Shown here piece after piece: positions 1 through 64,000 of a stretch of DNA of 64,000 bases. The DNA is taken from assembly GCA_021323535.1 (NCBI GenBank), contig JAJONO010000002.1:1-64000 (forward strand), given 5' to 3'. The stretch is from Bacteroidota bacterium (GTDB lineage Bacteria; Bacteroidota; Bacteroidia; B-17B0; Aurantibacillaceae). A program made the position numbers and the translations under genes. How positions within the stretch are numbered: the first letter of the stretch is position 1; every line of letters begins with the position of its first letter. The notes under the pieces were generated by a model. The model searched no databases. It was not told where the DNA came from and saw nothing but the letters and a program-made list of their open reading frames with translations.

Positions 1-327
1 TGTACTGTTACGCTTTGTCACAGTAAAACAAAAGATCTGAAATCCTTCACAAAAAGCGCTGATATTTTAATTTGTGCTTTAGGTAGCCCCGATTTTGTAA
101 CCGCCGATATGGTTAAAGAGGGCGCTGTTGTAGTGGATGTTGGTACAACCCGTGTGGCGAGCGCAGATTCAAAAACAGGATACAAATTAAAAGGCGACGT
201 TAAGTTTGACGAAGTGGCTCCTAAATGCAGTTTCATAACTCCTGTTCCGGGAGGCGTTGGACCAATGACGATAGCGAGTCTTATTAAGAATACGTTGTTG
301 GCGGCGAAGAAGGAGATTTATAAGTAG
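1..327 (+). CDS. folD: FolD, C-terminal part (5' truncated by window edge)
   Basis: Bifunctional methylenetetrahydrofolate dehydrogenase / methenyltetrahydrofolate cyclohydrolase, a cytosolic enzyme that interconverts one-carbon folates using NADP. The frame is open from the first base, and only the last 108 residues are present. Visible are the end of the Rossmann-type NAD(P) domain ([11 protein letters not shown], then GAVVVDVGT) and the family signature [12 protein letters not shown] close to the C-terminus. The first in-frame ATG, at 109, is internal to the domain and is not the real start. The stop is followed after 21 nt by a TTG-started gene on the same strand. Identity is firm; the upstream part cannot be judged. 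Confidence 0.93.
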
Positions 328-348
328 CTTCGATAATCCTGTGAAAGT

Positions 349-915
349 TTGAATAGCAAACATTCAATAAACATCAATGTTTCCAGGAAATCGGCTGTTT
401 TTATTTATTTGTTGATTTTTCTGATAGACGTACAGGTATTATCTAACTTCGGGCCACTTTCTAAAACTTCATCTCTTTTTGAAATTGCTTTTCTCAGCCT
501 GACAATTCCCTTTCTTTGTTTTGGTGTATATACATTATTATGCAAGCGGTTTACCTACAACGAAGTTAATATCGAGGATGAAAATACCGAACCAATTATC
601 ACCATTTCTGAAGAAGAAATAGTTTGTAATTACCCTTCGTCATTCAAAAAAGAAAAAATTTCTTGGCGTGACATTACAAAAATACAGGTTCTTACTACCG
701 ATGAAGGCCCTTATCTATGTGATGTGTTCCTGATCTTGAGGGACACGAATGATAAAGGCATTGTAATACCACAATACAAACAAAAAGAAACAAAGCAGGT
801 TCTCGACAGAATACTAAAATTTGAAGGTTTCGATAACAGGTTGTTTATAGAAGCTATGGGATCCACTGAAATTAAATGGTTCACTGTTTGGGAAAAAGAC
901 AAACCATTTAAGTAA
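349..915 (+). CDS. Two-TM protein of unknown function with soluble C-terminal domain
   Basis: I do not recognise the family with certainty. The 188-residue product has two hydrophobic helices (about residues 14-33 and 42-64) and then a mostly beta-rich soluble domain of about 120 residues. The pattern (ITISEEEIVC, then KISWRDITKIQV) resembles the PH-like domain seen in STM3941-type two-TM proteins; that is an inference. The start is a TTG at 349; no in-frame ATG lies before the hydrophobic region, and the GTG at 341 runs straight into a stop. It lies 21 nt after folD and may be read through from it. Confidence 0.65.
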   Translation: MNSKHSININVSRKSAVFIYLLIFLIDVQVLSNFGPLSKTSSLFEIAFLSLTIPFLCFGVYTLLCKRFTYNEVNIEDENTEPIITISEEEIVCNYPSSFKKEKISWRDITKIQVLTTDEGPYLCDVFLILRDTNDKGIVIPQYKQKETKQVLDRILKFEGFDNRLFIEAMGSTEIKWFTVWEKDKPFK

Positions 916-1058
916 ATACTTCGAGAAGAATTTCAATTAAATCAAAAGAAACATAATCTAACAAACTTCCATTATTTTCCTCTTTCTTTTTCTTCCTGTC
1001 TTCCATCTTTTAGAAATAAATCAGACCACTACTTTAAATAATCATTCTCAACATTTAA

Positions 1059-2291
1059 CTACTTCTTCATATCCTTCAAAATCCTCACCGAAAAGAGGAA
1101 CAGCATAAACGATGCCAGGGCAATACACAGCCACATGAACCAGGGCTCCTGCCACATTTTCCTTTCAGGAGGAATAATTTTTATTGGTTCTGTCTGTGGA
1201 ATAACTTTTAAATCGGACACTTCAAGAGTTGGGACAAACTGGGAAATTTTGTTCCTGAAATACTCGATGTCGTAACTTGGTGTGTTCAATCTTTTATTAC
1301 CAGCCATTAAGGTATATTTCTCTCCTGCCTTAAAATCGGCTACCAGGTAGGTTTGCAGCTGCAGAAAATCGAAAGACTCCGGTTCAAGCGGAGGATTATC
1401 CTCGTTGCTGATCTCAATTTCAAACTCTGTTTCCCTGAAGCCGTGTAATTCAAAACTGTTATTGGTGTTGGAATTTAATTCGAATTCAAGAAGAACGTCT
1501 TTATAACGCTGCTCTTTGTGATTCACGAGTCGCACCCGATCGGCAATGATACGGGCCTGGCGCTTGTAATAATTCGGCGCTTTGAAACGGAAATTAACAC
1601 GATCGATACTGGTAGCATTTGAAAATTTAAATTTTGCCACACTTAATTTCTTTTCTTTATCCGTTGTAAAAGAAGTGACTTCAGGTTTCACTCCATTTAA
1701 TTTACCTGCACTTATGGCACCTTCGAAATAGCCGACTTTAAGAATGTTCAGGGGCAAAGTACTAAGATCGTTGATCTCTACTTTAATGTACTTGTAGTTC
1801 ACCATCGGGAAATGAAGAGTACGGTAGGCATGCACAGTTCCTTCGTCGTACAGGTGATACATGTGAATACCATCGCTAATGGAATACCATTGTTGTTTAT
1901 CATCGCTCCCCACCACATCGCATAATTTCCAGGCATCGGAATTGGCAATGCAAAGCACCGCGTTCTGCATAGGTTCTTTTTTAGGATTATTGATGATAAA
2001 GCTTGTGTATCTCCCCTTGCCTACTTCCTTGTTGGTAATTTCATATTCTTTAAAATTTACCGAAGGATAATTGAACGATTCATTCACCGTGAAATACGGA
2101 ACTTCGTTCTGGTTCTTATCATAGATCCTTACATCGTTAAAAGAAGTGCTGGCGATGTTTTTCAACTCCGGAGAGATGGCAAGAGCCTGCATAGCGCTTT
2201 TCTTCGCTTCCAGCGTGAGGCTATGGGTAAATGTCTGCGCACCAATAGCAAGTGCGCAGAACATGGAGAGACTAATCAGTTTTAGTTTCAT
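1059..2291 (-). CDS. DUF3999-type secreted/membrane-anchored protein
   Basis: The product has an N-terminal signal peptide (MKLKLISLSMFCALAIGAQ), a long beta-rich region with jelly-roll-like pairs, and a single C-terminal TM helix (WFMWLCIALASFMLFLFSV) followed by a basic tail, so it is probably anchored in the inner membrane with its bulk in the periplasm. The layout and the preceding DUF2339 gene match the DUF3999/DUF2339 pair found in many Gram-negative genomes; function is unknown. A longer reading from 2339 would put 16 charged residues before the signal peptide and overlap the upstream gene by 68 nt, so I chose the ATG at 2291, which leaves a 20-nt overlap and suggests translational coupling. 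Confidence 0.82.
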   Translation of the reverse strand: MKLKLISLSMFCALAIGAQTFTHSLTLEAKKSAMQALAISPELKNIASTSFNDVRIYDKNQNEVPYFTVNESFNYPSVNFKEYEITNKEVGKGRYTSFIINNPKKEPMQNAVLCIANSDAWKLCDVVGSDDKQQWYSISDGIHMYHLYDEGTVHAYRTLHFPMVNYKYIKVEINDLSTLPLNILKVGYFEGAISAGKLNGVKPEVTSFTTDKEKKLSVAKFKFSNATSIDRVNFRFKAPNYYKRQARIIADRVRLVNHKEQRYKDVLLEFELNSNTNNSFELHGFRETEFEIEISNEDNPPLEPESFDFLQLQTYLVADFKAGEKYTLMAGNKRLNTPSYDIEYFRNKISQFVPTLEVSDLKVIPQTEPIKIIPPERKMWQEPWFMWLCIALASFMLFLFSVRILKDMKK

Positions 2292-4758
2292 CTGAAATAG
2301 TTTTGTTTGTGGAAAGGTCTTCTTCCGGTTTAATTTCATCTACAATAATAGTTCTAATTTTCTGATACATGAACGACATGATCAGAAGTACTATACCAAG
2401 AATAATGAACGCGATGATTTTCCCAGCCTTGCTCACATCATTGATATCGTAAGCAAATAATTTGATAAGTGTAATTGCCAGAATAACCAGCGCCATCACA
2501 CGAAGCTGTTTAAGTTGCTTACGGATACCCACACTGAGGAACACGAAGGCTATAACGCCCCACAGAATTGGTAAGGCTACTTTTACAACCTGTTCATGAA
2601 CATAGTCAAATACATCTGAAACAATGTATGGTTCATCTATTCTCTTAAAGTCGTGAAGTTTTATCATCATTGTATTGAGAATAGCTTCATTACTTAAAAC
2701 AAGAATAGTGAAGATACCAAACACCCAAAGCAGGGCCGATTTGGCCGTAATAATAAAATTGTTTTGTTTTATCGCTGTACGAATGGTCATTATAACCTGC
2801 GTTGCCAATGCTATTAAAGCAATGAAATGTACAGTATAAGCAACCGTTAAATCATGTTCTCCCCTGCTTCTTTCGGCCATTTCCTTGTAAGGCGCGATGG
2901 AATAAATAAGTGAGAAATACAGGAAGTTGATACAAAGAAGTATGAACGCTACAACATTATTGGCAGCATTGTATCGCCATAATAACAGAACAGATAATAT
3001 TGAAGTAAAGGTAACATGATAAAAACATGAAACCGCTACGATCGAATTCTGCTCGCTGATGTACGATACGCTCTGCTGGTGCACTTCAAGGAAACCGGTG
3101 AGATAGGTAATAAAAATTCCTGCGACCCTTAAAATGTTCCCGTAAACGTGTGGATCAATTCCTTGTTTTATTTCGGGATCTTCTTTCTCCCTTTTTAATA
3201 AGAAAGAACCAAGGAATACAAACAAGGCACTGGACATTCCCGTGATGAATCCTTTATTTGTGAGAGGAGCCAAGCCATCGGGAGTGTATCCGTAAATATT
3301 AACATAATCCCAAACGAGGCTGAAGAACATTAATAAGCTCACAATAACCGAAGCCAGTTTGAAAGCCCACATCTGCGAACGCTGCGATAACCAGATGAGC
3401 AACGCTGCTTCAGCACCCCAGAACAAGGTGATGTAATTTCCTTTTAACTGAACCGGCGCTGCCAGTGTAGCAAAGGTAAGCGTCATGCCTATAAGAAGAT
3501 ATACAAGCTTTTTATCGGCCTTAAAGTATTTATAGAGCGCAATGGCCAGAATAAAATTAACAGCTGCCATAGCGATTGTATAAACACCTTTGTACTGCGG
3601 CATCCATTCATGAAGGATGATCATTCCTGAAGCGTAAAATACAAACGTGTTACTTATAAGAATGATGAGTTCAACGTATGTAAATTGTCTTCTTTCCTTA
3701 ATATTATTAATAACATTCATAAGCACAAATGTGATGTAGAATATCAATCCGAAAAAGAAAGCGCCTTTGTAAGGAGGATATTCCTGTCCGAGTACCTTGC
3801 TGCCAAGCCATGCGCAGTAAAGCAGAATGGTAAATGCGTATGCAAGAATATTAATAAGGTTCCATTTCTTAATATACGCGAGTACCAGCATTCCAATGTC
3901 GAGAATAAGAATGTAGCTGAATAAGACCTTGTAATTACCCTGGCCGGTACTTAACATAAACGGAACGGCAAAACCACCTGTAATAGCCAGCGCTGCAAGC
4001 TCTACACGGTCGTAAGCAACGGAGATAAATACCGCGAAACCTGTGATCACTGTCATAATAATAAAGGCCACAGTCTGCGAGAATAAATGATATTCATGGA
4101 AGCCAATCCCTATTGTAAAATAGAAAATAGCAATGGCGCCGGCCACAAGTACGGAACTGAATGGTTTGAATTTCAGTCTTAGCTTGTGCGCAAATCCCAT
4201 CACTATTCCACCGCAAAGAACACCAATGCCAACGCGCGCTACTTCGTTGATCCAGTTCTGGTCGATGGCGTACTTCACGAAGAAAGCAATACCCAATACA
4301 AGAATGGTAATAGCGATCTTACTAAGAAGATTTTCTCCAATGAATTTCTCGAGATCGGGATTTCTTTCTTTGAACTTATCCCACCATGATACCTCAGGCG
4401 TAATAACAACAGGCGGTTTATTTATTTTCACCTGCGGCTGCTCAATAACAGGAATGTTTACCTTAACTGGTTCCTCATCTTTCTTCTGTTCAATAATAAC
4501 AGGCGGAACCACTTTTTCGTCTTCTTTGTTTTTCTCTTCCTCTTTAATGATCTTCTCCTCTTCTTTTATAACAGGAGGTACAACTGTTTTTGTTGTTTCT
4601 TCCTGTTTAGGCGTCACCACAATTTTATCCTTCAATGCATCATTGAGCTGTTTTTGTAACAGATTAATGTGTTCGTGAAGTCGGGTGAATTTTGAGTTGT
4701 GCGTTACGTGAAATATGATCACCAGCACAATGAGGACAAACAATAAAAAAAATTCCAT
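2272..4758 (-). CDS. DUF2339 polytopic membrane protein
   Basis: An 828-residue inner-membrane protein. It begins with one TM helix, then a charged Lys/Glu/Pro-Val linker (about residues 25-130, with repeated VVPPVI-type words), then around twenty closely packed TM helices. ENLLSKIAITILVLGIAFFV at the start of the membrane region is typical of DUF2339 proteins. The biochemical role is unknown; in other bacteria the gene travels with DUF3999, as here. The linker could span the periplasm or bind peptidoglycan, which is inference. A good Bacteroidota promoter lies just upstream, so this is the first gene of a two-gene operon. Confidence 0.88.
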   Translation of the reverse strand: MEFFLLFVLIVLVIIFHVTHNSKFTRLHEHINLLQKQLNDALKDKIVVTPKQEETTKTVVPPVIKEEEKIIKEEEKNKEDEKVVPPVIIEQKKDEEPVKVNIPVIEQPQVKINKPPVVITPEVSWWDKFKERNPDLEKFIGENLLSKIAITILVLGIAFFVKYAIDQNWINEVARVGIGVLCGGIVMGFAHKLRLKFKPFSSVLVAGAIAIFYFTIGIGFHEYHLFSQTVAFIIMTVITGFAVFISVAYDRVELAALAITGGFAVPFMLSTGQGNYKVLFSYILILDIGMLVLAYIKKWNLINILAYAFTILLYCAWLGSKVLGQEYPPYKGAFFFGLIFYITFVLMNVINNIKERRQFTYVELIILISNTFVFYASGMIILHEWMPQYKGVYTIAMAAVNFILAIALYKYFKADKKLVYLLIGMTLTFATLAAPVQLKGNYITLFWGAEAALLIWLSQRSQMWAFKLASVIVSLLMFFSLVWDYVNIYGYTPDGLAPLTNKGFITGMSSALFVFLGSFLLKREKEDPEIKQGIDPHVYGNILRVAGIFITYLTGFLEVHQQSVSYISEQNSIVAVSCFYHVTFTSILSVLLLWRYNAANNVVAFILLCINFLYFSLIYSIAPYKEMAERSRGEHDLTVAYTVHFIALIALATQVIMTIRTAIKQNNFIITAKSALLWVFGIFTILVLSNEAILNTMMIKLHDFKRIDEPYIVSDVFDYVHEQVVKVALPILWGVIAFVFLSVGIRKQLKQLRVMALVILAITLIKLFAYDINDVSKAGKIIAFIILGIVLLIMSFMYQKIRTIIVDEIKPEEDLSTNKTISDETKTD

Positions 4759-4775
4759 GCGGATATTTTATAAAT

Positions 4776-4804
4776 TAAAGATACAACTATAATCGTTTTA
4801 CAAA
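4776..4804 (-). promoter_or_regulatory. Promoter of the DUF2339/DUF3999 operon
   Basis: On the minus strand TTTG (4801-4804) and TATCTTTA (4776-4783) are separated by 17 bp, matching the Bacteroidota primary-sigma pattern TTTG-N17-23-TAnnTTTG with one mismatch at the last base. It ends 17 nt before the ATG at 4758. Confidence 0.5.
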
Positions 4805-5016
4805 ACACCCGGTTACCTCTTAGTAGTACACAAAATCCTGTTTTAGTTTCAATAAATCGCTTTATCAGCTTGATCCTCACCAATAAATGACATCCGTTAA
4901 AAAAATATAACGGCCCATTGCGAATGAAGGGTTGGTGGCATTTGTGGGTACGGTTGGTTTTCGTTTCAATTTTCGCAAAACGATGTACGTTGTATTTATG
5001 AATTTTCGTCATATAT

Positions 5017-5377
5017 GACCCCGCTGGGGTCAATACGAATTTGTTTTCGCAAATTCTATACATGTTTGACTCCTATGGAGTCAGTCAGCGGATACATTAA
5101 TTTAAACCAGATCACATGTTTGATTCCTACAGGGTCTGTCAACGGATACATTAACATAAATCAGAATGTATGTTTGATTCCTATATAGTCAGGTATTAGT
5201 AAAAAATTAAATATAAACCGAATACATGTTTGACTCCTATGGAGTCAGTCAGTGGAAAAAAAATTGCACAAACAAATACCTTTGTGACTTCTACGGAGTT
5301 ACACCTGCTTAGGATTCCAGAGAAATCCAACGTTTGTAGATAATGTTACAAAAGCGACATACGACCCCAGAGGGGTC
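5017..5377. repeat. Array of seven 15-bp palindromes with about 54-bp period
   Basis: Seven imperfect copies of a 15-bp inverted repeat (GACTCCTATGGAGTC type) start at 5017, 5068, 5122, 5176, 5232, 5286 and 5363. Spacings are 51, 54, 54, 56, 54 and 77 bp. The outermost copies carry GACCCC/GGGGTC arms, the inner ones GACTCC/GGAGTC arms. Inner units also share flanking words (CAGCGGATACATTAA, CATGTTTGA), so this is a decayed tandem array of a longer unit, not isolated palindromes. It occupies most of the 627-bp gap between the divergent DUF2339 operon and the MacB-type gene; no gene is supported in this gap. It resembles REP-type elements. Confidence 0.78.
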
Positions 5378-5385
5378 GAACTTGA

Positions 5386-6708
5386 ATGAATCAATACCGT
5401 TCAAAATCCAATATCGCAGTTTATCATTTAATATTCTTACGACAGAACATATTCTTTATCTTTATATCATTGAATTTTCTCAAAGAAAATATCTCCATCG
5501 CCCTCGATTCCATTAAAGCGAACCGTCTCCGGGCCATTATCACCATGCTTATCATCAGCATTGGCATCATGGCCCTGGTTGGAATTCTTTCTGCTATTGA
5601 CGCCATTAAAAACGGAATCAACAACAATTTCACCAGTATGGGCGCCAACACGTTTACGATCCGTAATGCCGAAACCAATATCCGCGTTGGAAGAAAGGGT
5701 CGAAAAGCGCGCAGTCATGAACCCATTACCTACAAAGAAGCCATGCGTTTCAGAAATGAATTCAATTTTCCTGTCGTTACATCTGTCTCCACTCTTGCGA
5801 GTTGGAATGCAAGGATCAAATACGAAAACAAAAAAACGAATCCGAACATTCAGGTTTTTGGCAGCGACGAAAACTATATTGTTACAGCTGGGTACGAGCT
5901 CGAAAATGGTAGAAACTTTAACGCGAACGAAATTAAAAGCGGAACCAATCTCGTCATTCTCGGAAAAGAAATAGCCACGTTGTTATTCGGAGATAAAACC
6001 GATCCTGTTGATAAAACTATTCGTATTGGCGCCACACGCTACAAAGTCGTTGGTGTGTTGAAAACAAAAGGAAACGGGGCAGGTTTTGGCGGAGATAAGA
6101 TTGTGATCATTCCTCTTACTAACGCCCGACAGTATTTCGCGAAACCCGACATGAGCTTTACCATTAATGTACTTACAAAAAACAGTTTACTTCTGGATAT
6201 AATTCTAAATGAAGCGCGCGGACTTTTCCGTAAGATCAGGAAAATTTCTACCACAGGCGACGATGATTTTGATGTTGTGAAATCTGATAGCCTGGCCACG
6301 CTACTCATCAGTAACCTTCAGAAAGTAACAGCTGGCGCCACTATCATTGGTCTCATTACCCTTCTTGGTGCAGCGATAGGTCTCATGAACATTATGCTTG
6401 TGAGTGTAACAGAACGTACCCGCGAAATTGGCATCCGCAAAGCGATGGGGGCCACGCAAAAAATAATTAAAAACCAGTTCCTTATTGAAAGTGTGGTGAT
6501 TTGTGTGATGGGCGGGGCCCTGGGTATTTTTTTAGGAATTGTTATCGGAAATCTTATCAGCTTCGCATTAGAGACAGGTTTTTTCATTCCATGGTTCTGG
6601 ATCATTACCGGTGTGATCATTTGTATTGTTGTTGGACTGGTAAGCGGTTATATTCCTGCCAAGCGTGCCTCGCAACTGGATCCGATTGAGAGCCTGAGAT
6701 TCGAGTAG
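5386..6708 (+). CDS. MacB-type ABC transporter permease (FtsX-like)
   Basis: Inner-membrane permease subunit of a MacB-family mechanotransmission ABC transporter. After the first TM helix (about residues 50-70) comes a periplasmic MacB_PCD-type domain (about 75-300), then three TM helices of the FtsX domain (about 315-440) with the family motif [14 protein letters not shown] and the end [17 protein letters not shown]. No ATPase gene is adjacent, so its partner must be elsewhere. The ATG at 5386 gives about 28 extra hydrophobic residues; an in-frame TTG at 5470 (starting [20 protein letters not shown]) fits the family N-terminus better. The palindrome array ends 8 nt upstream. Confidence 0.86.
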
Positions 6709-6820
6709 TTCTCGCAGAGACCACTGAGATAACGGAGTTCGCAGAGGGATAAATGATGAAATGACATAGGATCAGTGGACTAACATAGTCTTTTATCATT
6801 AGTCTTAAATCATTAATCCA
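6709..6820. repeat. Word-like intergenic repeats
   Basis: Directly after the stop codon the spacer reads as variants of CTCGCAGAGACCACTGAGA, GGAGTTCGCAGAGGG and then ATGATGAAATGACATAGG / CATTAGTCTTAAATCATTAA. The first set shares vocabulary with the spacer at 18.5-18.8 kb. No gene is supported. Confidence 0.4.
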
Positions 6821-6900
6821 CAGTGTTTCATTTCTTTTGATAAAACAGTGCAATTTTTAATAAGACAAGCTTAAAAAATCTATTAATTTTATCGGCATTG

Positions 6901-6908
6901 TATTTCTG
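6901..6908 (+). promoter_or_regulatory. Putative -7 box abutting the terC start
   Basis: TATTTCTG (one mismatch to TAnnTTTG) ends exactly 4 nt before the ATG at 6913. No convincing -33 TTTG is present at 17-23 bp. If it is used, the transcript would begin at or within a base or two of the start codon. Confidence 0.3.
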
Positions 6909-6912
6909 AATT

Positions 6913-7698
6913 ATGTTCGACAATTTATTTACAGTTGAGGCGCTGTTAAGCCTCCTTAGTCTAACCGTGATGGAGATCCTTTTGGGTATAGACAATGTTA
7001 TCTTCGTTTCCATAGTAATGTCCCGCTTAAGCAAAGAGGACGCTAAAAAAGCCAGCCTTATCTGGATGAGCGTTGGTATTGTGATGCGCATCACTTTACT
7101 TTTTGTTCTTGTTTTCCTTTTAAAAGGCGAAAAAGAATTATTTACCTTGTGGGGACACGGTGTTCAGCTCAAAGACATTATCATGCTGGCCGGTGGTTTG
7201 TTTTTGTTGGTGAACAGCACACTTGAGATCCACAACAAAGTGGAAGGCGCCAATGAAGAAGGTGAAGAAGCAAAAGCCAATCTTAAAAAAGGATTTAAGG
7301 CCATTATGACACAGATCATTCTCATTGACCTTGTTTTTAGTATGGATGGGATCGTAACAGCTATTGGTATGGCCCGCCAATTGCCTATTATGGCGGCGGC
7401 AGTAGTAATAAGTATGGCGGTTATGTTTTATTATGCTCCTAAAATCTCGGCTTTCATCAACGTTCACCCTACTTTCAAAATACTTGCTTTATCCTTTCTT
7501 GTTCTCATTGCTGTTTTGCTGGTGGTAGAAGGAATTCATGTTGAAACAATTCATTTACCAAAAGGCTATATTTATTTTGCAATGGCCTTCAGTTTTATTG
7601 TAGAACTCTTAAATTTACGTTTCCGTAAAAAAACTAATCCTGTTCAATTACGCAACCATAACCTTGATGAAAATCAACCTAACAACAACAAGAAATGA
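6913..7698 (+). CDS. TerC/Alx-family integral membrane protein
   Basis: A 261-residue inner-membrane protein of the TerC family, whose members are linked to metal (Mn/Ca) export and tellurite-associated stress. Seven or so TM helices are visible. Two acidic motifs typical of the family are present: [15 protein letters not shown] in TM1 and [17 protein letters not shown] in the second half, each with Asp residues thought to line the ion path. A charged cytosolic loop ([19 protein letters not shown]) sits between the halves. The stop overlaps the start of the downstream carboxylase gene by 4 nt (ATGA), so the two are co-translated although no functional link is obvious. Confidence 0.92.
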
Positions 7699-9236
7699 AC
7701 GAAAAAATAAAAATATTAGATCAGAAAAAATCGGAAGCTCTTTTAGGTGGGGGACAAAAACGCATTGACGCGCAGCATAAAAAAGGAAAACTTACCGCGC
7801 GCGAACGTATTCACTTTTTAATGGATGAAGGATCCTTTGAGGAGATTGGAATGCTCGTACAACACCGCAGCAATGATTTTGGGCTTGATAAAGAAAAGTA
7901 TTTAGGAGATGGAGTTGTTACTGGGTATGGAACTGTTTCGGGAAGACTGGTGTACGTTTTCTCTCAGGATTTCACAGTGTTTGGAGGAAGTTTGAGTGAA
8001 ACCCACGCCGAAAAGATCTGTAAGATCATGGATCTTGCCATGAAAAACGGGGCGCCTGTGATTGGTCTAAACGACAGCGGGGGCGCGCGAATCCAGGAAG
8101 GTGTTGTTTCGTTAGGAGGCTATGCCGATATTTTTTACAGGAATGTTAGAAGCAGCGGCGTTATTCCGCAACTCTCCGCCATTATGGGTCCATGTGCCGG
8201 CGGAGCGGTTTACAGCCCGGCCATGACCGATTTTATTCTCATGGTAGAAAATACCAGTTACATGTTTGTAACAGGACCAAACGTTGTAAAAACAGTAACA
8301 CACGAAGAAGTTACCAGCGAAGAACTCGGAGGTGCCATGACACACGCTACAAAAAGTGGTGTGACCCATTTTGCCTGCGCCAACGAAGTGGAGGCCATCA
8401 ATTATTTAAAGCAACTGCTGAGCTATATTCCGCAGAACTGTGAAGAAGACGCGCCTTCTGTTCCTTATGAAATGGGAAATGAAGAAAGAGAAGAATTAAA
8501 TGCGATCATTCCTGAAAATGCCAATCAGCCTTACGACATCCGCGAGGTCATCGAAAAAGTAATAGACACGGATTCATTTTTTGAAGTGCATAAATTATTT
8601 GCCGAAAATATTGTTGTTGGCTTTGCTCGTCTGGCCGGCAAAAGCATTGGCATTGTGGCTAACCAGCCCGCAGTACTTGCCGGTGTATTAGATATTCATT
8701 CATCTACCAAAGCGGCTCGTTTTGTAAGATTCTGCGACTCATTCAATATTCCTCTACTTGTGTTTGAAGATGTTCCCGGATTTTTACCAGGCACCGACCA
8801 GGAATGGAACGCTATCATTACTAACGGAGCAAAATTATTGTACGCGTTCAGCGAGGCCACTGTTCCAAGAATTACAGTGATTACCCGCAAGGCTTACGGT
8901 GGAGCCTATGATGTAATGAACAGTAAACACATTGGCGCCGATATGAACTTTGCTTGGCCAAGCGCTGAAATTGCGGTAATGGGAGCCAAAGGCGCGGCCG
9001 AAATTATTTTCAAAGGTGAAATTTCATCGGCGAAAGATAAAGACGCGAAATGGAAGGAAAAAGAAACCGAATATCAAACCATGTTTGCTAATCCATATCG
9101 CGCTGCAGAAAGAGGATTCATTGACGAAGTTATCAAACCTTCCGAAACAAGGATCAAACTCATCAAGGCCTTTAAAATGCTTGAAAATAAGGTAGACAAA
9201 CTTCCAAAGAAAAAACACGGTAATATTCCTCTCTAA
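7695..9236 (+). CDS. Propionyl-CoA carboxylase beta-type carboxyltransferase
   Basis: A 513-residue cytosolic carboxyltransferase subunit of a biotin-dependent acyl-CoA carboxylase, or of a methylmalonyl-CoA decarboxylase. It covers both crotonase-like halves: the N-half with [18 protein letters not shown] and [15 protein letters not shown] (acyl-CoA pocket and oxyanion loop), and the C-half with [16 protein letters not shown] and AYGGAYDVM (biotin side). Length and motifs match PccB/MmdA. No biotin carboxylase or biotin carrier gene is adjacent, so substrate and complex cannot be fixed from context. The start overlaps the terC stop by 4 nt. Confidence 0.93.
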
Positions 9237-9241
9237 AATTT

Positions 9242-10210
9242 ATGAAAACGTTCACTAATATTTTCGGATTATTTACTGCTTTCATTGCAGCTACAGGAGC
9301 TTTTTGTAAAGTGTTTCATTTTCCTGGAGGAAATATTTTTCTAATTCTTTCCGTTGGATTATTGATACCGCTTTTTTTTCTTTTTATAATGATCTCAACT
9401 TATAAAGAGAGAAAAGTTATTGCGCCATTAATTATAATAGGATTTTTTCTTCTTTTCTTTTTAGTTGGATCACTATTTCTATTGATGCATTGGCCCGGAG
9501 GCAGCGCTCTTACATTTCTTACATTTATCCCTCTCACATTTACACTTCTTGCATTTAGTGTTGTCTACATGTCCAAAAAGCAGGAAGAACGAAAACTAAA
9601 TCCAACCGTTCTTATCTTTAGCATACTTGCGGTTTCCTTATTGTATGCTTCTCTTTACAGATCAACCACCAAAGGTACATTGGTGGGACATTTGATAGCT
9701 GCTGAAAACGGAAAACAAATAACAAAGGATTTTCAGCTTGCAAATAAGGAAAAAATCAACGCACTCGACTCTTCAAAAGTACATGTATTCCAATCATCAA
9801 ATATTCACGGATTAACTATACAGATTGTAGATTACTGTACCAATCTTAACAGAACACTTTGCCAGGATGCTGATGGGGATTACGAAAATCTTGAACGTGT
9901 TCCTGGACTTGACCATACTGATCTTTCGTATTACAGACTAACATCCGACAATACAATTCTTGAACTGGGAGACCGTTTCCAGAATCTTACGAACCAATAC
10001 AACTCTTTAAATATTTCAGAAGAAAGCAAACAAAAGATCAGGGATATTCTATCCTTTAAATCATTTGATGAAATTTCACAAGGGGAAGAATGGCAAACGT
10101 TCTACTTTAATAATACTCCGGTAATATCTTCTATTGCTACTTTGATCTCTTTCCAGAACAAAGTTCTCCTTGCCGAAAACATTGCTTTAACCGAGCTGTC
10201 AAAAAAATAA
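9242..10210 (+). CDS. Membrane protein with duplicated GldL-like helical hairpin
   Basis: A 322-residue protein. The first half holds four to five TM helices in two similar hairpins: one with GAFCKVFHFPGGNIFLILSV and one with LFLLMHWPGGSALTFL. This K-x-x-H-(F/W)-P-G-G pattern is very like the first hairpin of GldL, the T9SS motor protein; the membrane glutamate of GldL TM2 is not seen, so a motor role is not implied. The second half (about 155-322) is soluble, probably periplasmic, with DYCTNLNRTLCQDADGDYE as its most distinctive stretch. It starts 5 nt after the carboxylase stop and is followed 3 nt later by another membrane gene. Function unknown. Confidence 0.8.
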   Translation: MKTFTNIFGLFTAFIAATGAFCKVFHFPGGNIFLILSVGLLIPLFFLFIMISTYKERKVIAPLIIIGFFLLFFLVGSLFLLMHWPGGSALTFLTFIPLTFTLLAFSVVYMSKKQEERKLNPTVLIFSILAVSLLYASLYRSTTKGTLVGHLIAAENGKQITKDFQLANKEKINALDSSKVHVFQSSNIHGLTIQIVDYCTNLNRTLCQDADGDYENLERVPGLDHTDLSYYRLTSDNTILELGDRFQNLTNQYNSLNISEESKQKIRDILSFKSFDEISQGEEWQTFYFNNTPVISSIATLISFQNKVLLAENIALTELSKK

Positions 10211-10213
10211 CGA

Positions 10214-10939
10214 ATGGCTTTAATGTGGCTCATATTTACATTCATTACAGGTTTACTCACACTTGTATCTGTTATTTTTGTAATTATCGGCTTTGCCAAT
10301 GCAACAAAAAGTAAATGGACCTGGCTCATCGTTTTTCTATCTTCGCTTATCGCCATGGTCGTTTTTCTTTCGCTGACCGTAAGCGCTTTTGTAAAGAAAG
10401 CAAAAAAATTCGGTGACGATTTTGAGCAGACCGTTTATAAGAGTTATGAAAAATCGGCTTATAACGATTATCATTTTGCCGATAGTACCAATTCAAAACA
10501 ACTTACCTTGCTCCGACTGCTCGAGCCAAAGGATGTGAAAGGTTCGGTTCCCGATCAGTTCTATCATTACCTGGGATATCTGGAATATTACAGGATGCCA
10601 TTGCGTTATCCGTATTCGCTACATTGCAACGATTACCTCGAAAACGGAACGTTATACGACGAAAGCAATGTGAGTAATTTCAATGTAAACGATAACGGCG
10701 AAAAAGAATGCGGTGTGGATTACATCACAGAATTTACGTTCGACGAGAATATTCTCATTGCTAAAGCGCGTCATGCCACCGATCTGAAAAAATTCTCTTA
10801 CATCATTTATCATTTCGAAACTGGTGAAAAAGAAGAGTTTACCGACCTGGAACAAGTAAAACTCCGGGCCTTTGCGCTTCAGTTCACAAGGCAGATCAAA
10901 TTCAACACCTGTCAGAATTATTTTGACCTTCTGCAATAA
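10214..10939 (+). CDS. Two-TM protein of unknown function
   Basis: A 241-residue protein with two N-terminal TM helices (about residues 3-27 and 36-60), a short basic linker, then a soluble domain of about 170 residues with many aromatic residues and three cysteines (HCNDYLENGT, KECGVDY, TCQNYF). I recognise no family. It is the last gene of the terC / carboxylase / GldL-like run and begins 3 nt after its neighbour, so it is probably made together with the GldL-like protein. Confidence 0.75.
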   Translation: MALMWLIFTFITGLLTLVSVIFVIIGFANATKSKWTWLIVFLSSLIAMVVFLSLTVSAFVKKAKKFGDDFEQTVYKSYEKSAYNDYHFADSTNSKQLTLLRLLEPKDVKGSVPDQFYHYLGYLEYYRMPLRYPYSLHCNDYLENGTLYDESNVSNFNVNDNGEKECGVDYITEFTFDENILIAKARHATDLKKFSYIIYHFETGEKEEFTDLEQVKLRAFALQFTRQIKFNTCQNYFDLLQ

Positions 10940-11027
10940 TTGCCGTACTCAATACTCACCGTCAAATAAAAAATTTACAACTTTCTCTAAAAAAAACATA
11001 TCACTGTTTTCAGGGATTTTTCAAAAA

Positions 11028-11047
11028 ACCTAGGTGTTCACCTAGGT
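11028..11047. promoter_or_regulatory. 20-bp palindromic operator, copy 1
   Basis: Perfect 9-bp inverted repeat ACCTAGGTG-TT-CACCTAGGT. It lies 42 bp upstream of the -7 box of the T9SS gene that follows; assuming initiation 5 nt after that box, its centre is near -64. A one-mismatch copy is at 33157-33176, also upstream of a Bacteroidota promoter. No hairpin terminator T-tract follows it, so a protein binding site is more likely than a terminator. Confidence 0.6.
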
Positions 11048-11089
11048 AATTCTACATCTGTCAAAATCATCACGACTCGCTGCAATCTG

Positions 11090-11097
11090 TATTTTTG
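11090..11097 (+). promoter_or_regulatory. -7 box for the T9SS cargo gene
   Basis: TATTTTTG is an exact match to TAnnTTTG, 54 nt before the ATG at 11152. No TTTG/TTG lies at the usual 17-23 bp upstream, which would fit a promoter that needs an activator bound at the palindrome. Confidence 0.5.
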
Positions 11098-11151
11098 CAC
11101 GAAGAGTAATTGTCCGGTCCTGCTATTTCCTCCTAATTAACAGGCTACTGA

Positions 11152-12306
11152 ATGACAGAGAGAAATAGTTACATACTACCCCTGATAAAAAACAACTGTA
11201 ATTTTTACAGGCATCTTCTTTTTTTATTTTTTACCTGTTCTATTTTTTCTGTTAAATCACAATGCATTGCAGCGGGACCAAACAGCGCCACAGTTTTTGT
11301 TAATGATGTTAGTGGCGGCACTGTTGCCTGGACGAATCCCAATAACGGTCAAACTTCAAACACCATTTACGCAGCAGCGAGCCAGGCTCTTTCCATTTTA
11401 TCAAGCGCTAATACGGGTTATCTTAAATGCAGTAATTTTGGTTTTTCACTTACTAACGGTGTCGCTATTTGCGGAATTGAAGTGCGCGTTCAACGAAACT
11501 CTTCGGGAACAGGAATAGGTTCATCCATCTCCGACAATGGCGTATATATTGTAAAGAACGGTTCCATTGCAGGTACAAATCATTCTTCCGGAACATGGCC
11601 CTCAAGCAATACTTACATTACCTATGGCAGTTCTTCCGATACATGGGGAACCACCTGGACAGCGGCCGATATTAATTCGTCTAATTTCGGGGTGGCAGTA
11701 TCAGCAAAACTATCTGCCGGTCTTATTGGTGTTTCATTATCCGCCAACGTGGATCACGTTAGTATGACCATTTATTACGATGACACTCCTTTACCAATAG
11801 AAATTATAGAATTTAAAGGCGAATCTCTTAACGAAAAAATAAATCTTCATTGGAAAACTGCTTCCGAAAAAGAAAACAGTTATTTTGAAATAGAGAAAAA
11901 GAATAATGATACCTGGACCAGCTTTGTACAGGTGAAAGGCTCGGGTAATTCATCATCGGAAAAAGAATATTCTGCTTATGATGAAAACCCGCAGGCAGTA
12001 AATTATTATCGTCTTAAACAGGTGGACCACAATGGACAATTCTCTTACTCCAACATCATTGCTATAACTCATTCACCAAAAGAATTCCGAATGTATCCTA
12101 TTCCTGCGGGAAATATTCTTACACTTGAATTGATGGAAGGAACTGAACCATTTGAACTATACGATGGCCTTCTGCAAAAAATTGAGGTCCCTTTTGAAAA
12201 AGGAAAACTCACAAAGCTGGATATATCAGGTCTTCCGGCTGGTGTTTATTTTATAAAGATCTATTCGGAAGGAAAAGATGTTGTGAAAAAGTTTGTGAAA
12301 CAATAA
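11152..12306 (+). CDS. T9SS type A sorting-domain surface protein
   Basis: A 384-residue exported protein. It has an N-terminal signal peptide (FYRHLLFLFFTCSIFSVKSQ, preceded by about 18 polar residues), a Ser/Gly/Thr-rich beta domain (about 45-215) and a Bacteroidota hinge beginning LPIEIIEFKGE with a fibronectin-like fold (about 220-305, with NYYRLKQVDHNGQFSYSN). It ends in a type A C-terminal domain (about 310-384: FRMYPIPAGNILTLEL, LPAGVYFIKI, KKFVKQ). Such proteins cross the inner membrane by Sec and the outer membrane by T9SS, and are attached to or released from the surface. The N-domain function is unknown. It stands alone behind its own promoter and the 20-bp palindrome. Confidence 0.88.
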   Translation: MTERNSYILPLIKNNCNFYRHLLFLFFTCSIFSVKSQCIAAGPNSATVFVNDVSGGTVAWTNPNNGQTSNTIYAAASQALSILSSANTGYLKCSNFGFSLTNGVAICGIEVRVQRNSSGTGIGSSISDNGVYIVKNGSIAGTNHSSGTWPSSNTYITYGSSSDTWGTTWTAADINSSNFGVAVSAKLSAGLIGVSLSANVDHVSMTIYYDDTPLPIEIIEFKGESLNEKINLHWKTASEKENSYFEIEKKNNDTWTSFVQVKGSGNSSSEKEYSAYDENPQAVNYYRLKQVDHNGQFSYSNIIAITHSPKEFRMYPIPAGNILTLELMEGTEPFELYDGLLQKIEVPFEKGKLTKLDISGLPAGVYFIKIYSEGKDVVKKFVKQ

Positions 12307-12330
12307 CTCAATTCACTCTTATGGTTTAAG

Positions 12331-12360
12331 TCACAGCTTTCACGGATTTTCGCGGATCAA
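12331..12360. repeat. Degenerate CACGGATTT-type intergenic repeat
   Basis: TCACAGCTTTCACGGATTT followed by TCGCGGATCAA consists of two imperfect copies of a CACGGATTT word. The spacer at 14.2 kb uses the same kind of words (CACAGATTAACACAGAT). It lies between two convergent genes. Confidence 0.35.
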
Positions 12361-12388
12361 TGATTTAAATCAAATTAAAAAAATAGTC

Positions 12389-13300
12389 TCATTTTTTATT
12401 TCTCGGATGATAACTCAGAATGTTATCACGAAGATACTGGCGATCGATGTGCGTGTAGATCTCAGTGGTAGTTATACTTTCATGTCCGAGCATTTCCTGA
12501 ACTGCTCTAAGATCAGCGCCGCCTTCGACCAGATGAGTAGCGAATGAATGCCGGAAGCTATGCGGACTCAGAACTTTTTTTATTCCCGCTCGTTTAGCAA
12601 GATCCTTAATGATATAAAAAACCATCACTCTTGATAAAGCTGCTCCCCGTCTATTCAGGTAAACAATATCTTCGCTCCCTTTTTTTAAAGGAACATGGGG
12701 CCGTACATTTTTCATGTAATTTTCGATCAGTTTCTTCGCGCTTTTTCCAATGGGTACAAGTCTTTCTTTATTTCCCTTTCCTTCGATCTTTATGTAATCT
12801 TCATTGAGGTGAAGGTTGCTGATCTTAAGATTTACCAATTCACTCACGCGCAGGCCACAACTGTAAAGGGTTTCGAGCATGCTTATATTTCTTTCTCCTT
12901 CATCTGTACTACGATCAATATGACTCAACATCAAATCGATTTCCTCCACACTTAAAAACACAGGAAGCTTGCGTGTTATTTTTGGAGTCTCAAGAAGTTC
13001 AGCAGGATTTTCACGGATATCATTTTCAAGAACCAGAAATTTATAGAACGTCTTTATTCCTGAAATGATCCTTGCCTGTGAAGTGGCCGAAAAACCCGAT
13101 GTGGCGATCCATTCCGTAAATTTTGTCAACTGTTTGAATGTGATCTTATCGGGACCAATATTATTTAAAGAATCCTGTGAATAGATCTCGAGTTTTTTTA
13201 CATCATCCGTATAGGCCTCTATTGAGTTTTTTGAAAGTGATCTTTCGAGTTGAAGATATTGCTTAAAGCGGATATAATACGTGTTCCAGGAGCTTTTCAT
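12389..13300 (-). CDS. xerD: XerD tyrosine recombinase
   Basis: A 303-residue site-specific recombinase of the XerC/XerD type, which resolves chromosome dimers at dif with FtsK. The N-terminal SAM-like core-binding domain is about residues 1-95 and the catalytic domain about 110-295. The catalytic set is complete: Arg151 (CGLRVSEL), Lys175 (GKGNKER), His247 and Arg250 (HSFRHSFATHL), His273 (LGHESITTT), Tyr282 (IYTHI). Length and the C-terminal end are those of the housekeeping Xer proteins rather than of integrases, and no att sites or cargo genes flank it. It lies 6 nt after the META-domain gene and probably shares its promoter. XerD is preferred over XerC on general similarity only. Confidence 0.88.
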   Translation of the reverse strand: MKSSWNTYYIRFKQYLQLERSLSKNSIEAYTDDVKKLEIYSQDSLNNIGPDKITFKQLTKFTEWIATSGFSATSQARIISGIKTFYKFLVLENDIRENPAELLETPKITRKLPVFLSVEEIDLMLSHIDRSTDEGERNISMLETLYSCGLRVSELVNLKISNLHLNEDYIKIEGKGNKERLVPIGKSAKKLIENYMKNVRPHVPLKKGSEDIVYLNRRGAALSRVMVFYIIKDLAKRAGIKKVLSPHSFRHSFATHLVEGGADLRAVQEMLGHESITTTEIYTHIDRQYLRDNILSYHPRNKK

Positions 13301-13306
13301 CAGGAC

Positions 13307-13735
13307 TTATTTCCCTTTTGGCATTGGCTTTTCGTAAAAGATCATGAGCGTATCTTTCTTATCCATTAATACAAGGTCTTTTCCTTTGAACACGTAGTTA
13401 GTCACTTTCGGGAAATTCATTTTAAAATCTTCTTCAAGTCCTAACATAGGATCCGGACAAGGCTCTTTGTCAGGAGTAACAGAAGTAAACGAAAGAGCGT
13501 TTCCTTTCATAGAATATTTCAGCTGAATAAAATTGCAGGAAGTAAAACAGGCAGCTGTATTCAGTTTGAGATCAAACACAATGTGACCTTTATCTTTGCA
13601 CAGGTTATTCTTTTTACCACCACTATAAATACCTGATAAAAAATAAATGGAATTATTCTTAATGGCCGCTTTTTGGGCCTGAAGTAAGAATGACGAACAA
13701 AAAAAACAAATTATTAAAATTACTCGTATTTTCAC
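13307..13735 (-). CDS. Secreted META-domain (HslJ-like) protein
   Basis: A 142-residue protein with a signal peptide (MKIRVILIICFFCSSFLLQAQ) and a single META/DUF306-like domain. The pattern matches that fold: a cysteine-asparagine motif (TSCNFIQLKYSMKG), a conserved cysteine (EPCPDPMLGLEEDF), then VTNYVFKGKDLVLMDKKDT. Such proteins are periplasmic or lipid-anchored and are linked to stress or motility; the exact role is unknown. The start is GTG at 13735; the nearby ATG at 13737 is out of frame and meets a stop at once. An exact TAAATTTG -7 box on this strand (13764-13771) lies inside aroQ. Confidence 0.75.
   Translation of the reverse strand: MKIRVILIICFFCSSFLLQAQKAAIKNNSIYFLSGIYSGGKKNNLCKDKGHIVFDLKLNTAACFTSCNFIQLKYSMKGNALSFTSVTPDKEPCPDPMLGLEEDFKMNFPKVTNYVFKGKDLVLMDKKDTLMIFYEKPMPKGK
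13727..13734 (+). promoter_or_regulatory. Putative -7 box abutting the aroQ start
   Basis: TATTTTCA (two mismatches to TAnnTTTG in the last three bases) ends exactly 4 nt before the aroQ ATG and lies inside the first codons of the divergent META gene. There is no room for a normal leader, so either this box drives a leaderless mRNA or a promoter lies deeper in the META gene. Confidence 0.25.
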
Positions 13736-13738
13736 ATT

Positions 13739-14167
13739 ATGAAGATAGCAATAATTAATGGTCCAAATTTAAATCTTTTAGGCAAACGTGAAAAAGATAT
13801 TTACGGTAATAAGGGCTTTGACGACTATCTGAAGGAATTGCAGGAAGAATTTAAAAAAGTGGATTTTACCTATTTTCAGAGCAATTTAGAGGGAGAGCTT
13901 ATCAATAAACTTCACGAGGTCGGTTTTAGTTACGACGGTATCATTCTCAATGCGGGCGGCTATACTCATACATCTGTTGCTTTAGCCGACGCGGTTGCAT
14001 CTATCAAAACTCCGGTTATTGAAGTTCATATTTCAAATATCTTTGCGCGGGAAGATTACAGGCACGTGTCGTATATCGGCGCTAAATGTAAAGGAAGTAT
14101 TTCGGGTTTTGGCTTGAAAAGTTATGAGCTGGCGGTGATCGCGTTTCTTCATGGCGACAAAAAATAA
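13739..14167 (+). CDS. aroQ: Type II 3-dehydroquinate dehydratase
   Basis: Cytosolic shikimate-pathway enzyme converting 3-dehydroquinate to 3-dehydroshikimate. The 142 residues match the normal length of the dodecameric type II enzyme. Visible catalytic and binding residues: Arg17 and Tyr22 on the mobile lid (GKREKDIYG), the substrate loop NAGGYTHTSVALADA, and His97 in EVHISN followed by REDYRHVS. No other shikimate gene is nearby. It is head-to-head with the META gene; the two start codons are separated by only three bases. Confidence 0.95.
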   Translation: MKIAIINGPNLNLLGKREKDIYGNKGFDDYLKELQEEFKKVDFTYFQSNLEGELINKLHEVGFSYDGIILNAGGYTHTSVALADAVASIKTPVIEVHISNIFAREDYRHVSYIGAKCKGSISGFGLKSYELAVIAFLHGDKK

Positions 14168-14388
14168 CAGAGATAAGAAGCCAGAATCAGAAGACAGTAT
14201 TATGATGGTTTTTTGACACAAATTCACAGATTAACACAGATCTGTGTGTTTAGTTTTAATCGAATTCCACAGATTAAAAATTTCCCGCGGAAATTTTGCT
14301 TCGTGAACTAAAATAATTGCTTCGCGTAACTTCGCAAAACCTTAGGCAACTTTACGAGAAATTATGGATGTTTGAATCTGCGAGTGCC
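14168..14388. repeat. Intergenic spacer filled with word-like repeats
   Basis: Contains CACAGATTAACACAGATCTG words (about 14224-14245), then CCACAGATTAAAAATTTCCC, and at 14321-14359 a segment whose reverse complement (TCTCGTAAAGTTGCCTAAGG...) closely matches 18763-18803 (TCTCGCAAAGCTCCTAAGG...). No gene or RNA is supported here. Confidence 0.5.
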
Positions 14389-15012
14389 CTAATTAAGAAT
14401 CTCTAAACTCCCCAGTCCTTCCCTCACCACTTCAATTTCTTCACCGCTGCAATCCAACACCGTAGAAGGATGGATATTTCCGAAGCCGCCATCAATCACA
14501 AGATCCACCATTTCTGAATATTGCTGATGAATAATTTCAGGATCGGAAAAATATTCAAGAATATCGTCGCTGTTATCATGAAGACTTGTAGAAATGATCG
14601 GGTTACCCAGCGCGTTTACGATCTCTTTACAAATATTATTATCAGGTACACGGATACCCACTGTTTTTCTTTCCTGCTTTAATAGTTTCGGAACATTGCT
14701 GTTTGCTTCAAGAATAAATGTATAAGGGCCTGGTAAAGCTTTTTTCATGATACGGAAAACGCTGTTCGAAATCGGCTTCGTGTATTCAGAAAGATGGCTG
14801 AGATCGCTGCACACAAACGAGAAGTTAGCTTTTTCAGGTTTGATATTTTTTAGTTTGCAGATCCGTTCAATGGCACGGGTCTTGGTAATATCGCCACCTA
14901 CAGCATACACTGTATCGGTTGGATAAATGATGATTCCGCCATCTTTGAGACATCTTACAATCTGATCGATTGTAGAAACGGAAATGTTGTTTTCATTGAG
15001 GCGGAGCAGCAT
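14389..15012 (-). CDS. Sua5/YciO/YrdC-family protein (threonylcarbamoyl-AMP synthase-like)
   Basis: A 207-residue single-domain protein of the YrdC fold. IIYPTDTVYAVGGD is the ATP/threonine-binding entrance, followed by KLKNIKPEKANFSFVCSD, KALPGPYTFIL, and VGIRVPDN with ISTSL. The family makes threonylcarbamoyl-adenylate for the t6A37 modification of tRNA. The sequence between the first two motifs is closer to the YciO branch than to TsaC (no canonical KxRS), so a dedicated t6A role is not certain. It lacks the extra C-terminal Sua5 domain. It reads divergently from the outer-membrane barrel gene. Confidence 0.87.
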   Translation of the reverse strand: MLLRLNENNISVSTIDQIVRCLKDGGIIIYPTDTVYAVGGDITKTRAIERICKLKNIKPEKANFSFVCSDLSHLSEYTKPISNSVFRIMKKALPGPYTFILEANSNVPKLLKQERKTVGIRVPDNNICKEIVNALGNPIISTSLHDNSDDILEYFSDPEIIHQQYSEMVDLVIDGGFGNIHPSTVLDCSGEEIEVVREGLGSLEILN

Positions 15013-15034
15013 TGTTAAATTTACTAAAAAACCT

Positions 15035-15042
15035 TAAATATA
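15035..15042 (-). promoter_or_regulatory. -7 box for the Sua5/YciO gene
   Basis: TATATTTA on the minus strand (one mismatch to TAnnTTTG), 22 nt before the ATG at 15012. No clear -33 box was found. Confidence 0.33.
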
Positions 15043-15097
15043 GTCATCCCTCTTCTCTTATTGTTACCTTAAGCGACGATTGTGGTGACCCATTATC

Positions 15098-17827
15098 ATG
15101 TCTAAAAAAATTTGCCTGATAGTTTTGATGCTGCTTTCTCTCGGAAGCTTCTCTCAAACTATGCGATTATCAGGCAACGTAAATGATACCGCTGCAAAAC
15201 AGGTTCTTCCCAACGCCCTTTTAATGGCAGTGAAATTCAAGGATAGTACACTCGTTGATTTTTCACGCACAGACAAAAACGGATTCTTTAAACCAATAAA
15301 AGTTCCGGTTGACACCTACATTGTTATTATTTCACACCCAAATTTCAGCGATAAAACTTACCTCCTTGTCCCTTCCAAAAAAGACACGGCTTTTGCATTT
15401 AAGAATATTGTATTGCCCGGAAAGTCGGTCCAGCTCAACGAAGTGGAAGTCATAGCCTACAAAGACAAAATGTATTACAAAGGCGACACCCTTCAATTCA
15501 CCGCTGATTCTTTTAAAGTAAAACAAAATGCCACGGTGGAGGATCTTCTCAAAAAACTCCCGGGAATGAAAGTAGACGTTAACGGAAAAATTACGGTTCA
15601 GGGAAAAACAGTGGACCAGGTGTTGGTGGACGGGGACGAATTCTTCGGAACAGACCCAACCATTGCCACAAAGAATTTAAATGCCAATACCGTTGAAACG
15701 GTACAGGTTTACGATAAGAAAAACGAAAACACCGAAGGCGGTGGCGATGAAACAGTAAAAGTGGTGAATCTTAAACTCAAAGAAGATTCCAAAAAAGGCT
15801 ACTTCGGAAAAATAACCGGCGCCAGTGACTTTCAGAAATTTTATGAGAATGACATACTTGTCAATAAATTTAAAAAGAACATGAAAGTGTCGGCCTTTGG
15901 ATTATTTGCGAATACACCAAAGCAGGCTTTTAGCTGGAGAGACGCTAACGATTATGGATTGAATAATGAATCTGGTGGAAATTACGATGCTGAAAGTAAT
16001 ACCTGGACAAGTAATGGCAACAATCCTTCCGGCGTACCGCAAACTTTAAAAACCGGCTTTTATTTCAACGACAAATTCGGAAAGAACACAAAAATAAATG
16101 CCGATTATACATTCAAACAAAACCGCCTTTTCGCAGGTTCGGAAACAAATACGCAGTTTTTTCTTCAGGATACAAGCTACAGCAACGCGCAGATAGTAAA
16201 AAACAATTCGCTTAACCAGGGGCACAACTTCAGTATGCGATTCACACAGAAGCTGGATTCGTTAACAGAACTTACTGTTCGTCCAAGAATAAATTACAAA
16301 AAATCAGAGTACAACAACTCACAGATCGACGATTTTATTTCACAAAGTGATGAACTCACAAGACAAACCAACATTGAAAACAAAGGTAACTCTGAGAGTA
16401 TAGATGCAAGTACGCAGATAAAAATTGAACAGAAATTCATGAAAAAGGACAGGGTGTTCAGTGTGAACTATACCCCCTCGTATTACAACTCAACTGCAGC
16501 TAACAACCTCGGGACGGACTTCAGATATTTTAAAGGACAACTCCCCGACTCTTCTCTTTTACAAAAAAGAAATTCGGAAAGTTACAGGCTCGAACAAAAT
16601 GCATCATTGAGTTACACCGAGCCCTGGAGCAAAAAATTTAAAACTGAAATAGGTTACGGACTTTCTCACAACCTCAATAATAGTTTCAGGAAAACACTTG
16701 ACTATAACGGACAAGCTTACGACATTATAAATCCTAACCAATCCAACGATTTCAGAAATAAACGAATTACGCACCGTGTTGGAGGAAAACTGATCTACGA
16801 TGTAAAGAAATACCGTATAAGCATTGGAACCAATTACAGGAACATTTACCAGGAGAACATTAATGTAACAAAAGAACAAAAGCTCAGCAATACATTTCAT
16901 AATGTGTTACCATTCGCTAATTTTAATTACAGGATCAATCAGGGATCCAACTTCACTATTAATTATAGTTCGAACAATCAGCAACCCGACCTCCAGCAAT
17001 TACAGCCCGTGGCCGACAATACCGACCCTAACAGGATATCAATTGGGAACCCGGCTCTCAAACCTCAATTCAGTAACAACATCAACACAAATTATTATTT
17101 CTACAAAGGCGTAAGCGACAGAAATTTTTACGCGGGTGGTAATTTCAATCACGTGATCAATGAAATAAATGAAAGAACCAGTTTCGATTCATTGGGACGT
17201 TCGGTAACCACACCGGTAAACATCAACGGTAACTATTTTATTGGTTGGTGGGCAGGTGGAGGTTTTCCCGTATTTAAAAGATGGATGAAGATCATGTATT
17301 CCTTCAATAGCGATTTTAATAACAATGTGGCCTACATAAACGATCAGCAAAACGTAACGCAGAATCTTTCTCTTAGTCCGGGTTTACAACTCGAAAAACA
17401 ATCCGATAAATTTGAGGCCGGTGTTTCGGGATATTATCATTACAACGTTCCAAAACAAACCATCAGTGTACAATCTAACCAGCCGTATTATTCATATGAT
17501 CTCAACGCCCATTTCAATATAAAACTACCTGCTAATTTCAGGATCATGGGCGAAGGAAATTATACTGATAATGGTAACCGTGCCAGTGGCTACAACATTA
17601 ACTACGTGATCGTAAACGCGGCCGTGAACAAGACGTTCTTTAAAGCTGAAAATTTAATTACATCCATAGAGGCTTTTGATATTTTTAACCAGAACATCAG
17701 CAACACCCGTTCGGTGGAATCTAATAAAATTGTGGACAGGAAAACACAGGTTATAAAACGTTACTTTTTGTTGAGGGCCATTTATAAATTCAATAGTAAA
17801 ACGCAGAAGAAGGAGGACAAAGAATGA
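15098..17827 (+). CDS. Outer-membrane beta-barrel protein, TonB-receptor-like
   Basis: A 909-residue outer-membrane protein. Signal peptide (MSKKICLIVLMLLSLGSFSQ), then a carboxypeptidase-regulatory-like beta-sandwich (about 22-110), a plug-like domain (about 115-230: NATVEDLLKKLPGMKVDVNG, VDGDEFFGTDP, NLNANTVETVQVYDKK) and a long barrel with many alternating aromatic strands up to the end. This order matches the Bacteroidota OMP_b-brl_3 proteins, which look like TonB-dependent receptors; no clear TonB box was seen. The substrate is unknown. The stop overlaps the start of the GLPGLI gene by 4 nt, a pairing that suggests the two proteins work together at the outer membrane. Confidence 0.9.
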   Translation: MSKKICLIVLMLLSLGSFSQTMRLSGNVNDTAAKQVLPNALLMAVKFKDSTLVDFSRTDKNGFFKPIKVPVDTYIVIISHPNFSDKTYLLVPSKKDTAFAFKNIVLPGKSVQLNEVEVIAYKDKMYYKGDTLQFTADSFKVKQNATVEDLLKKLPGMKVDVNGKITVQGKTVDQVLVDGDEFFGTDPTIATKNLNANTVETVQVYDKKNENTEGGGDETVKVVNLKLKEDSKKGYFGKITGASDFQKFYENDILVNKFKKNMKVSAFGLFANTPKQAFSWRDANDYGLNNESGGNYDAESNTWTSNGNNPSGVPQTLKTGFYFNDKFGKNTKINADYTFKQNRLFAGSETNTQFFLQDTSYSNAQIVKNNSLNQGHNFSMRFTQKLDSLTELTVRPRINYKKSEYNNSQIDDFISQSDELTRQTNIENKGNSESIDASTQIKIEQKFMKKDRVFSVNYTPSYYNSTAANNLGTDFRYFKGQLPDSSLLQKRNSESYRLEQNASLSYTEPWSKKFKTEIGYGLSHNLNNSFRKTLDYNGQAYDIINPNQSNDFRNKRITHRVGGKLIYDVKKYRISIGTNYRNIYQENINVTKEQKLSNTFHNVLPFANFNYRINQGSNFTINYSSNNQQPDLQQLQPVADNTDPNRISIGNPALKPQFSNNINTNYYFYKGVSDRNFYAGGNFNHVINEINERTSFDSLGRSVTTPVNINGNYFIGWWAGGGFPVFKRWMKIMYSFNSDFNNNVAYINDQQNVTQNLSLSPGLQLEKQSDKFEAGVSGYYHYNVPKQTISVQSNQPYYSYDLNAHFNIKLPANFRIMGEGNYTDNGNRASGYNINYVIVNAAVNKTFFKAENLITSIEAFDIFNQNISNTRSVESNKIVDRKTQVIKRYFLLRAIYKFNSKTQKKEDKE

Positions 17828-18537
17828 TAAAAAAAATGATCATATCACTCCTTTTGCTAACAGGCACAATGCTGCAGGCTCAGATTCATTCTGCCAAGAT
17901 AACTTACGAACGTAAAACCAATCTCTACAAAAAATTAAAAGGAAACGATGTGAAGCGTTGGTTAAAAGAAGAAGACAAGATCAAGATCGAATATTTTGAA
18001 TTGTATTTTAATGATACAACTTCGCTCTTCAAGCCGCAGGAAAGCGAATTACGTGAAACCATGGAATGGGCCACGTCAAAAAATACGGTATACCAGAATT
18101 TTAATAACGGAACCCGATACATGATTAAAACCATCTGGGGAGAAGAGCTGCATTTAACCGACAGTCTTTTTAAACGTACCTGGAAGATTACAGAGAGTAC
18201 AAGAAAAATAGCGGGATACAATTGCCGCAAAGCTTTATGGCAGCCTAACGACAGTACACGTATTTATGCCTGGTTCAGTTACGATCTTGTTCCTTCTACT
18301 GGCCCCGAAAGTTTTTATGGCTTACCCGGAACAATTTTAGGATTGGCGACAGAAGATGGCGGCGTTATTTATTTCGCTAAAAAAGTGGAAGTATTAAATC
18401 CTCCCGCGGCAACATTTATTCTTCCAAAAAAGAAAAAGAAATATACTGTCCCTGAACTAAAAGAAGAAATGACCAAACGCTACGGAAAAGAAAAATGGTT
18501 CAAGGGGATGTTGGAGAGTCAATTTGGGATCTGGTAA
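17824..18537 (+). CDS. GLPGLI-family exported protein
   Basis: A 237-residue protein with a signal peptide (MIKKMIISLLLLTGTMLQAQ) and the family-defining segment GPESFYGLPGTILGL near residue 160. The domain also shows the typical Y-x-C-x-K-A motif (AGYNCRKALW) and AWFSYDLVPSTGP. GLPGLI proteins are specific to Bacteroidota, are periplasmic or outer-membrane associated, and have no known enzymatic role; they are often coupled to an outer-membrane barrel gene, as here (4-nt overlap). Confidence 0.93.
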   Translation: MIKKMIISLLLLTGTMLQAQIHSAKITYERKTNLYKKLKGNDVKRWLKEEDKIKIEYFELYFNDTTSLFKPQESELRETMEWATSKNTVYQNFNNGTRYMIKTIWGEELHLTDSLFKRTWKITESTRKIAGYNCRKALWQPNDSTRIYAWFSYDLVPSTGPESFYGLPGTILGLATEDGGVIYFAKKVEVLNPPAATFILPKKKKKYTVPELKEEMTKRYGKEKWFKGMLESQFGIW

Positions 18538-18834
18538 GGTTCTCGCCGCAGAGCAATTATTACAAAAGTAACCCCTCTGTCTGTTTATCCGGTCTCTGTA
18601 AAAAACATGAAGAAAATTTCAAGCAGGAATACAGAGGCGCCACGGAGTTTCACTATTTATTTAGAAACACCACTGAGAAACAGAGGTCACAGAGTTTAAT
18701 CTTCATCAAAGGAAAATCCCTCTGTTTCTCAGGGTCTCTGTGGTAAAACTATGAAAAAAATTTCTCGCAAAGCTCCTAAGGTTTCGCAAAGAAGCGTAAA
18801 GCGATTAGGTTAATTCGGGAAATTAATGGCAACT
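18538..18834. repeat. 297-bp spacer of imperfect CTCTGT/CACAGAG words
   Basis: Many variants of one phrase occur in both orientations: CCCCTCTGTCTGTTTATCCG, GGTCTCTGTAAAAAACATGA, CCACTGAGAAACAGAGGTCA, TCCCTCTGTTTCTCAGGGTC, TCTCTGTGGTAAAACTATGA. It ends with 18763-18803 (TCTCGCAAAGCTCCTAAGG...), related to the inverted segment at 14321-14359. No gene is supported. Confidence 0.55.
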
Positions 18835-19488
18835 CTATCTCGTTAACCCGAATTTTTTCAGGAAGGTATGAATATCAATGTAAGAGTTTCCTTTTTTATC
18901 GTTTGCCTTTACGCCGCTTCCAAGTTTATACATAACACCGAGCGTGGCGCTGGCTTGTCCACTCCCTGCTTTAGAAGCCTTGTCATACCAGGTAACTGCG
19001 GTTTCCATATTCTGAGGCACGCCATTTCCGCTGGCGTAAAAAGCTCCCATGTTGTAACAGGCCCGGTGATGATTTAATTCAGCGGCCTTTTTGCACCATT
19101 CCATAGCTGTATCATTATTCTGATCAACACCAATTCCTTTTGCGTAGTAAACATGCAATTCGAACATGGCATCGGTGTTGCCCAATTCAGCAGCTTTATG
19201 ATGATAGGCGCTTGACTTACCGAAATCTTTCGGAAGCCACCATTCGCCATTGTAGTATAAAAGTCCAAGCTCATACAAAGAAGGAGAATGTCCTTTTTTT
19301 CCAAGAGTCTCGTATATCTTTAAATAAATACCAAGTGTTTCTTCGCCGAAAAAGGGTGCGGATTTAAGAGATTCATAAGAATATTTTGAATCGCTGAAAA
19401 TTTTATCATCGGAATGCGGAGAAAAATTTCCTTTTTCATAAAGAGATTTTAATTCTTCGGGGGAAAGTTTGTCGCTTGAAGCATTCAT
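18835..19488 (-). CDS. Sel1-repeat protein
   Basis: A 217-residue cytosolic-looking protein (no signal peptide). From about residue 60 it holds three to four Sel1-type TPR-like repeats of 36 residues with the usual spacing (LGLLYYNGEWWLPKDFGKSS, AMFELHVYYAKGIGVDQNND, ACYNMGAFYASGNGVPQNME, ASATLGVMYKLGSGVKANDK). The first 55 residues are charged and unassigned. Sel1 solenoids act as protein-protein scaffolds in signalling or envelope stress; the partner is unknown. It is convergent with the preceding GLPGLI gene and stands alone. Confidence 0.88.
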   Translation of the reverse strand: MNASSDKLSPEELKSLYEKGNFSPHSDDKIFSDSKYSYESLKSAPFFGEETLGIYLKIYETLGKKGHSPSLYELGLLYYNGEWWLPKDFGKSSAYHHKAAELGNTDAMFELHVYYAKGIGVDQNNDTAMEWCKKAAELNHHRACYNMGAFYASGNGVPQNMETAVTWYDKASKAGSGQASATLGVMYKLGSGVKANDKKGNSYIDIHTFLKKFGLTR

Positions 19489-19627
19489 AAAACTGGTTTA
19501 TAGGCATGCAATTTATAGGATTTGATTTTCTAAACAAAAGCTCTAGACAAACCCGCGTTACTTTTCTTCGAATTGAGGTTTATGAGCAATGAATTGCTAC
19601 AGGAATAAACATTCAGGGATAATTGTA

Positions 19628-19635
19628 TATCTTTA
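19628..19635 (+). promoter_or_regulatory. Putative -7 box before the TTG-started secreted protein
   Basis: TATCTTTA (one mismatch to TAnnTTTG) ends 6 nt before the TTG start at 19642. Confidence 0.3.
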
Positions 19636-19641
19636 TTAGGT

Positions 19642-20121
19642 TTGATAAAAACTACTTTCCTGATATTTTTTTTTATAACCTGTGTCGCAAATGCGCAGGA
19701 TGATTACTCCTACGATGAGAGTTTCAATTTCAGGAACTATGAGGGTGAGCCCCGTTTTAGCGAGGTAAAATATATGAGCCCTTATTACGGTAGATCATAT
19801 CTTCGTGACCCGCAAAAATTCTTTGATTCGCTTAACGTTATTTCATATTCAAAAGCAGTTAGTATTGCACGTAAGAAAAAACATGCGAAGGTAAGCACCA
19901 TACAACTAGTGTATTCAAATACGGATCATAAAAAGAGCTACTGGGAAGTAAAAATCGGAGGCAAATCCTGGGCGGCATGTGACGCGCCTCTTAAGTACCG
20001 TTTAACTGTACGCGGATGGGCAAACGGCATTGGTTATGATAAGATCGTAAGGATAGACGCAGTAACAGGTAAAGTCATAAAAACGTATAAAAGGGCCTAT
20101 AGATTTATCTGGCATTTTTAA
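19642..20121 (+). CDS. Small secreted protein, weakly PepSY-like
   Basis: A 159-residue protein with a signal peptide (MIKTTFLIFFFITCVANAQ) starting at TTG; no in-frame ATG gives a complete signal peptide. The mature part has a Tyr/Asp-rich start and then a region reminiscent of a PepSY fold: helix SYSKAVSIARKKKHA, strands IQLVYSNTD and YWEVKIGGKSW, and the end KIVRIDAVTGKVIKTYK, which is the usual last hairpin of PepSY domains. Function unknown. Confidence 0.65.
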   Translation: MIKTTFLIFFFITCVANAQDDYSYDESFNFRNYEGEPRFSEVKYMSPYYGRSYLRDPQKFFDSLNVISYSKAVSIARKKKHAKVSTIQLVYSNTDHKKSYWEVKIGGKSWAACDAPLKYRLTVRGWANGIGYDKIVRIDAVTGKVIKTYKRAYRFIWHF

Positions 20122-20235
20122 AAGTTCATCCTGCTTTGGATATTAAAAGGCTTTAGAGAGGTTTTGTGAGGCGCTATCCTGTTTTAAGAGAGGTATTGTA
20201 AGTAAAGGTTTTAACGCTTAGGAAGAAGGGCACTC

Positions 20236-20243
20236 TACCTTTG
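20236..20243 (+). promoter_or_regulatory. -7 box for the repeat-rich T9SS protein
   Basis: TACCTTTG, an exact TAnnTTTG, lies 13 nt before the ATG at 20257. A clear -33 TTTG is lacking. Confidence 0.45.
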
Positions 20244-20256
20244 CGAAAAAAACAAT

Positions 20257-23200
20257 ATGAGAAAATTACTACTACTTTTTTCGGCACTGTCTTTTATTTC
20301 AAATGTAAGGTCGCAGGCTCCGAATTTTAATTTTGCAAACGGGATTGGCGGTCCAAATGGCGAAGAATGCACCGAGATAGCTTATGATGCTTTTGGGAAC
20401 GTATACGCAACAGGAAACTTTAGTGGCATTGTGGATTTCGATCCATCAGCCGCAGTTGCCAATCTTAATTCGGGGTCGGGAACCGATATTTTTTTAGTAA
20501 AATATAACAGCAGCGGGCAATATCAATGGGCCATCAATATTGGTTCGGCCTCTAACTGTCAGGCTCACGCCATTGCCTGCGATGCTTCTTCGAACATTTA
20601 CCTCACGGGCTTTTATTCAGGAACCATCGATTTTGACCCTTCTGCTTCAACAAGTGCAGCAACTGCGGTTGGCGCATCTGATATGTTCGTGACAAAATAT
20701 AACAGCAATGGCCAGCTTGTTTTTGGTTTTGGAGTGGGTGGCACTGGTAACGATGTGGGAAGGGCAATTACTGTAAATAGCTCTGGAATATATGTTACCG
20801 GTGGTTTTACAGGCACAGCCGATTTTAATCCTTCTGCAGCCACAAACGCGTTCACTTCCACATCGGGCTCAATGGATATGTTTGTAGCAAAATACAGTGT
20901 TGCCGGAACTTATGTCTGGGCATTTCCAATTACCGGAACTGCTTCCGACTATTCTGAAAGTATTTGTCTGGACGCAAGCGGCAATGTTTTCGTTTCGGGT
21001 AATTTTAATTCTACCGGAGATTTTGATCCGGGTGCCGGAACAGCGAACCTTACTCCTACTGGTTCCAGCCAGGATTGTTTTCTTGCCAAATACTCTTCGG
21101 TAGGCGGTTATCTGTGGGCATTCAGATTTGGTGGGGCCAACAGTGATTTTGAATATGGATTATGCTCTGATGGATCAAATATCTTTATTTCAGGACTTTT
21201 TAATGGAACAGTAGATTTCGATCCTTCTGCCGCTACAGCTAATCTTATTCCAACAGGTTCTACAGATATTTATTTTGCAAAATATAATAATTCTGGTCAA
21301 TATCTATGGGCAAAAAATATTGGATCTGGTGGTTCTGAAAATGCTCATGCTATTACCTGCTTAGGAAACGATATTCTGCTTACCGGATATTTTTCAGGAA
21401 CAATTGATATGGATCCGGGACCCGGAACTTCTAATTTAAGTACGGCGGCTATGTCTGATGCATTTCTGGCCAGATACGATGCTAACGGTCAGCATTTGTG
21501 GTCATTCAACTGTCCCTCAAATATTGGTTCGGCCGGAGGAAATGATGTTGAAACTGATGGAAACGGGAATGTCTGGATTTGCGGGAATTACAACGGATCA
21601 GTTGATTTTGATCCTTCTGCATCAACAGCCATGTTAAACTCTGTTTCCGGAGGAACCGATGGTTTTGTTGCAAATTATTTTTCATGCATTCCTCCTGCGG
21701 CTCCTGTTGATGTTTCAAATTTAGCGGGAACATTTATCTGCGATGGCGATAAAGCCAGTCTCGATGTTACAGGTTCCGGGACAATTAACTGGTATGGTTC
21801 TTCAAGCGCTACCCTCTCTCTTGGAACAGGATTGAACTTTATGAGTCAGCCTTTAACAACGGGAACATATACTTTTTATGCCGAAGCAACCACCTGTGCA
21901 ACCAGTTCACTCACTCCAATTACAGTTACCGTAAATCCTCTTCCTGCCATTGTTGTTTCACCAACAAGCGCGGTGATTTGTTCGGGACAAAATGCAACGC
22001 TTACGGCAAGTGGCGGAGCGGCTTATATCTGGAACACCACAGCAACAACCGCGGTCGTTGTGGTGAATCCAGGTTCCAACACTTCTTATAACGTAGTGGG
22101 AATCGATAATAATGGGTGTATGAATAACGCATCTGTTTCAGTAACGGTTAATCCAATTCCAACAACTACCATGACAGGCAACTTTGTAATATGTAATGGC
22201 CAGACTGCAACCTTAACTGCTGGCGGCGCTTCAACATATACCTGGAACACGGGACCACAATCAACAGTGATCACCGTTACCCCTTCCATTAATACAACTT
22301 ACTTTGTAGTTGGCACATCTACCAACGGCTGTATTAACGCTGTAGTAAAAACAGTAACGGTTAACGCTTTGCCTACAGTGAACATCGTTAATACTTCAAC
22401 TGTTATCTGCGCAGGACAGAGTGCAACTTTAACAGCGAGTGGCGCTTCATCTTACAGCTGGAACACAGGCGCCACAACTGGAAATGTATCAGTAAGTCCA
22501 ACCGCTAATACTTCTTATACAGTTACAGGTACAAATGCTAATGGATGTTCAAACACTGCGGCTACTTCAATTAGTGTAAACGCGCTGCCAACAGTTGTAG
22601 TTTCATCAGGCAATACAACTATCTGTACAGGACAAACAACAACATTAACTGCGAGTGGAGCTTCAACGTATAGCTGGAACACAGGAGCCACAACAGCAAA
22701 TCTATCGGTAAATCCAACGGCGAATACTTCATATACAGTTACAGGAACGAATGGCACTGGTTGTGCAAATACAACAACAACTTCAATTTCGGTGAATGCT
22801 CTTCCAATAGTTTTAGTTTCAACAGGTAACCCTACTATCTGCACGGGACAAAGCGCCACTTTAACCGCGAATGGAGCAACAACATTCATCTGGAACACCG
22901 GCGCAGTAACCGCTGTAGTTGTCATTAATCCAACGGTTACAACTTCATATACAGTTTCGGGCACCGACGCTAATAACTGTACAAATACAGCAACAATTAC
23001 GCAAAACGTTTCCGCATGCACCGGATTAAATGAGGCCGATGGATCTTTTGTAAAACCATTAAGTGTTTATCCGAACCCTGGCAATGGTGAATTCTGGCTA
23101 AAAGCAGAAACAGAAGGATTAGTTTCGGTATATGATATTACAGGCAGACTGATTTCTGAATTACAAATCAATAAGGATAACCTAAACAAGGAACAACAGC

Positions 23201-23283
23201 TTGTATTGGCAGCAGGAGTTTATCATGTAGTATTAAGTACTGGCAAAAAGAATTACAGCATGAACCTGGTAAGCATTAAATAG
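20257..23283 (+). CDS. Large repeat-built T9SS type A surface protein
   Basis: A 1008-residue exported protein. After a signal peptide (MRKLLLLFSALSFISNVRSQ) come seven repeats of about 65 residues, each with a (V/I)DFDPSA-type motif and F-x-A/V-KY-x-x-x-G-x-Y-x-W; these look like SBBP-type blades and would form one seven-bladed propeller (about 20-480). Then an Ig-like module and five tandem 72-residue repeats with the core (I)CxGQxATLTAxGAxxYxWNT and a final TSYTVTGT (about 560-920). The end is a type A T9SS sorting domain (about 930-1008: PLSVYPNPGNGEFWL, VYDITGRLISEL, AGVYHVVL). Likely a surface adhesin or scaffold; no enzymatic domain was seen. Confidence 0.9.
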   Translation: MRKLLLLFSALSFISNVRSQAPNFNFANGIGGPNGEECTEIAYDAFGNVYATGNFSGIVDFDPSAAVANLNSGSGTDIFLVKYNSSGQYQWAINIGSASNCQAHAIACDASSNIYLTGFYSGTIDFDPSASTSAATAVGASDMFVTKYNSNGQLVFGFGVGGTGNDVGRAITVNSSGIYVTGGFTGTADFNPSAATNAFTSTSGSMDMFVAKYSVAGTYVWAFPITGTASDYSESICLDASGNVFVSGNFNSTGDFDPGAGTANLTPTGSSQDCFLAKYSSVGGYLWAFRFGGANSDFEYGLCSDGSNIFISGLFNGTVDFDPSAATANLIPTGSTDIYFAKYNNSGQYLWAKNIGSGGSENAHAITCLGNDILLTGYFSGTIDMDPGPGTSNLSTAAMSDAFLARYDANGQHLWSFNCPSNIGSAGGNDVETDGNGNVWICGNYNGSVDFDPSASTAMLNSVSGGTDGFVANYFSCIPPAAPVDVSNLAGTFICDGDKASLDVTGSGTINWYGSSSATLSLGTGLNFMSQPLTTGTYTFYAEATTCATSSLTPITVTVNPLPAIVVSPTSAVICSGQNATLTASGGAAYIWNTTATTAVVVVNPGSNTSYNVVGIDNNGCMNNASVSVTVNPIPTTTMTGNFVICNGQTATLTAGGASTYTWNTGPQSTVITVTPSINTTYFVVGTSTNGCINAVVKTVTVNALPTVNIVNTSTVICAGQSATLTASGASSYSWNTGATTGNVSVSPTANTSYTVTGTNANGCSNTAATSISVNALPTVVVSSGNTTICTGQTTTLTASGASTYSWNTGATTANLSVNPTANTSYTVTGTNGTGCANTTTTSISVNALPIVLVSTGNPTICTGQSATLTANGATTFIWNTGAVTAVVVINPTVTTSYTVSGTDANNCTNTATITQNVSACTGLNEADGSFVKPLSVYPNPGNGEFWLKAETEGLVSVYDITGRLISELQINKDNLNKEQQLVLAAGVYHVVLSTGKKNYSMNLVSIK
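21936..23010 (+). repeat. Five tandem ~216-bp coding repeats
   Basis: Units start near 21936, 22153, 22366, 22582 and 22798 (spacings 217, 213, 216, 216). The third, fourth and fifth units are the most alike at DNA level, so copy-number change by recombination is plausible. They encode the 72-residue Ig-like repeats of the surrounding gene. Confidence 0.75.
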
Positions 23284-23304
23284 CATTGGAAAGTAGATAT
23301 AAAA

Positions 23305-24327
23305 TCACATCTTTTTCAACACTTCTATGGTCCTCTCCAACATACTGTCAGTAAAATCCAAATGAGTAACCATCCGGATCGTCTGCTTTCCAAAAGCGGC
23401 GATCCTGATGTTATTCTCCGAAAGTTTTTTTTCGAATGTCTCGCCGGTATATTTTTCTTTTTTAATATTGAAAATAATAATGTTTGTATAAACAGGAAGA
23501 ACAGATTCTACATACGGACATTCTTTTAAGACAGCTTCGATTTTCTTCGCCTTCGTATGATCATCTTTAAGACGTTCTACATTATTCTTAAGTGCGTACA
23601 AACCAGCAGCAGCCAAAAATCCAGCCTGGCGCATTCCACCCCCAAATACTTTTCTGATCTTACGGGCCTTCTTAATAAATTCCTTCTCGCCCAGAAGCAA
23701 TGATCCTACCGGCGATCCCAAACCTTTGGATAAGCAAATAGAAATCGAATCAAAATATTTTCCTACTTCAGCGGGTGATTCTTTTGTTTCTGTTAAAGCA
23801 TTGAATACCCTTGCTCCATCGAGGTGAAGCGCCAGTTTTTTTGCTTTACATAATTCATGCACAGGTTTTATCTGCTGCAGGTTATAATAACTTCCCCCTG
23901 CCCTGTTCACCGTATTCTCCAATGAAACCAAAGATGTTCTTGTTAACCAATCGAATTCTCCATTAATGAGGGGCTCGATCATTTCAGCGCTTAAACGTCC
24001 TTCGTTTCCGGTAACCAATTTAGCCTGTACACCAGAGTTAAATGAAATTCCTCCACCCTCATAATTGTAAATATGCGAGTTAACATCGCAGATGAGTTCG
24101 TCACCCGGCTGGGTGTGTACCTTAATAGCAATCTGGTTGGTCATGGTGCCGCTCGGACAAAACAGCGCAGCTTCCTTGCCAAACATTTTCGCCGAATAGG
24201 CTTCCAACTCGTTGATGGTGGGATCTTCATTAAAAACATCATCGCCCACTTTTGTGTCCATCATAAACTGAAGCATGGCCGGTGTGGGGCGAGTAACAGT
24301 GTCACTTCTAAGATCAATTATTTCCAT
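23305..24327 (-). CDS. ltaE: Low-specificity L-threonine aldolase
   Basis: A 340-residue PLP enzyme of fold type I that splits L-threonine or L-allo-threonine into glycine and acetaldehyde. Motifs: DLRSDTVTRPTPAM at the N-terminus, CPSGTMTNQIAI (cofactor phosphate loop), HLDGARVFNA (Asp170 and Arg173 near the pyridine ring) and ICLSKGLGSPVGSLLLG with the Schiff-base lysine Lys201. Full length. It is the last gene of a minus-strand operon with the fused E1 dehydrogenase and a lipoprotein; its start overlaps the lipoprotein gene by 10 nt. Confidence 0.94.
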   Translation of the reverse strand: MEIIDLRSDTVTRPTPAMLQFMMDTKVGDDVFNEDPTINELEAYSAKMFGKEAALFCPSGTMTNQIAIKVHTQPGDELICDVNSHIYNYEGGGISFNSGVQAKLVTGNEGRLSAEMIEPLINGEFDWLTRTSLVSLENTVNRAGGSYYNLQQIKPVHELCKAKKLALHLDGARVFNALTETKESPAEVGKYFDSISICLSKGLGSPVGSLLLGEKEFIKKARKIRKVFGGGMRQAGFLAAAGLYALKNNVERLKDDHTKAKKIEAVLKECPYVESVLPVYTNIIIFNIKKEKYTGETFEKKLSENNIRIAAFGKQTIRMVTHLDFTDSMLERTIEVLKKM

Positions 24328-25376
24328 AATATTGGTTTTCGTCTAACGTTGAATTGATAAATTTTTATTCCAAGATAGAGATTAAAAAAATGTGACGCGT
24401 AAAATTTATTTCTGTTGATATCGCTCACATAACATTGCCAGTTGAACCCGCAACTTGTCATATGATTAAAATTATACGCGATGTTAAAATTAAGTCCGAG
24501 TTTTACAAGATCCTGGTCATAATACCTGGGCTCAGAAATGATGTGGTATTTCACTGTGTCTTTATTCGGCTGATAAATAGTATCTCTGTGCGTCACATAA
24601 AAAGTAGTTTTTGTATTCTGTGAAGGTGCAATACTCAAACCTGCGCCAATGCTCCATTTTCTGTAATGAAACCTGTGATTTAAAAGTACCCACAGATTCG
24701 TGCTGTAATATTCATTCACACTATCCTCTTCAAGAGCATAAATACTTTTCCTTTTAGGAACCACTGTTGAAGAAACTCCAAACTCCAGCATCCATGAGCG
24801 GTTATCGGCCACAAAATAGTCTGCCTGGCCATTTAACCCTAAGGGCGTTACGTTTCCATCGTTAGGATAGGAATTGAACATGCTTGGGTGATACCCATTG
24901 ATAAAGCTCCAGCCAAGCCAAAGACGAAGATCATTTGCCTTAGTAGGAAGAATGGATGAATAATTAATTTTGTCATATGTTCTGTCGTACGAAAAATAGT
25001 TGATAGGTTTATGCCGGTAACGATGATCGAACTGGTAATCGATGATCCAACTGAGAGGCATCCCTGCAAAAGCGTTCAGATAAATGTATGTGGGACTTAA
25101 TTCGCTTTTCAGATAATAATTCACCAATGAAGAATCCTTTTTTCTGAACTGGATCAGTAAAGGAAAATTATTTCTTCTTACAAAATATTTGTCTCCTTCT
25201 TTATATATTCTCGAACTATCGAGTTTAAATAGTTTATGAACTGTAAGAGAAGTATCTGTATGGATCTTTATTCCCTGGTGAGGATTATGAAGAATTCTGG
25301 CGCAGGAGGAAATAAAAAAAATAAAACCGGCAATCATAAGTAAAGAACACACTTTTATGATTCCCGGTTTCGGCAT
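24318..25376 (-). CDS. Lipoprotein with barrel-like features, unknown function
   Basis: A 352-residue protein with a lipoprotein signal (IAGFIFFISSCAR; cysteine near residue 25). The mature part is rich in aromatic beta strands (LRLWLGWSFING, WMLEFGVSS, KWSIGAGLSIAPSQN, LVKLGLNFNIAYNFNHM, FFNLYLGIKIYQFNV) in the alternating pattern of outer-membrane barrels, which is unusual with a lipobox. I do not recognise the family. It sits 5 nt after the E1 gene and overlaps the threonine aldolase start by 10 nt. Confidence 0.75.
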   Translation of the reverse strand: MPKPGIIKVCSLLMIAGFIFFISSCARILHNPHQGIKIHTDTSLTVHKLFKLDSSRIYKEGDKYFVRRNNFPLLIQFRKKDSSLVNYYLKSELSPTYIYLNAFAGMPLSWIIDYQFDHRYRHKPINYFSYDRTYDKINYSSILPTKANDLRLWLGWSFINGYHPSMFNSYPNDGNVTPLGLNGQADYFVADNRSWMLEFGVSSTVVPKRKSIYALEEDSVNEYYSTNLWVLLNHRFHYRKWSIGAGLSIAPSQNTKTTFYVTHRDTIYQPNKDTVKYHIISEPRYYDQDLVKLGLNFNIAYNFNHMTSCGFNWQCYVSDINRNKFYASHFFNLYLGIKIYQFNVRRKPILWK

Positions 25377-25381
25377 TTCGT

Positions 25382-27382
25382 TTAGTAACTGAGTAGTTTT
25401 CTTAGTTTAACCTTGAACCGTTCCTTAGGAAGAAAATTCTGTTCCAGATCGGCATTCATTGGCACAGGTGTATCCAGGCTCCCTTCACGCATCACAGGCG
25501 CATCGAGGTATTCAAAACAATTTTCAGTTATCAGCGATGCTATCTCGCCGCCTATTCCACCGGTAAGAGTATCTTCATGTAACACAAGTACACGTCCCGT
25601 TTTTCGTACCGAAGTATAAATAGTTTCAATATCCAATGGTGCCAGCGTTCTTAAATCGATAAGATCGGCGTTAATGTCGGAGTTTTCATTTAATGTTTCA
25701 AGAGCCCAGTGAACGCCTAATCCGTAAGTCACAATGGTAACATCATTTCCTTCTTTCACCAGTCTTGCTTTTCCGAAGGGAATGGTATAATAATCATCCG
25801 AAACATCTTCGCTGATACTTCTGTAAAGCGCTTTATGTTCAAAGAACATCACAGGGTTAGGATCTTCAAACGCTGTAAGCAATAATCCTTTTGCATCTGA
25901 AGGAAAAGCAGGATAAGCAATTTTTAATCCCGGTGTTTTAAAGAACCAGGCTTCGTTACTCTGGCTGTGAAACGGGCCAGCCGCTACTCCCGCCCCTGTT
26001 GGCATCCTTACCACCACGTCGGCGTTCTGCTCCCACCGGTAATAACTTTTTGCAAGGTTGTTAACGATCTGTGTAATGCCTTCGCTTACAAAATCGGCAA
26101 ATTGCATTTCCACCATGGCTTTAGCGCCGTTGATGGTTAACCCGAATCCTGAACCAAGAATGGCGCTTTCGCAAAGAGGAGTGTTTCTTACACGATCCTT
26201 ACCAAACTCTTCCACGAATCCTTCTGTAATTTTAAATACACCACCATATTCGGCAATGTCCTGTCCCATTAAAACAAGATTAGAGTGTTTTCTCATGGCA
26301 AGACGAAGACCGTTAGATACCGCGTCGATCAAACGCATGTTGGTCTTTGAACCCGCTGACGAACTTGTATCATTGGCCACGAAAGGTTTGAACATTTCGC
26401 TTAATTCTTTCTCTGTATCAGGAGGTGGTAATTGCTCTGCAAAAGCAATCTCAAGTCCTGCTTCGATTTCTTTTTTAATTCCGGCTCTTTCCGTTTCAAT
26501 CATTTCCTCTGTAAGTACGCCTTCACTGATCAAAAACTTCTCAAAGGTGTTTACAGGATCTTTCCTCCCCCATACATCAAACAATTCTTTAGGAACGTAT
26601 TTGGTGCCGCTGGCTTCTTCGTGCCCACGCATACGGAAGGTAACGCATTCAAGAATAACAGGACGAGGATTTTCCCTGATGCTTTCCGCAAGATTTTTTA
26701 CAGTTTCATACACTTTAAGAATATTGTTTCCATCAACTGTAATGCCTTCAATGCCATATCCAATAGCTTTATCAGCAAAGGATTTACATCTGAACTGCTC
26801 GTTGCTTGGTGTGCTTAATCCATAACCATTATTTTCGATGACAAAAATTACGGGAAGATCCCACACTGCTGCTGTATTTACACTTTCATGAAAATCTCCT
26901 TCACTTGCTCCTCCGTCTCCTGAAAAAACAACGGTTACTTTTTTATCTTTCCTGATTTTATCTGCTAAAGCGATCCCATCGGCAACGCCAAGTTGCGGAC
27001 CAAGATGAGAGATCATTCCAACGATCTTATATTCCTGTGTTCCGAAATGAAAAGAACGGTCGCGGCCCTTTGTAAAGCCTCCGGGTTTTCCCTGGAACTG
27101 TGAAAATAATCTGTTGAGCGGAATTTCTCTTGTTGTAAACACACCTAAATTGCGGTGCATTGGTAAAATATACTCATCAGTATTGAGCGCAGTGGCAACA
27201 CCAACGGAAATAGCTTCCTGTCCTATTCCACTGAACCATTTTGCAATACGTCCCTGCCTGAGTAACAGCAACATTTTTTCCTCGATCATACGAGGCTTGA
27301 GAATATTTTTGTAGAGTTTAAGTAAAGTTTCGTCTTTGTGTTTCTTCCGGTCAAACTTCACGGGCATTTCTGCGGTAATCAT
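25382..27382 (-). CDS. Fused E1 alpha/beta of a branched-chain 2-oxoacid dehydrogenase
   Basis: A 666-residue thiamine-diphosphate enzyme in which the alpha and beta subunits of E1 are one chain. The alpha part (about 1-330) has WFSGIGQEAISVGVATAL and the ThDP motif GDGGASEGDFHESVNTAAVW ending in ENNGYG; the beta part (about 345-666) has GQDIAEYGGVFKITEGF, TPLCESAILG, RMPTGAGVAAGPFHSQSNEA and VLHEDTLTGGIG. This fusion is common in Bacteroidota and is generally assigned to branched-chain 2-oxoacids; pyruvate cannot be excluded by sequence alone. No E2 or E3 gene is adjacent. First gene of a three-gene operon. Confidence 0.92.
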   Translation of the reverse strand: MITAEMPVKFDRKKHKDETLLKLYKNILKPRMIEEKMLLLLRQGRIAKWFSGIGQEAISVGVATALNTDEYILPMHRNLGVFTTREIPLNRLFSQFQGKPGGFTKGRDRSFHFGTQEYKIVGMISHLGPQLGVADGIALADKIRKDKKVTVVFSGDGGASEGDFHESVNTAAVWDLPVIFVIENNGYGLSTPSNEQFRCKSFADKAIGYGIEGITVDGNNILKVYETVKNLAESIRENPRPVILECVTFRMRGHEEASGTKYVPKELFDVWGRKDPVNTFEKFLISEGVLTEEMIETERAGIKKEIEAGLEIAFAEQLPPPDTEKELSEMFKPFVANDTSSSAGSKTNMRLIDAVSNGLRLAMRKHSNLVLMGQDIAEYGGVFKITEGFVEEFGKDRVRNTPLCESAILGSGFGLTINGAKAMVEMQFADFVSEGITQIVNNLAKSYYRWEQNADVVVRMPTGAGVAAGPFHSQSNEAWFFKTPGLKIAYPAFPSDAKGLLLTAFEDPNPVMFFEHKALYRSISEDVSDDYYTIPFGKARLVKEGNDVTIVTYGLGVHWALETLNENSDINADLIDLRTLAPLDIETIYTSVRKTGRVLVLHEDTLTGGIGGEIASLITENCFEYLDAPVMREGSLDTPVPMNADLEQNFLPKERFKVKLRKLLSY

Positions 27383-27386
27383 TTCG

Positions 27387-27426
27387 TAGTCGATAGTTTA
27401 TAGTTTATAGTCGATAGTTTATAGTT
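27387..27426. repeat. Tandem 21-bp repeat TAGTCGATAGTTTATAGTTTA
   Basis: A 21-bp unit and a second copy of its first 19 bases lie end to end directly upstream of the E1 start (27382), inside its 5' leader or promoter region. The unit itself is made of TATAGT/CGATAGT words. Confidence 0.6.
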
Positions 27427-27528
27427 CTGATGTGCTGCTGCAAATATCTTTTGGATATTTTTTCTATGTATAACTCCAGCTTTATTTTATTTTTTAAAAT
27501 CAAAATCTATGTGGTTAATTTAGGACCG

Positions 27529-28257
27529 TCAGGCGCCGCTGGCGGCAGCTTTCTTACCTATTAAAACATTAAATCCAAAGCCAATGTTGAGCCAGCTCAT
27601 ATAATGTCTGTTGCTTTTACTTTTTACTTCGGCAAAGTGATTGAACCTTGGTGATTTTGGATCGAAATTAGTTAATACTGTTGTGTAAGCAAGCATAATG
27701 GAAAGGCTGAGCGTTCTTTCTTCTCCCACAATGAAATTAACTGATATCTCGGGCTGCACGTAAGGCGAATAAATCATTTTTGGTCCGTAAGGCCTGTTTT
27801 CAACGCTGCTATCAGCCTCCACATTAAAATAGTTCATGGCCATGAGGCCCGAATTTACGGAGTAGTTCATGTACCCGGTATTTGAGAAGAATTTATCGCC
27901 GCCAATTCTCAGGAAGCCGCTATGGTTCATAATACGGGTGTTGTAGGATAATCCATATTCTTTTTGCCCGGATGGCGGAATGTAGTACGTAAATACTTTT
28001 TTATTGTTCAGGAAATGGGAATTGTCGTATCCGAGTCCAACAATAACATTATTGAATATCCTGTAATTAAAACTCACATTACCGGCGTATACCCCGTTAA
28101 AACAGGTTCTGAACATATTACTGCTAATGGTTCTTGGAATACCAATTGTTCCGCGTATGGTAAAAGGAGCGTTACGCATTTCATTGAGTTTCTCTGATGA
28201 CTGAGAGAAAAAAAGAAATGGGAAACACAGCGTAAAAACAAGAATTAATCGTTTCAT
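27529..28257 (-). CDS. Putative outer-membrane beta-barrel protein
   Basis: A 242-residue protein with a signal peptide (MKRLILVFTLCFPFLFFSQ) and repeated amphipathic beta strands (NVSFNYRIFNNVIVGLGYD, GYMNYSVNSGLMAMNYFN, LSLSIMLAYTTVL, WLNIGFGFNVLIG), as expected for a small eight- or ten-stranded barrel. No family is recognised. It is divergent from the beta-lactamase-fold gene and has its own -7 box (TATATTTA, 28266-28273) and an AGGAG ribosome site 3 nt before the ATG. Confidence 0.72.
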   Translation of the reverse strand: MKRLILVFTLCFPFLFFSQSSEKLNEMRNAPFTIRGTIGIPRTISSNMFRTCFNGVYAGNVSFNYRIFNNVIVGLGYDNSHFLNNKKVFTYYIPPSGQKEYGLSYNTRIMNHSGFLRIGGDKFFSNTGYMNYSVNSGLMAMNYFNVEADSSVENRPYGPKMIYSPYVQPEISVNFIVGEERTLSLSIMLAYTTVLTNFDPKSPRFNHFAEVKSKSNRHYMSWLNIGFGFNVLIGKKAAASGA

Positions 28258-28265
28258 TTACTCCT

Positions 28266-28273
28266 TAAATATA
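28266..28273 (-). promoter_or_regulatory. -7 box of the barrel-like gene
   Basis: TATATTTA on the minus strand (one mismatch to TAnnTTTG), 8 nt before the ATG at 28257. It faces the plus-strand box at 28310-28317, so divergent promoters share this 64-bp gap. Confidence 0.35.
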
Positions 28274-28309
28274 GCTGTTTTAATTCTAACGGAAAACTGG
28301 TCTTTTTAC

Positions 28310-28317
28310 TATTTTTA
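28310..28317 (+). promoter_or_regulatory. Putative -7 box abutting the beta-lactamase-fold gene
   Basis: TATTTTTA (one mismatch to TAnnTTTG) ends exactly 4 nt before the ATG at 28322, implying a leaderless or nearly leaderless mRNA. No good -33 box is seen. Confidence 0.35.
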
Positions 28318-28321
28318 CGCC

Positions 28322-29737
28322 ATGATAAGACCCTTATTCTTTCTTGTCCTTTTCCTTGTGAGCGGGGCTATCATGGCCCAGGGCGACAAACTTAAAAACA
28401 ATGAAGTTGCCTTAAAGACAAAACTTTTGTTCAACGAGAAAAAGTACAGTGACATTTACGCGCTTTTCTCCACTAAATTAAAAAACGAAATGAAAGAACA
28501 GGATTTTTGTGATTTCCTGAACCGTTCCTTATTTGTTTTATACGGCGATATAGATAGTCTTGAATATGTGAAAGAAACCCAATCCTGTCATTGTTATCTT
28601 ACACATTTTAAATATGGCGATTTTCAGATGAACCTCGCTACCGATAAAGAGAACAACATCGAACTGATCAGTTTTATTCCTGTATCCACATCAAAATTTT
28701 TTAAGATCACCGATTACTTATCGGATAATAAGAAAGAATCTTCGTTTGATTCGCTGGTAGATAAACTTGTAAAGGATCATATGCAAAGTCCGCAGAACTG
28801 TGGCCTTAGCATTGGTGTTTTTAACAATGGAAAAGAATCGTTTTACAATTACGGCGAAGTGAAGCGCGGATCAAAAACGCTTGCAACTTCATCTACTATT
28901 TATGAAATTGGCTCTGTTTCAAAAGTATTCTGCGGTATTCTTCTCGCCAATGCTATTCTCGAAAATAAAGTAAACGCGGAAGACGATATCCGCAATTATT
29001 TACCGGGAGAATATCCTAATCTCCAGGTTGGCGATAATTACATTCAGCTTATCCATTTGGTTAATCACACGAGCGGATTACCCCGTTTACCCGACGATAT
29101 AGGGGCCCAGCAGGATTACAACGCGCTTAATCCTTACAAAAATTATAACAGGGAAATGGTATTTAATTATCTGAAAAAAATACAGCTTTCGAAACAACCG
29201 GGAAAAGTTTGCGAATATTCTAATATTGGAATGGGACTACTCGGCATTATTCTTGAACGCGTTTACGGAAAACCATTTGAAGAACTGGTAAAGGAAAAGA
29301 TAACATCGTCTTTTGGCATGAACAATACCAGTATCAGACTAAATACCGACCAGGAAAAAAAGTTTGCCACAGGATACAATATTGTTGGAAAAGAAACGCC
29401 TCATTGGGAGCTTGAAGCTATTGCCGCTGCAGGAGCAGTGAGATCAAGCCCCGGCGATATGCTTACTTTTTTGAAAGCGAATCTCGAAGAAAAAAATGAA
29501 GCTCTAAAGCGTTCACATCAATCTACTTTTAATACCGGGAATACTATTGCGATGGCCTGGCATATTATGAAGACAAAACAGGGCAATAATATGATATGGC
29601 ACAACGGTGGTACATTTGGTTTCTCGGCCTTTATAGGTTTTGTAAAAGAGAAAAACTGCGGCGTTGTTATTCTGAATAACTCGGGAGGCAATGTTGATTT
29701 TATAGCTCTTCAGCTGCTAAAACATCTTCAGCAGTAA
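28322..29737 (+). CDS. Beta-lactamase-fold serine hydrolase with N-terminal DUF3887-like domain
   Basis: A 471-residue exported protein. Signal peptide (ending AIMAQ at residue 20), then a DUF3887-like domain (about 30-120: LLFNEKKYSDIYALFS) and a class C beta-lactamase / AmpH-type serine hydrolase domain (about 140-470). The catalytic set is visible: Ser198-x-x-Lys201 (SVSK), Tyr299-Ser-Asn301 (YSN) and His427-Asn-Gly (WHNGGTFGFSAF). Such proteins are mostly periplasmic D-amino-acid peptidases or esterases acting on peptidoglycan fragments or small esters; true beta-lactam resistance is not implied. Single gene, ended by a clear terminator. Confidence 0.9.
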   Translation: MIRPLFFLVLFLVSGAIMAQGDKLKNNEVALKTKLLFNEKKYSDIYALFSTKLKNEMKEQDFCDFLNRSLFVLYGDIDSLEYVKETQSCHCYLTHFKYGDFQMNLATDKENNIELISFIPVSTSKFFKITDYLSDNKKESSFDSLVDKLVKDHMQSPQNCGLSIGVFNNGKESFYNYGEVKRGSKTLATSSTIYEIGSVSKVFCGILLANAILENKVNAEDDIRNYLPGEYPNLQVGDNYIQLIHLVNHTSGLPRLPDDIGAQQDYNALNPYKNYNREMVFNYLKKIQLSKQPGKVCEYSNIGMGLLGIILERVYGKPFEELVKEKITSSFGMNNTSIRLNTDQEKKFATGYNIVGKETPHWELEAIAAAGAVRSSPGDMLTFLKANLEEKNEALKRSHQSTFNTGNTIAMAWHIMKTKQGNNMIWHNGGTFGFSAFIGFVKEKNCGVVILNNSGGNVDFIALQLLKHLQQ

Positions 29738-29783
29738 TTTTTAAATCCGTGATCCTTTTTTGTATACAACCAAAATACCAGAA

Positions 29784-29820
29784 TAAAAAAAAGAGGTCCA
29801 ATAGAACCTCTTCTTTTTTT
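29784..29820. terminator. Bidirectional rho-independent terminator
   Basis: AAGAGGT / ACCTCTT 7-bp stem with an 8-nt loop, preceded by a run of A and followed by TTCTTTTTTTT, between two convergent genes (stop at 29737; stop of the minus-strand gene at 29834). It can serve both. Confidence 0.75.
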
Positions 29821-29833
29821 TGAGAGCTTAATT

Positions 29834-32659
29834 TTAATTTTGTCTGATCATTTTTTTGGTATCAGCAATTTTACCATCAACAATTAAGGAATAGCTGTAT
29901 AAACCATTTGTGAGATCGTTAGCATAAACATTTAATTGTCCTTTACCGCGTGTTTTAATATCAATGGTTTTTAAAACCTGTCCCAGGTTATTATAGAAAA
30001 TGATCTGGGCCGATTGAATTTTTTCAGGGATATTATAAGAGATAACAGTTTGTTCAGCAAAAGGATTCGGAACATTCTGATTTAATACTACAGCATCGCC
30101 ATCTTTTAATTCAACATTAATCTGTGCCACTGCTTTGTTGTTTGCTGCAGGGTTCGCATTTGAACAGCATGATGTGATCATATTTCTCAGTTCATCAATT
30201 TGTTTTTGCTGGCTTTCAATCAGTTTTTTAAGGTCATCGTTCTGTTGCGATTTAGCTTCGATCTGTACTTGTTGTTCCTGCATACCTTTTATCAGAACAG
30301 GAACTAATTCTGCGTAGTTAACCCCAAGCGTTTTGTTTGGATCATCGCCTTCTTTCACCACTTCACCGATCACCTCTTTTAACTGCTGAGCAACAAAACC
30401 GATCTTAGTTCCATACCCTGCATTACCTTTCCATGTATATGAAATAGGTTTTAATTTCATGATCTGTTCCATACCATAAGATAATGGTTTCATATTTTCC
30501 TTTAATCTTTCGTCAGATGTTTGGATAGCACCATTACACGACCATACTTCAAACCATCTGTTAGTTGGATTTCCACATCTTTGAGCCGGATTGCAATCGA
30601 TCACAGGAAAAACATCCCCGTTAAACGCTCCGTTTCCATTCACATTAAGTAATCCTCCGCCTGCTCCCACCGATGATGGTGTAGGATATCCGATGTTAAC
30701 TAGACCGCTTCCCTGTGGAACATAAATAGCAACCTGTGCCGCTCCTGCAGCTCCGCTCGCTTCAAACCAACCTGCTACTTTTGTTTGTGGGCCTGTTGCT
30801 GATCCTCCTGCTCTTGCGCGAAGAGCTATAGCATCTGTACATGAGTTGTCGCTGAGAATACCTACGTCGTTATTCACACCTGAATTCTGCATTACATGAA
30901 GTCTTGCCTGTGGTGGTGGGTTACAGAAACCAAAACCAATACCAACCCGGTCCTGGCCCGGACCTCCATTACCAAGGAAAAAGAAATTATTTGCATTCAT
31001 TGGAATAGACCAGTTGCCAGGTAATGGATTTGGCGCGCCTATACAAGGATTTCCAAGACAACAACCTGTTGAAGATGAAGAAGAGTTTACATAAATAACA
31101 TTACCCGCGTTATCAAGCGCCAGAACACCTTGTCCGGGATTAACTACCGGTGTTACCAGCGAATTCATATTCCTGAATTTTAATCCGCTGCTTCCATTAG
31201 CAGATGCGAAATATGGCGAAGATGCAGAAGACATAATCTCAAGTGTGTTTAAAGGATCTACACCGGCTCCGGAGAAAATACCCACACCAAAACGCGGATT
31301 GTTTCCATCGCTTACAAAATGCCCCGCTTCAAGGCCGTTTGCCCCGGAAGATAAGAATGGACCACCCGCTGTTGTAGTAAATATAAATCTTAACCTGTTT
31401 CCGGGAGAAACAGCTGTAGGCGGACTAAAACCCCAATTGATAATCGCGTCACGTGGGGCGGTGAGACCTGTTGCGGTTCCTGCAAATCTCATTCCTGAAT
31501 AGAAATGCCCACCAGGTACACCTCCAATTGTTGGAAGATGCACAAATGTACCTATGTCCATCCAGTTTCTCCATCCATCATTAGTAGCAGATGTATTTCC
31601 TCCCATATGTACCAGGCTCAATGGAGCAGTTACAGGTAACGCAGGAAGATAACTTAAACCAACACGTGTGGCATCAGCGAAAAGAATTCCGCCCGGATTA
31701 TATCCCCCAGCCGAAAAACCTCCTGAAGGATTTTCTGTTGGAGCTGATAATGAAGAAATCCGCATACGCTCATCGGTTGTAAGAATATTTCCAGGAGTAG
31801 CGTGATTGGTACTGAAAATAAGGTGACGGTTCTCCTGGTTGTACATCAATGCATCTCCATTCTGCGCAAGTACGTTATCACCAAATATACCAATACGCAA
31901 ACCGTTAGCAGGATTAATAACTGTAGGACCCGGCACGGGCGTTGCTACCGTCATGCGCTGATTGGTAATTTGCATCCAGCTGCTTAACGCGTTTTCCTGA
32001 TGCTGGTGAAAAGTGCTTTTTGGCTGATTGGCATTATTAAAACGCGGCCCCACTCCAACATTTCCGGTTCCTGTATAACGAACCACTTCGCGACCGTTAG
32101 GGGCATCGCCTGTTAAATCGTTATTAGCAGCACCTGTTCCGGCAAGAAAGCTGAATACCATATTATCAGGACCAGGAAAACCACTACCGGCATTATCCGC
32201 CCAGGAAAATACCATATCCGTAATATCATTACCGCCGGTTGCTCGTTGCCCCATAAAGGCGAGATCCTGGTTGTGCGTGGTTACAATTCCATAGCGCATC
32301 CAGTTACGGTAACCACCGGTTTGAGGTGTTCCAAGAAAATTATTTCCATTCAGATGGAGTAAACTGAAAGGACCTGTTCCTCCAAAAAACTGGTAAAAGC
32401 CCGGAACTTCACCTAATCCAACGCAACCATTTTTTTGTAAGGGCCCTTGTGCGTTAATATTAGTCGTAATGTTGCCATTCATTTGCATTCTATGAATGTT
32501 GTTAGTACGGAAATTGAGAGGATTAACTCCATTAGTAGCATTGTACCCAATAAATTTCGGGAACGCCCAGAGGTTATTAGCAGTTGTGGACTGAGCACTC
32601 CCTTTATTATAAACAAGAAGGAAGACGAGTCCCAGTAGGATTAATCTGTTTTTTTTCAT
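29834..32659 (-). CDS. T9SS type A protein with peptidase S74 chaperone domain
   Basis: A 941-residue exported protein. Signal peptide (MKKNRLILLGLVFLLVYN...), then a long Gly/Asn-rich region (about 25-690) with repeated R/N-rich beta motifs (GYRNWMRYGIVTTHNQDLAF, WRNWMDIGTFVHLP). Next is an S74-type domain (about 705-790) with the signature SDERLKENM, LKPISYTWKGN, KIGFVAQQLKEVIGEVV, and a coiled coil (about 790-830). It ends in a type A T9SS sorting domain (NVPNPFAEQTVISYNIPE to KKMIRQN). S74 domains trimerise and self-cleave tail-spike and fibre proteins. It lies 66 nt after the wHTH gene on the same strand and probably shares its transcript. Confidence 0.88.
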   Translation of the reverse strand: MKKNRLILLGLVFLLVYNKGSAQSTTANNLWAFPKFIGYNATNGVNPLNFRTNNIHRMQMNGNITTNINAQGPLQKNGCVGLGEVPGFYQFFGGTGPFSLLHLNGNNFLGTPQTGGYRNWMRYGIVTTHNQDLAFMGQRATGGNDITDMVFSWADNAGSGFPGPDNMVFSFLAGTGAANNDLTGDAPNGREVVRYTGTGNVGVGPRFNNANQPKSTFHQHQENALSSWMQITNQRMTVATPVPGPTVINPANGLRIGIFGDNVLAQNGDALMYNQENRHLIFSTNHATPGNILTTDERMRISSLSAPTENPSGGFSAGGYNPGGILFADATRVGLSYLPALPVTAPLSLVHMGGNTSATNDGWRNWMDIGTFVHLPTIGGVPGGHFYSGMRFAGTATGLTAPRDAIINWGFSPPTAVSPGNRLRFIFTTTAGGPFLSSGANGLEAGHFVSDGNNPRFGVGIFSGAGVDPLNTLEIMSSASSPYFASANGSSGLKFRNMNSLVTPVVNPGQGVLALDNAGNVIYVNSSSSSTGCCLGNPCIGAPNPLPGNWSIPMNANNFFFLGNGGPGQDRVGIGFGFCNPPPQARLHVMQNSGVNNDVGILSDNSCTDAIALRARAGGSATGPQTKVAGWFEASGAAGAAQVAIYVPQGSGLVNIGYPTPSSVGAGGGLLNVNGNGAFNGDVFPVIDCNPAQRCGNPTNRWFEVWSCNGAIQTSDERLKENMKPLSYGMEQIMKLKPISYTWKGNAGYGTKIGFVAQQLKEVIGEVVKEGDDPNKTLGVNYAELVPVLIKGMQEQQVQIEAKSQQNDDLKKLIESQQKQIDELRNMITSCCSNANPAANNKAVAQINVELKDGDAVVLNQNVPNPFAEQTVISYNIPEKIQSAQIIFYNNLGQVLKTIDIKTRGKGQLNVYANDLTNGLYSYSLIVDGKIADTKKMIRQN

Positions 32660-32725
32660 GGTGTAATTGTTTTTGTGATTAATAAGATCAATGATAGAAA
32701 GTAGTACTGCAATTTTACCGCAGTG

Positions 32726-32965
32726 CTAATTATTTTTTCTTTTGAAGCAGATCTCAAGAAAAACATTTTCTGTGTAGTGGTAACTTCTGCTCTGATGACA
32801 ATATTGAATGGGGGCGCCCATAATCTTCATTTTGTTAATGATCTCGAATGTCTGCCGCTCCGATAAATGAAGTTTACACGCCAGTTCTTTTGGCGTGCCG
32901 GTACGTTTACCCTGAATAAGAAAATCCAGGTATTTTAAACGTTCTATTTGCTTTTCCAGCGACAT
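32726..32965 (-). CDS. Small winged-helix DNA-binding protein
   Basis: A 79-residue protein that is essentially one winged helix-turn-helix: EKQIERLKYLDFLIQGKRTG, then TPKELACKLHLSERQTFEII as the HTH, and KMKIMGAPIQYCHQSRSYHY as the wing. The pattern is that of the N-terminal domain of WYL/DeoR-type (HTH_11) regulators, with no effector domain. It is the first gene before the S74 T9SS protein and is preceded by a full promoter and the 20-bp palindrome at 33157-33176, so it may control this operon and the cargo gene at 11152; that is inference. Confidence 0.8.
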   Translation of the reverse strand: MSLEKQIERLKYLDFLIQGKRTGTPKELACKLHLSERQTFEIINKMKIMGAPIQYCHQSRSYHYTENVFLEICFKRKNN

Positions 32966-33117
32966 TCTTGTTTACTAAATACAAATCAGTGCTTATCAGA
33001 AACAAAAGAAATTCCGAAGCGGGGAAAAGACTTAAGAAACGGGATTGGGAATTTCAAAATGCAAGGAAGGGATAAATCATTTTGATAAAACGAATGTAAT
33101 TCAAAAAAGCACAGATG

Positions 33118-33152
33118 CAAATTTAATTTTATATAAAACTTATATTCTCAAA
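33118..33152 (-). promoter_or_regulatory. Promoter of the wHTH / S74 T9SS operon
   Basis: Minus-strand TTTG (33149-33152) and TAAATTTG (33118-33125, exact consensus) separated by 23 bp. It implies a leader of about 150 nt to the ATG at 32965. Apart from this promoter and the palindrome I see nothing in the 252-bp gap. Confidence 0.5.
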
Positions 33153-33156
33153 CCAA

Positions 33157-33176
33157 ACCTAGGTGAGCACATAGGT
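33157..33176. promoter_or_regulatory. 20-bp palindromic operator, copy 2
   Basis: ACCTAGGTG-AG-CACATAGGT, one mismatch from the perfect palindrome at 11028-11047. It lies 4 bp upstream of the -33 element. Assuming initiation 5 nt after the -7 box, its centre is near -53, one helical turn closer than copy 1. The position fits an activator site better than a repressor site. Confidence 0.58.
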
Positions 33177-33217
33177 AGATTTATAGACTATACACGCTAT
33201 TCGTGTTGCAACATAAA

Positions 33218-34177
33218 TTAAAAGCAAACAGTGAGATGACATCTTCCCCAGCCATGATCAACGCCATTCGAAAATTCTTTTGTGATATAGGTTCTTAAAA
33301 ATTCGAGATAAATTCTTTTATATGCCAACGTAATTCCAAGGTTAGAAGAAAAAACAAATCTTGAAATTTCATTGGCTGGAATTTCGTGGGGACTGTCAGT
33401 AAAAAGTCCGCCCTGCAAAGTAGCGTTATATGCAACAAGTTTTGCTCTCGCTTTTGCAGTGAAAAATAACTGAAACTTTTTACCGTCAGAATTCTTTTCT
33501 CCACAATAGTTTTTATAATACGAATCCATTAATCCGGTTCTCAGATTCATATCAAGGCTTACATCTGTATTCAACGTCCCTAACCTGAAATAAGGGCCTC
33601 CGTATATTTCCAGCCAGGAAGTATTTATTGGACAAGGCTCGTACTGTATTTCATAATTTATGATAATATCATTCTTCATCTGATGTTTCCAACCAAGGGG
33701 TTCATCGTTATTAGTTGCTCGATGTATTGCTTTTTGTTCTTCTTCACCCTGGGCTAAAGGGCCAATTATACCAATATTAAACCCTGAAGAGAATTTAGAA
33801 TGATACCCTGAGGTAACCGACGTAACAAAATGTGAAACAATAAAAGTTCCCGCATAAGGACGATCCAGTTTATTGACTGTATCAAACAAAATACTCTTTG
33901 GTGTAAAGCAATCCTGTTCTAAACTCAAGCCATAATAGTTATCCCAGCTTTTATATTTGAGAAGAATTTTTGATAAAGGAGAATACTTCACGAAAGGCGC
34001 CACCAATTTAATTTTTACTCCTTGCGTATAATAACGGTCGGTTCGACCAAAGAGATCGTTGTCGTAAATAAACGTAAAGCAACGGTTACGTTCAGCTTTG
34101 CTTTTTTTCAGTGAATCGGTTTGGGAAATAAGAAATAACGGCGTCAGACAAAAAAGAAAAATGAATAATTTTTTCAT
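33218..34177 (-). CDS. LpxR-family (lipid A deacylase-like) outer-membrane protein
   Basis: A 319-residue protein with a signal peptide (MKKLFIFLFCLTPLFLISQ) and the hallmarks of the LpxR/DUF2219 barrel: FTFIYDNDLFGRTDRYYTQG at the N-terminus, then YGLSLEQDCFTP and LDRPYAGTFIVSHF. In Salmonella LpxR removes the 3'-acyloxyacyl group of lipid A in a calcium-dependent way at the outer membrane. The conserved Asn-Asp pair and the Asp-Arg-x-Tyr motif are present, but activity in this lineage is not proven. It starts 1 nt after the stop of the spermidine-synthase-like gene and is in its operon. Confidence 0.85.
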   Translation of the reverse strand: MKKLFIFLFCLTPLFLISQTDSLKKSKAERNRCFTFIYDNDLFGRTDRYYTQGVKIKLVAPFVKYSPLSKILLKYKSWDNYYGLSLEQDCFTPKSILFDTVNKLDRPYAGTFIVSHFVTSVTSGYHSKFSSGFNIGIIGPLAQGEEEQKAIHRATNNDEPLGWKHQMKNDIIINYEIQYEPCPINTSWLEIYGGPYFRLGTLNTDVSLDMNLRTGLMDSYYKNYCGEKNSDGKKFQLFFTAKARAKLVAYNATLQGGLFTDSPHEIPANEISRFVFSSNLGITLAYKRIYLEFLRTYITKEFSNGVDHGWGRCHLTVCF

Positions 34178-34178
34178 T

Positions 34179-35651
34179 TTATTTGTTCTGGTAATATCTT
34201 AAATAATTACTCCGCCAGGCTTTGTTGGCAAGCGCGTTATATTTTTCAAGCACAGGTTTATCATCGGTATTTACGATCGTGGTTTCCGCTAATGTATCGT
34301 TCACATAAAATTTCGGATACCTTCTGAAGATCACCCTCCCGGCCCATTTTTCCCTGCATCTGAAAATAATGTTCCTGTAAGCAGGGTCATTCGACAACGA
34401 ATACATTTCAGTATAAAAACCCGCGCTGTCGAGTGTTTTGCGAAGAATGGCTGTTCCTTTTCCAAGTTCATCATCTGTATAACCGTGCCAGTTGATGTAG
34501 ATAAACGACCAGAAATTCAGATTTTTTTCTTTTATGCGTTTAAGGCTTTCAAGTGTAAGAACATGTCCGGGTTGTTCTTCGGCTTTAAACACATCAAACA
34601 GAATGGCGTCGTATTTTTTATCGCAATGATTCAGATAATCGCGCGCATCCTGGCAATGAACTTCAACAGTGGTATCCAGAAAAAAAAAGTTCTTCGCCGC
34701 GTCCACAATTCTTTCATCAAATTCAACCCCGGTAACACGAAAATTTTTGTTCACCAGTAAATTGGCTGCAAGTCCACCGCCCAGGCCTAATACCAACGCT
34801 TCTTTATCTGGCTTTTCATTGTACATTCTGTTTCCGAATATGATTGAATCCAGCAGGTTGATATATCCCGAAACCGACTTCTTACTCTGAAGATCCATTT
34901 CTGTTTGAACAATGTCATTTATTTTTAGCAGCCGGATCTCTTCATCGTTATTTACAACATCCTGCACCTGTAATTTACCAAGAATACTTTCGGAACTTTC
35001 TATTGAATTATTTTCAGGGAAGAGGAATTGCAGGTTAAGATATACAAAACCTGCAAGAATAAGCAAGTGTGCTATCTTAATAATTTTGAAAATAAAAATG
35101 GTCACTGCAAATAACAAACCTCCAAAAATGAGAAGTGTAAATGAAAGGCCAATGGAAGGAATTAAATAAAAGCCACAAAGAAATGTGGCCAGGATCCCTC
35201 CAGCAGTAGAAACGGCATAAACTGTTCCACTTACCTTGCCTGCAGAATTTGTTTCGTTGGTTTGTAAAATAATAAACAACGGAGAAGTTGCTCCAAGAAA
35301 AAAAACAGGAAGGAAAAGCAGGGCGAGTGTACTCGTAACAACTCCCGGAAGAAATGGTAAATAAGAAATTCTTGGAACAAGATAATGGCTTATTAAAGGC
35401 ATCGCCAGAACAAAAAGAGAGGCTGCTGTTAAAACACGAAACAGATTCCTGTTGTGTTCTTTCGAACGTTCGGTGATCCATCCTCCATAAAAATATCCTG
35501 ATGCGAGAGCCGCAAGAGTAATTCCCATTACTGAGGCCCACACATAAAGACTGCTTCCGAAAATTGGTGCCAGTAATTTTGCACCGCAAAGTTCAGCTGC
35601 CATAACAGCTGCACCCTCAATAAAACTGATCAGGAGAAGTTTTCGTTGCAT
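34179..35651 (-). CDS. Membrane-fused spermidine-synthase-like protein
   Basis: A 490-residue protein whose first 215 residues form six to seven TM helices (GAAVMAAELCGAKLLAPIFG, VMGITLAALASGYFYGGWIT) typical of the fused-MFS spermidine synthase group. The cytosolic C-half (about 225-480) is a Rossmann aminopropyltransferase-like domain: EALVLGLGGGLAANLLVNKN, VEFDERIVDAA, HCQDARDYLNHCDKKYDAIL, FDVFKAEEQPGHVLT. The gate-keeping catalytic Asp is in the FDVF motif. Substrate is unknown; the fused proteins are often not true spermidine synthases. A TAACTTAG box lies 6 nt before the ATG. First gene of the pair with the LpxR-like gene. Confidence 0.85.
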   Translation of the reverse strand: MQRKLLLISFIEGAAVMAAELCGAKLLAPIFGSSLYVWASVMGITLAALASGYFYGGWITERSKEHNRNLFRVLTAASLFVLAMPLISHYLVPRISYLPFLPGVVTSTLALLFLPVFFLGATSPLFIILQTNETNSAGKVSGTVYAVSTAGGILATFLCGFYLIPSIGLSFTLLIFGGLLFAVTIFIFKIIKIAHLLILAGFVYLNLQFLFPENNSIESSESILGKLQVQDVVNNDEEIRLLKINDIVQTEMDLQSKKSVSGYINLLDSIIFGNRMYNEKPDKEALVLGLGGGLAANLLVNKNFRVTGVEFDERIVDAAKNFFFLDTTVEVHCQDARDYLNHCDKKYDAILFDVFKAEEQPGHVLTLESLKRIKEKNLNFWSFIYINWHGYTDDELGKGTAILRKTLDSAGFYTEMYSLSNDPAYRNIIFRCREKWAGRVIFRRYPKFYVNDTLAETTIVNTDDKPVLEKYNALANKAWRSNYLRYYQNK

Positions 35652-35674
35652 GCAGGACTAAGTTACTAATTTTT

Positions 35675-35765
35675 CGTAGACGCTTAAACGCAAAGCCGCA
35701 ATGGTTCTTCAAGGTACGCTATTGAATTGCGTCCTTTGCGCATTCTTAGCGTCCCTTGCGTTTAA
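35675..35765. repeat. AAACGCAAAG-type inverted intergenic repeat
   Basis: TTAAACGCAA at 35684-35693 and TTGCGTTTAA at 35756-35765 are 10-bp inverted arms around a segment using further words of the same kind (CGCAAAGCCGCAATGG, GCGTCCTTTGCGCATTC). The spacer at 46574-46613 carries the same vocabulary. Confidence 0.5.
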
Positions 35766-35777
35766 ACAAAGAGGCTT

Positions 35778-36557
35778 TTAATTTATAATCCCAATACCGA
35801 TCATCAATCCCATCACCAGCATAAATACACCAACGAACCATTTAAAAAAGGAGATACTCGTTTTCTTAAATAATTTATTTCCGGCGAAGGCGCCGATCCA
35901 TGCAGAAAGAACTGCTACAGCCAGAAGATAATAATTTGCTTCTCCTTCTTTAAGAGCGTCAAACTTTGTGTACCACGAAATGCGAACCACGTCAACTAAG
36001 CAGGCAATCATAACACCCGTTGCAATGAAAACACTCTTTACTATATTAGTTCTGAGAAGGAACGCACTACGCAAAGCTCCCTGATGTCCGGAGAATCCGC
36101 CGAAGAAACCACTAATGAATCCACCGGGAATGAGCCATTTTTCGCTGAAGGTCATCTCCGATAATTTTTTTGAAAGTTCAACTATAGCGAAAAGAACAAT
36201 GAGTAAACCTATCACCAATCCCGGCCACGTAATATGAAATGTATGACCAGAAATTGTATAAGAAGTGAGTATCACATTTGTTTCGCTTATTTTTTCGAGA
36301 AGCAATGCTCCGACAAAAGCGGCGATCATGGAAGGCACGCCAAATCGTACCACAATTTTCCAGTTAATATTTCGGAATACAAGTATAAGTTTAAAAAGAT
36401 TGTTGAGCAGGTGAACACAAGCTGTGAGCGCCACGGCAATTGGCAAAGGATAATACAATGCAAATACAGGAAGAAGAATGGTACCCAGGCCGAACCCCGA
36501 AAAGAAGGTGAGAAAAGATGCTATTAATGAGCTGAAGGCTATTAAGGCATATTCCAT
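35778..36557 (-). CDS. TauE/SafE-family anion permease
   Basis: An inner-membrane protein of 259 residues with eight TM helices in two similar halves (SFLTFFSGFGLGTILLPVFA, then SGFFGGFSGHQGALRSAFLL). The duplicated G-F-x-G-G / GxGxG(A)-x-x-x-P pattern defines the TauE/SafE (sulfite, taurine breakdown product, or thiosulfate) exporter family; the exact anion is unknown. I take the ATG at 36557, 1 nt after the stop of the upstream kinase gene; a start at 36581 would only add eight polar residues and overlap by 23 nt. Confidence 0.9.
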   Translation of the reverse strand: MEYALIAFSSLIASFLTFFSGFGLGTILLPVFALYYPLPIAVALTACVHLLNNLFKLILVFRNINWKIVVRFGVPSMIAAFVGALLLEKISETNVILTSYTISGHTFHITWPGLVIGLLIVLFAIVELSKKLSEMTFSEKWLIPGGFISGFFGGFSGHQGALRSAFLLRTNIVKSVFIATGVMIACLVDVVRISWYTKFDALKEGEANYYLLAVAVLSAWIGAFAGNKLFKKTSISFFKWFVGVFMLVMGLMIGIGIIN

Positions 36558-36558
36558 A

Positions 36559-37407
36559 TTAGTTGTTTGAGTGATAATCAATGAGTCCGTCTATCGGAGA
36601 TTTGATCACATTACCGATTTCGTATCCATGTTTTTTAGCAACTATGGCGAAAAGTTCTTTGTAATAGTATCCGATAGATCCGACAGTATGTACTTTATGT
36701 TTTTTGGAATCGGTATACTTGCTTACCTGGTGTTTAAAAAAAGTATCGAAACAATTTTCAACGTGCGTTTTCATGAAGGCATGATCGATGTGTTTGCTTA
36801 CAAACTCGTTGATGGAAGCCAGGTAACGGCTTGGCATGGTTCCCTTATAAACTCCGTTGAGAATGGTTTCGCGGTCGTAACCGGCATTTTCAAATGCTGT
36901 AGAAAGATCTTTGGGGAGATTACCTTCGAAATAATCCTGTACAAAATATTTTCCGATCTGCGCCCCGCTACCGTAATCGCCCCAGAGATAACCTACCGAG
37001 GGAATATTCTCAAGAATGTGTTTTCCGTTAAAGAGACAACTATTGCTTCCTGTTCCAAGGATACAGGCAATTCCCCAATCTTTTTTACAAAGTGCGCGGG
37101 CCGCTGCTAAAAGATCATGGGCCACATTTATTTTACGGATGCTGAGTGTAATGCTGAGGCAATCTTCAATGAGTACACAATTTTCAAGTGTTGAACAACC
37201 TGCTCCATAATAATGAAGAACATCAATTCTTCCGATGAAATCGTCGATGTGAGGTTTTAAATTACTAAGAAGTTCAAGATTGATCTGATCGCGTGATTGA
37301 AAGTAAGGATTGAATCCAATTGTTTTTACGTGCTTTACAACAACGGATCCGTTAAGTAATACCCAATCGGTTTTAGTAGAGCCGCTATCCGCAATGAGAG
37401 TATACAT
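36559..37407 (-). CDS. BadF/BadG-type ATPase, N-acetylglucosamine kinase-like
   Basis: A 282-residue cytosolic sugar-kinase-fold protein. The first phosphate loop is IADSGSTKTDWVLL at the N-terminus; the second is ILGTGSNSCLF near residue 118, followed by VGYLWGDYGSGAQIGKYFVQ, and a late HTVGSIGYYYKELF near the adenosine site. This set marks the BadF/BadG/BcrA/BcrD group, whose short members such as this are mostly glucosamine or N-acetylglucosamine kinases. A cell-wall amino-sugar recycling role is likely but not shown. It is upstream of and probably co-transcribed with the TauE permease gene. Confidence 0.87.
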   Translation of the reverse strand: MYTLIADSGSTKTDWVLLNGSVVVKHVKTIGFNPYFQSRDQINLELLSNLKPHIDDFIGRIDVLHYYGAGCSTLENCVLIEDCLSITLSIRKINVAHDLLAAARALCKKDWGIACILGTGSNSCLFNGKHILENIPSVGYLWGDYGSGAQIGKYFVQDYFEGNLPKDLSTAFENAGYDRETILNGVYKGTMPSRYLASINEFVSKHIDHAFMKTHVENCFDTFFKHQVSKYTDSKKHKVHTVGSIGYYYKELFAIVAKKHGYEIGNVIKSPIDGLIDYHSNN

Positions 37408-37444
37408 GGAGATTAAATGGGTTTAGTGTGCAAATTAAGGCAAA

Positions 37445-37472
37445 TAAAAAACCGCCCCAAGAGGCGGTTTAA
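37445..37472 (-). terminator. Rho-independent terminator of rpsP
   Basis: AACCGCC / GGCGGTT 7-bp stem with a 6-nt loop (37450-37469). On the minus strand a run of T (from the A-run 37446-37451) follows it. It lies 18 nt downstream of the rpsP stop at 37490. Confidence 0.75.
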
Positions 37473-37489
37473 TATGTTATAAATTTTAA

Positions 37490-38011
37490 TTAACCGTTGT
37501 TTTCGTTGTTCGTGTTTTCGGTGTTCTCTGCGCTCTCAGTGTTTTCAAGAGCTGGAGTTGATTTCGCGGCGATTTTTGCAGCTTTGGCTTTTTTAGCCGC
37601 TGTTTCTGCTTTAAAGCGATCATCAGCAGATTTTTTTGCTTCTGAGCTTAAACGATCTTTTTTACCGCTTACTTTGCCTTCTTTATCGGCAACCCATTTG
37701 TTGAATTTCTGTTCAGCCTGAGCTTCGGTTAAAGCACCTTTTTTTACTCCGCCTAATAAGTGTTTTTTCATCATTATACCTTTGTAAGAAAGGATAGCTC
37801 TACAGGTATCTGTAGGCTGAGCCCCCTTAAGGATCCAGTTTAATGTTGAATCAAAATTGATGTCAATAGTTGCAGGGTTTGTGTTAGGGTTATAAACGCC
37901 TAATTTCTCAATGAACTTTCCATCACGAGGTGCACGACCATCGGCAACTACTACGTGAAAGAAAGCTGAATCCTTCTTCCCGTGTCTTTGTAGTCTAATC
38001 TTTACTGCCAT
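37490..38011 (-). CDS. rpsP: 30S ribosomal protein S16 with C-terminal extension
   Basis: A small-subunit ribosomal protein. The S16 core is the first 80 or so residues (AVKIRLQRHGKKDSAFFHVV, VADGRAPRDGKFIEKLGVYN, WILKGAQPTDTCRAILSYKG). It is followed by a long Lys/Ala-rich then Asn/Glu/Thr-rich tail (ENTESAENTENTNNENNG), giving 173 residues, a length usual for Bacteroidota S16. rimM, often next to rpsP, is not present; the gene is alone between its own promoter and a terminator. Confidence 0.97.
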   Translation of the reverse strand: MAVKIRLQRHGKKDSAFFHVVVADGRAPRDGKFIEKLGVYNPNTNPATIDINFDSTLNWILKGAQPTDTCRAILSYKGIMMKKHLLGGVKKGALTEAQAEQKFNKWVADKEGKVSGKKDRLSSEAKKSADDRFKAETAAKKAKAAKIAAKSTPALENTESAENTENTNNENNG

Positions 38012-38036
38012 TTTTAATGTTTTTAATTAAGAGGCG

Positions 38037-38068
38037 CAAATATAGTAAATTAAAGGCTCACAGCCAAA
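38037..38068 (-). promoter_or_regulatory. rpsP promoter
   Basis: Minus-strand TTTG (38065-38068) and TATATTTG (38037-38044), both exact, separated by 20 bp; the -7 box is 25 nt before the rpsP ATG. Overlapping divergent control with the stress-protein promoter is possible, as the two lie 24 bp apart. Confidence 0.7.
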
Positions 38069-38092
38069 AAAACCTTACACTTAACCTTAAAA

Positions 38093-38123
38093 TTTGCCCA
38101 TTTTCAGAAAATTGGTAATTTTG
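38093..38123 (+). promoter_or_regulatory. Promoter of the first universal stress protein gene
   Basis: TTTG (38093-38096) and TAATTTTG (38116-38123), both exact, separated by 19 bp, 19 nt before the ATG at 38143. This is the best plus-strand match to the Bacteroidota consensus in the window. Confidence 0.7.
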
Positions 38124-38142
38124 CAATACCAAATCAAAACTT

Positions 38143-38970
38143 ATGCAGGTTAAAGAAAGAGGCATTATTCTTATCCCTATCGATTTCACAAAACAATCCT
38201 TACTAGCTGTAAAACAATCATATAACTTAGCAAAATACACCCATTCCAAACTGGTGCTTCTGCATGTTTATGAAAAAGCCGGTGAAGAAAGTTACGATGC
38301 CCTTAACAAACTAACCAAGCAAACTGAGCAGGAAAGCGGCGTTCCAACCGAATTCATGAACGTTAAAGGTGATATTTACGAAGAAACGGATCGCGTTGCA
38401 GAAGAGATCAAAGCTACCCTTATTATTGCCGGTCTCGAGAGTCATATGAAGTTTCGTAACATCATTGGTTCAAGTGCCAGTAAGCTTATACGCAAGGCTC
38501 CTTGTCCGGTTATCACCATCCGTGGCGGCGAACACCGCGATGGTTGTGAGAATATCCTCCTCCCGCTTGATCTTTCTGACGAAACACGTGAAAAAGTTGA
38601 CGCGGCGGTTCAATTCGCTCAATACTTTGGTTCAAGCATACGTATTTTAGGTGTTTTCGACCCTAAGGACGCCAGCTACGAAAATAAACTTCTTGCATAT
38701 AGCCACCAGGTAAAACAATTCATAAAAAGCAAAGGCATCTCTTGTACAAACAAGTCCATTCCTGCCGAACATGTTGCCGAAACAGTTGTGGAGTACGCAA
38801 ATAAGATTGAGTGCGATCTTATTATGATCATGAATAAACCAAGCTTAAGCATTGGCGAAATGTTCGGAGGAACCGATACCCAAAAGATTGTTGATATTAG
38901 TAATATCCCGGTTATGACTGTTCAACCCATGAAGCGCGAAAGCATGACACATTTCGGTACCGGACTGTAA
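38143..38970 (+). CDS. Universal stress protein, tandem UspA domains
   Basis: A 275-residue cytosolic protein with two Usp domains (about 5-140 and 145-265). Domain 1 starts ILIPIDFTKQSLLAVKQSYN and carries the ATP-type loop GLESHMKFRNIIGSSASKLI ahead of APCPVITIRG. Domain 2 starts ILLPLDLSDETREKVDAAVQ and ends GEMFGGTDTQKIVDISNIPV. The first domain has a near-canonical G-x2-G-x9-G(S/T) nucleotide loop, the second a weaker one. Usp proteins are induced by growth arrest or low oxygen; the specific role is unknown. Single gene with its own promoter and terminator. Confidence 0.92.
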   Translation: MQVKERGIILIPIDFTKQSLLAVKQSYNLAKYTHSKLVLLHVYEKAGEESYDALNKLTKQTEQESGVPTEFMNVKGDIYEETDRVAEEIKATLIIAGLESHMKFRNIIGSSASKLIRKAPCPVITIRGGEHRDGCENILLPLDLSDETREKVDAAVQFAQYFGSSIRILGVFDPKDASYENKLLAYSHQVKQFIKSKGISCTNKSIPAEHVAETVVEYANKIECDLIMIMNKPSLSIGEMFGGTDTQKIVDISNIPVMTVQPMKRESMTHFGTGL

Positions 38971-38986
38971 ATCAAATTATTATACT

Positions 38987-39018
38987 TAAAAAAAAGGCGT
39001 CTCAACGGCGCCTTTTTT
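38987..39018 (+). terminator. Rho-independent terminator after the Usp gene
   Basis: AAAAAAGGCG (38990-38999) and CGCCTTTTTT (39009-39018) form a 10-bp stem with a 9-nt loop, 17 nt downstream of the stop at 38970; the U-tract is part of the stem. Confidence 0.75.
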
Positions 39019-39092
39019 ATTGGCATTCGTTAATAACTTCTATTTTAATCTGAAAAATTCGCTTTTTAATCGTTAAAAATACACGATTCATC

Positions 39093-39623
39093 TTGTTTGT
39101 TGTCAAAATGTACTATCTTCGATGTACTAAATTGACATCCAAAGAAACCATATACAGTCAGCACGTATTAAGCAGGGTTCTGCTCTTCTTTGTGTATTAC
39201 TGGATCACCATTACGGGTTTACTTTTTCTTCCCTTGTGTTTATTTGGTACCGGTTATTTCGCATGGCAGATCATTCACTCCATTGCTTCGCCGGTTACCC
39301 GCCCCGCTTACGGTAATTTCGATCACTGGTTATCTGTTGCCATTGGTGGTGTTATCTGCTGGTTTATTGGGCGAAGCATTTTAAAAGGCTATAAAAACTT
39401 TATTAAACCTATCAGTAAGATTGAAGGAGTTATTATGGACAAAGAAGAACGCGAGTACCAGGACGGACGTCATTATTACCTGCTTTTAAAATCTAACGAT
39501 AAAATTCAGATCAACGAAAAGAGCTACAGCAAACTCAACCGTGGTAACCAGATTATAGTGCTGTGGTCCAATAAAATTGATTCGGCGATGAAGATCGTTC
39601 GCGTGAACACGGCCGAATCTTGA
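39093..39623 (+). CDS. Two-TM protein of unknown function
   Basis: A 176-residue protein with two TM helices (about residues 31-62 and 80-101: VAIGGVICWFIGRSI) and a C-terminal soluble beta domain (about 105-172) with IEGVIMDKEEREYQDGRHYY, which looks like an OB/DUF3592-type fold. The start is uncertain: TTG at 39093, ATG at 39108, or an in-frame TTG at 39132 that follows a TATCTTCG -7-like box. The last codons and the stop lie inside the first unit of a GATTCTTG repeat, so the natural C-terminus may once have been different. Confidence 0.65.
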   Translation: MFVVKMYYLRCTKLTSKETIYSQHVLSRVLLFFVYYWITITGLLFLPLCLFGTGYFAWQIIHSIASPVTRPAYGNFDHWLSVAIGGVICWFIGRSILKGYKNFIKPISKIEGVIMDKEEREYQDGRHYYLLLKSNDKIQINEKSYSKLNRGNQIIVLWSNKIDSAMKIVRVNTAES

Positions 39624-39703
39624 TTCTTGGTCTTGATTCTTGATTCTTGGCTCTTGATTCTAAAATTGGAGCCAGGATCCAGAAACAAGAGACAAGATAC
39701 CCT
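39618..39703. repeat. GATTCTTG word repeat overlapping a stop codon
   Basis: TCTTGATTCTTGGTCTTGAT followed by TCTTGATTCTTGGCTCTTGA, five units of TCTTG(A/G)-type words, then AGCCAGGATCCAGAAACAAG, close to an inverted form. A related block is at 52186-52334. The stop codon of the preceding gene (39621-39623) is inside the first unit. Confidence 0.6.
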
Positions 39704-39781
39704 CCCAAAAAATATTTTCACTTTTTTTATGGAATCTTTAAAAAGCTGTCATCTCCATATAAAATTTAAAACCACTACAAA

Positions 39782-40117
39782 ATGACAAACGCAAATGCAC
39801 AACAGCAAGCCGTAAATGATATTTACGAATATGCAGCAAACCTTATGGTTAACGGAAACAAAAACTCACACGAAGTTATCAATGCATTAATGGAACAAGG
39901 TTTAAGCCGCGACAGCGCAGCCATTGTTGTTGAAAATCTTCAGAAACAAATTTCTTCCGGTAAAAAAGAACGCGCTACAAAAGATATGATATACGGAGCA
40001 CTATGGTGCGTTGGAGGTATTATTGCCACTGCCTCCGACATCGGATTTATTTTCTGGGGCGCTATCGTATTCGGAGCCATTCAGTTTTTTAAAGGTCTGA
40101 TCAATTCGCAAGGATAA
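39782..40117 (+). CDS. Small membrane protein with helical N-domain
   Basis: An 111-residue protein. The first 55 residues are helical and soluble (AVNDIYEYAANLMVNGNKNS, VINALMEQGLSRDSAAIVVE), similar to a short UBA-like or SHOCT-like helical motif. After a basic turn come two TM helices (MIYGALWCVGGIIATASDIG, FIFWGAIVFGAIQFFKGLI). The pattern K-D-M-x-Y-G-A-L-W-C-x-G-G is common in small Bacteroidota membrane proteins of unknown role. Confidence 0.75.
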   Translation: MTNANAQQQAVNDIYEYAANLMVNGNKNSHEVINALMEQGLSRDSAAIVVENLQKQISSGKKERATKDMIYGALWCVGGIIATASDIGFIFWGAIVFGAIQFFKGLINSQG

Positions 40118-40313
40118 AAAAATCAGAGAAACGAAAGAAGAGAGTGACGCTCATCATTTTCATTCTCATTCTGTTTCCCGTTCTAATCTTCAATCACGGA
40201 ATTTTCTTCCGGAGCACCAGTTAACTTATAGTGACCACATTACTTTTCATTTGAAGAGCTGCTGATGTCGTGCCCGAAAAGATGTTCCGAAAAAAATTCA
40301 TAAAAAAACAGCT

Positions 40314-40802
40314 ATGACAACAGCTCCAACCATACGCGTGGAAGTGGTCGACTTTATTGAACCACTTACCACTTACGCACACGGTGTAAAACTCCTTCTC
40401 CGGTACAACGACGTTTCATTTACCTGCAATTATGTTTATCCTCCTTTCCTTTATTCAGGTAAAGAGCCTAACCTGCCACAACTCGTAGCGGAACATGAGG
40501 AGAAATACCGCAACATTTTTAAACCCGGAAGCACCCTCGATGCCGAAGCCTATCTTCATGAAACGGCCAGCGATCACCGGGTGGGCAGACTGAGATCAGA
40601 TCCTGCAAAAGATATTAAAGAACTTGCTTTGCTCGATTGGGAAATAAAAGGACGGGTACTTACTGAAATGGAAGAAGAGGAAGTATTGGTAGATTGCGGC
40701 ATTCCACTTGTATGTTTTTGTAATTCTTCGCTGATAAAACCAGGAGATTACATCAATGCCATTGGTGAACTCAGGCTCTTCCCAGTAAGAACGACCTTGT
40801 AA
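40314..40802 (+). CDS. Soluble protein of unknown function
   Basis: A 162-residue protein without signal peptide or TM helix. A beta-rich start (TIRVEVVDFIEPLTTYAHGV, LLLRYNDVSFTCNYVYPPFL) leads to an acidic helical middle and a final strand pair (DCGIPLVCFCNSSLIKPGDY, INAIGELRLFPVRTTL). I recognise no family. The 196-bp gap before it shows no promoter or structure I can support. Confidence 0.65.
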   Translation: MTTAPTIRVEVVDFIEPLTTYAHGVKLLLRYNDVSFTCNYVYPPFLYSGKEPNLPQLVAEHEEKYRNIFKPGSTLDAEAYLHETASDHRVGRLRSDPAKDIKELALLDWEIKGRVLTEMEEEEVLVDCGIPLVCFCNSSLIKPGDYINAIGELRLFPVRTTL

Positions 40803-40810
40803 CAAAATCG

Positions 40811-40818
40811 TATCTTTG
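40811..40818 (+). promoter_or_regulatory. -7 box abutting the GDCCVxC gene
   Basis: TATCTTTG, an exact TAnnTTTG, ends exactly 4 nt before the ATG at 40823. A TTG 11 bp upstream is too close to be a normal -33. A leaderless mRNA is the simplest reading. Confidence 0.5.
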
Positions 40819-40822
40819 CGTT

Positions 40823-41182
40823 ATGAAGAAAACGATCCTGCTTTCTATAAGTATTGTTCTTGTGACCGCTGTTTCATTTTTTACTTACATGTATTTTAAT
40901 ATGTGTAATTATGAAGAAAAAGCGGAGCAGAAGAAAAAAACTGAAATGCAGGATAGTTGCTGTAAAAAAAATGTAACTGGTGAAGCAGATAAACCTTTAG
41001 GCTCTTTTCAGACTGAAATTACCTGTCCTGAATGTAAATTTAAAAAGACAGAAACACTGCCAACAGAAATATGTCAGTTAGTATATACCTGCAGCAATTG
41101 TAATAAAGAACTGAAACCAAAAGAAGGCGACTGCTGTGTATTTTGTTCGTATGGCACTCATAAATGCCCTTCAAAACAATAA
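40823..41182 (+). CDS. GDCCVxC-domain protein
   Basis: An 119-residue protein with one N-terminal TM helix (ILLSISIVLVTAVSFFTYMY) and then a cysteine-rich part: a CC pair (QDSCCKKN), two CxxC knuckles (TCPECKF, TCSNCNKEL) and the family-defining end EGDCCVFCSYGTHKCP. Without the TM segment this is the GDCCVxC domain found in Bacteroidota and Proteobacteria, thought to bind a metal; some relatives carry selenocysteine at the CC pair, but here both are plain cysteines (TGC TGT). It is probably anchored with its metal site outside the cytosol. Single gene. Confidence 0.83.
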   Translation: MKKTILLSISIVLVTAVSFFTYMYFNMCNYEEKAEQKKKTEMQDSCCKKNVTGEADKPLGSFQTEITCPECKFKKTETLPTEICQLVYTCSNCNKELKPKEGDCCVFCSYGTHKCPSKQ

Positions 41183-41227
41183 ACCACTTCTTTCATTTCT
41201 GGTCATTTTTTTGTAACTTCATTTTAC

Positions 41228-41563
41228 ATGGCGTACACTGGTTTTTTTATACTCGTTTTTGTTCTTTTACCAGCCATAATGGGAGGAATAATTGTGTACT
41301 CGCGATTAATGCCAAGACGAAAAAAAGAACAAGGTTTTGAATTTGTTTACATCGAAAAAGACGGTACCGTACGCGAACTTAATGGCAACGAAGAAGACTT
41401 CCTGAACCAGCCTTTTTTTCCGGGCGATCCGAATAAACCTTACATCAAAAGAAATTACGACGACAGATTAAACGGAGATATCTCTGGTTTCATTCTCAGG
41501 GAAAGAGTTCCGGCTACTATCAAAATAAGGAAGAAGGACCATCGCGCGATAAATCCAAATTAA
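41228..41563 (+). CDS. Single-TM protein of unknown function
   Basis: An 111-residue protein with one TM helix at the N-terminus (FFILVFVLLPAIMGGIIVYS) and a short cytosolic basic/acidic tail (KKEQGFEFVYIEKDGTVREL, DDRLNGDISGFILRE). Family not recognised. A TAACTTCA -7-like box (41214-41221) ends 6 nt before the ATG. Confidence 0.65.
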   Translation: MAYTGFFILVFVLLPAIMGGIIVYSRLMPRRKKEQGFEFVYIEKDGTVRELNGNEEDFLNQPFFPGDPNKPYIKRNYDDRLNGDISGFILRERVPATIKIRKKDHRAINPN

Positions 41564-41725
41564 AATGACAGTAACTCCACGAATGCGCAGAAGGTAAAAT
41601 CCAAAATTGTTGTGGCAATTAGTGGAGTTAGTGTTAATTTACCAATTGTACAATTAGCGCTACCATCTGTTAATTTTTATGGAATTCCATCTCATTTTGC
41701 ATTATATTTAATAAACAATTCAACC

Positions 41726-42241
41726 ATGAAATTTTCTGCATTAAAACATATTTTACCTGTAACGCTTCTATTACTCTTCATTTTATTTTCCTGTGAAAAA
41801 AAGAGCCAGCAGCCAGCCACTTCTTCGGGATCATCCTCTACTTCTACAACAAGCGGAACAACTACCGGTGGAACCACAACAGGAGGAACAACTACCGGAA
41901 GTTCGTTTTACCAGAACGATTCACTCACAGGAACAAAATGGACCTTATACCAATACCGCGATGCGCTTACTACTACTCCGTTGCCTAGAACAGACACTTT
42001 AGTGTTTATTGATGCCGATACTTATACCTGGAACGGCGTGCCACAACAATACTGGTTAGGAACCCAACAGAATATTTATAACAAATACGTTTTCGACTTA
42101 AAGAATACCCCTTTCGGCTCATTAAGAGGATTTCCTCCTCTCACATTAAAAACCTACGGAGAAATTATCAATGAACCTTTTACGCAATCCGGACAAACAA
42201 ACGGACAAACATTTTACATGTGGTTCAAAAAAATTAACTAA
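41726..42241 (+). CDS. Lipoprotein with low-complexity Thr/Gly/Ser linker
   Basis: A 171-residue lipoprotein: signal MKFSALKHILPVTLLLLFIL with lipobox LFSC, then a repetitive linker of SST/TTGG words (about residues 30-60) and a C-terminal beta domain of about 110 residues (LTGTKWTLYQYRDALTTTPL, DTLVFIDADTYTWNG, WFKKIN) like the small lipocalin-like or META-like domains of Bacteroidota. The frame is open further upstream (to 41612), but that stretch is not a signal peptide; the ATG at 41726 puts the signal at the N-terminus. Confidence 0.78.
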   Translation: MKFSALKHILPVTLLLLFILFSCEKKSQQPATSSGSSSTSTTSGTTTGGTTTGGTTTGSSFYQNDSLTGTKWTLYQYRDALTTTPLPRTDTLVFIDADTYTWNGVPQQYWLGTQQNIYNKYVFDLKNTPFGSLRGFPPLTLKTYGEIINEPFTQSGQTNGQTFYMWFKKIN

Positions 42242-42258
42242 CAGCTTTTGTTATTTCT

Positions 42259-42999
42259 ATGGGACTTTTCGGCAATTTATTCGGGAACAAAAACACAACA
42301 GATTCTGAAAAAGAACTTGTTGAAGGTGATTTATTCTATTGTGAATTGAAAGGAGAATATCATGTCTATAAGTTATTGCGACATGATAAAACCCATGAAA
42401 CATTTCACGTGTTATGTTATGAACCCTTACCAAAAGAACCCGATGCATCTGCAATTGAAAAATTGAAGATAATGATGTATCACGCTCCAATCGCATCGAA
42501 CGGATTCCAGGGATCAAAATTCCTTGCTTCGTCAAAAGTTTCGAAAGATGATCTGCAGGGTTATTTCTATTATCTGAAACAAGTCAACTTTAAGGAGTAT
42601 TGCAGGGAAACCGGACAGAATACTGATGAAGTGATTAGCAAAGCAAACTCGCATTATAAGAAAGCTTATTATCTCACGGACGAGAAAAAGTATGACGAAG
42701 CCATTGCAAATTACACTATCGCTTATGAATTGTTTCCCATGTTTTTTGAAGCGGTTGACAATCGCGCTTTCTGTAAAATGGATACCGGAAGATGGGAAGA
42801 CGCAATTGAAGATTTTAAGCTTTCACTCCAGATAAATTCTCCAAGCATCCTCGCCGAATTTTCTATTGGTGAATGTTATCTTAAAATGAGAAAACTGGAA
42901 CAGGCAAAACTTCAATTTGAAAAAGCGCTTCAGATAGACCCTGACCACAAATTATCCAAAGACTTTCTGGCAAAAACGATCAGTCTTATGAATTCTTAG
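42259..42999 (+). CDS. TPR protein
   Basis: A 246-residue cytosolic protein. The first 125 residues are unassigned (LFYCELKGEYHVYKLLRHDK, TFHVLCYEPLP). The C-half holds three TPR units (about 128-161 SHYKKAYYLTDEKKYDEAIA, about 162-195 AVDNRAFCKMDTGRWEDAIE, about 196-230 AEFSIGECYLKMRKLEQAKL). The same start (short Gly/Asn-rich peptide, then a C-Y-E-P-L-P motif) occurs in other Bacteroidota TPR proteins of unknown role. It is coupled to the next gene with a 2-nt gap. Confidence 0.82.
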   Translation: MGLFGNLFGNKNTTDSEKELVEGDLFYCELKGEYHVYKLLRHDKTHETFHVLCYEPLPKEPDASAIEKLKIMMYHAPIASNGFQGSKFLASSKVSKDDLQGYFYYLKQVNFKEYCRETGQNTDEVISKANSHYKKAYYLTDEKKYDEAIANYTIAYELFPMFFEAVDNRAFCKMDTGRWEDAIEDFKLSLQINSPSILAEFSIGECYLKMRKLEQAKLQFEKALQIDPDHKLSKDFLAKTISLMNS

Positions 43000-43001
43000 T
43001 T

Positions 43002-43493
43002 ATGGGCCATCATATAACCGCTATTGTTTTAAAAGGACCATACAACGATCTTACAGCAAGTAATTATGATCTGATTGGTATTTCACTTGGGTTTGATCTC
43101 ACTATGTTTCACATCAATCATTACTACTCGGCTTGCTGGCAGGCTAAATTCGGAACAAAAGGTTTTCTCGATACAGGAAAGCGTCCTCTTACTTTTCCAA
43201 ACGAAATGGCGCTGTATGAATTGGTAAACGAAATTACCGAAAACGAGAACGTTCACTGGGCAATTATCTTCACCGACTATTTCGGAGGTGTAGGCGACCA
43301 ACATGCAGCTGCTTTTATAGGCACAACAAACATTGATCCAAAATTATTCTGGATCAACGACTCGCTCAAATTTCTGGGTGTTGAAAAAAAGAATGGTTTG
43401 GATGAATTTGATACAGTTGGCCTGAGCCAGCACAGAAGGTCGCCCGATTTTCTTGATAAATATATCGACCTCGCCGATGAACTTGGGGTGTAA
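43002..43493 (+). CDS. Soluble protein of unknown function, operon partner of the TPR gene
   Basis: A 163-residue cytosolic protein without recognisable family. Notable motifs are MGHHITAIVLKGPYND at the start, FHINHYYSACWQAKFG, and WAIIFTDYFGGVGDQHAAAF near residue 95. The arrangement directly behind a TPR gene (2 nt) suggests a complex or a shared task. Confidence 0.7.
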   Translation: MGHHITAIVLKGPYNDLTASNYDLIGISLGFDLTMFHINHYYSACWQAKFGTKGFLDTGKRPLTFPNEMALYELVNEITENENVHWAIIFTDYFGGVGDQHAAAFIGTTNIDPKLFWINDSLKFLGVEKKNGLDEFDTVGLSQHRRSPDFLDKYIDLADELGV

Positions 43494-43809
43494 ATATTTT
43501 TTAATTAATGCGGCAGATCCGCTGAAATCCACTGTTCATCCGGTTTTTTAACGATTTTCTGTTTTTGTTGAAAACATATCAATCTATCTAATTTTGAGAC
43601 AGATACATGGTGAATTCAGAAAATCAGGAAACTAAAAAAGAAGATTTTTTTTAGAAAAACTGAACGGAATATTGTAAAAATTTGTTAAGTTTGATTTAGG
43701 AAAGAATGGAGCAGAAACCATTAAAAAAAACGGACCTGTTCTGCAGAGGTGTTTACCTGCGGAGGCGAAACCTGAAAAGCCATATGAGTAGGGATAAAAA
43801 ATTCTAAAC
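43494..43809 (+). other. 316-bp gap with promoter and possibly structured leader
   Basis: TAAGTTTG (43686-43693) is an exact -7 box for the next gene, giving a leader of about 110 nt. Within it GCAGAA (43711-43716) can pair with TTCTGC (43738-43743), and AGGT-GTTT-ACCT forms a small hairpin just after. No known riboswitch is recognised. The first 190 bp of the gap hold nothing I can support. Confidence 0.4.
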
Positions 43810-44157
43810 ATGTTAGGTGCATTAATTTTAATTCCAATTATCTTTTTAGGCATTGCGCTGATAATGATTATCGCTCAATGGAAAGTGTTCACAAAAGCAG
43901 GTCAGCCTGGCTGGGCCTCAATCATTCCTATCTACAACATCATCGTATTTTGTCAGATTGCAGGAAAACCATTTTGGTTCATTTTCATCCCAATTTACGG
44001 GCCAATCGCAATCCTTCACGGAGTTTCTAAGGCATTTGGAAAAGAAGCTGGATTTACTGTTGGAATGATTTTACTTCCGATTATTTTCCTTCCAATGCTT
44101 GGTTTCAGCAAAAGCATTCAGTTCGTTGGTCCGGGTGGAGTAGCTAAAACTGCTTAA
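43810..44157 (+). CDS. DUF5684-type small membrane protein
   Basis: An 115-residue inner-membrane protein with three to four TM helices. The characteristic sequence WKVFTKAGQPGWASIIPIYN, then GKPFWFIFIPIYGPIAILHG and KAFGKEAGFTVGMILLPIIF, identifies the DUF5684 group, which resembles the membrane part found next to signal-peptidase-like proteins. Biochemical role unknown. It has its own promoter with a long leader and a terminator. Confidence 0.87.
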   Translation: MLGALILIPIIFLGIALIMIIAQWKVFTKAGQPGWASIIPIYNIIVFCQIAGKPFWFIFIPIYGPIAILHGVSKAFGKEAGFTVGMILLPIIFLPMLGFSKSIQFVGPGGVAKTA

Positions 44158-44177
44158 TACTCATTATAATAATTTTA

Positions 44178-44212
44178 AAGGCCCTGTAGTAAATACTGCA
44201 GGGCTTTTTTGT
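44178..44212 (+). terminator. Rho-independent terminator after the DUF5684 gene
   Basis: GCCCTGTAGT / ACTGCAGGGC stem (one G-U pair) with a 4-nt loop (44181-44204), followed by TTTTTTGTTT. The minus-strand gene ends at 44213, so it lies right between the convergent genes. Confidence 0.8.
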
Positions 44213-44656
44213 TTAGGTCTCAATATTTTCTCTTTCAAGTAAGTGTTTTAAATTTTCAAGTACTTTGTTCCAGTTTTCTTCCGAATGTTCTTTCATTTTT
44301 TCATCCGGAATATTTTCCTGCGTAATGCTCAATATCGTTTTACCGTTTTTCTCATTCAGTTTGTATGTAATAACCGCGTAGTTCTCGGGTTTATCTTCAA
44401 TACCCGACATAGAACTCCAATAACTGTATTTGAATAATTTTTTCTCCTCTACTTTTTTAATGGTTCCTTTATCCTCGTAGGTCTTTCCTTCCCACTCGCC
44501 TGTAAAACGAATGGGACTTCCCTCCTCAAAATCAGATTCAGCGTTTGTATTAAAAAAGTATTTTTTGATGATGGAAGGTGTGGTCAATGCTTCCCATACT
44601 TTTTCTGCAGGCGCGTCAATTTCAACGCTGACATTCCCCGTGATGTTGTTTTTCAT
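44213..44656 (-). CDS. SRPBCC/AHSA1-family protein
   Basis: A 147-residue cytosolic protein with the START-like fold: VSVEIDAPAEKVWEALTTPS at the N-terminus, then KKYFFNTNAESDFEEGSPIR, a central RFTGEWEGKTYEDKGTI and a C-terminal helix with SEENWNKVLENLKHLLE. Members bind small hydrophobic ligands or interact with Hsp90-like chaperones; the ligand cannot be read from sequence. No other gene appears to be co-transcribed. Confidence 0.9.
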   Translation of the reverse strand: MKNNITGNVSVEIDAPAEKVWEALTTPSIIKKYFFNTNAESDFEEGSPIRFTGEWEGKTYEDKGTIKKVEEKKLFKYSYWSSMSGIEDKPENYAVITYKLNEKNGKTILSITQENIPDEKMKEHSEENWNKVLENLKHLLERENIET

Positions 44657-44723
44657 GATTTAAGATTTTATTCTGTTATCACGAAAAATTAGTGCCACTC
44701 AACAGATAAAAGACATATGATAA

Positions 44724-44765
44724 ATGACAAAAGACCTGCTCTAAGTTTAGCAGGTCTTTTGTCAT
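44724..44765. terminator. Strong hairpin, 17-bp perfect stem
   Basis: ATGACAAAAGACCTGCT (44724-44740) and its exact reverse complement (44749-44765) with an 8-nt loop. The A/T-rich base of the stem gives a U-tract on either strand. It lies 24 nt downstream of the stop of the MuiA-like gene (minus strand), for which it probably terminates transcription. Confidence 0.75.
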
Positions 44766-44789
44766 AAGCCATTTGATCCTTTATCAAAT

Positions 44790-46493
44790 TTAGAATTTAG
44801 CCCTGTACTTGGCTTTACTCTTATACAAATTCAGGCTTTTGTTCTTAGGATATTTTACAGAGTAGGTCAGAATAATTTTTTTCGATTCATCAGGTGCAAG
44901 ACTTATTTTCCACTTCATTTGTCCGGTAAGAGCATTAACTTCTGCTTTTGATGTTTCAATAGCATCTACAATAATTTCGCTGCTTTGCGATACAGGTAAC
45001 TGGTCGGCCAGTTCGATCTGTATGGGGCCCTTGTGATTGTTCTTCACGATCATTTCATATGAATAAGTCACCTTACGGCTTGTTCCCGAAGTGGTTTCCT
45101 TATTAAAATCTTTTAGCTTGGTTCTTGTCACCATAATTTTTTTATCTCTTCCAAACGAAAGATTCAGTGTATCATCCACACTCCTGGTGTTAATGTAAGA
45201 TTGCCCTACAAAAGTTCCGGCGAGGTAAACATTAGCGGGACCCTCAACAAGATCAAGTTCTTCCCAGCCTGTAATGCGCGCCAGCATAAATGCTTCCTTT
45301 TCAATTTTAGGAACACTGTAATACTGGAACGTTGCATTGAGATTATAAGTAATAACATCTACAATGTAGGGCTTTGCATCGGCAGGAATTGAGTATGCCT
45401 GTTTAATATCAAATTCGGCGCTTAATTCCGATACCTGAACTTCTTCATACTGAATGGAAGGATTTTGTTTTTTCTGTTCGTCTTTTTTTCCTTTAATAGT
45501 AACTGCGCTTAATTCATTTTCATACAGTGATTTTGTCTGTGATACGGCTTGCTGCTGCTGGTAGTTATCAGAGTTTCTGTTATCGTTGCCATAATTTCCG
45601 TATGGATTAGAGTTCGTATTATATACAATTGGATTCGAGAAATTAAGGAACCATGGCTGCATTTCTGGTTTCGACGCGCTTTGCATAGGATCGGAAGTTG
45701 ATAACTTGATCTTTACATCGTTCCAGTCAATACCACTGTTATTATATACTTTGGCGCGGTATTTTAATTCAATTGGTTTGTTTACGTCTTCCGAAATAAG
45801 GTCGTAGCTTGGCGACCAGCCGCTTTCTTTTACTACGTAACGAAGATCCACATTGGTACTTGTTTTAGCGTTGGCGTTTACAAGGATTGAAATTTCGGCA
45901 GTTGGCAATTCCGTTTCGCCGTTCTCAGACATTTGTCTGTTGAGCTTAGCAATCACCAGGTTAGTTTTATCACGCTTTTTTACGAGTGCAAAAAGTTCTG
46001 TATGAATTTCTTTTAGTCGTGTACGATAAAGATCAAGGGCCAGTTTAAGGTCGGCAGGATTTACACCTTTATCGTTTCCTCCAATAGATTCGTTTTTAGC
46101 GAGCATAGCTTTCTCTCCGTTAAACGCGTCTATCTGCCATTGAAGTTGCATGTTGGCATCGCTAAGCATTTCAATTGAATCCTTAATTTGTTTTAAACGT
46201 GGCGTTTCTTTGCTTTCGCTCAGAAAATTTATTTTATCGGATACTGATAATACAGTTACATCAGGTGCAACATTTACCTGTATACTTTTGGAGATAAGTT
46301 TTGGAGATAATCCCGTAAACGTAATAAGCGTACGACCTGCATTCAGGTTTACCTGTTTTGCCTGGGCCACTTCCGCGCCATCAAGATAAAGAGTCACTGA
46401 TTTTACCGGCGTTTTTACCTGCACATTCTCTACGTTCTGCGAAACGGCTATACCGAAACACAACAAACCTGCAACAATTAAAATTTTCTTCAT
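44790..46493 (-). CDS. MuiA-family (DUF4139) exported protein
   Basis: A 567-residue protein with a signal peptide (MKKILIVAGLLCFGIAVSQ). An N-terminal DUF4140-type beta domain (about 25-125: VKSVTLYLDGAEVAQAKQVN, GRTLITFTGLSPKLISKSIQ) is followed by a coiled-coil stretch (about 105-190) and a C-terminal DUF4139 domain (about 200-567: DLRYVVKESGWSPSYDLISE, YRAKVYNNSGIDWNDVKIKL). This is the layout of 'mucoidy inhibitor' MuiA proteins, whose molecular role is not known. An Asn/Tyr/Gln-rich loop (about 290-315) is inserted in the domain. A TATTTTTA box (46512-46519) lies 18 nt before the ATG. Confidence 0.88.
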   Translation of the reverse strand: MKKILIVAGLLCFGIAVSQNVENVQVKTPVKSVTLYLDGAEVAQAKQVNLNAGRTLITFTGLSPKLISKSIQVNVAPDVTVLSVSDKINFLSESKETPRLKQIKDSIEMLSDANMQLQWQIDAFNGEKAMLAKNESIGGNDKGVNPADLKLALDLYRTRLKEIHTELFALVKKRDKTNLVIAKLNRQMSENGETELPTAEISILVNANAKTSTNVDLRYVVKESGWSPSYDLISEDVNKPIELKYRAKVYNNSGIDWNDVKIKLSTSDPMQSASKPEMQPWFLNFSNPIVYNTNSNPYGNYGNDNRNSDNYQQQQAVSQTKSLYENELSAVTIKGKKDEQKKQNPSIQYEEVQVSELSAEFDIKQAYSIPADAKPYIVDVITYNLNATFQYYSVPKIEKEAFMLARITGWEELDLVEGPANVYLAGTFVGQSYINTRSVDDTLNLSFGRDKKIMVTRTKLKDFNKETTSGTSRKVTYSYEMIVKNNHKGPIQIELADQLPVSQSSEIIVDAIETSKAEVNALTGQMKWKISLAPDESKKIILTYSVKYPKNKSLNLYKSKAKYRAKF

Positions 46494-46573
46494 ACTGGAT
46501 TTAATAATGATTAAAAATAATCTTTTAATTCGTTGTGTTGAAGGTTTTAACAGATATTAAGGACAACTTGGAT

Positions 46574-46613
46574 GTTTAAACGCAAAGGCGCAAAGAAACC
46601 GCAAAGACCGCAA
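46574..46613. repeat. AAACGCAAAGGCGCAAAG-type repeat
   Basis: GTTTAAACGCAAAGGCGCAA followed by AGAAACCGCAAAGACCGCAA: four short units of the (A)CGCAAAG word. Related to 35675-35765. Nothing coding in this gap. Confidence 0.5.
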
Positions 46614-46639
46614 CATATTATTAAGAGAAAGGATAGAAA

Positions 46640-46680
46640 TAAAAAAGCCAGAATCTTCTGACCCTGGCTTTCAAAAAAAT
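46640..46680 (-). terminator. Terminator of the C25 protease gene
   Basis: AAAGCCAG / CTGGCTTT 8-bp stem (46644-46651 and 46664-46671) with a 12-nt loop; on the minus strand the following A-run becomes a U-tract. It is 20 nt downstream of the stop at 46692. Confidence 0.7.
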
Positions 46681-46691
46681 ATTTATAAAAA

Positions 46692-48974
46692 TTATTGTTT
46701 TACAACCTTCACTGTTTTTAAATCTTTATTGTTTTCATCTTTAATGGAAACAATATAAACCGATGATGATAATTGTGACGCATTAAAACGAACTTCGCCG
46801 CTTGCAGAAGTTTCTGCCGAATACGAAGCAACTATGCGGCCGGTTAAGTCATAAACAAATACATTCATTTTTGCAGATTCAAAATTAGTATAACCAATAA
46901 TAAATTCATCTCTGATCATTGATTCTATTGAAACTGTCGCGTTTTTATCTGCTTTAGTTACCGAAGTAGGACCGCAGATTAAAATACTTGATGTATAAGG
47001 TTTCATGTTTGATCCTGTAATAGTAAGATCAAGTCCTTGGCTAAGATTGTATGTTTGTGTAAAAGCCACTGTAGTATTGCTTGCTGTAACAACAGCGGTT
47101 CCAACGATCTGATTATTCTGGGAGATACAAGCGTATGATCCTGGCGCTACAGATGACGCGAATGAGAATGATGTTGATCCCGGAATGTAGCAGTTGTCGT
47201 GCGTTGCAGTTAACTGGGTTGGGTTTTGCGAACGGAACGTACATGATGGATCGCCGAACATGACCCATGTTTCCATTACTTCTTTTCCGGTTGCTGTTGG
47301 ATATTTGTCGAGCATGCTCATTTGGCCGCTATAGAATAATCCGCCGAGCGTGTATTTTTTATTACTTACGTATTGGTTCGAAAGAATGTCGCCGATCTCA
47401 TCTTCTGTCTGCATTGGTTCTGCCCATGCCATTAAAATAGATGATCCTACAGAAGCAATAGCCCCTTTAGGTCCTAAGGTTCCGCTGCCGGCCGCGCGTA
47501 AGAACGCTTCAGAGAAACATGTTCCGCCAATAAATGTTCCATTGTTACAAGCCACCTGTATAGAGAATGGATATTTTCCATAGTTTGTTGCAGCGTTAAC
47601 ATTACTGCTGCTGAAATTACTTGTTACACATGTGTTCTGCGAACCGTGTCCGCAATATAAAAAGATAGAAGCTCCTGTGTTAACTGTATTTGTAACCATA
47701 GTTGCATTCGGGTTACCCGGCGCATCATTTCCAGTATGAGTGCTATCATAAAATTCGTGGTAATAAGAATAACCTCCGGTTGCAACAAGTTTGTTTCCGA
47801 TGTTGCGCATGTGCATCCAGTCTGGTTCATTATCATCGCCAATACCGTAACCTTCATTAGAACCAATTCCTATTCCTTTATCATACCAGTTTCCTGACAA
47901 TGGAGTTTTTTCGTACTCAAGTGTCCTGTTCACCATCGTATTAATATCCGTGGCGTTTCCGGAAGAAAAACGTCCTACCATTACTTCGGGGTAATGATCC
48001 GTTCCATTAAGTCTTCCATAATAGCTATCGCCCCATTTTATTTCAGAGCCTGCTGTTCCGTGATTGTAAGAATTGAGTTGCTCATGGTCGCCAACAAGAA
48101 GAACATATAATAAATTCGGGTTTGCCGTGTAGAAGCTCTGGATATAAGCTTTGATAGCGGCGCCGGTTGTTCCCGTGGCAGCAGAAGTTACAAGTGTTGT
48201 TCTTATGCCTTTCTGGTTTTTCCAGTTAACGAATGGTATTATGTTAGTTGAAAACGTTGGATGCGTGATAACAAGCATATCGCCGAATTCGCTTATTGGT
48301 GTATAGGAAACAGATTTAGCTGTTGAAATGTTATGTGACAGGTTAATGAAACGATCGTTGAACAATTGTTTTTCTTCATTCGAAGTAAATTGAGGAATAT
48401 TTAATGTGGCCCTTGTTCCGTTAGTTTTAACGTAAGATATTTTCAGAGTGATCTTGCTGTAAACTTTTATGGTGTTGGTAACAGGATTTGCCTGAACAGG
48501 GTAAACGCTCACATTGATACCTTTCTGGTTTCTGAGCATATAGGTTCCGCTAAACTCCGCGTTTTGCAAAGGATACCATGCGTTTTGTGAATACACGGCG
48601 CCAAAACTGTAAGGAACAGTGGAAGGGTCGATATTACGCGTCATGCTGCCTTTTGAAGGAGCAATGGGATACGAGTTGATCTCTGTGAACTCAGATGAAA
48701 GAATTTCTATTTTTCCTTCGGCGTTATTTGGCAATGCAAGCGAAATAGCTGAACGGAGTACCTGTGGCGACCCTGCATTAAGAACAGGCACACAATTATC
48801 GGCAGAAACCTTATAATACGTTTTTCCGTTGATTTCAACGGCGTGTTTGTTCATGCCGCTGAGAGTATATTCAAGTGTTACGGAATTAGCGTCGGATTTA
48901 ATGACTTTAAAACCGTCTTTCGCTGAAACAAATAAAGCTGAGGCAATAAAACAGAGAGATAGAATTTTTTTCAT
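46692..48974 (-). CDS. Gingipain-type C25 cysteine protease with T9SS sorting domain
   Basis: A 760-residue secreted protease. Signal peptide (MKKILSLCFIASALFVSA), an N-terminal prodomain (about 20-220: VYPVQANPVTNTIKVYSKIT), a C25 catalytic domain (about 230-590) and a type A T9SS domain (about 675-760: VFVYDLTGRIVASYSAETSA, SSVYIVSIKDENNKDLKTVK). The catalytic His443 in YCGHGSQ and Cys476 in SIQVACNNGTF are present; DMLVITHPTF and VLLVGDHEQL are further C25 landmarks. An Ig-like domain (about 595-670) lies between. Substrate specificity is unknown; the family includes both nutritional proteases and the T9SS sortase PorU, but PorU lacks a type A sorting domain. Confidence 0.9.
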   Translation of the reverse strand: MKKILSLCFIASALFVSAKDGFKVIKSDANSVTLEYTLSGMNKHAVEINGKTYYKVSADNCVPVLNAGSPQVLRSAISLALPNNAEGKIEILSSEFTEINSYPIAPSKGSMTRNIDPSTVPYSFGAVYSQNAWYPLQNAEFSGTYMLRNQKGINVSVYPVQANPVTNTIKVYSKITLKISYVKTNGTRATLNIPQFTSNEEKQLFNDRFINLSHNISTAKSVSYTPISEFGDMLVITHPTFSTNIIPFVNWKNQKGIRTTLVTSAATGTTGAAIKAYIQSFYTANPNLLYVLLVGDHEQLNSYNHGTAGSEIKWGDSYYGRLNGTDHYPEVMVGRFSSGNATDINTMVNRTLEYEKTPLSGNWYDKGIGIGSNEGYGIGDDNEPDWMHMRNIGNKLVATGGYSYYHEFYDSTHTGNDAPGNPNATMVTNTVNTGASIFLYCGHGSQNTCVTSNFSSSNVNAATNYGKYPFSIQVACNNGTFIGGTCFSEAFLRAAGSGTLGPKGAIASVGSSILMAWAEPMQTEDEIGDILSNQYVSNKKYTLGGLFYSGQMSMLDKYPTATGKEVMETWVMFGDPSCTFRSQNPTQLTATHDNCYIPGSTSFSFASSVAPGSYACISQNNQIVGTAVVTASNTTVAFTQTYNLSQGLDLTITGSNMKPYTSSILICGPTSVTKADKNATVSIESMIRDEFIIGYTNFESAKMNVFVYDLTGRIVASYSAETSASGEVRFNASQLSSSVYIVSIKDENNKDLKTVKVVKQ

Positions 48975-48998
48975 TCTGAATGTGTTTTAAATGATTAT

Positions 48999-49029
48999 TA
49001 AAGTTAATCATCCAATGCCACATTTCAAA
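48999..49029 (-). promoter_or_regulatory. Promoter of the C25 protease gene
   Basis: Minus-strand TTTG (49026-49029) and TAACTTTA (48999-49006, one mismatch) separated by 19 bp, 24 nt before the ATG. A run of seven G (49030-49036; seven C on the promoter strand) touches the -33 box. Confidence 0.55.
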
Positions 49030-49051
49030 GGGGGGGCATTTTAAGTTTTCC

Positions 49052-49324
49052 CTACCTTCTTACCTCAAAAGTTGTAAACCCAATGGTCGCCCCTTCCTCG
49101 GCCTTTACCTCCGTAACCTTGGCGAGCCTTGGGCCTGTATAACACCATTCTATAAACTTGTTGATATTTTCTTCAGTTCCTTCCACTTCGGCGTAAACAC
49201 CCTCTTTTGGCAGATTTTTGACAAAGCCTGTGAGGTTAAACTTATGAGCCTGGGCCTGGGCGTTTACACGGTAAGAAACTCCCTGAACTTTTCCTTTAAT
49301 GGTTATGTTGTAGTGACGGATCAT
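49052..49324 (-). CDS. acyP: Acylphosphatase
   Basis: A 90-residue cytosolic enzyme hydrolysing acyl phosphates such as acetyl phosphate and 1,3-bisphosphoglycerate. The phosphate-binding motif GKVQGVSYRVNAQAQA with Arg19 and the strand LTGFVKNLPKEGVYAEVEG with catalytic Asn37 are both present; length is normal. The residue before Tyr18-Arg19 is Ser rather than the common Gly/Phe, which is harmless. A TAACTTTG box (49337-49344, exact) lies 12 nt before the ATG. Confidence 0.95.
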   Translation of the reverse strand: MIRHYNITIKGKVQGVSYRVNAQAQAHKFNLTGFVKNLPKEGVYAEVEGTEENINKFIEWCYTGPRLAKVTEVKAEEGATIGFTTFEVRR

Positions 49325-49336
49325 GACTTAAAGCCA

Positions 49337-49344
49337 CAAAGTTA
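49337..49344 (-). promoter_or_regulatory. -7 box of acyP
   Basis: TAACTTTG on the minus strand, exact match to TAnnTTTG, 12 nt upstream of the ATG at 49324. No -33 TTTG is found at the usual distance. Confidence 0.4.
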
Positions 49345-49567
49345 AAATTTTGTGCCGAATCCTATTCCCTGGTTCTTTTCTTCTGTTTAATACCGGAATT
49401 GGTATTTATGCTTAAAATATTTTAACAAAGAGGAATTTTTTTCAGAAAAAAATACTGGCGAAAATTAAAAAATGACAGTTTTTCTGACAGCTTTTACAAT
49501 TGGAATAAAACTTGAAGGGCAAAAAACAGTTATTAAAAGACTTTGTTTAAACCTTAAAATTAAAGTT

Positions 49568-50074
49568 ATGAAAACGAAAAACCTTTTAATCCTGGCCTCC
49601 TCACTCTTTATCATGAGCGCTTGTGAGGGACAAAACACCAAAAGATCCCTATCGGAAAAGCCAGAAAGTAAATCTATTCCACTTACCGACAGTATTAAAA
49701 AAGAGCCGGACGTGAGAGTAAAAGTGAACAAAAAATATGATGACAAAGGAAACATCATCCGTTACGATTCCACGTATTCTTATGTATACTCTTCGCCCGG
49801 CGGAACCTTGCACATGAGCAATGACAGCATCTTCAATCACTTCAGATCTTATTTTCACAAAAATCACTCCGCCTTTATGAATCCGGAAACGGATAACATT
49901 TTCTTTAATGACTCATTGTTTAAATACGATTTCTTTAATGAAGATTATTTCTTTAAACGATTTCAATTAAACAAAGGAGCTTTCGAAGATATGTTTAAGC
50001 AGATGGATTCATTGAAAAATAACTACCTCGAAAAGAATTATCCGAAAGGACAAAATAAACCTAAAACCATATAA
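49568..50074 (+). CDS. Lipoprotein of unknown function
   Basis: A 168-residue lipoprotein: signal MKTKNLLILASSLFIMSACE with lipobox SAC. The mature part is charged and low in complexity (VRVKVNKKYDDKGNIIRYDS, SDSIFNHF-like repeats of N-D-S-x-F, and a C-terminal helix FEDMFKQMDSLKNNYLEKNY); many Bacteroidota encode such proteins, with no known role. The frame is open 96 nt further upstream, but only the ATG at 49568 places the lipobox correctly. It precedes the second stress-protein gene by 19 nt and is probably co-transcribed with it. Confidence 0.75.
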   Translation: MKTKNLLILASSLFIMSACEGQNTKRSLSEKPESKSIPLTDSIKKEPDVRVKVNKKYDDKGNIIRYDSTYSYVYSSPGGTLHMSNDSIFNHFRSYFHKNHSAFMNPETDNIFFNDSLFKYDFFNEDYFFKRFQLNKGAFEDMFKQMDSLKNNYLEKNYPKGQNKPKTI

Positions 50075-50093
50075 TCATTTAAAACACATCAGT

Positions 50094-51050
50094 ATGAAAA
50101 ACATTTTAATTCCAACCGATTTCTCCGGATGTGCAAACAACGCTTTACGTTTTGCGGCATCCATTGCTAAAAAAAGCGGAGCCACCATCAACCTTATTCA
50201 TGTATTGGATGTTCCCAATGTTAGTTACATTGGCGGACTGGAGGGCACTGTTGATGATGTGCCTTATATGATGGGGCTTTTAAAAGCTACACGAACCAGA
50301 ATGAAAAAGACATTGTCACAACCGTTTATGAAGGATGTAAAAGCTGTTGATAATATAGAGGTTGGTAAAATAACTGAAAGTATTTTGAAGGCTTTGGAAG
50401 CTCATAACGCCGACCTGGTTGTAATGGGCACCAACGGTAATGATGGAATTGACGATATTCTCGGGGGAGGCATTACCGAAAAAGTAGTTCGCCAATCATC
50501 TGTTCCGGTAATAACCATCAGAAATGAAGTTGCTGAATCGGAAATTAAAAAAATAGTTTTCGCTACAGATTTCTCCGACGAGAGCGAAAAAGTATTTCCT
50601 GAAGTTGAAAAACTGGCAAAATTACTTGATGCTGAAATTGAAATTGTGAAAGTGGTAACACGATCTAAGTTTGAAACGACCAGGGAAAGCGAAGAATCTA
50701 TTTCCAACTTCAGACAAAAATTTCCTGACTCCAAATTCAATACAACCATTTATTACGATTTCAATAAACAAAATGGCATTCGCAGGTTTGCCGACACAAA
50801 AATGGCCGGTGTGATAGCGCTTGGAACTGGAGGAAGAGAAGGTATTTCCGGGTTTTTCAGAAGTAATATCACAAAAGATCTTGTGAATCACTCTTCTATG
50901 CCCGTATTAACTATTAAACCTTGTAAAGACTCTTTTAATAAACCTCAGGAAGTAAGCAGCGAAGCTACTCTTATTGCCGAACTGGCGGGTGCGGGTCAAC
51001 CATTCTCGCTTGCCGAGGCCATGAAAAAACAACAGATCCCGTGGATTTAA
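50094..51050 (+). CDS. Universal stress protein, tandem UspA domains
   Basis: A 318-residue cytosolic protein with two Usp domains (about 1-145 and 150-280) and a C-terminal tail (about 285-318) not seen in the Usp at 38.1 kb. Domain 1: MKNILIPTDFSGCANNALRF and the nucleotide loop VVMGTNGNDGIDDILGGGIT, canonical G-x2-G-x9-G type. Domain 2: KIVFATDFSDESEKVFPEVE and ALGTGGREGISGFFRSNITK, also with a near-canonical loop. It probably binds ATP and responds to starvation or oxygen stress. Confidence 0.9.
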   Translation: MKNILIPTDFSGCANNALRFAASIAKKSGATINLIHVLDVPNVSYIGGLEGTVDDVPYMMGLLKATRTRMKKTLSQPFMKDVKAVDNIEVGKITESILKALEAHNADLVVMGTNGNDGIDDILGGGITEKVVRQSSVPVITIRNEVAESEIKKIVFATDFSDESEKVFPEVEKLAKLLDAEIEIVKVVTRSKFETTRESEESISNFRQKFPDSKFNTTIYYDFNKQNGIRRFADTKMAGVIALGTGGREGISGFFRSNITKDLVNHSSMPVLTIKPCKDSFNKPQEVSSEATLIAELAGAGQPFSLAEAMKKQQIPWI

Positions 51051-51066
51051 TCCCGGGATCCTATTT

Positions 51067-51618
51067 TTACAATGCCTTCCTTCTGAAAATATATACTCTG
51101 TTCACAGCGGGTTCAGTAAACTGTTTTAGAATGATCTCATAGTAAGTCCATTTCAACACCTTGTATTTTCTTACGAAGGTCTGATTCTTCTTTGTCTTTT
51201 TGTCCATGTACACTCTTGAAATAGTTAAAGTGTTCTTTTCTTGATTAAGAGAGGCTTCTGCGTAAAGAAGTCCGTGATTCAACGAAACTAACCTGACATT
51301 ATCAGGATCCCATGAACAATTTACGATCGTATCATTTACCGCAATACCGGGGCCACCGATTTGATTATAAAAAGGCAGATATTTTTCGTCTTTAACGATA
51401 TTGAAATAAAACCTCCCTCCCAACGGATAATGCTTCTCCTCAACTTTGGGCTCCTGGATCTTATTAAGAACATAACTATCTCTATACAAATCCACAGGAA
51501 TATCCAATGGAAAAACAGAATAAAAAATGGAATCAATCTCCTTTTTGACTTTTAGCCTGAGCGTATCCTGTGCAACACAAAAACCGGAGATGAAAAGAAG
51601 AAGTAAAATTCTGATCAT
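51067..51618 (-). CDS. Small secreted protein of unknown function
   Basis: A 183-residue protein with a signal peptide (MIRILLLLFISGFCVAQ). The remainder is a mixed alpha/beta domain: IDSIFYSVFPLDIPVDLYRD, HYPLGGRFYFNIVKDEKYLP, NTLTISRVYMDKKTKKNQTF, with a very basic C-terminus (VYIFRRKAL). Family not recognised. It is convergent with the stress-protein gene (16-nt gap) and reads from its own promoter region, which I could not define. Confidence 0.65.
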   Translation of the reverse strand: MIRILLLLFISGFCVAQDTLRLKVKKEIDSIFYSVFPLDIPVDLYRDSYVLNKIQEPKVEEKHYPLGGRFYFNIVKDEKYLPFYNQIGGPGIAVNDTIVNCSWDPDNVRLVSLNHGLLYAEASLNQEKNTLTISRVYMDKKTKKNQTFVRKYKVLKWTYYEIILKQFTEPAVNRVYIFRRKAL

Positions 51619-51663
51619 GAAAGTAAGTTTGGTCAGAACTATAACCGGATTTTTGATTTTTGG

Positions 51664-51900
51664 TTACAACTGAATCGGCTTATACACTAAACAAATATCC
51701 ACCACTTCTTCCACTGTAAGATCGTATTTTGAAATATCATCCTTCCTGGCATCGTAATTCTCGGGCCAGAAGAAAAGATTGGCGCCATTGGGATGTGGCA
51801 CATGTTTATCGAAGAGTTCGATCATCTCATCAATTTCTTGTTCCGTTCCTTCACAATTAACGATTTTGTAGCCGAGTATGATAAGTTCTTCTCGTGTCAT
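51664..51900 (-). CDS. Colicin/pyocin-immunity-like protein
   Basis: A 78-residue acidic protein. Its pattern EELIILGYKIVNCEGTEQEI, DEMIELFDKHVPHPNGANLF, FWPENYD and VEEVVDICLVYKP follows the nuclease-type bacteriocin immunity family (Im2/Im7/Im9), in which the HP-x-G-x-x-L-x-(Y/W)(Y/W)P segment binds the toxin. No nuclease or colicin gene is in the window; in Bacteroidota such proteins often occur as orphans. Its ATG is 3 nt after the stop of a zinc-ribbon gene, so the two form an operon. Immunity function is inferred from the family only. Confidence 0.6.
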   Translation of the reverse strand: MTREELIILGYKIVNCEGTEQEIDEMIELFDKHVPHPNGANLFFWPENYDARKDDISKYDLTVEEVVDICLVYKPIQL

Positions 51901-51903
51901 TCT

Positions 51904-52185
51904 TTATCTCCAGGAAATATTAAACGATTTACATTTCGGACAAACTTCAAATTCTTCTTTTAATTGATCGTAGTCACAACGATTGCATTTTTTGCCGAGT
52001 TCACAAAGATGATCAACGATTAATTTACCCTCCTTCAGAGTAAGTTGTTTATCCTCTTTGAGAAACTGTACGACACGCAACAGACTTTTATCTGCTATAT
52101 ATCCCAATATAATTTTCATATCCTCAGCAGATAGTGCAGGAACATAAATTTCAGTATCACATTTTTTACAATAATGAATAGACAT
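51904..52185 (-). CDS. Double zinc-ribbon protein with L7/L12-like helical motif
   Basis: A 93-residue cytosolic protein. A first knuckle YCKKCDTEIYV lies at the N-terminus and a pair CNRCDYDQLKEEFEVCPKCK at the end, which can form two zinc sites or one split ribbon. Between them is LLRVVQFLKEDKQLTLKEGK, which looks like the helix-loop-helix of ribosomal protein L7/L12 C-terminal domains. The frame is open 78 nt further upstream, but those codons are part of a dispersed repeat (52186 onward), so I start at the ATG at 52185. Not assigned to a known family; it is followed by the immunity-like gene with a 3-nt gap. Confidence 0.6.
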   Translation of the reverse strand: MSIHYCKKCDTEIYVPALSAEDMKIILGYIADKSLLRVVQFLKEDKQLTLKEGKLIVDHLCELGKKCNRCDYDQLKEEFEVCPKCKSFNISWR

Positions 52186-52334
52186 GTTGGATCCTGGTTC
52201 TTGAATCTTGGTTCTGTTTCCGCCCTTCGACTGCGCTGAGGGATGACACGTTCGAACTAACATGGACTTAAGTATTGATTCCAGATTCCAGATTACAAAT
52301 TTCAGATCTTAAATCAGAAATCTTAAATCGAAAA
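52186..52334. repeat. Mixed word-like repeat block
   Basis: Holds GGATCCTGGTTCTTGAATCT (as at 39.6 kb), then CCCTTCGACTGCGCTGAGGG with ATGACA (52223-52248, itself partly palindromic), and TTGATTCCAGATTCCAGATT followed by ATTTCAGATCTTAAATCAGA words up to the stop of the OmpA gene. No gene is supported. Confidence 0.6.
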
Positions 52335-54440
52335 TTACTGCGTCTTATTAATAATGTTGATCTTCGACTCACCCACTACACGGAATGCAGTACGGCGGTT
52401 TTTCTGATGAGCGGCTTCAAACTCCGGACTCTTATCCACCATTTTGGCGATCTCAGCTTCAGGAATAACCGGTTTTGTTTCTCCGTAACCTTTCGCAGTG
52501 ATTCTTGATTTGGCAATACCTTTGCTGATCATGTAATCCACACAGCTTTGAGCGCGTCCCTGCGATAATTTCATATTGTATGCATCATTACCACGGGCAT
52601 CGGTGTGCGAACTTAATTCAATACTTAAGTTGTCGTTGAGTTTAAGAATTTCTACGATCTTATCGAGTACTTCCATGGATTTAGGACGAAGCGTAAATTT
52701 ATTAAAGTCGTATTCCACGCCTTCAATTTCAATATCTCCTTCAGGGATTTTACTAAGGAAGAAATCCTGTTCGAAGTGTTTACTTTCTGTTAAACCTTTT
52801 GTTGCAACACTTGCGGCACTACCGAAATATTTATTCTTCTGTGCTTTTAAGAAGTATTCCATGTTGGCTTTTAACGGGGTACTGTAATATCCTTTTTCGT
52901 CGGTAACAATAAAGAATGGCTCGTCTCCATCATGAACATCACGTACAGTTACAAGCGCGCTTGGAATAGGTTCGTTCGTTTCAGCATCAAACACATATCC
53001 GTCGATATCAAATTTGATAGGTTCGTTGATATATTCAAATATCTTGTAACAGTGGCCGGTAGGGCAATCAATTCTATCGCTTGCAAAGAAACCTTTTGTG
53101 CCTAAACGCTCCATAATGTAATACGCGTCGTCTTTGCTGGAGTTAATAGGTGTGTTTAGGTTTTTAGGCGCCTGGTAGGCGGAGTCGTCCACATTTAAAC
53201 TTGATTTAAAAATGTCAAATCCTCCAAGACCCGGTAATCCGTTAGAGCTGAAGAATAAAGTACTGCTGAGATCGTGGAAGAAAGGTGTGATATCATCTCC
53301 TGCAGTATTAACTGTTTCGAGATTTTTTGCAGAACCGATAAAACCATTCTCATCGATTGGAGCGGTCCAGATATCAAATCCACCTTTTCCTCCTGGTCTG
53401 TTTGAAGAGAAGAACATCATTCTTCCATTCGCGCTCACATAAGGTTGTTGTGATTTATAACCCGGAACGTTAATGTTGGTTCCTAATTTCATGGCTTCAT
53501 AAAAACGTCCGTTCAATGTTCTTGCCATGTAAATAAACGACTCATTACGGTTGTTATCGCTCCAACGTGTAAAGAGCATAACTTCTTCAGGTGTAAACAC
53601 AGCGGCCCCTTCATGAAGCGATGTATTCACAGGGCGGCCGAAGTTAACAGGACGCTGCCAGATAGTATCGTCGATTGTTGAATAATATAAGTCGCAGTAA
53701 TAACGCGAGTCTTGTTTTTCAGGGTCGGTTACTACTCCACCTTTTCTTGCACTTGTAAAAATAACTTTATCGTTTCCTAAATAATACATTGGCGCAAAAC
53801 TGCTGGTACCGCGATTGAATACAAGTGTATCCATTAAACGTACTTTGATTAGTTTTCTTCCCGCTAATGTATCAAGCGCAAAGTAACACGACGATTGTTT
53901 TTTAGTAGCTAAAACCAATAAAGAATCTGAGCCTGTTTTTGCATTGGTATATTCATCAAGTACACCTAAAGCTTCCTTGTATTTTTTGAGGGCCATTAAA
54001 GAAATACCATAATAGTAAGGCGCATCGGGATACGTTTTTCTTTCTACACATTTTTTAAATTGCTCCACCGCATGGTGGTAATCAAAGTTCTGACGGTAAC
54101 TCTGAGCCAGACGATACATGATAAAATCATATTTGCTTCCGCTCTGAACATCTTCTTTCGCCGTGGCTGTACTATCTTTTCTTTTTGAAACTTTTAATTC
54201 AGGAACCTTGAAGAGAGATTTCATTTTAAGATTCACGATCTGTGCTTCGTAAGGCAATACATAGTTTTTGAGCACAGTAGTATCATCGAGCACTTTGGCG
54301 TAATATACAGCAGCCGTAGCAAAATCTTTTTTCGCATAGGCGTTATCCGCAATTTCTATCCATATCTTTTTCGACTGGGAAAAAAACGCGGAACAGGTGA
54401 ACAGAAAAAGTACAAACAGAAATAATCTTTTCTTAAGCAT
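52335..54440 (-). CDS. PorE-like OmpA-family protein (TPR, PD40 propeller, CRD, OmpA)
   Basis: A 701-residue exported protein. Signal peptide (MLKKRLFLFVLFLFTCSAFF), TPR-like helices (about 30-200: FATAAVYYAKVLDD, ALKKYKEALGVLDEYTNA), a PD40/WD40-like propeller (about 205-460: VIFTSARKGG, MFFSSNRPGGKGGFDIWTAP, LFFSSNGLPGLGGFDIFKSS), a carboxypeptidase-regulatory-like fold (about 475-560) and an OmpA domain (about 580-690) with SSHTDARGNDAYNMKLSQGR and the peptidoglycan-binding Asp and Arg. This is the order of P. gingivalis PorE and related gliding proteins, which link T9SS parts to peptidoglycan. It is the last gene of a five-gene operon, 9 nt after a PorP/SprF gene, and is probably a module-specific relative rather than the core PorE. 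Confidence 0.88.
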   Translation of the reverse strand: MLKKRLFLFVLFLFTCSAFFSQSKKIWIEIADNAYAKKDFATAAVYYAKVLDDTTVLKNYVLPYEAQIVNLKMKSLFKVPELKVSKRKDSTATAKEDVQSGSKYDFIMYRLAQSYRQNFDYHHAVEQFKKCVERKTYPDAPYYYGISLMALKKYKEALGVLDEYTNAKTGSDSLLVLATKKQSSCYFALDTLAGRKLIKVRLMDTLVFNRGTSSFAPMYYLGNDKVIFTSARKGGVVTDPEKQDSRYYCDLYYSTIDDTIWQRPVNFGRPVNTSLHEGAAVFTPEEVMLFTRWSDNNRNESFIYMARTLNGRFYEAMKLGTNINVPGYKSQQPYVSANGRMMFFSSNRPGGKGGFDIWTAPIDENGFIGSAKNLETVNTAGDDITPFFHDLSSTLFFSSNGLPGLGGFDIFKSSLNVDDSAYQAPKNLNTPINSSKDDAYYIMERLGTKGFFASDRIDCPTGHCYKIFEYINEPIKFDIDGYVFDAETNEPIPSALVTVRDVHDGDEPFFIVTDEKGYYSTPLKANMEYFLKAQKNKYFGSAASVATKGLTESKHFEQDFFLSKIPEGDIEIEGVEYDFNKFTLRPKSMEVLDKIVEILKLNDNLSIELSSHTDARGNDAYNMKLSQGRAQSCVDYMISKGIAKSRITAKGYGETKPVIPEAEIAKMVDKSPEFEAAHQKNRRTAFRVVGESKINIINKTQ

Positions 54441-54449
54441 AATAATAAA

Positions 54450-55445
54450 CTACAAACGTGGACAATTTTTTACTTCCTGGTTCTTGGCTTTTTTTCCGAG
54501 CCATGTTAACGAGATCTCAAAAGCTCCGCGGGTCTTTGAAGTACCTCTTAATGAAGAAGTATTAAAATCGTAACCCAGTTTCAAAATAGAATTATCTTTT
54601 CTGAAACCAATGTAGGCAACACTTGCATCATTGGCACGGAAAATATATCCGGCAAGCGCGTAAAATTTCTCTCCTTTAAAGAAATATCCCGCGTCCATGG
54701 CATAGGTTTGCTGAATAATGTTTTTCTGCTGATAAACTAAAACTTTAGGAATAAAATACAATAACTCGCTTACGTTTACCCTCAAACCTGCGTGCGCATA
54801 TAAACGCATTGGGAGACGGTTGTTTCCGCCAAGGAAAGTTTCTTTAGGCTGAGTAAGGTTAAACGCGCTTACACCAATGAACGGATTGAGACGCGATTGC
54901 TGTTTTGCATAAAAATAAAGTAAACCGGCGTTTACCTGTTCCTGGAACTGAGCCTGCGCACCGAAGTTTTCATTATTATTAAGCGATTTATCAAACGATC
55001 CGCCATCAAGCGTGCTCCATTGATTATCGAATGTATGAACAGGGTATTCTACCCGCTTTTGAGTAAAACCAGCCTGTAATCCTAATGAAAGGTTATGAAA
55101 TTTATTTTTGTCGAATGGTACAGCATAAGCGATAGAACCAAGCGCCTGGAACACATTGTAATTTCCAATACCTGCACGCATATTGCTTATCTGTCCGCCA
55201 AAGCCCCATTTACCTTTAGGCATGTCAAAACTTACAAGCGCCGTTGTGAATGGTTTATAGGCAACAGAGTTCCATTGGCTACGGTAATGGCCATGCGCAC
55301 GCATTTTTCCTTCTACTAATCCTGTCATAGCCGGATTAAGGAACAAGGGAGCTGCATCGTACAAACTCAGGTGAAAATCCTGCGCTTTGGCAAAAGAAAC
55401 AGCACCGAGGCAAAAAACAATTATGTAATTCTTCAATTTCTTCAT
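54450..55445 (-). CDS. PorP/SprF-family outer-membrane protein (copy 2 of operon)
   Basis: A 331-residue barrel of the PorP/SprF family. Signal peptide (MKKLKNYIIVFCLGAVSFAKAQ), then the family start DFHLSLYDAAPLFLNPAMTG and HGHYRSQWNSVAYKPFTTAL, WGFGGQISNMRAGIGNYNVF, ending DNSILKLGYDFNTSSLRG and FEISLTWLGKKAKNQEVKNC. Known members: SprF of Flavobacterium johnsoniae is needed to export the type B adhesin SprB, and PorP carries cargo-shuttling components. It starts 4 nt after the stop of the 1299-residue type B adhesin and is most likely its dedicated partner. Confidence 0.92.
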   Translation of the reverse strand: MKKLKNYIIVFCLGAVSFAKAQDFHLSLYDAAPLFLNPAMTGLVEGKMRAHGHYRSQWNSVAYKPFTTALVSFDMPKGKWGFGGQISNMRAGIGNYNVFQALGSIAYAVPFDKNKFHNLSLGLQAGFTQKRVEYPVHTFDNQWSTLDGGSFDKSLNNNENFGAQAQFQEQVNAGLLYFYAKQQSRLNPFIGVSAFNLTQPKETFLGGNNRLPMRLYAHAGLRVNVSELLYFIPKVLVYQQKNIIQQTYAMDAGYFFKGEKFYALAGYIFRANDASVAYIGFRKDNSILKLGYDFNTSSLRGTSKTRGAFEISLTWLGKKAKNQEVKNCPRL

Positions 55446-55449
55446 GTCG

Positions 55450-58400
55450 TTAACGTATTATAGTTATGTCGCCATTCTTTTTCACCTGCCTGTTATTGTA
55501 CATATCCACTTCAAGTGTCCACACATAAACTCCCACCGGTTGATCGAGTCCTGCTTTCTTACCATCCCATCCTATCTTCTGATCGGTTGTTTCGAATAAT
55601 AATTCACCCCAATTGTTGTAAACACGGAAAAGTATTTTCTGGAACGGACCACCCTTAACAAAGAGAAGATCGTTGTTTCCATCGCTGTTTGGTGTAAACG
55701 CTGTTGGCACCTGAGGTAACAATGTAATTTCAATGGTTCTGTTGGCGGTGTCGGAACATCCGTTATTATCAAACACCGTTAATGTGATGGTATAAATTCC
55801 CGCGCTGGCATAACTGTGCGCCGGGTTTGGATCAAATGAAACCCCTTCGTCGCCGAAGTTCCAGATCGAACTTGAAATGGATCCTGTTGGCGTGGAGAAG
55901 TTGGAGAAGTAGATTGGTTCCTGCGCCACGGCCGGATTATTGGTCATACCAAATTCGGCATTAGGTTGCGCATTAACCGATACCAGTTTGGTTACTGAAG
56001 CAGAACATGAATTATTTGATACAGCTGTTAACTGAACATTGTAAGTTCCCTGATTGGTATATGTATGAACAGGATGTCTGATGGTTGAGTTAGGACTACC
56101 ATCACCAAACTGCCACAACCAGTTAACAAGGTTCCCAACCGAAACTGTTGACGAATCCCTGAAAATACTTCCTAATCCTGCACAGGTATTAAGGAAATTG
56201 AAATCTGCAATAGGTAATGGATATACAGTGATGCGTTTACTAACCGTATCAGGACATTGTAAAGGCGGAATAACAGAATTATTCACTCCTGTTACTGTAA
56301 AGTTCACTACATAACTTCCCGGATTGGTATACGTGAAGATAGGATTCGAAGAAGTTGAAATAGATGTTGGCCCAACACCGAAGTTCCAGTTGTAAGAGAG
56401 GTTGGATGTTCCGTTTGCCTGCGTTGCATCTGTGAAAATGATAGGAGAGTCTTTACATCTTATAAGCGAAGTATTAAAATCGGCCGAAGGCGAAGGCTGG
56501 AATCCTGCAGTAAAAGATTTGGATGCAGAACAACTTCCTGTGGATGCAGTGAGTGTTAAGACAACACTGCCATTGGAGACGTCGCTGTTACTCGGTATAT
56601 ATTGTCCGTTCAAGATGGTTGCAGTAGAAGGGATTGTTCCTGAGAGAGGAATAAAGGTTCCGTTACTTACCGAATTCCAGATGTAAGATGTCGCCCCTGT
56701 TATAGTAGGCGTTAAAATGATTGGCGTGTTATTACAAACCGTTGGGCTTGATGAAGTCAATTGGATCACCGGGGCCTTTAGAATGGTTACATGTATCGTG
56801 TCCGTTTCTGTAGGACAAACTGTTCCTGTTGATCCCAAAACAAATGTTACAGTTCCTGCAATGGTATCGTTCTGGCTCATGGTATAACTTGCATTGGCCG
56901 AAGGGATCTGTGTAAAGTTACCGGTTCCGTTCGGTGTTGTCCAGTTACCCTGGCTGGCCGAACCACTCACCGTTCCGCTTAACGGAATAACAAGAGCAGA
57001 AGCACAAAGCGGAGATACCGTTGCAGCAGTAACCGATGGTTTTGTTATAATATTTACAGAAAGAACGTCGCTTACCGAATTACATCCTGCAAGAGAAGCA
57101 GAAATTGTAAAGTTGATTGCCGTTAAACTTAAATCGCCCGCGCTTAAAACATAAGTTGCTGTTGGCGTTGCGTTATTCGGAAAGAACAATCCTGTTCCCG
57201 TTGAGTTCCATATTGTGTTGGTTGTGCTGGACACACTTCCATTGAGAACAAGTGACTGAGAATTTGTACAGACATAAGTACTCGGACCTGCACTGACTAT
57301 AGGAGGCGGCGTGAAAGTGACCGTGACTGTTTTCATGGATGTTGAACAACCTCCCACACTTGTCAGCGTAAACACAATTGATCCTGCTGTAATATCTGCA
57401 GGAGATGCAGTGTATGTTGTATTAACACCGGGAATACCAAAAGCTCCACCATTACCACCGCTCCAGGTTCCACCTATTGCGTTCGTAAATGTTCCGCTTA
57501 ATGAAATTGGCTGAACATTATTGGCGCACATGGTTGTTCCCGATCCAACAGTTAATTGCGGACGTTGAACGATCTGAACAGTTACCGAATCTTTTTTAGG
57601 AACACAGTTACCTGTTGACGTAAGATAAAATTTGATTCCCGCTTGAAGGGTATCATTATTTGAAAGTGTGTATGTTGTGGAAATTGTATTTACTGTAGAG
57701 GTATAAGGCGCAAATGTTCCTGTTCCGTTGGCAGATGTCCACACCCCCGTAATTGCTCCCCCTGAAACTGTTCCGGTGAGAGCTACAGTGGCCCCCGGGC
57801 TAACGCACACCGGAGCTATAGACGCTGTGGTTACAACTGTTTTTCTTAAGAAGGACGACATATAGTGAAACAATCCACCACTACCCAGGTTACCATCAAA
57901 CACACCCAAAGCAAAATCGTCGCTGTTGTTACCTATCGTATAAGAGCCAATTGGCATTTGAGCTGTTGAATTAAAGTTTACCTGCGCTCCCCAATATGGC
58001 CCGCCCGCCAATGTTGCAGTTCCAGGCACTACAGTAAAGTTTGCCGCAGTTACCGAAGTTGTAGAAGCATTTAAAGTAAATGTTCCCTGCGAACCATTTT
58101 TACAAAGGATATTGAGTGAGAATAGCTGGGGCGAGTTTCTTGAGAATGCCACTAATTTAGAACCCGCGCAGTTTAAAGGCGGAAGAATTGCGGCGCCAAG
58201 CTCGCAACCGTATCCACTCGCATGATAACAATAAACGGGTTTATCAGCATTTATGTAAGTAAGCGGAGCATTAAATAAAGTGTCAACATAAGTATCGCCC
58301 TTATTCATCATAACAGTTGTTACAGTTCCATTATTAATCGTGAGCTTTGTAAAATTTTCTGTCGCGACTATATACGCCGATTCCTCCATTCCCGGATGCA

Positions 58401-59349
58401 CCGCGGCGAGTTGATTTTTCTTATAAAGTTGCCCAAGATTAACAATGTAATCTGTTCCTACAATATCAACCGGAACGATCTGATCACCGATTAAATCAAA
58501 ACAACCAATGTTTGGATTTGCCAGGGCATATCCTGGCGAAGCAGGGTTTGAATATGGTGAGTTTACCGAATCATCGGCAACTGTAACAGCAATTGGTTTA
58601 TCTGCCACAACAATTGTTCCTGACAGGTTATTTCCAGGGACCATCGTATTTTGCACAACGTTTTCAATATTATATGCGCTACCAGCGGCAGTGAGCATGA
58701 TACTGTAAGTAATATTAGCGGGGTGACCCACAACAGCGCATTTAGGTGTGATCCACACAACTGTATTTGGTTTTGATGCCACAATAATGATCTGCTGTTT
58801 AGGTTGAGCGGCTCCTGGAGGGGTTCCGGCCCTGTCGCCAACTGTGCGGTTCCTGTAAACTTTTTGCTGAGGACAAACAAACTCTAATCCCAAACCGTTC
58901 TGTCCTTTTAAAGACATGGTTTCCGTATTATTAAATCCCGGAGGGCGACAAATTACGTCATATACCACAGTGATACTGGATGTAGATGATAAATAAAATC
59001 CATATGGTAAAACGGTATTCGCGGGTCTCACTTCAAGAGAGTCGAATGCAAAGTTGGTCACACTCACCAGTTTATCTCTCCAGAATGTATAATCAAACGT
59101 AGAGTTGGCATTAATAACAATAGTTGTATCGTATTTATTCGGAGCAATAGCGGCAGGTTGTCTTAAACGTACAGTTGTTGTTGGCGCAGCAAATGTTGAG
59201 ATGTGCATCACAATATTATCCCTCTCGGTATGATCGGGAGTAACCCATGGCGCTGCGAACCAGAAAGCGGTATCGATCTGCGCAGTTGAAAATGTTCCTT
59301 GCAGAATAAAGAATGTCAGCAGAATTATGAATTTATTTTTTCTCTTCAT
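55450..59349 (-). CDS. T9SS type B adhesin with PKD domains (1299 aa)
   Basis: Signal peptide (MKRKNKFIILLTFFILQGTF), a large N-terminal domain (about 25-480) starting IDTAFWFAAPWVTPDH and including VYCYHASGYGCELGAAILPP, similar to the IgGFc-binding-type domain of Bacteroidota. Then about six Ig-like repeats of about 90 residues (each with a CxN and W-x-G/T-x-x-G-x-F pattern), three PKD domains (about 960-1200; NWLWQFGDGSPNSTIRHPVH, SIWNFGDEGVSFDPNPAHSY) and a gliding-motility-associated type B domain at the end (VPTAFTPNSDGNNDLLFVKG, FRVYNNWGELLFETTDQKIG, GWDGKKAGLDQPVGVYVWTL, GDITIIR). Surface-exposed, probably adhesive. Its start overlaps the preceding PorP/SprF gene by 17 nt. Confidence 0.92.
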   Translation of the reverse strand: MKRKNKFIILLTFFILQGTFSTAQIDTAFWFAAPWVTPDHTERDNIVMHISTFAAPTTTVRLRQPAAIAPNKYDTTIVINANSTFDYTFWRDKLVSVTNFAFDSLEVRPANTVLPYGFYLSSTSSITVVYDVICRPPGFNNTETMSLKGQNGLGLEFVCPQQKVYRNRTVGDRAGTPPGAAQPKQQIIIVASKPNTVVWITPKCAVVGHPANITYSIMLTAAGSAYNIENVVQNTMVPGNNLSGTIVVADKPIAVTVADDSVNSPYSNPASPGYALANPNIGCFDLIGDQIVPVDIVGTDYIVNLGQLYKKNQLAAVHPGMEESAYIVATENFTKLTINNGTVTTVMMNKGDTYVDTLFNAPLTYINADKPVYCYHASGYGCELGAAILPPLNCAGSKLVAFSRNSPQLFSLNILCKNGSQGTFTLNASTTSVTAANFTVVPGTATLAGGPYWGAQVNFNSTAQMPIGSYTIGNNSDDFALGVFDGNLGSGGLFHYMSSFLRKTVVTTASIAPVCVSPGATVALTGTVSGGAITGVWTSANGTGTFAPYTSTVNTISTTYTLSNNDTLQAGIKFYLTSTGNCVPKKDSVTVQIVQRPQLTVGSGTTMCANNVQPISLSGTFTNAIGGTWSGGNGGAFGIPGVNTTYTASPADITAGSIVFTLTSVGGCSTSMKTVTVTFTPPPIVSAGPSTYVCTNSQSLVLNGSVSSTTNTIWNSTGTGLFFPNNATPTATYVLSAGDLSLTAINFTISASLAGCNSVSDVLSVNIITKPSVTAATVSPLCASALVIPLSGTVSGSASQGNWTTPNGTGNFTQIPSANASYTMSQNDTIAGTVTFVLGSTGTVCPTETDTIHVTILKAPVIQLTSSSPTVCNNTPIILTPTITGATSYIWNSVSNGTFIPLSGTIPSTATILNGQYIPSNSDVSNGSVVLTLTASTGSCSASKSFTAGFQPSPSADFNTSLIRCKDSPIIFTDATQANGTSNLSYNWNFGVGPTSISTSSNPIFTYTNPGSYVVNFTVTGVNNSVIPPLQCPDTVSKRITVYPLPIADFNFLNTCAGLGSIFRDSSTVSVGNLVNWLWQFGDGSPNSTIRHPVHTYTNQGTYNVQLTAVSNNSCSASVTKLVSVNAQPNAEFGMTNNPAVAQEPIYFSNFSTPTGSISSSIWNFGDEGVSFDPNPAHSYASAGIYTITLTVFDNNGCSDTANRTIEITLLPQVPTAFTPNSDGNNDLLFVKGGPFQKILFRVYNNWGELLFETTDQKIGWDGKKAGLDQPVGVYVWTLEVDMYNNRQVKKNGDITIIR

Positions 59350-60364
59350 CTTTCTTTTTGTTTTTTAAGTTGGTTTTAATACTGTTGTCGAGGTTGTTGA
59401 ATTCTTCCTCATCGGCGTCGAGCACCTTATCGCTCGCGGTTTTTTGCTTTTTCGCGGCAATGGACACAGTTAATAATAATTCGTGACTTCCATTTGAATA
59501 TTGTTGAAGCGAACTTGTTGCATAATCGTAAGAGTACGCGAACGTAACCATTTTACTGATCGTGCAACCAAACATTCCACTTGCAGAAGCTCCTGTAAAT
59601 TGATCGTCAGGATTTTTACCAAGACGGTAATTTCCTCCGAGCCAGAACATGTTTTTGTAAATCACTCTTAGGTTTCCTTCAATCTGATACGGTGCAGGAT
59701 TACTTGCTCTAACAAGAACCGACGGCTGAATCACCCATTCCTTTTTCTTTTTATCAAGAACAAAATTATATCCGATAAAAGAATAAAGATGCGGCGTTAA
59801 TCTTCCGATTGTATTAGACCATTGAATTTTGCTGTTAGGTAATTGCTGTCCACTTAATCCGAAGAAAAATTTCTTGCTGTATAAATATAATCCCGCATTT
59901 GCATCAAAAGCATTAGCATTTAAAATATTGGATTTAAGAAACTCATCGTTTGAATCGTAAGGCTTGGCATTATACATTTTTACGTTGTAAGAAACACCTC
60001 CAAGCGAAAGTCCCATCCCCAGATTCATTTTCTTACCAAGTTTTACATGATAACTATAGGAGCCTAAAAAAGAGGTACGTCCGATTAATCCACTCTTATC
60101 ATTAATTACCTGCGCTCCGAAAGCCATGTTCGGTTTTTTCTTCATGGTTCCATACACACACATGATCGCAGTTTTTGGTGCATCTTCAAAACCGGCCCAT
60201 TGTTGCCTGTAATTGGCATTCACTTCTATTCCCTTATACACTCCGGCGTAGGCTGGATTATACAAATACTGGTTAAGTATAATATTGGTAAAAAGCGTTT
60301 GTTGTTGCGCGAAAGCTGCCACACAACATCCTAAAAATAATATCGTATAAAATCTGGCTCTCAT
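59333..60364 (-). CDS. PorP/SprF-family outer-membrane protein (copy 1 of operon)
   Basis: A 343-residue barrel of the PorP/SprF family: signal peptide (MRARFYTILFLGCCVAAFAQ), FTNIILNQYLYNPAYAGVYK, VNANYRQQWAGFEDAPKTAI, MAFGAQVINDKSGLIGRTSF, GASASGMFGCTISKMVTFAY and YDYATSSLQQYSNGSHELLL. In contrast to its paralogue at 54.4 kb it has a charged C-terminal tail (about 310-343, KKQKTASDKVLDADEEEFNN, NLKNKKKDEEKK) that should lie in the periplasm. It starts 2 nt after the stop of the 1151-residue adhesin and overlaps the next adhesin gene by 17 nt. Confidence 0.92.
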   Translation of the reverse strand: MRARFYTILFLGCCVAAFAQQQTLFTNIILNQYLYNPAYAGVYKGIEVNANYRQQWAGFEDAPKTAIMCVYGTMKKKPNMAFGAQVINDKSGLIGRTSFLGSYSYHVKLGKKMNLGMGLSLGGVSYNVKMYNAKPYDSNDEFLKSNILNANAFDANAGLYLYSKKFFFGLSGQQLPNSKIQWSNTIGRLTPHLYSFIGYNFVLDKKKKEWVIQPSVLVRASNPAPYQIEGNLRVIYKNMFWLGGNYRLGKNPDDQFTGASASGMFGCTISKMVTFAYSYDYATSSLQQYSNGSHELLLTVSIAAKKQKTASDKVLDADEEEFNNLDNSIKTNLKNKKKDEEKK

Positions 60365-60366
60365 GA

Positions 60367-63300
60367 TTATTTCAATAATGTTATGGTTCCTTTATAAATC
60401 TTATCATCCTTCGGATCATTCAGATTTATAGTATAGTAATATGCTCCAACAGGTAACGGACTTCCTTTGTAGCTGCCGTCCCAGGCATTTTTATATCCTT
60501 TACTCTTGAATAGGAGATCGCCCCAGCGATTATAAATTTCAATGTCGGCATCTTTATAATAAACTTCTATAAAATCGAGCCGCCAGAAATCATTTTGTCC
60601 GTCGTTATTCGGTGATATCATATTAGGAATAAGCTGAGTGATCTCCGATACAATGTTAGAGATCCTGACGACGGACGTGTATGTATCGGTACAGCCGAAC
60701 TGATCGGTAATGGTTAAAGCAACGGTATAACTTCCATTAGCATTATAAATTGAACTCGGATTCTGAAGATTACTTGTGGTTCCGTTTCCAAAATCCCAGC
60801 TCCAACCAACCGCGGCTTTCGATGAATCAATAAATGCTATGTTTGTTTCGAGCGATTGTTGGTTATTGTTATTGTATATGAATTTCGCTTTTGGTTTTGG
60901 AGTAATATTCAGCGACTGTGTTACTGAAGACTGACAACCGTTAGTTGATGTTACAACGTGCGTAATGTTATATAATCCCTGTGATGGGAAAATAATATTT
61001 GTGTCTTTTGAAACAGAGAACCCGAATCCGCCAAAATCCCAGTAATATCCTGTTGGTGAAATTGCCCACGGAGGAGAGATACTCGACTGATCTGTAAAAG
61101 TTATTTGTTGTGCAGATCCGCTGCAGGCTCTTGAAATACTCATGCTTGCAGTTGGTAAGCCATTAACAATAACAGGTCTTATAATTGTATCGTAACATCC
61201 GAATGTACTTCCTATTATTAAGGTAGCCGAATAATTTCCTGCAACAGAATAAGTGTATGATGGACTATCGATGGTTGAAGTACCGCCATCGCCAAACTGC
61301 CAGTTGTAACTGTTAATAGATCCGAGACCCGAAGAGTTCACCGATTTATCTTCGAATTTCGTAAGCTGGTTCAAACATACTGTATTAACAGTAAAGTTAG
61401 CTGTTGGTTTTTCCCTGAAATCAATTCTAACCTGATCGGATACACCTGCACAGATTCCATTATTGGTTGTTGTAAATGTTAGAATAACAAAACCAGTGCT
61501 TACTTCAGAAGCGCTTGCGATATAAGTTGGTGTTAACGCAGTATTAGATGGAGCATAAGTTCCACTACCACCCATCCAGATACCCGTGTTGGTGGCAGTT
61601 CCCGTAATAATGGCATTTAATCCAACTGAAGGATTATTCTTACAACTATTTAAATCTACACCTGCGCTAACGGTTACCGGTTGTGTAAATATAACCAGAA
61701 CACTATCAGCAACCGCTTTACATTGCAGGTTGTTTGTACTGGTTAGTTTTAAACTTACCGTTCCCGTGGCAATGTCGGCAACGCTTGGTACATAATTACA
61801 AATCAATGAAAGGTTGTTAGGTGTAAAATAGCCCGTTCCTGTAGTTGTCCATGAACCCGTTGATGTTGTTGTTCCGGAAACAGTTCCGTTAAGGAAAATA
61901 TTCGCGTTATTCGCGCAGCGCACAATAGGATTTACAGTACTTGATTCTACAACAGGTGCCTTATTTACAATAACCTTGACCGTATCCGTGACGGGATTAC
62001 AGCCTGCATTGTTGGTACTAGTAAGTACAATTTTGATCTGAGATTGGGCCGTATCTGTATTGGAAAGATTATACACTGCGGTAAAGTTGGTAATGCTTGG
62101 CACAAAAGTTCCATTACCCGGCGACATTACCGACCATACACCCTGGTTAGTCGGGCCGATTACATTTCCTGTTAACTGAACTGTTGGGTTGTTAGAACAG
62201 ATCGTAATGTCAAAACCGGCGTTAACAATAGGCGCCTGTTTTACTGTGAGTTTTAAAGTATCGGTTTTGTTAGGACAAATACCTGTTGAAGTAAGAAGAA
62301 TTTTTACGGGTTTAATATTCGTATCAACCGGGTTGGGTGTATAAACGTTGTTCGTGAATTGTGTAGTTGGGCCAGACAATGTTCCAAATCCGTTATAACT
62401 CCATACACCTGTATTAGGCCCCCCGCCTATTTGTCCGTTCAATGTAAATGTAGTATTTGAACATATTGTTGCTGTAGGAGCAGAGTTGGCAAAAACAAAG
62501 GTATTTGCTCCAAACTCACTCGCATAAGCATATCCGCTTCCATTGGTAGTATTTCCGTTTTTCACTCCAAGATTAAAAAGGTCCTGATCGTTTCTTAGTA
62601 AATTATATGAACCTACAGGAATAGTGGCTACCGGAAAATATAATCTCGCTGCAACTAAACTTCCCCCACTTCCGGGAACAGAAGTAAAACTGCTTCCTGC
62701 AATTGGTACATTGGCGCCATTGGATGTTAGAGTGAACGTATTCTGATAACCTGTTCTTGTTACAAGATTAAGATCCAGTGAATCAGCGCTCAACCTCGTA
62801 AAAGCTGTTGTATAGGATCCGGCACAGAAAGCAGGCGACACCTGGGCCCCGCTCAATTTGCAGCCATAACCACTTGCATGAATAACGTATGCAGGTTTGT
62901 CACAGACAATGTACGTAATAGGATCGGTAATATTTACTGTATACGTTTCCCCAAAATTAATGAGCCAGTTAATTGTTGTTGTAGAATTGCTGATAGTTAA
63001 ACTGGTTGAATTAACGGTTGCAAGAATGTATGCGACATCTACTGTAGAGGTAGTTCCTTTGAGGATCACATAATTTTTTCCGATCTCATTACTTGCGGTT
63101 ATCTGGTCGGCATAATTGGACATGCATCCGGAATTCACAATACCATTTACTGTTACGCAAATGTTTTGATCGGCCGATACGATTGAACCCGATAATTCGC
63201 TTGGATTAATTGTATTTAAGTCACGAACAGAAAATGTTTCTCCCTGTAACAGGGTGCGCACAAAAGTCACATTTTTTGCCCTGCCTACACACGCAGCACG

Positions 63301-63822
63301 AGGTGTAATAAGTATTGTTGTGGTGCCGCTTTGAGTGGCCACAATATCAAATCCAATTCCTGCATCGCCTGGAGCCGTAGCAGTTGTAAGGGTATTTGGA
63401 ACCGGAATGTAAAAATCCATTCCTTTTGCTCTTTGTCCTTTCAGACTGATCATCTCTTTGTTAGTTCCTGCACCAATAGTATAGTAAGTAGAGATATTAC
63501 TTGTTGCGCTGATATACAAACCTTTTGTACTCACCGAGTTAACAGGCGCACTTTCAACCGCGGTAATGGTTGCTGTCATATCAAGCGTTCCTGTTGAATT
63601 TGCAGCTATAGTGATGGTGGCATTAACTCCGGCAGGATTTGCAGGTTGCCTTACGTATACGGTTGCAGGCTGACTGTACGTCTGCATGTGCAGAACAATT
63701 GGCGATTCTCCGAGTGTTGCTGAAATGTTTGGAGCAACGAACCAGAAGCTTGTATCAATCTGAGCAAGTCCTGGTAAAAATGAGAGTGCGAAAAACAAAA
63801 AAAGAAGTGTGGGTTTCTTCAT
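60367..63822 (-). CDS. T9SS type B adhesin with PKD domains (1151 aa)
   Basis: First gene of the operon. Signal peptide (MKKPTLLFLFFALSFLPGLAQ), an N-terminal domain (about 22-450: IDTSFWFVAPNISATLGESP, SLKGQRAKGMDFYIPVP, YVIHASGYGCKLSGAQVSPA) paralogous to that of the 1299-residue protein, four Ig-like repeats, three PKD domains (about 780-1050; SINSYNWQFGDGGTSTIDSP, AVGWSWDFGNGTTSNLQNPS) and a type B sorting domain (IPNMISPNNDGQNDFWRLDF, IEIYNRWGDLLFKSKGYKNA, PLPVGAYYYTINL, GTITLLK). Surface adhesin exported by T9SS with a SprF-type partner; the ligand is unknown. Confidence 0.92.
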   Translation of the reverse strand: MKKPTLLFLFFALSFLPGLAQIDTSFWFVAPNISATLGESPIVLHMQTYSQPATVYVRQPANPAGVNATITIAANSTGTLDMTATITAVESAPVNSVSTKGLYISATSNISTYYTIGAGTNKEMISLKGQRAKGMDFYIPVPNTLTTATAPGDAGIGFDIVATQSGTTTILITPRAACVGRAKNVTFVRTLLQGETFSVRDLNTINPSELSGSIVSADQNICVTVNGIVNSGCMSNYADQITASNEIGKNYVILKGTTSTVDVAYILATVNSTSLTISNSTTTINWLINFGETYTVNITDPITYIVCDKPAYVIHASGYGCKLSGAQVSPAFCAGSYTTAFTRLSADSLDLNLVTRTGYQNTFTLTSNGANVPIAGSSFTSVPGSGGSLVAARLYFPVATIPVGSYNLLRNDQDLFNLGVKNGNTTNGSGYAYASEFGANTFVFANSAPTATICSNTTFTLNGQIGGGPNTGVWSYNGFGTLSGPTTQFTNNVYTPNPVDTNIKPVKILLTSTGICPNKTDTLKLTVKQAPIVNAGFDITICSNNPTVQLTGNVIGPTNQGVWSVMSPGNGTFVPSITNFTAVYNLSNTDTAQSQIKIVLTSTNNAGCNPVTDTVKVIVNKAPVVESSTVNPIVRCANNANIFLNGTVSGTTTSTGSWTTTGTGYFTPNNLSLICNYVPSVADIATGTVSLKLTSTNNLQCKAVADSVLVIFTQPVTVSAGVDLNSCKNNPSVGLNAIITGTATNTGIWMGGSGTYAPSNTALTPTYIASASEVSTGFVILTFTTTNNGICAGVSDQVRIDFREKPTANFTVNTVCLNQLTKFEDKSVNSSGLGSINSYNWQFGDGGTSTIDSPSYTYSVAGNYSATLIIGSTFGCYDTIIRPVIVNGLPTASMSISRACSGSAQQITFTDQSSISPPWAISPTGYYWDFGGFGFSVSKDTNIIFPSQGLYNITHVVTSTNGCQSSVTQSLNITPKPKAKFIYNNNNQQSLETNIAFIDSSKAAVGWSWDFGNGTTSNLQNPSSIYNANGSYTVALTITDQFGCTDTYTSVVRISNIVSEITQLIPNMISPNNDGQNDFWRLDFIEVYYKDADIEIYNRWGDLLFKSKGYKNAWDGSYKGSPLPVGAYYYTINLNDPKDDKIYKGTITLLK

Positions 63823-64000
63823 ATATTATTCGGGTGGCTTATACTATATGTTACTTTACGAAGTTAAAAAAATTCTCTTTATTTCAGGATTTTTAACAAA
63901 CCGTTTTCCTTATCAAAAATCATTCCACAAACAAGAAATCAATTAGAGTTAGGAGTACAATTATTTCATTAAATAGATTAAAATCCTTTAAGTCGATAAA
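63823..64000 (-). promoter_or_regulatory. Upstream region of the adhesin operon
   Basis: On the minus strand TAACTTCG (63859-63866, one mismatch to TAnnTTTG) is 36 nt before the ATG. A TTTG at 63897-63900 is 30 bp upstream of it, too far to be a standard -33. No palindrome of the ACCTAGGTG type is present. The operon promoter is therefore only tentatively placed. Confidence 0.3.

Follow-up and report, generated by a model that had tools for sequence, protein, structure and literature searches.

Genes with an apparent transcription start at the first codon, or a few bases from it, in a Bacteroidota genome

Genes and candidate promoter boxes in the window

The window analysed here, 64 kb in length, is the beginning of contig 113 of a Bacteroidota draft genome of 5.31 Mb. 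An initial annotation had singled out four of its genes as having likely leaderless mRNAs, each with a -7 box that ends 4 nt before the ATG, and all four boxes are indeed present in the sequence at that distance. The genes, their boxes and the divergent neighbour of one of them are as follows.

6901..6908, plus strand: weak -7-like box TATTTCTG, arranged as TATTTCTG-AATT-ATG with the ATG at 6913
6913..7698, plus strand: TerC-family membrane protein, predicted near-leaderless or leaderless (PF03741, E 5e-35)
13307..13735, minus strand: divergent gene with a META domain and a signal-peptide-like start, possibly leaderless (PF03724, E 9e-9, and the translation)
13727..13734, plus strand: putative -7 box TATTTTCA of aroQ, arranged as TATTTTCA-CATT-ATG with the ATG at 13739
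13739..14167, plus strand: aroQ, type II 3-dehydroquinate dehydratase, predicted leaderless (PF01220, E 7e-55; TIGR01088 above its cut-off)
13739..13746, minus strand: possible -7 box TATCTTCA of the META gene, ending about 4 nt before its GTG
28310..28317, plus strand: putative -7 box TATTTTTA, arranged as TATTTTTA-CGCC-ATG with the ATG at 28322
28322..29737, plus strand: serine beta-lactamase-fold protein, predicted leaderless (PF00144, E 9e-54)
40811..40818, plus strand: putative -7 box TATCTTTG, full consensus, arranged as TATCTTTG-CGTT-ATG with the ATG at 40823
40823..41182, plus strand: small Cys-rich protein whose N-terminus resembles a signal peptide and which carries a GDCCVxC domain (NF041374, 87.9 bits, cut-off 40)

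Only the box at 40811 matches TAnnTTTG in full; that at 28310 lacks the G at -5, that at 13727 has CA in place of TG, and that at 6901 carries a C at -7 and departs from the TAnnTT core. If the class is taken to comprise TAnnTTTG-like boxes 4 or 5 nt from a start, four sites belong to it by spacing and one by full consensus. The -33 element is poor, as had been pointed out, none of the four boxes being preceded by a TTG at the usual 19–20 nt. Two more genes described as having 6-nt spacing do so (TATCTTTA-TTAGGT-TTG at 19642 and TAACTTCA-TTTTAC-ATG at 41228). The former is a TTG-started open reading frame with a PepSY domain, which is absent from the list of the gene caller used below and whose start is uncertain.

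Box spacing at gene starts of the same genome

Genes were called by codon usage alone, so that the choice of start was independent of the upstream sequence, and leading genes were retained where a same-strand neighbour lay at least 40 nt away or an opposite-strand neighbour did not overlap. Set 1 comprised the 840 kb first sampled, including the window (GC 39%, 447 leading genes), and set 2 a further 775 kb from other stretches of the same genome (401 leading genes). The pooled sample used for permutation was 1.615 Mb with 846 genes that have an upstream gap; each upstream column was permuted among genes within GC terciles, a control that preserves position-specific base preferences. The caller makes start errors, as seen from its placing the starts of 28322 and 6913 downstream (at 28373 and 7018), against the starts of their orthologues; 40823 and 41228 are missing from its list altogether. 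Among the four named genes only aroQ entered the counts, as did its divergent neighbour, and the gene-start count is therefore independent of the other three cases.

Unrestricted whole-genome counts were abandoned in favour of gene-start counts, since spacing 4 could not be separated in them from a reversed-pattern control: 107 (control 123) at spacing 4, 82 (94) at spacing 2 and 74 (94) at spacing 10. In the window alone, raw occurrences of TAnnTTTG followed by ATG number 3 at spacing 4 and 4 each at 12 and 27, and spacing 4 is no outlier. A signal emerges in larger samples limited to gene starts; the count by spacing that the initial annotation had proposed speaks for the most part in its favour when made at predicted gene starts, and is uninformative as an unrestricted raw count.

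At the gene starts of this genome the looser pattern TAnnTT peaks at 4 nt. Relative to dinucleotide shuffles, it is found there 26 times against 6.6 expected in set 1 and 18 times against 6.3 in set 2 (Poisson, 9e-9 and 1e-4), with a peak that is sharp in the first (10, 26 and 10 at 3, 4 and 5 nt) and less so in the second (9, 18 and 14). Among the 846 pooled genes TAnnTT stands at 4 nt in 44 cases against 19.2 expected, TAnnTTTG in 8 against 0.8 and TAnnTTTA in 15 against 2.7, with 0 of 1000 column permutations in each instance. The enrichment of the 4-nt spacing that had been anticipated is accordingly found, in the pooled genes and in set 2 taken alone. The anticipated sharp peak, by contrast, holds for the broad set described below but not for strict TAnnTTTG in this genome, which occurs 8, 8, 5 and 8 times at 4, 5, 6 and 7 nt (in set 2 alone, 3 times at 4 nt and 5 times at 5 nt). 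As spacings 5–7 are raised as well, the class in this genome is best described as having no leader or one of 1–3 nt. No TAnnTTTG lies at spacings 0–2 among the 846 leading genes, as would be expected if the start codon must be within the transcript.

At spacing 4 in this genome TAnnTTTN ends in A 15 times and in G 8 times, while the broad set has G in 18 cases and the three other bases combined in 15. Among spacings 0–11, TAnnTTCA is raised at 4 only in this genome (6 against 1.2; 2 of 1000 permutations). An enrichment of the -33 TTG at gaps of 19–20 nt was suggested by 5 of 35 near boxes of this genome, but near boxes pooled with those of the other genomes do not look enriched (TAHHTTTG; 5 of 74 near boxes versus 29 of 264 far boxes).

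Box spacing in other Bacteroidota

A broad set was assembled from 80 loci fetched through aroQ, whose record titles we take to place them in Bacteroidota; with aroQ itself left out, it holds 718 genes in 363 protein families. TAnnTTTG occurs in it 0, 0, 0, 1, 18, 8, 7, 4 and 1 times at spacings 0 to 8, the 18 cases at 4 nt being spread over 16 loci, and the mean at 9–59 nt is 2.5 per position. Counted as families with at least one such box, the series becomes 0, 0, 0, 1, 14, 3, 3, 3 and 1. Farther out, eight families each have the box at 22, 25 and 28 nt, distances that would suit ordinary leadered promoters. With every family given a total weight of one, the values for 4, 25 and 28 nt are 5.9, 5.7 and 5.6, respectively.

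Conservation was followed in 2157 ortholog-like pairs. Both members retain TAHHTT in 105 of 814 pairs at 4 nt, 16 of 155 at 5 nt, 16 of 90 at 6 nt and 4 of 47 at 3 nt; elsewhere in the first 0–39 nt it is kept in at most about 4% of pairs (for example, 13 of 310 at 17 nt). aroQ and xerD make up the bulk of the pairs that keep it at 4 nt, and retention of the strict form TAHHTTTG is lower at 4 nt (4 of 92) than at 5 nt (15 of 43) or 6 nt (10 of 36). Because 5- and 6-nt boxes are retained at similar rates, it is the close placement that is conserved, and not the number 4 as such. By family, 7 of the 107 multi-member families keep TAHHTT at 4 nt in some pair, and no other spacing is kept in more than 2. 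A clear peak is not seen in two relatives represented by small samples, G001 (93 leading genes) and G003 (133 leading genes), where TAnnTTTG at 4 nt is found in neither and TAnnTT 2 and 6 times, respectively.

Of the 25 members of the xerD-like family, 7 carry TAHHTT at 4 nt (L185, L177, L175, L216, L166, L194 and L208), that of L185 being a tyrosine recombinase by Pfam. The same arrangement is present in 4 of 5 members of the Sua5 family, 3 of 10 of RibD, 2 of 10 of PrmC, 2 of 7 of RNase Y and 2 of 7 of MgtE, these families each being named from one Pfam-checked member. The sequences themselves show a surplus of boxes 4 nt from the start, a smaller one at 5–7 nt, and its occurrence in many families.

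Such an excess could in principle reflect a translation signal of leadered mRNAs, with the TA..TT at -12 to -7 forming an A- or AT-rich ribosome site of the non-Shine-Dalgarno type and no promoter box. In this genome A is over-represented at -12 to -10 and at -3, and the phylum is usually described as having AT-rich sites of that type. The excess nevertheless survives a control that keeps the composition of each column, and the fuller forms ending in TTTG and TTTA show a stronger enrichment than the core. Moreover, TAnnTTTG is missing from spacings 0–2 in the broad set as it is in this genome, and the six best conserved columns upstream of aroQ are -12, -11 and -8 to -5. All this makes a translation signal an improbable explanation.

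We consider it quite probable that these boxes serve the housekeeping sigma factor of Bacteroidota as -7 elements and lie so near the start codon that transcripts start on its A or no more than about 3 nt away. The 4-nt spacing would place the transcription start at the A of the start codon itself, and the other close spacings would place it within about 3 nt. In published work, the box spans -12 to -5 in Flavobacterium psychrophilum (PMC9723704), and in F. johnsoniae the start predicted from RNA-seq is separated from the box by 4–5 nt in 241 of 434 candidate promoters (PMC6847099). A transcription start 4–5 nt after the box means that a spacing of 4 sets +1 on the A of ATG, and the view of the initial annotation, a box at about -12 to -5 with the A as first transcribed base, agrees with these offsets. 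Actual use of the boxes, a first transcribed base at the A and leaderless initiation are our inferences from the spacing and its conservation; with no leader or almost none, ribosomes would have to engage the 5'-terminal start codon directly. A small share of genes appears to have its transcription start at the first codon or a few bases away. The proposal of likely leaderless mRNAs holds in so far as a class with a 4-nt excess at gene starts exists in this genome and in other Bacteroidota, but a clean 4-nt class is not found in the genome itself.

The genes at 6913, 28322 and 40823

For some of the named genes the 4-nt spacing may be a matter of chance, a possibility to which we give somewhat less than an even chance: 40823 could share a transcript with its upstream neighbour 20 nt away, and the box of 6913 is poor. 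A same-strand gene at 40314–40802 ends 20 nt ahead of 40823, and the 40811 box begins 8 nt past its stop codon. Against chance in this instance stand the full consensus of the 40811 box and the orthologue at L072, which has TAnnTT at 4 nt as well (TAAATTGT-4-ATG) and is, of the 17 aligned rows including our own, the sole orthologue to align from residue 1. That orthologue lies directly behind what is presumably the end of a P-type ATPase gene. The case for 40823 as a leaderless gene is weak.

The box of 6913 breaks the TAnnTT core, and 10 of the 15 TerC rows have TAHHTT at 6 nt (our own row, which lacks TAHHTT, being counted; starts were movable by up to 12 nt upstream or 6 nt downstream, as for the same-genus and class-level aroQ rows below). 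The remaining rows with TAHHTT have it at 3 nt (L090), 7 nt (L089), 16 nt (L098) and 17 nt (L093), the first two being the nearest relatives of the TerC gene in the window. That 12 of the 15 rows carry TAHHTT at 3, 6 or 7 nt speaks against chance, and predicted near-leaderless is the better word for this gene.

For 28322, none of the 25 NCBIfam models listed, of 46 matched, reaches its own cut-off. Of the 10 rows read, 4 including our own align from the ATG at residue 1. Their upstream regions show TAATTTTA-4-ATG in L119, TATTTTTA-4-ATG in L120 and a box 3 nt before the ATG in L121, so that with three orthologues behind it 28322 makes a fair candidate for a leaderless gene.

Conservation of the aroQ box

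A match to aroQ was found in 40 of 41 genomes, and the N-terminus is common to the orthologues; 38 of the 40 rows have an ATG at the aligned start or close to it (G015 and G033 were dropped). Among the 23 rows from the same genus, 20 have TAHHTT[TC]N exactly 4 nt before the ATG (22 as TAnnTT), and none has it at 0–3 or 5–8 nt. Of the three exceptions, G009 and G024 keep TAHHTT at 4 nt and G008 has TATCTTTG at 9 nt. At class level the motif is at 4 nt in 5 of 15 rows, which carry TATCTTTG, TATATTTA or TATCTTTC there. Conservation of the exact 4-nt spacing of aroQ is shown by these sequences, and aroQ is the strongest of the four predicted leaderless cases.

A second, partly overlapping collection, the 80 named loci less L174, L178 and L214 (no ATG near the aligned start), was read with some freedom in the start, in that an in-frame ATG as far as 18 nt before the aligned start or 6 nt after it was accepted. 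In 11 of these 77 loci TAnnTT[TC]N precedes aroQ at 4 nt, and in 9 it does so at 5 nt. The box is at 5 nt in 4 of 7 records titled Pedobacter and at 14–17 nt in 4 of 5 titled Flavobacterium; the close-box state has therefore been gained and lost. A literature search met no report of a leaderless aroQ in Bacteroidetes, and was too narrow for the case to be called unreported.

The head-to-head arrangement of aroQ and the META gene

The aroQ box overlaps the first codons of the divergent META gene, whose GTG start is 3 nt from the aroQ ATG. The initial annotation saw no other room at 13739, which overstates the case: a promoter may sit inside the divergent coding sequence, just as the 13727 box does. 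In the head-to-head region 13733–13746 each possible -7 box lies within the first codons of the partner. The sequence TATCTTCA is forced by aroQ codons 1–3 (ATGAAGATA) and is therefore not independent evidence for a META promoter.

Among 21 same-genus loci, 7, the present one included, have a divergent open reading frame with exactly the 3-nt gap (G000, G002, G003, G006, G007, G014 and G021), all matching the META protein (G000 being the query), and G019 has a META-matching frame that starts 29 nt from aroQ. In 11 others the divergent partner is xerD-like, with listed possible starts 27–56 nt away; that of L042 is a tyrosine recombinase by Pfam and the other ten are named from their N-termini. 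G008 and G016 have no divergent open reading frame of at least 80 aa starting within 60 nt of aroQ.

These loci bear on the suggestion that the aroQ box is conserved only as the start-codon region of the divergent gene (the reverse complement of RTGAAAHTA), or because it forms an inverted repeat together with ATGAAGATA to which a regulator binds. It is true that TATTTTCA complements the first codons of the META gene and that the box and aroQ codons 1–3 form an imperfect dyad. Yet all 11 loci with the xerD-like partner keep TAnnTT at 4 nt before aroQ (G009 only as TAAATTAA), and the box, being present with either partner, is not merely the partner's start codon. In addition, G004, G005, G009, G013 and G024 lose the CAT arm wholly or partly while TAHHTT is kept, and the class-level rows carry their own forms of the box at 4 nt. 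We regard this suggestion, in either version, as very improbable.

If the aroQ box and its opposite are both -7 elements, the pair at 13735/13739 would consist of two head-to-head genes with a 3-nt gap, the box of each placed inside the first codons of the other, and RNA polymerase could presumably not occupy both promoters together. It is conceivable, if rather unlikely, that in part of the genus aroQ and the META gene are both leaderless, the first three codons of each serving as the -7 box of the other, so that two starts and two promoters within about 20 bp would make an either/or switch. Bidirectional promoters of E. coli would be a parallel, in that overlapping, opposed promoters exclude each other there; their start sites most commonly lie 18 bp apart, and also 10 or 23 bp (PMC12825309), whereas the predicted aroQ and META starts would be 4 bp apart if both are used, and both leaderless.

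Relation to known leaderless genes and implications

The arrangement described here is, on the sequence evidence, ordinary in kind for the phylum, and the kind is already known, since leaderless mRNAs have been published for F. psychrophilum and F. johnsoniae, and short-leader mRNAs for Bacteroides thetaiotaomicron. As reported, 5.5% of mRNAs are leaderless in F. psychrophilum, among 890 CDSs with mapped transcription starts (PMC9723704), about 3.7% of 5' UTRs are shorter than 10 nt in B. thetaiotaomicron (PMC7366714), and in F. johnsoniae leaders exceed 10 nt in 87% of transcripts with a probable promoter (PMC6847099). The two Flavobacterium species resemble the present case in phylum, in the TAnnTTTG box at -12 to -5 and in the small minority of genes involved; their starts were mapped by or predicted from RNA sequencing, whereas here they are deduced from spacing and conservation. 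The short-leader examples given for B. thetaiotaomicron are transposases, sensor kinases and transporters (PMC7366714), in contrast to aroQ and other housekeeping genes here. Actinobacteria and Deinococcus-Thermus likewise have the promoter box at a set distance immediately ahead of the start codon, but leaderless genes are far commoner there, averaging 19.2% and 39.4%, respectively; the same 2011 survey used a Pribnow-like model and assigned leaderless genes to 1 of 37 Bacteroidetes/Chlorobi genomes (PMC3160421). By contrast, Bacteroidetes are cited elsewhere as reported to have many leaderless genes (PMC5397173).

The gene-start sequence test needs no RNA data and is therefore applicable to genomes without a cultured member. 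Bacteroidota mRNAs mostly lack Shine-Dalgarno sites, and how their ribosomes choose the start codon is still being worked on. The test yields candidate leaderless or near-leaderless genes, foremost aroQ, along with the xerD, Sua5, RibD and PrmC families. The parts worth following are the conserved aroQ case and its head-to-head neighbour 3 nt away. As the predicted near-absence of leaders in these candidates recurs across genera, what would keep such genes leaderless becomes testable.
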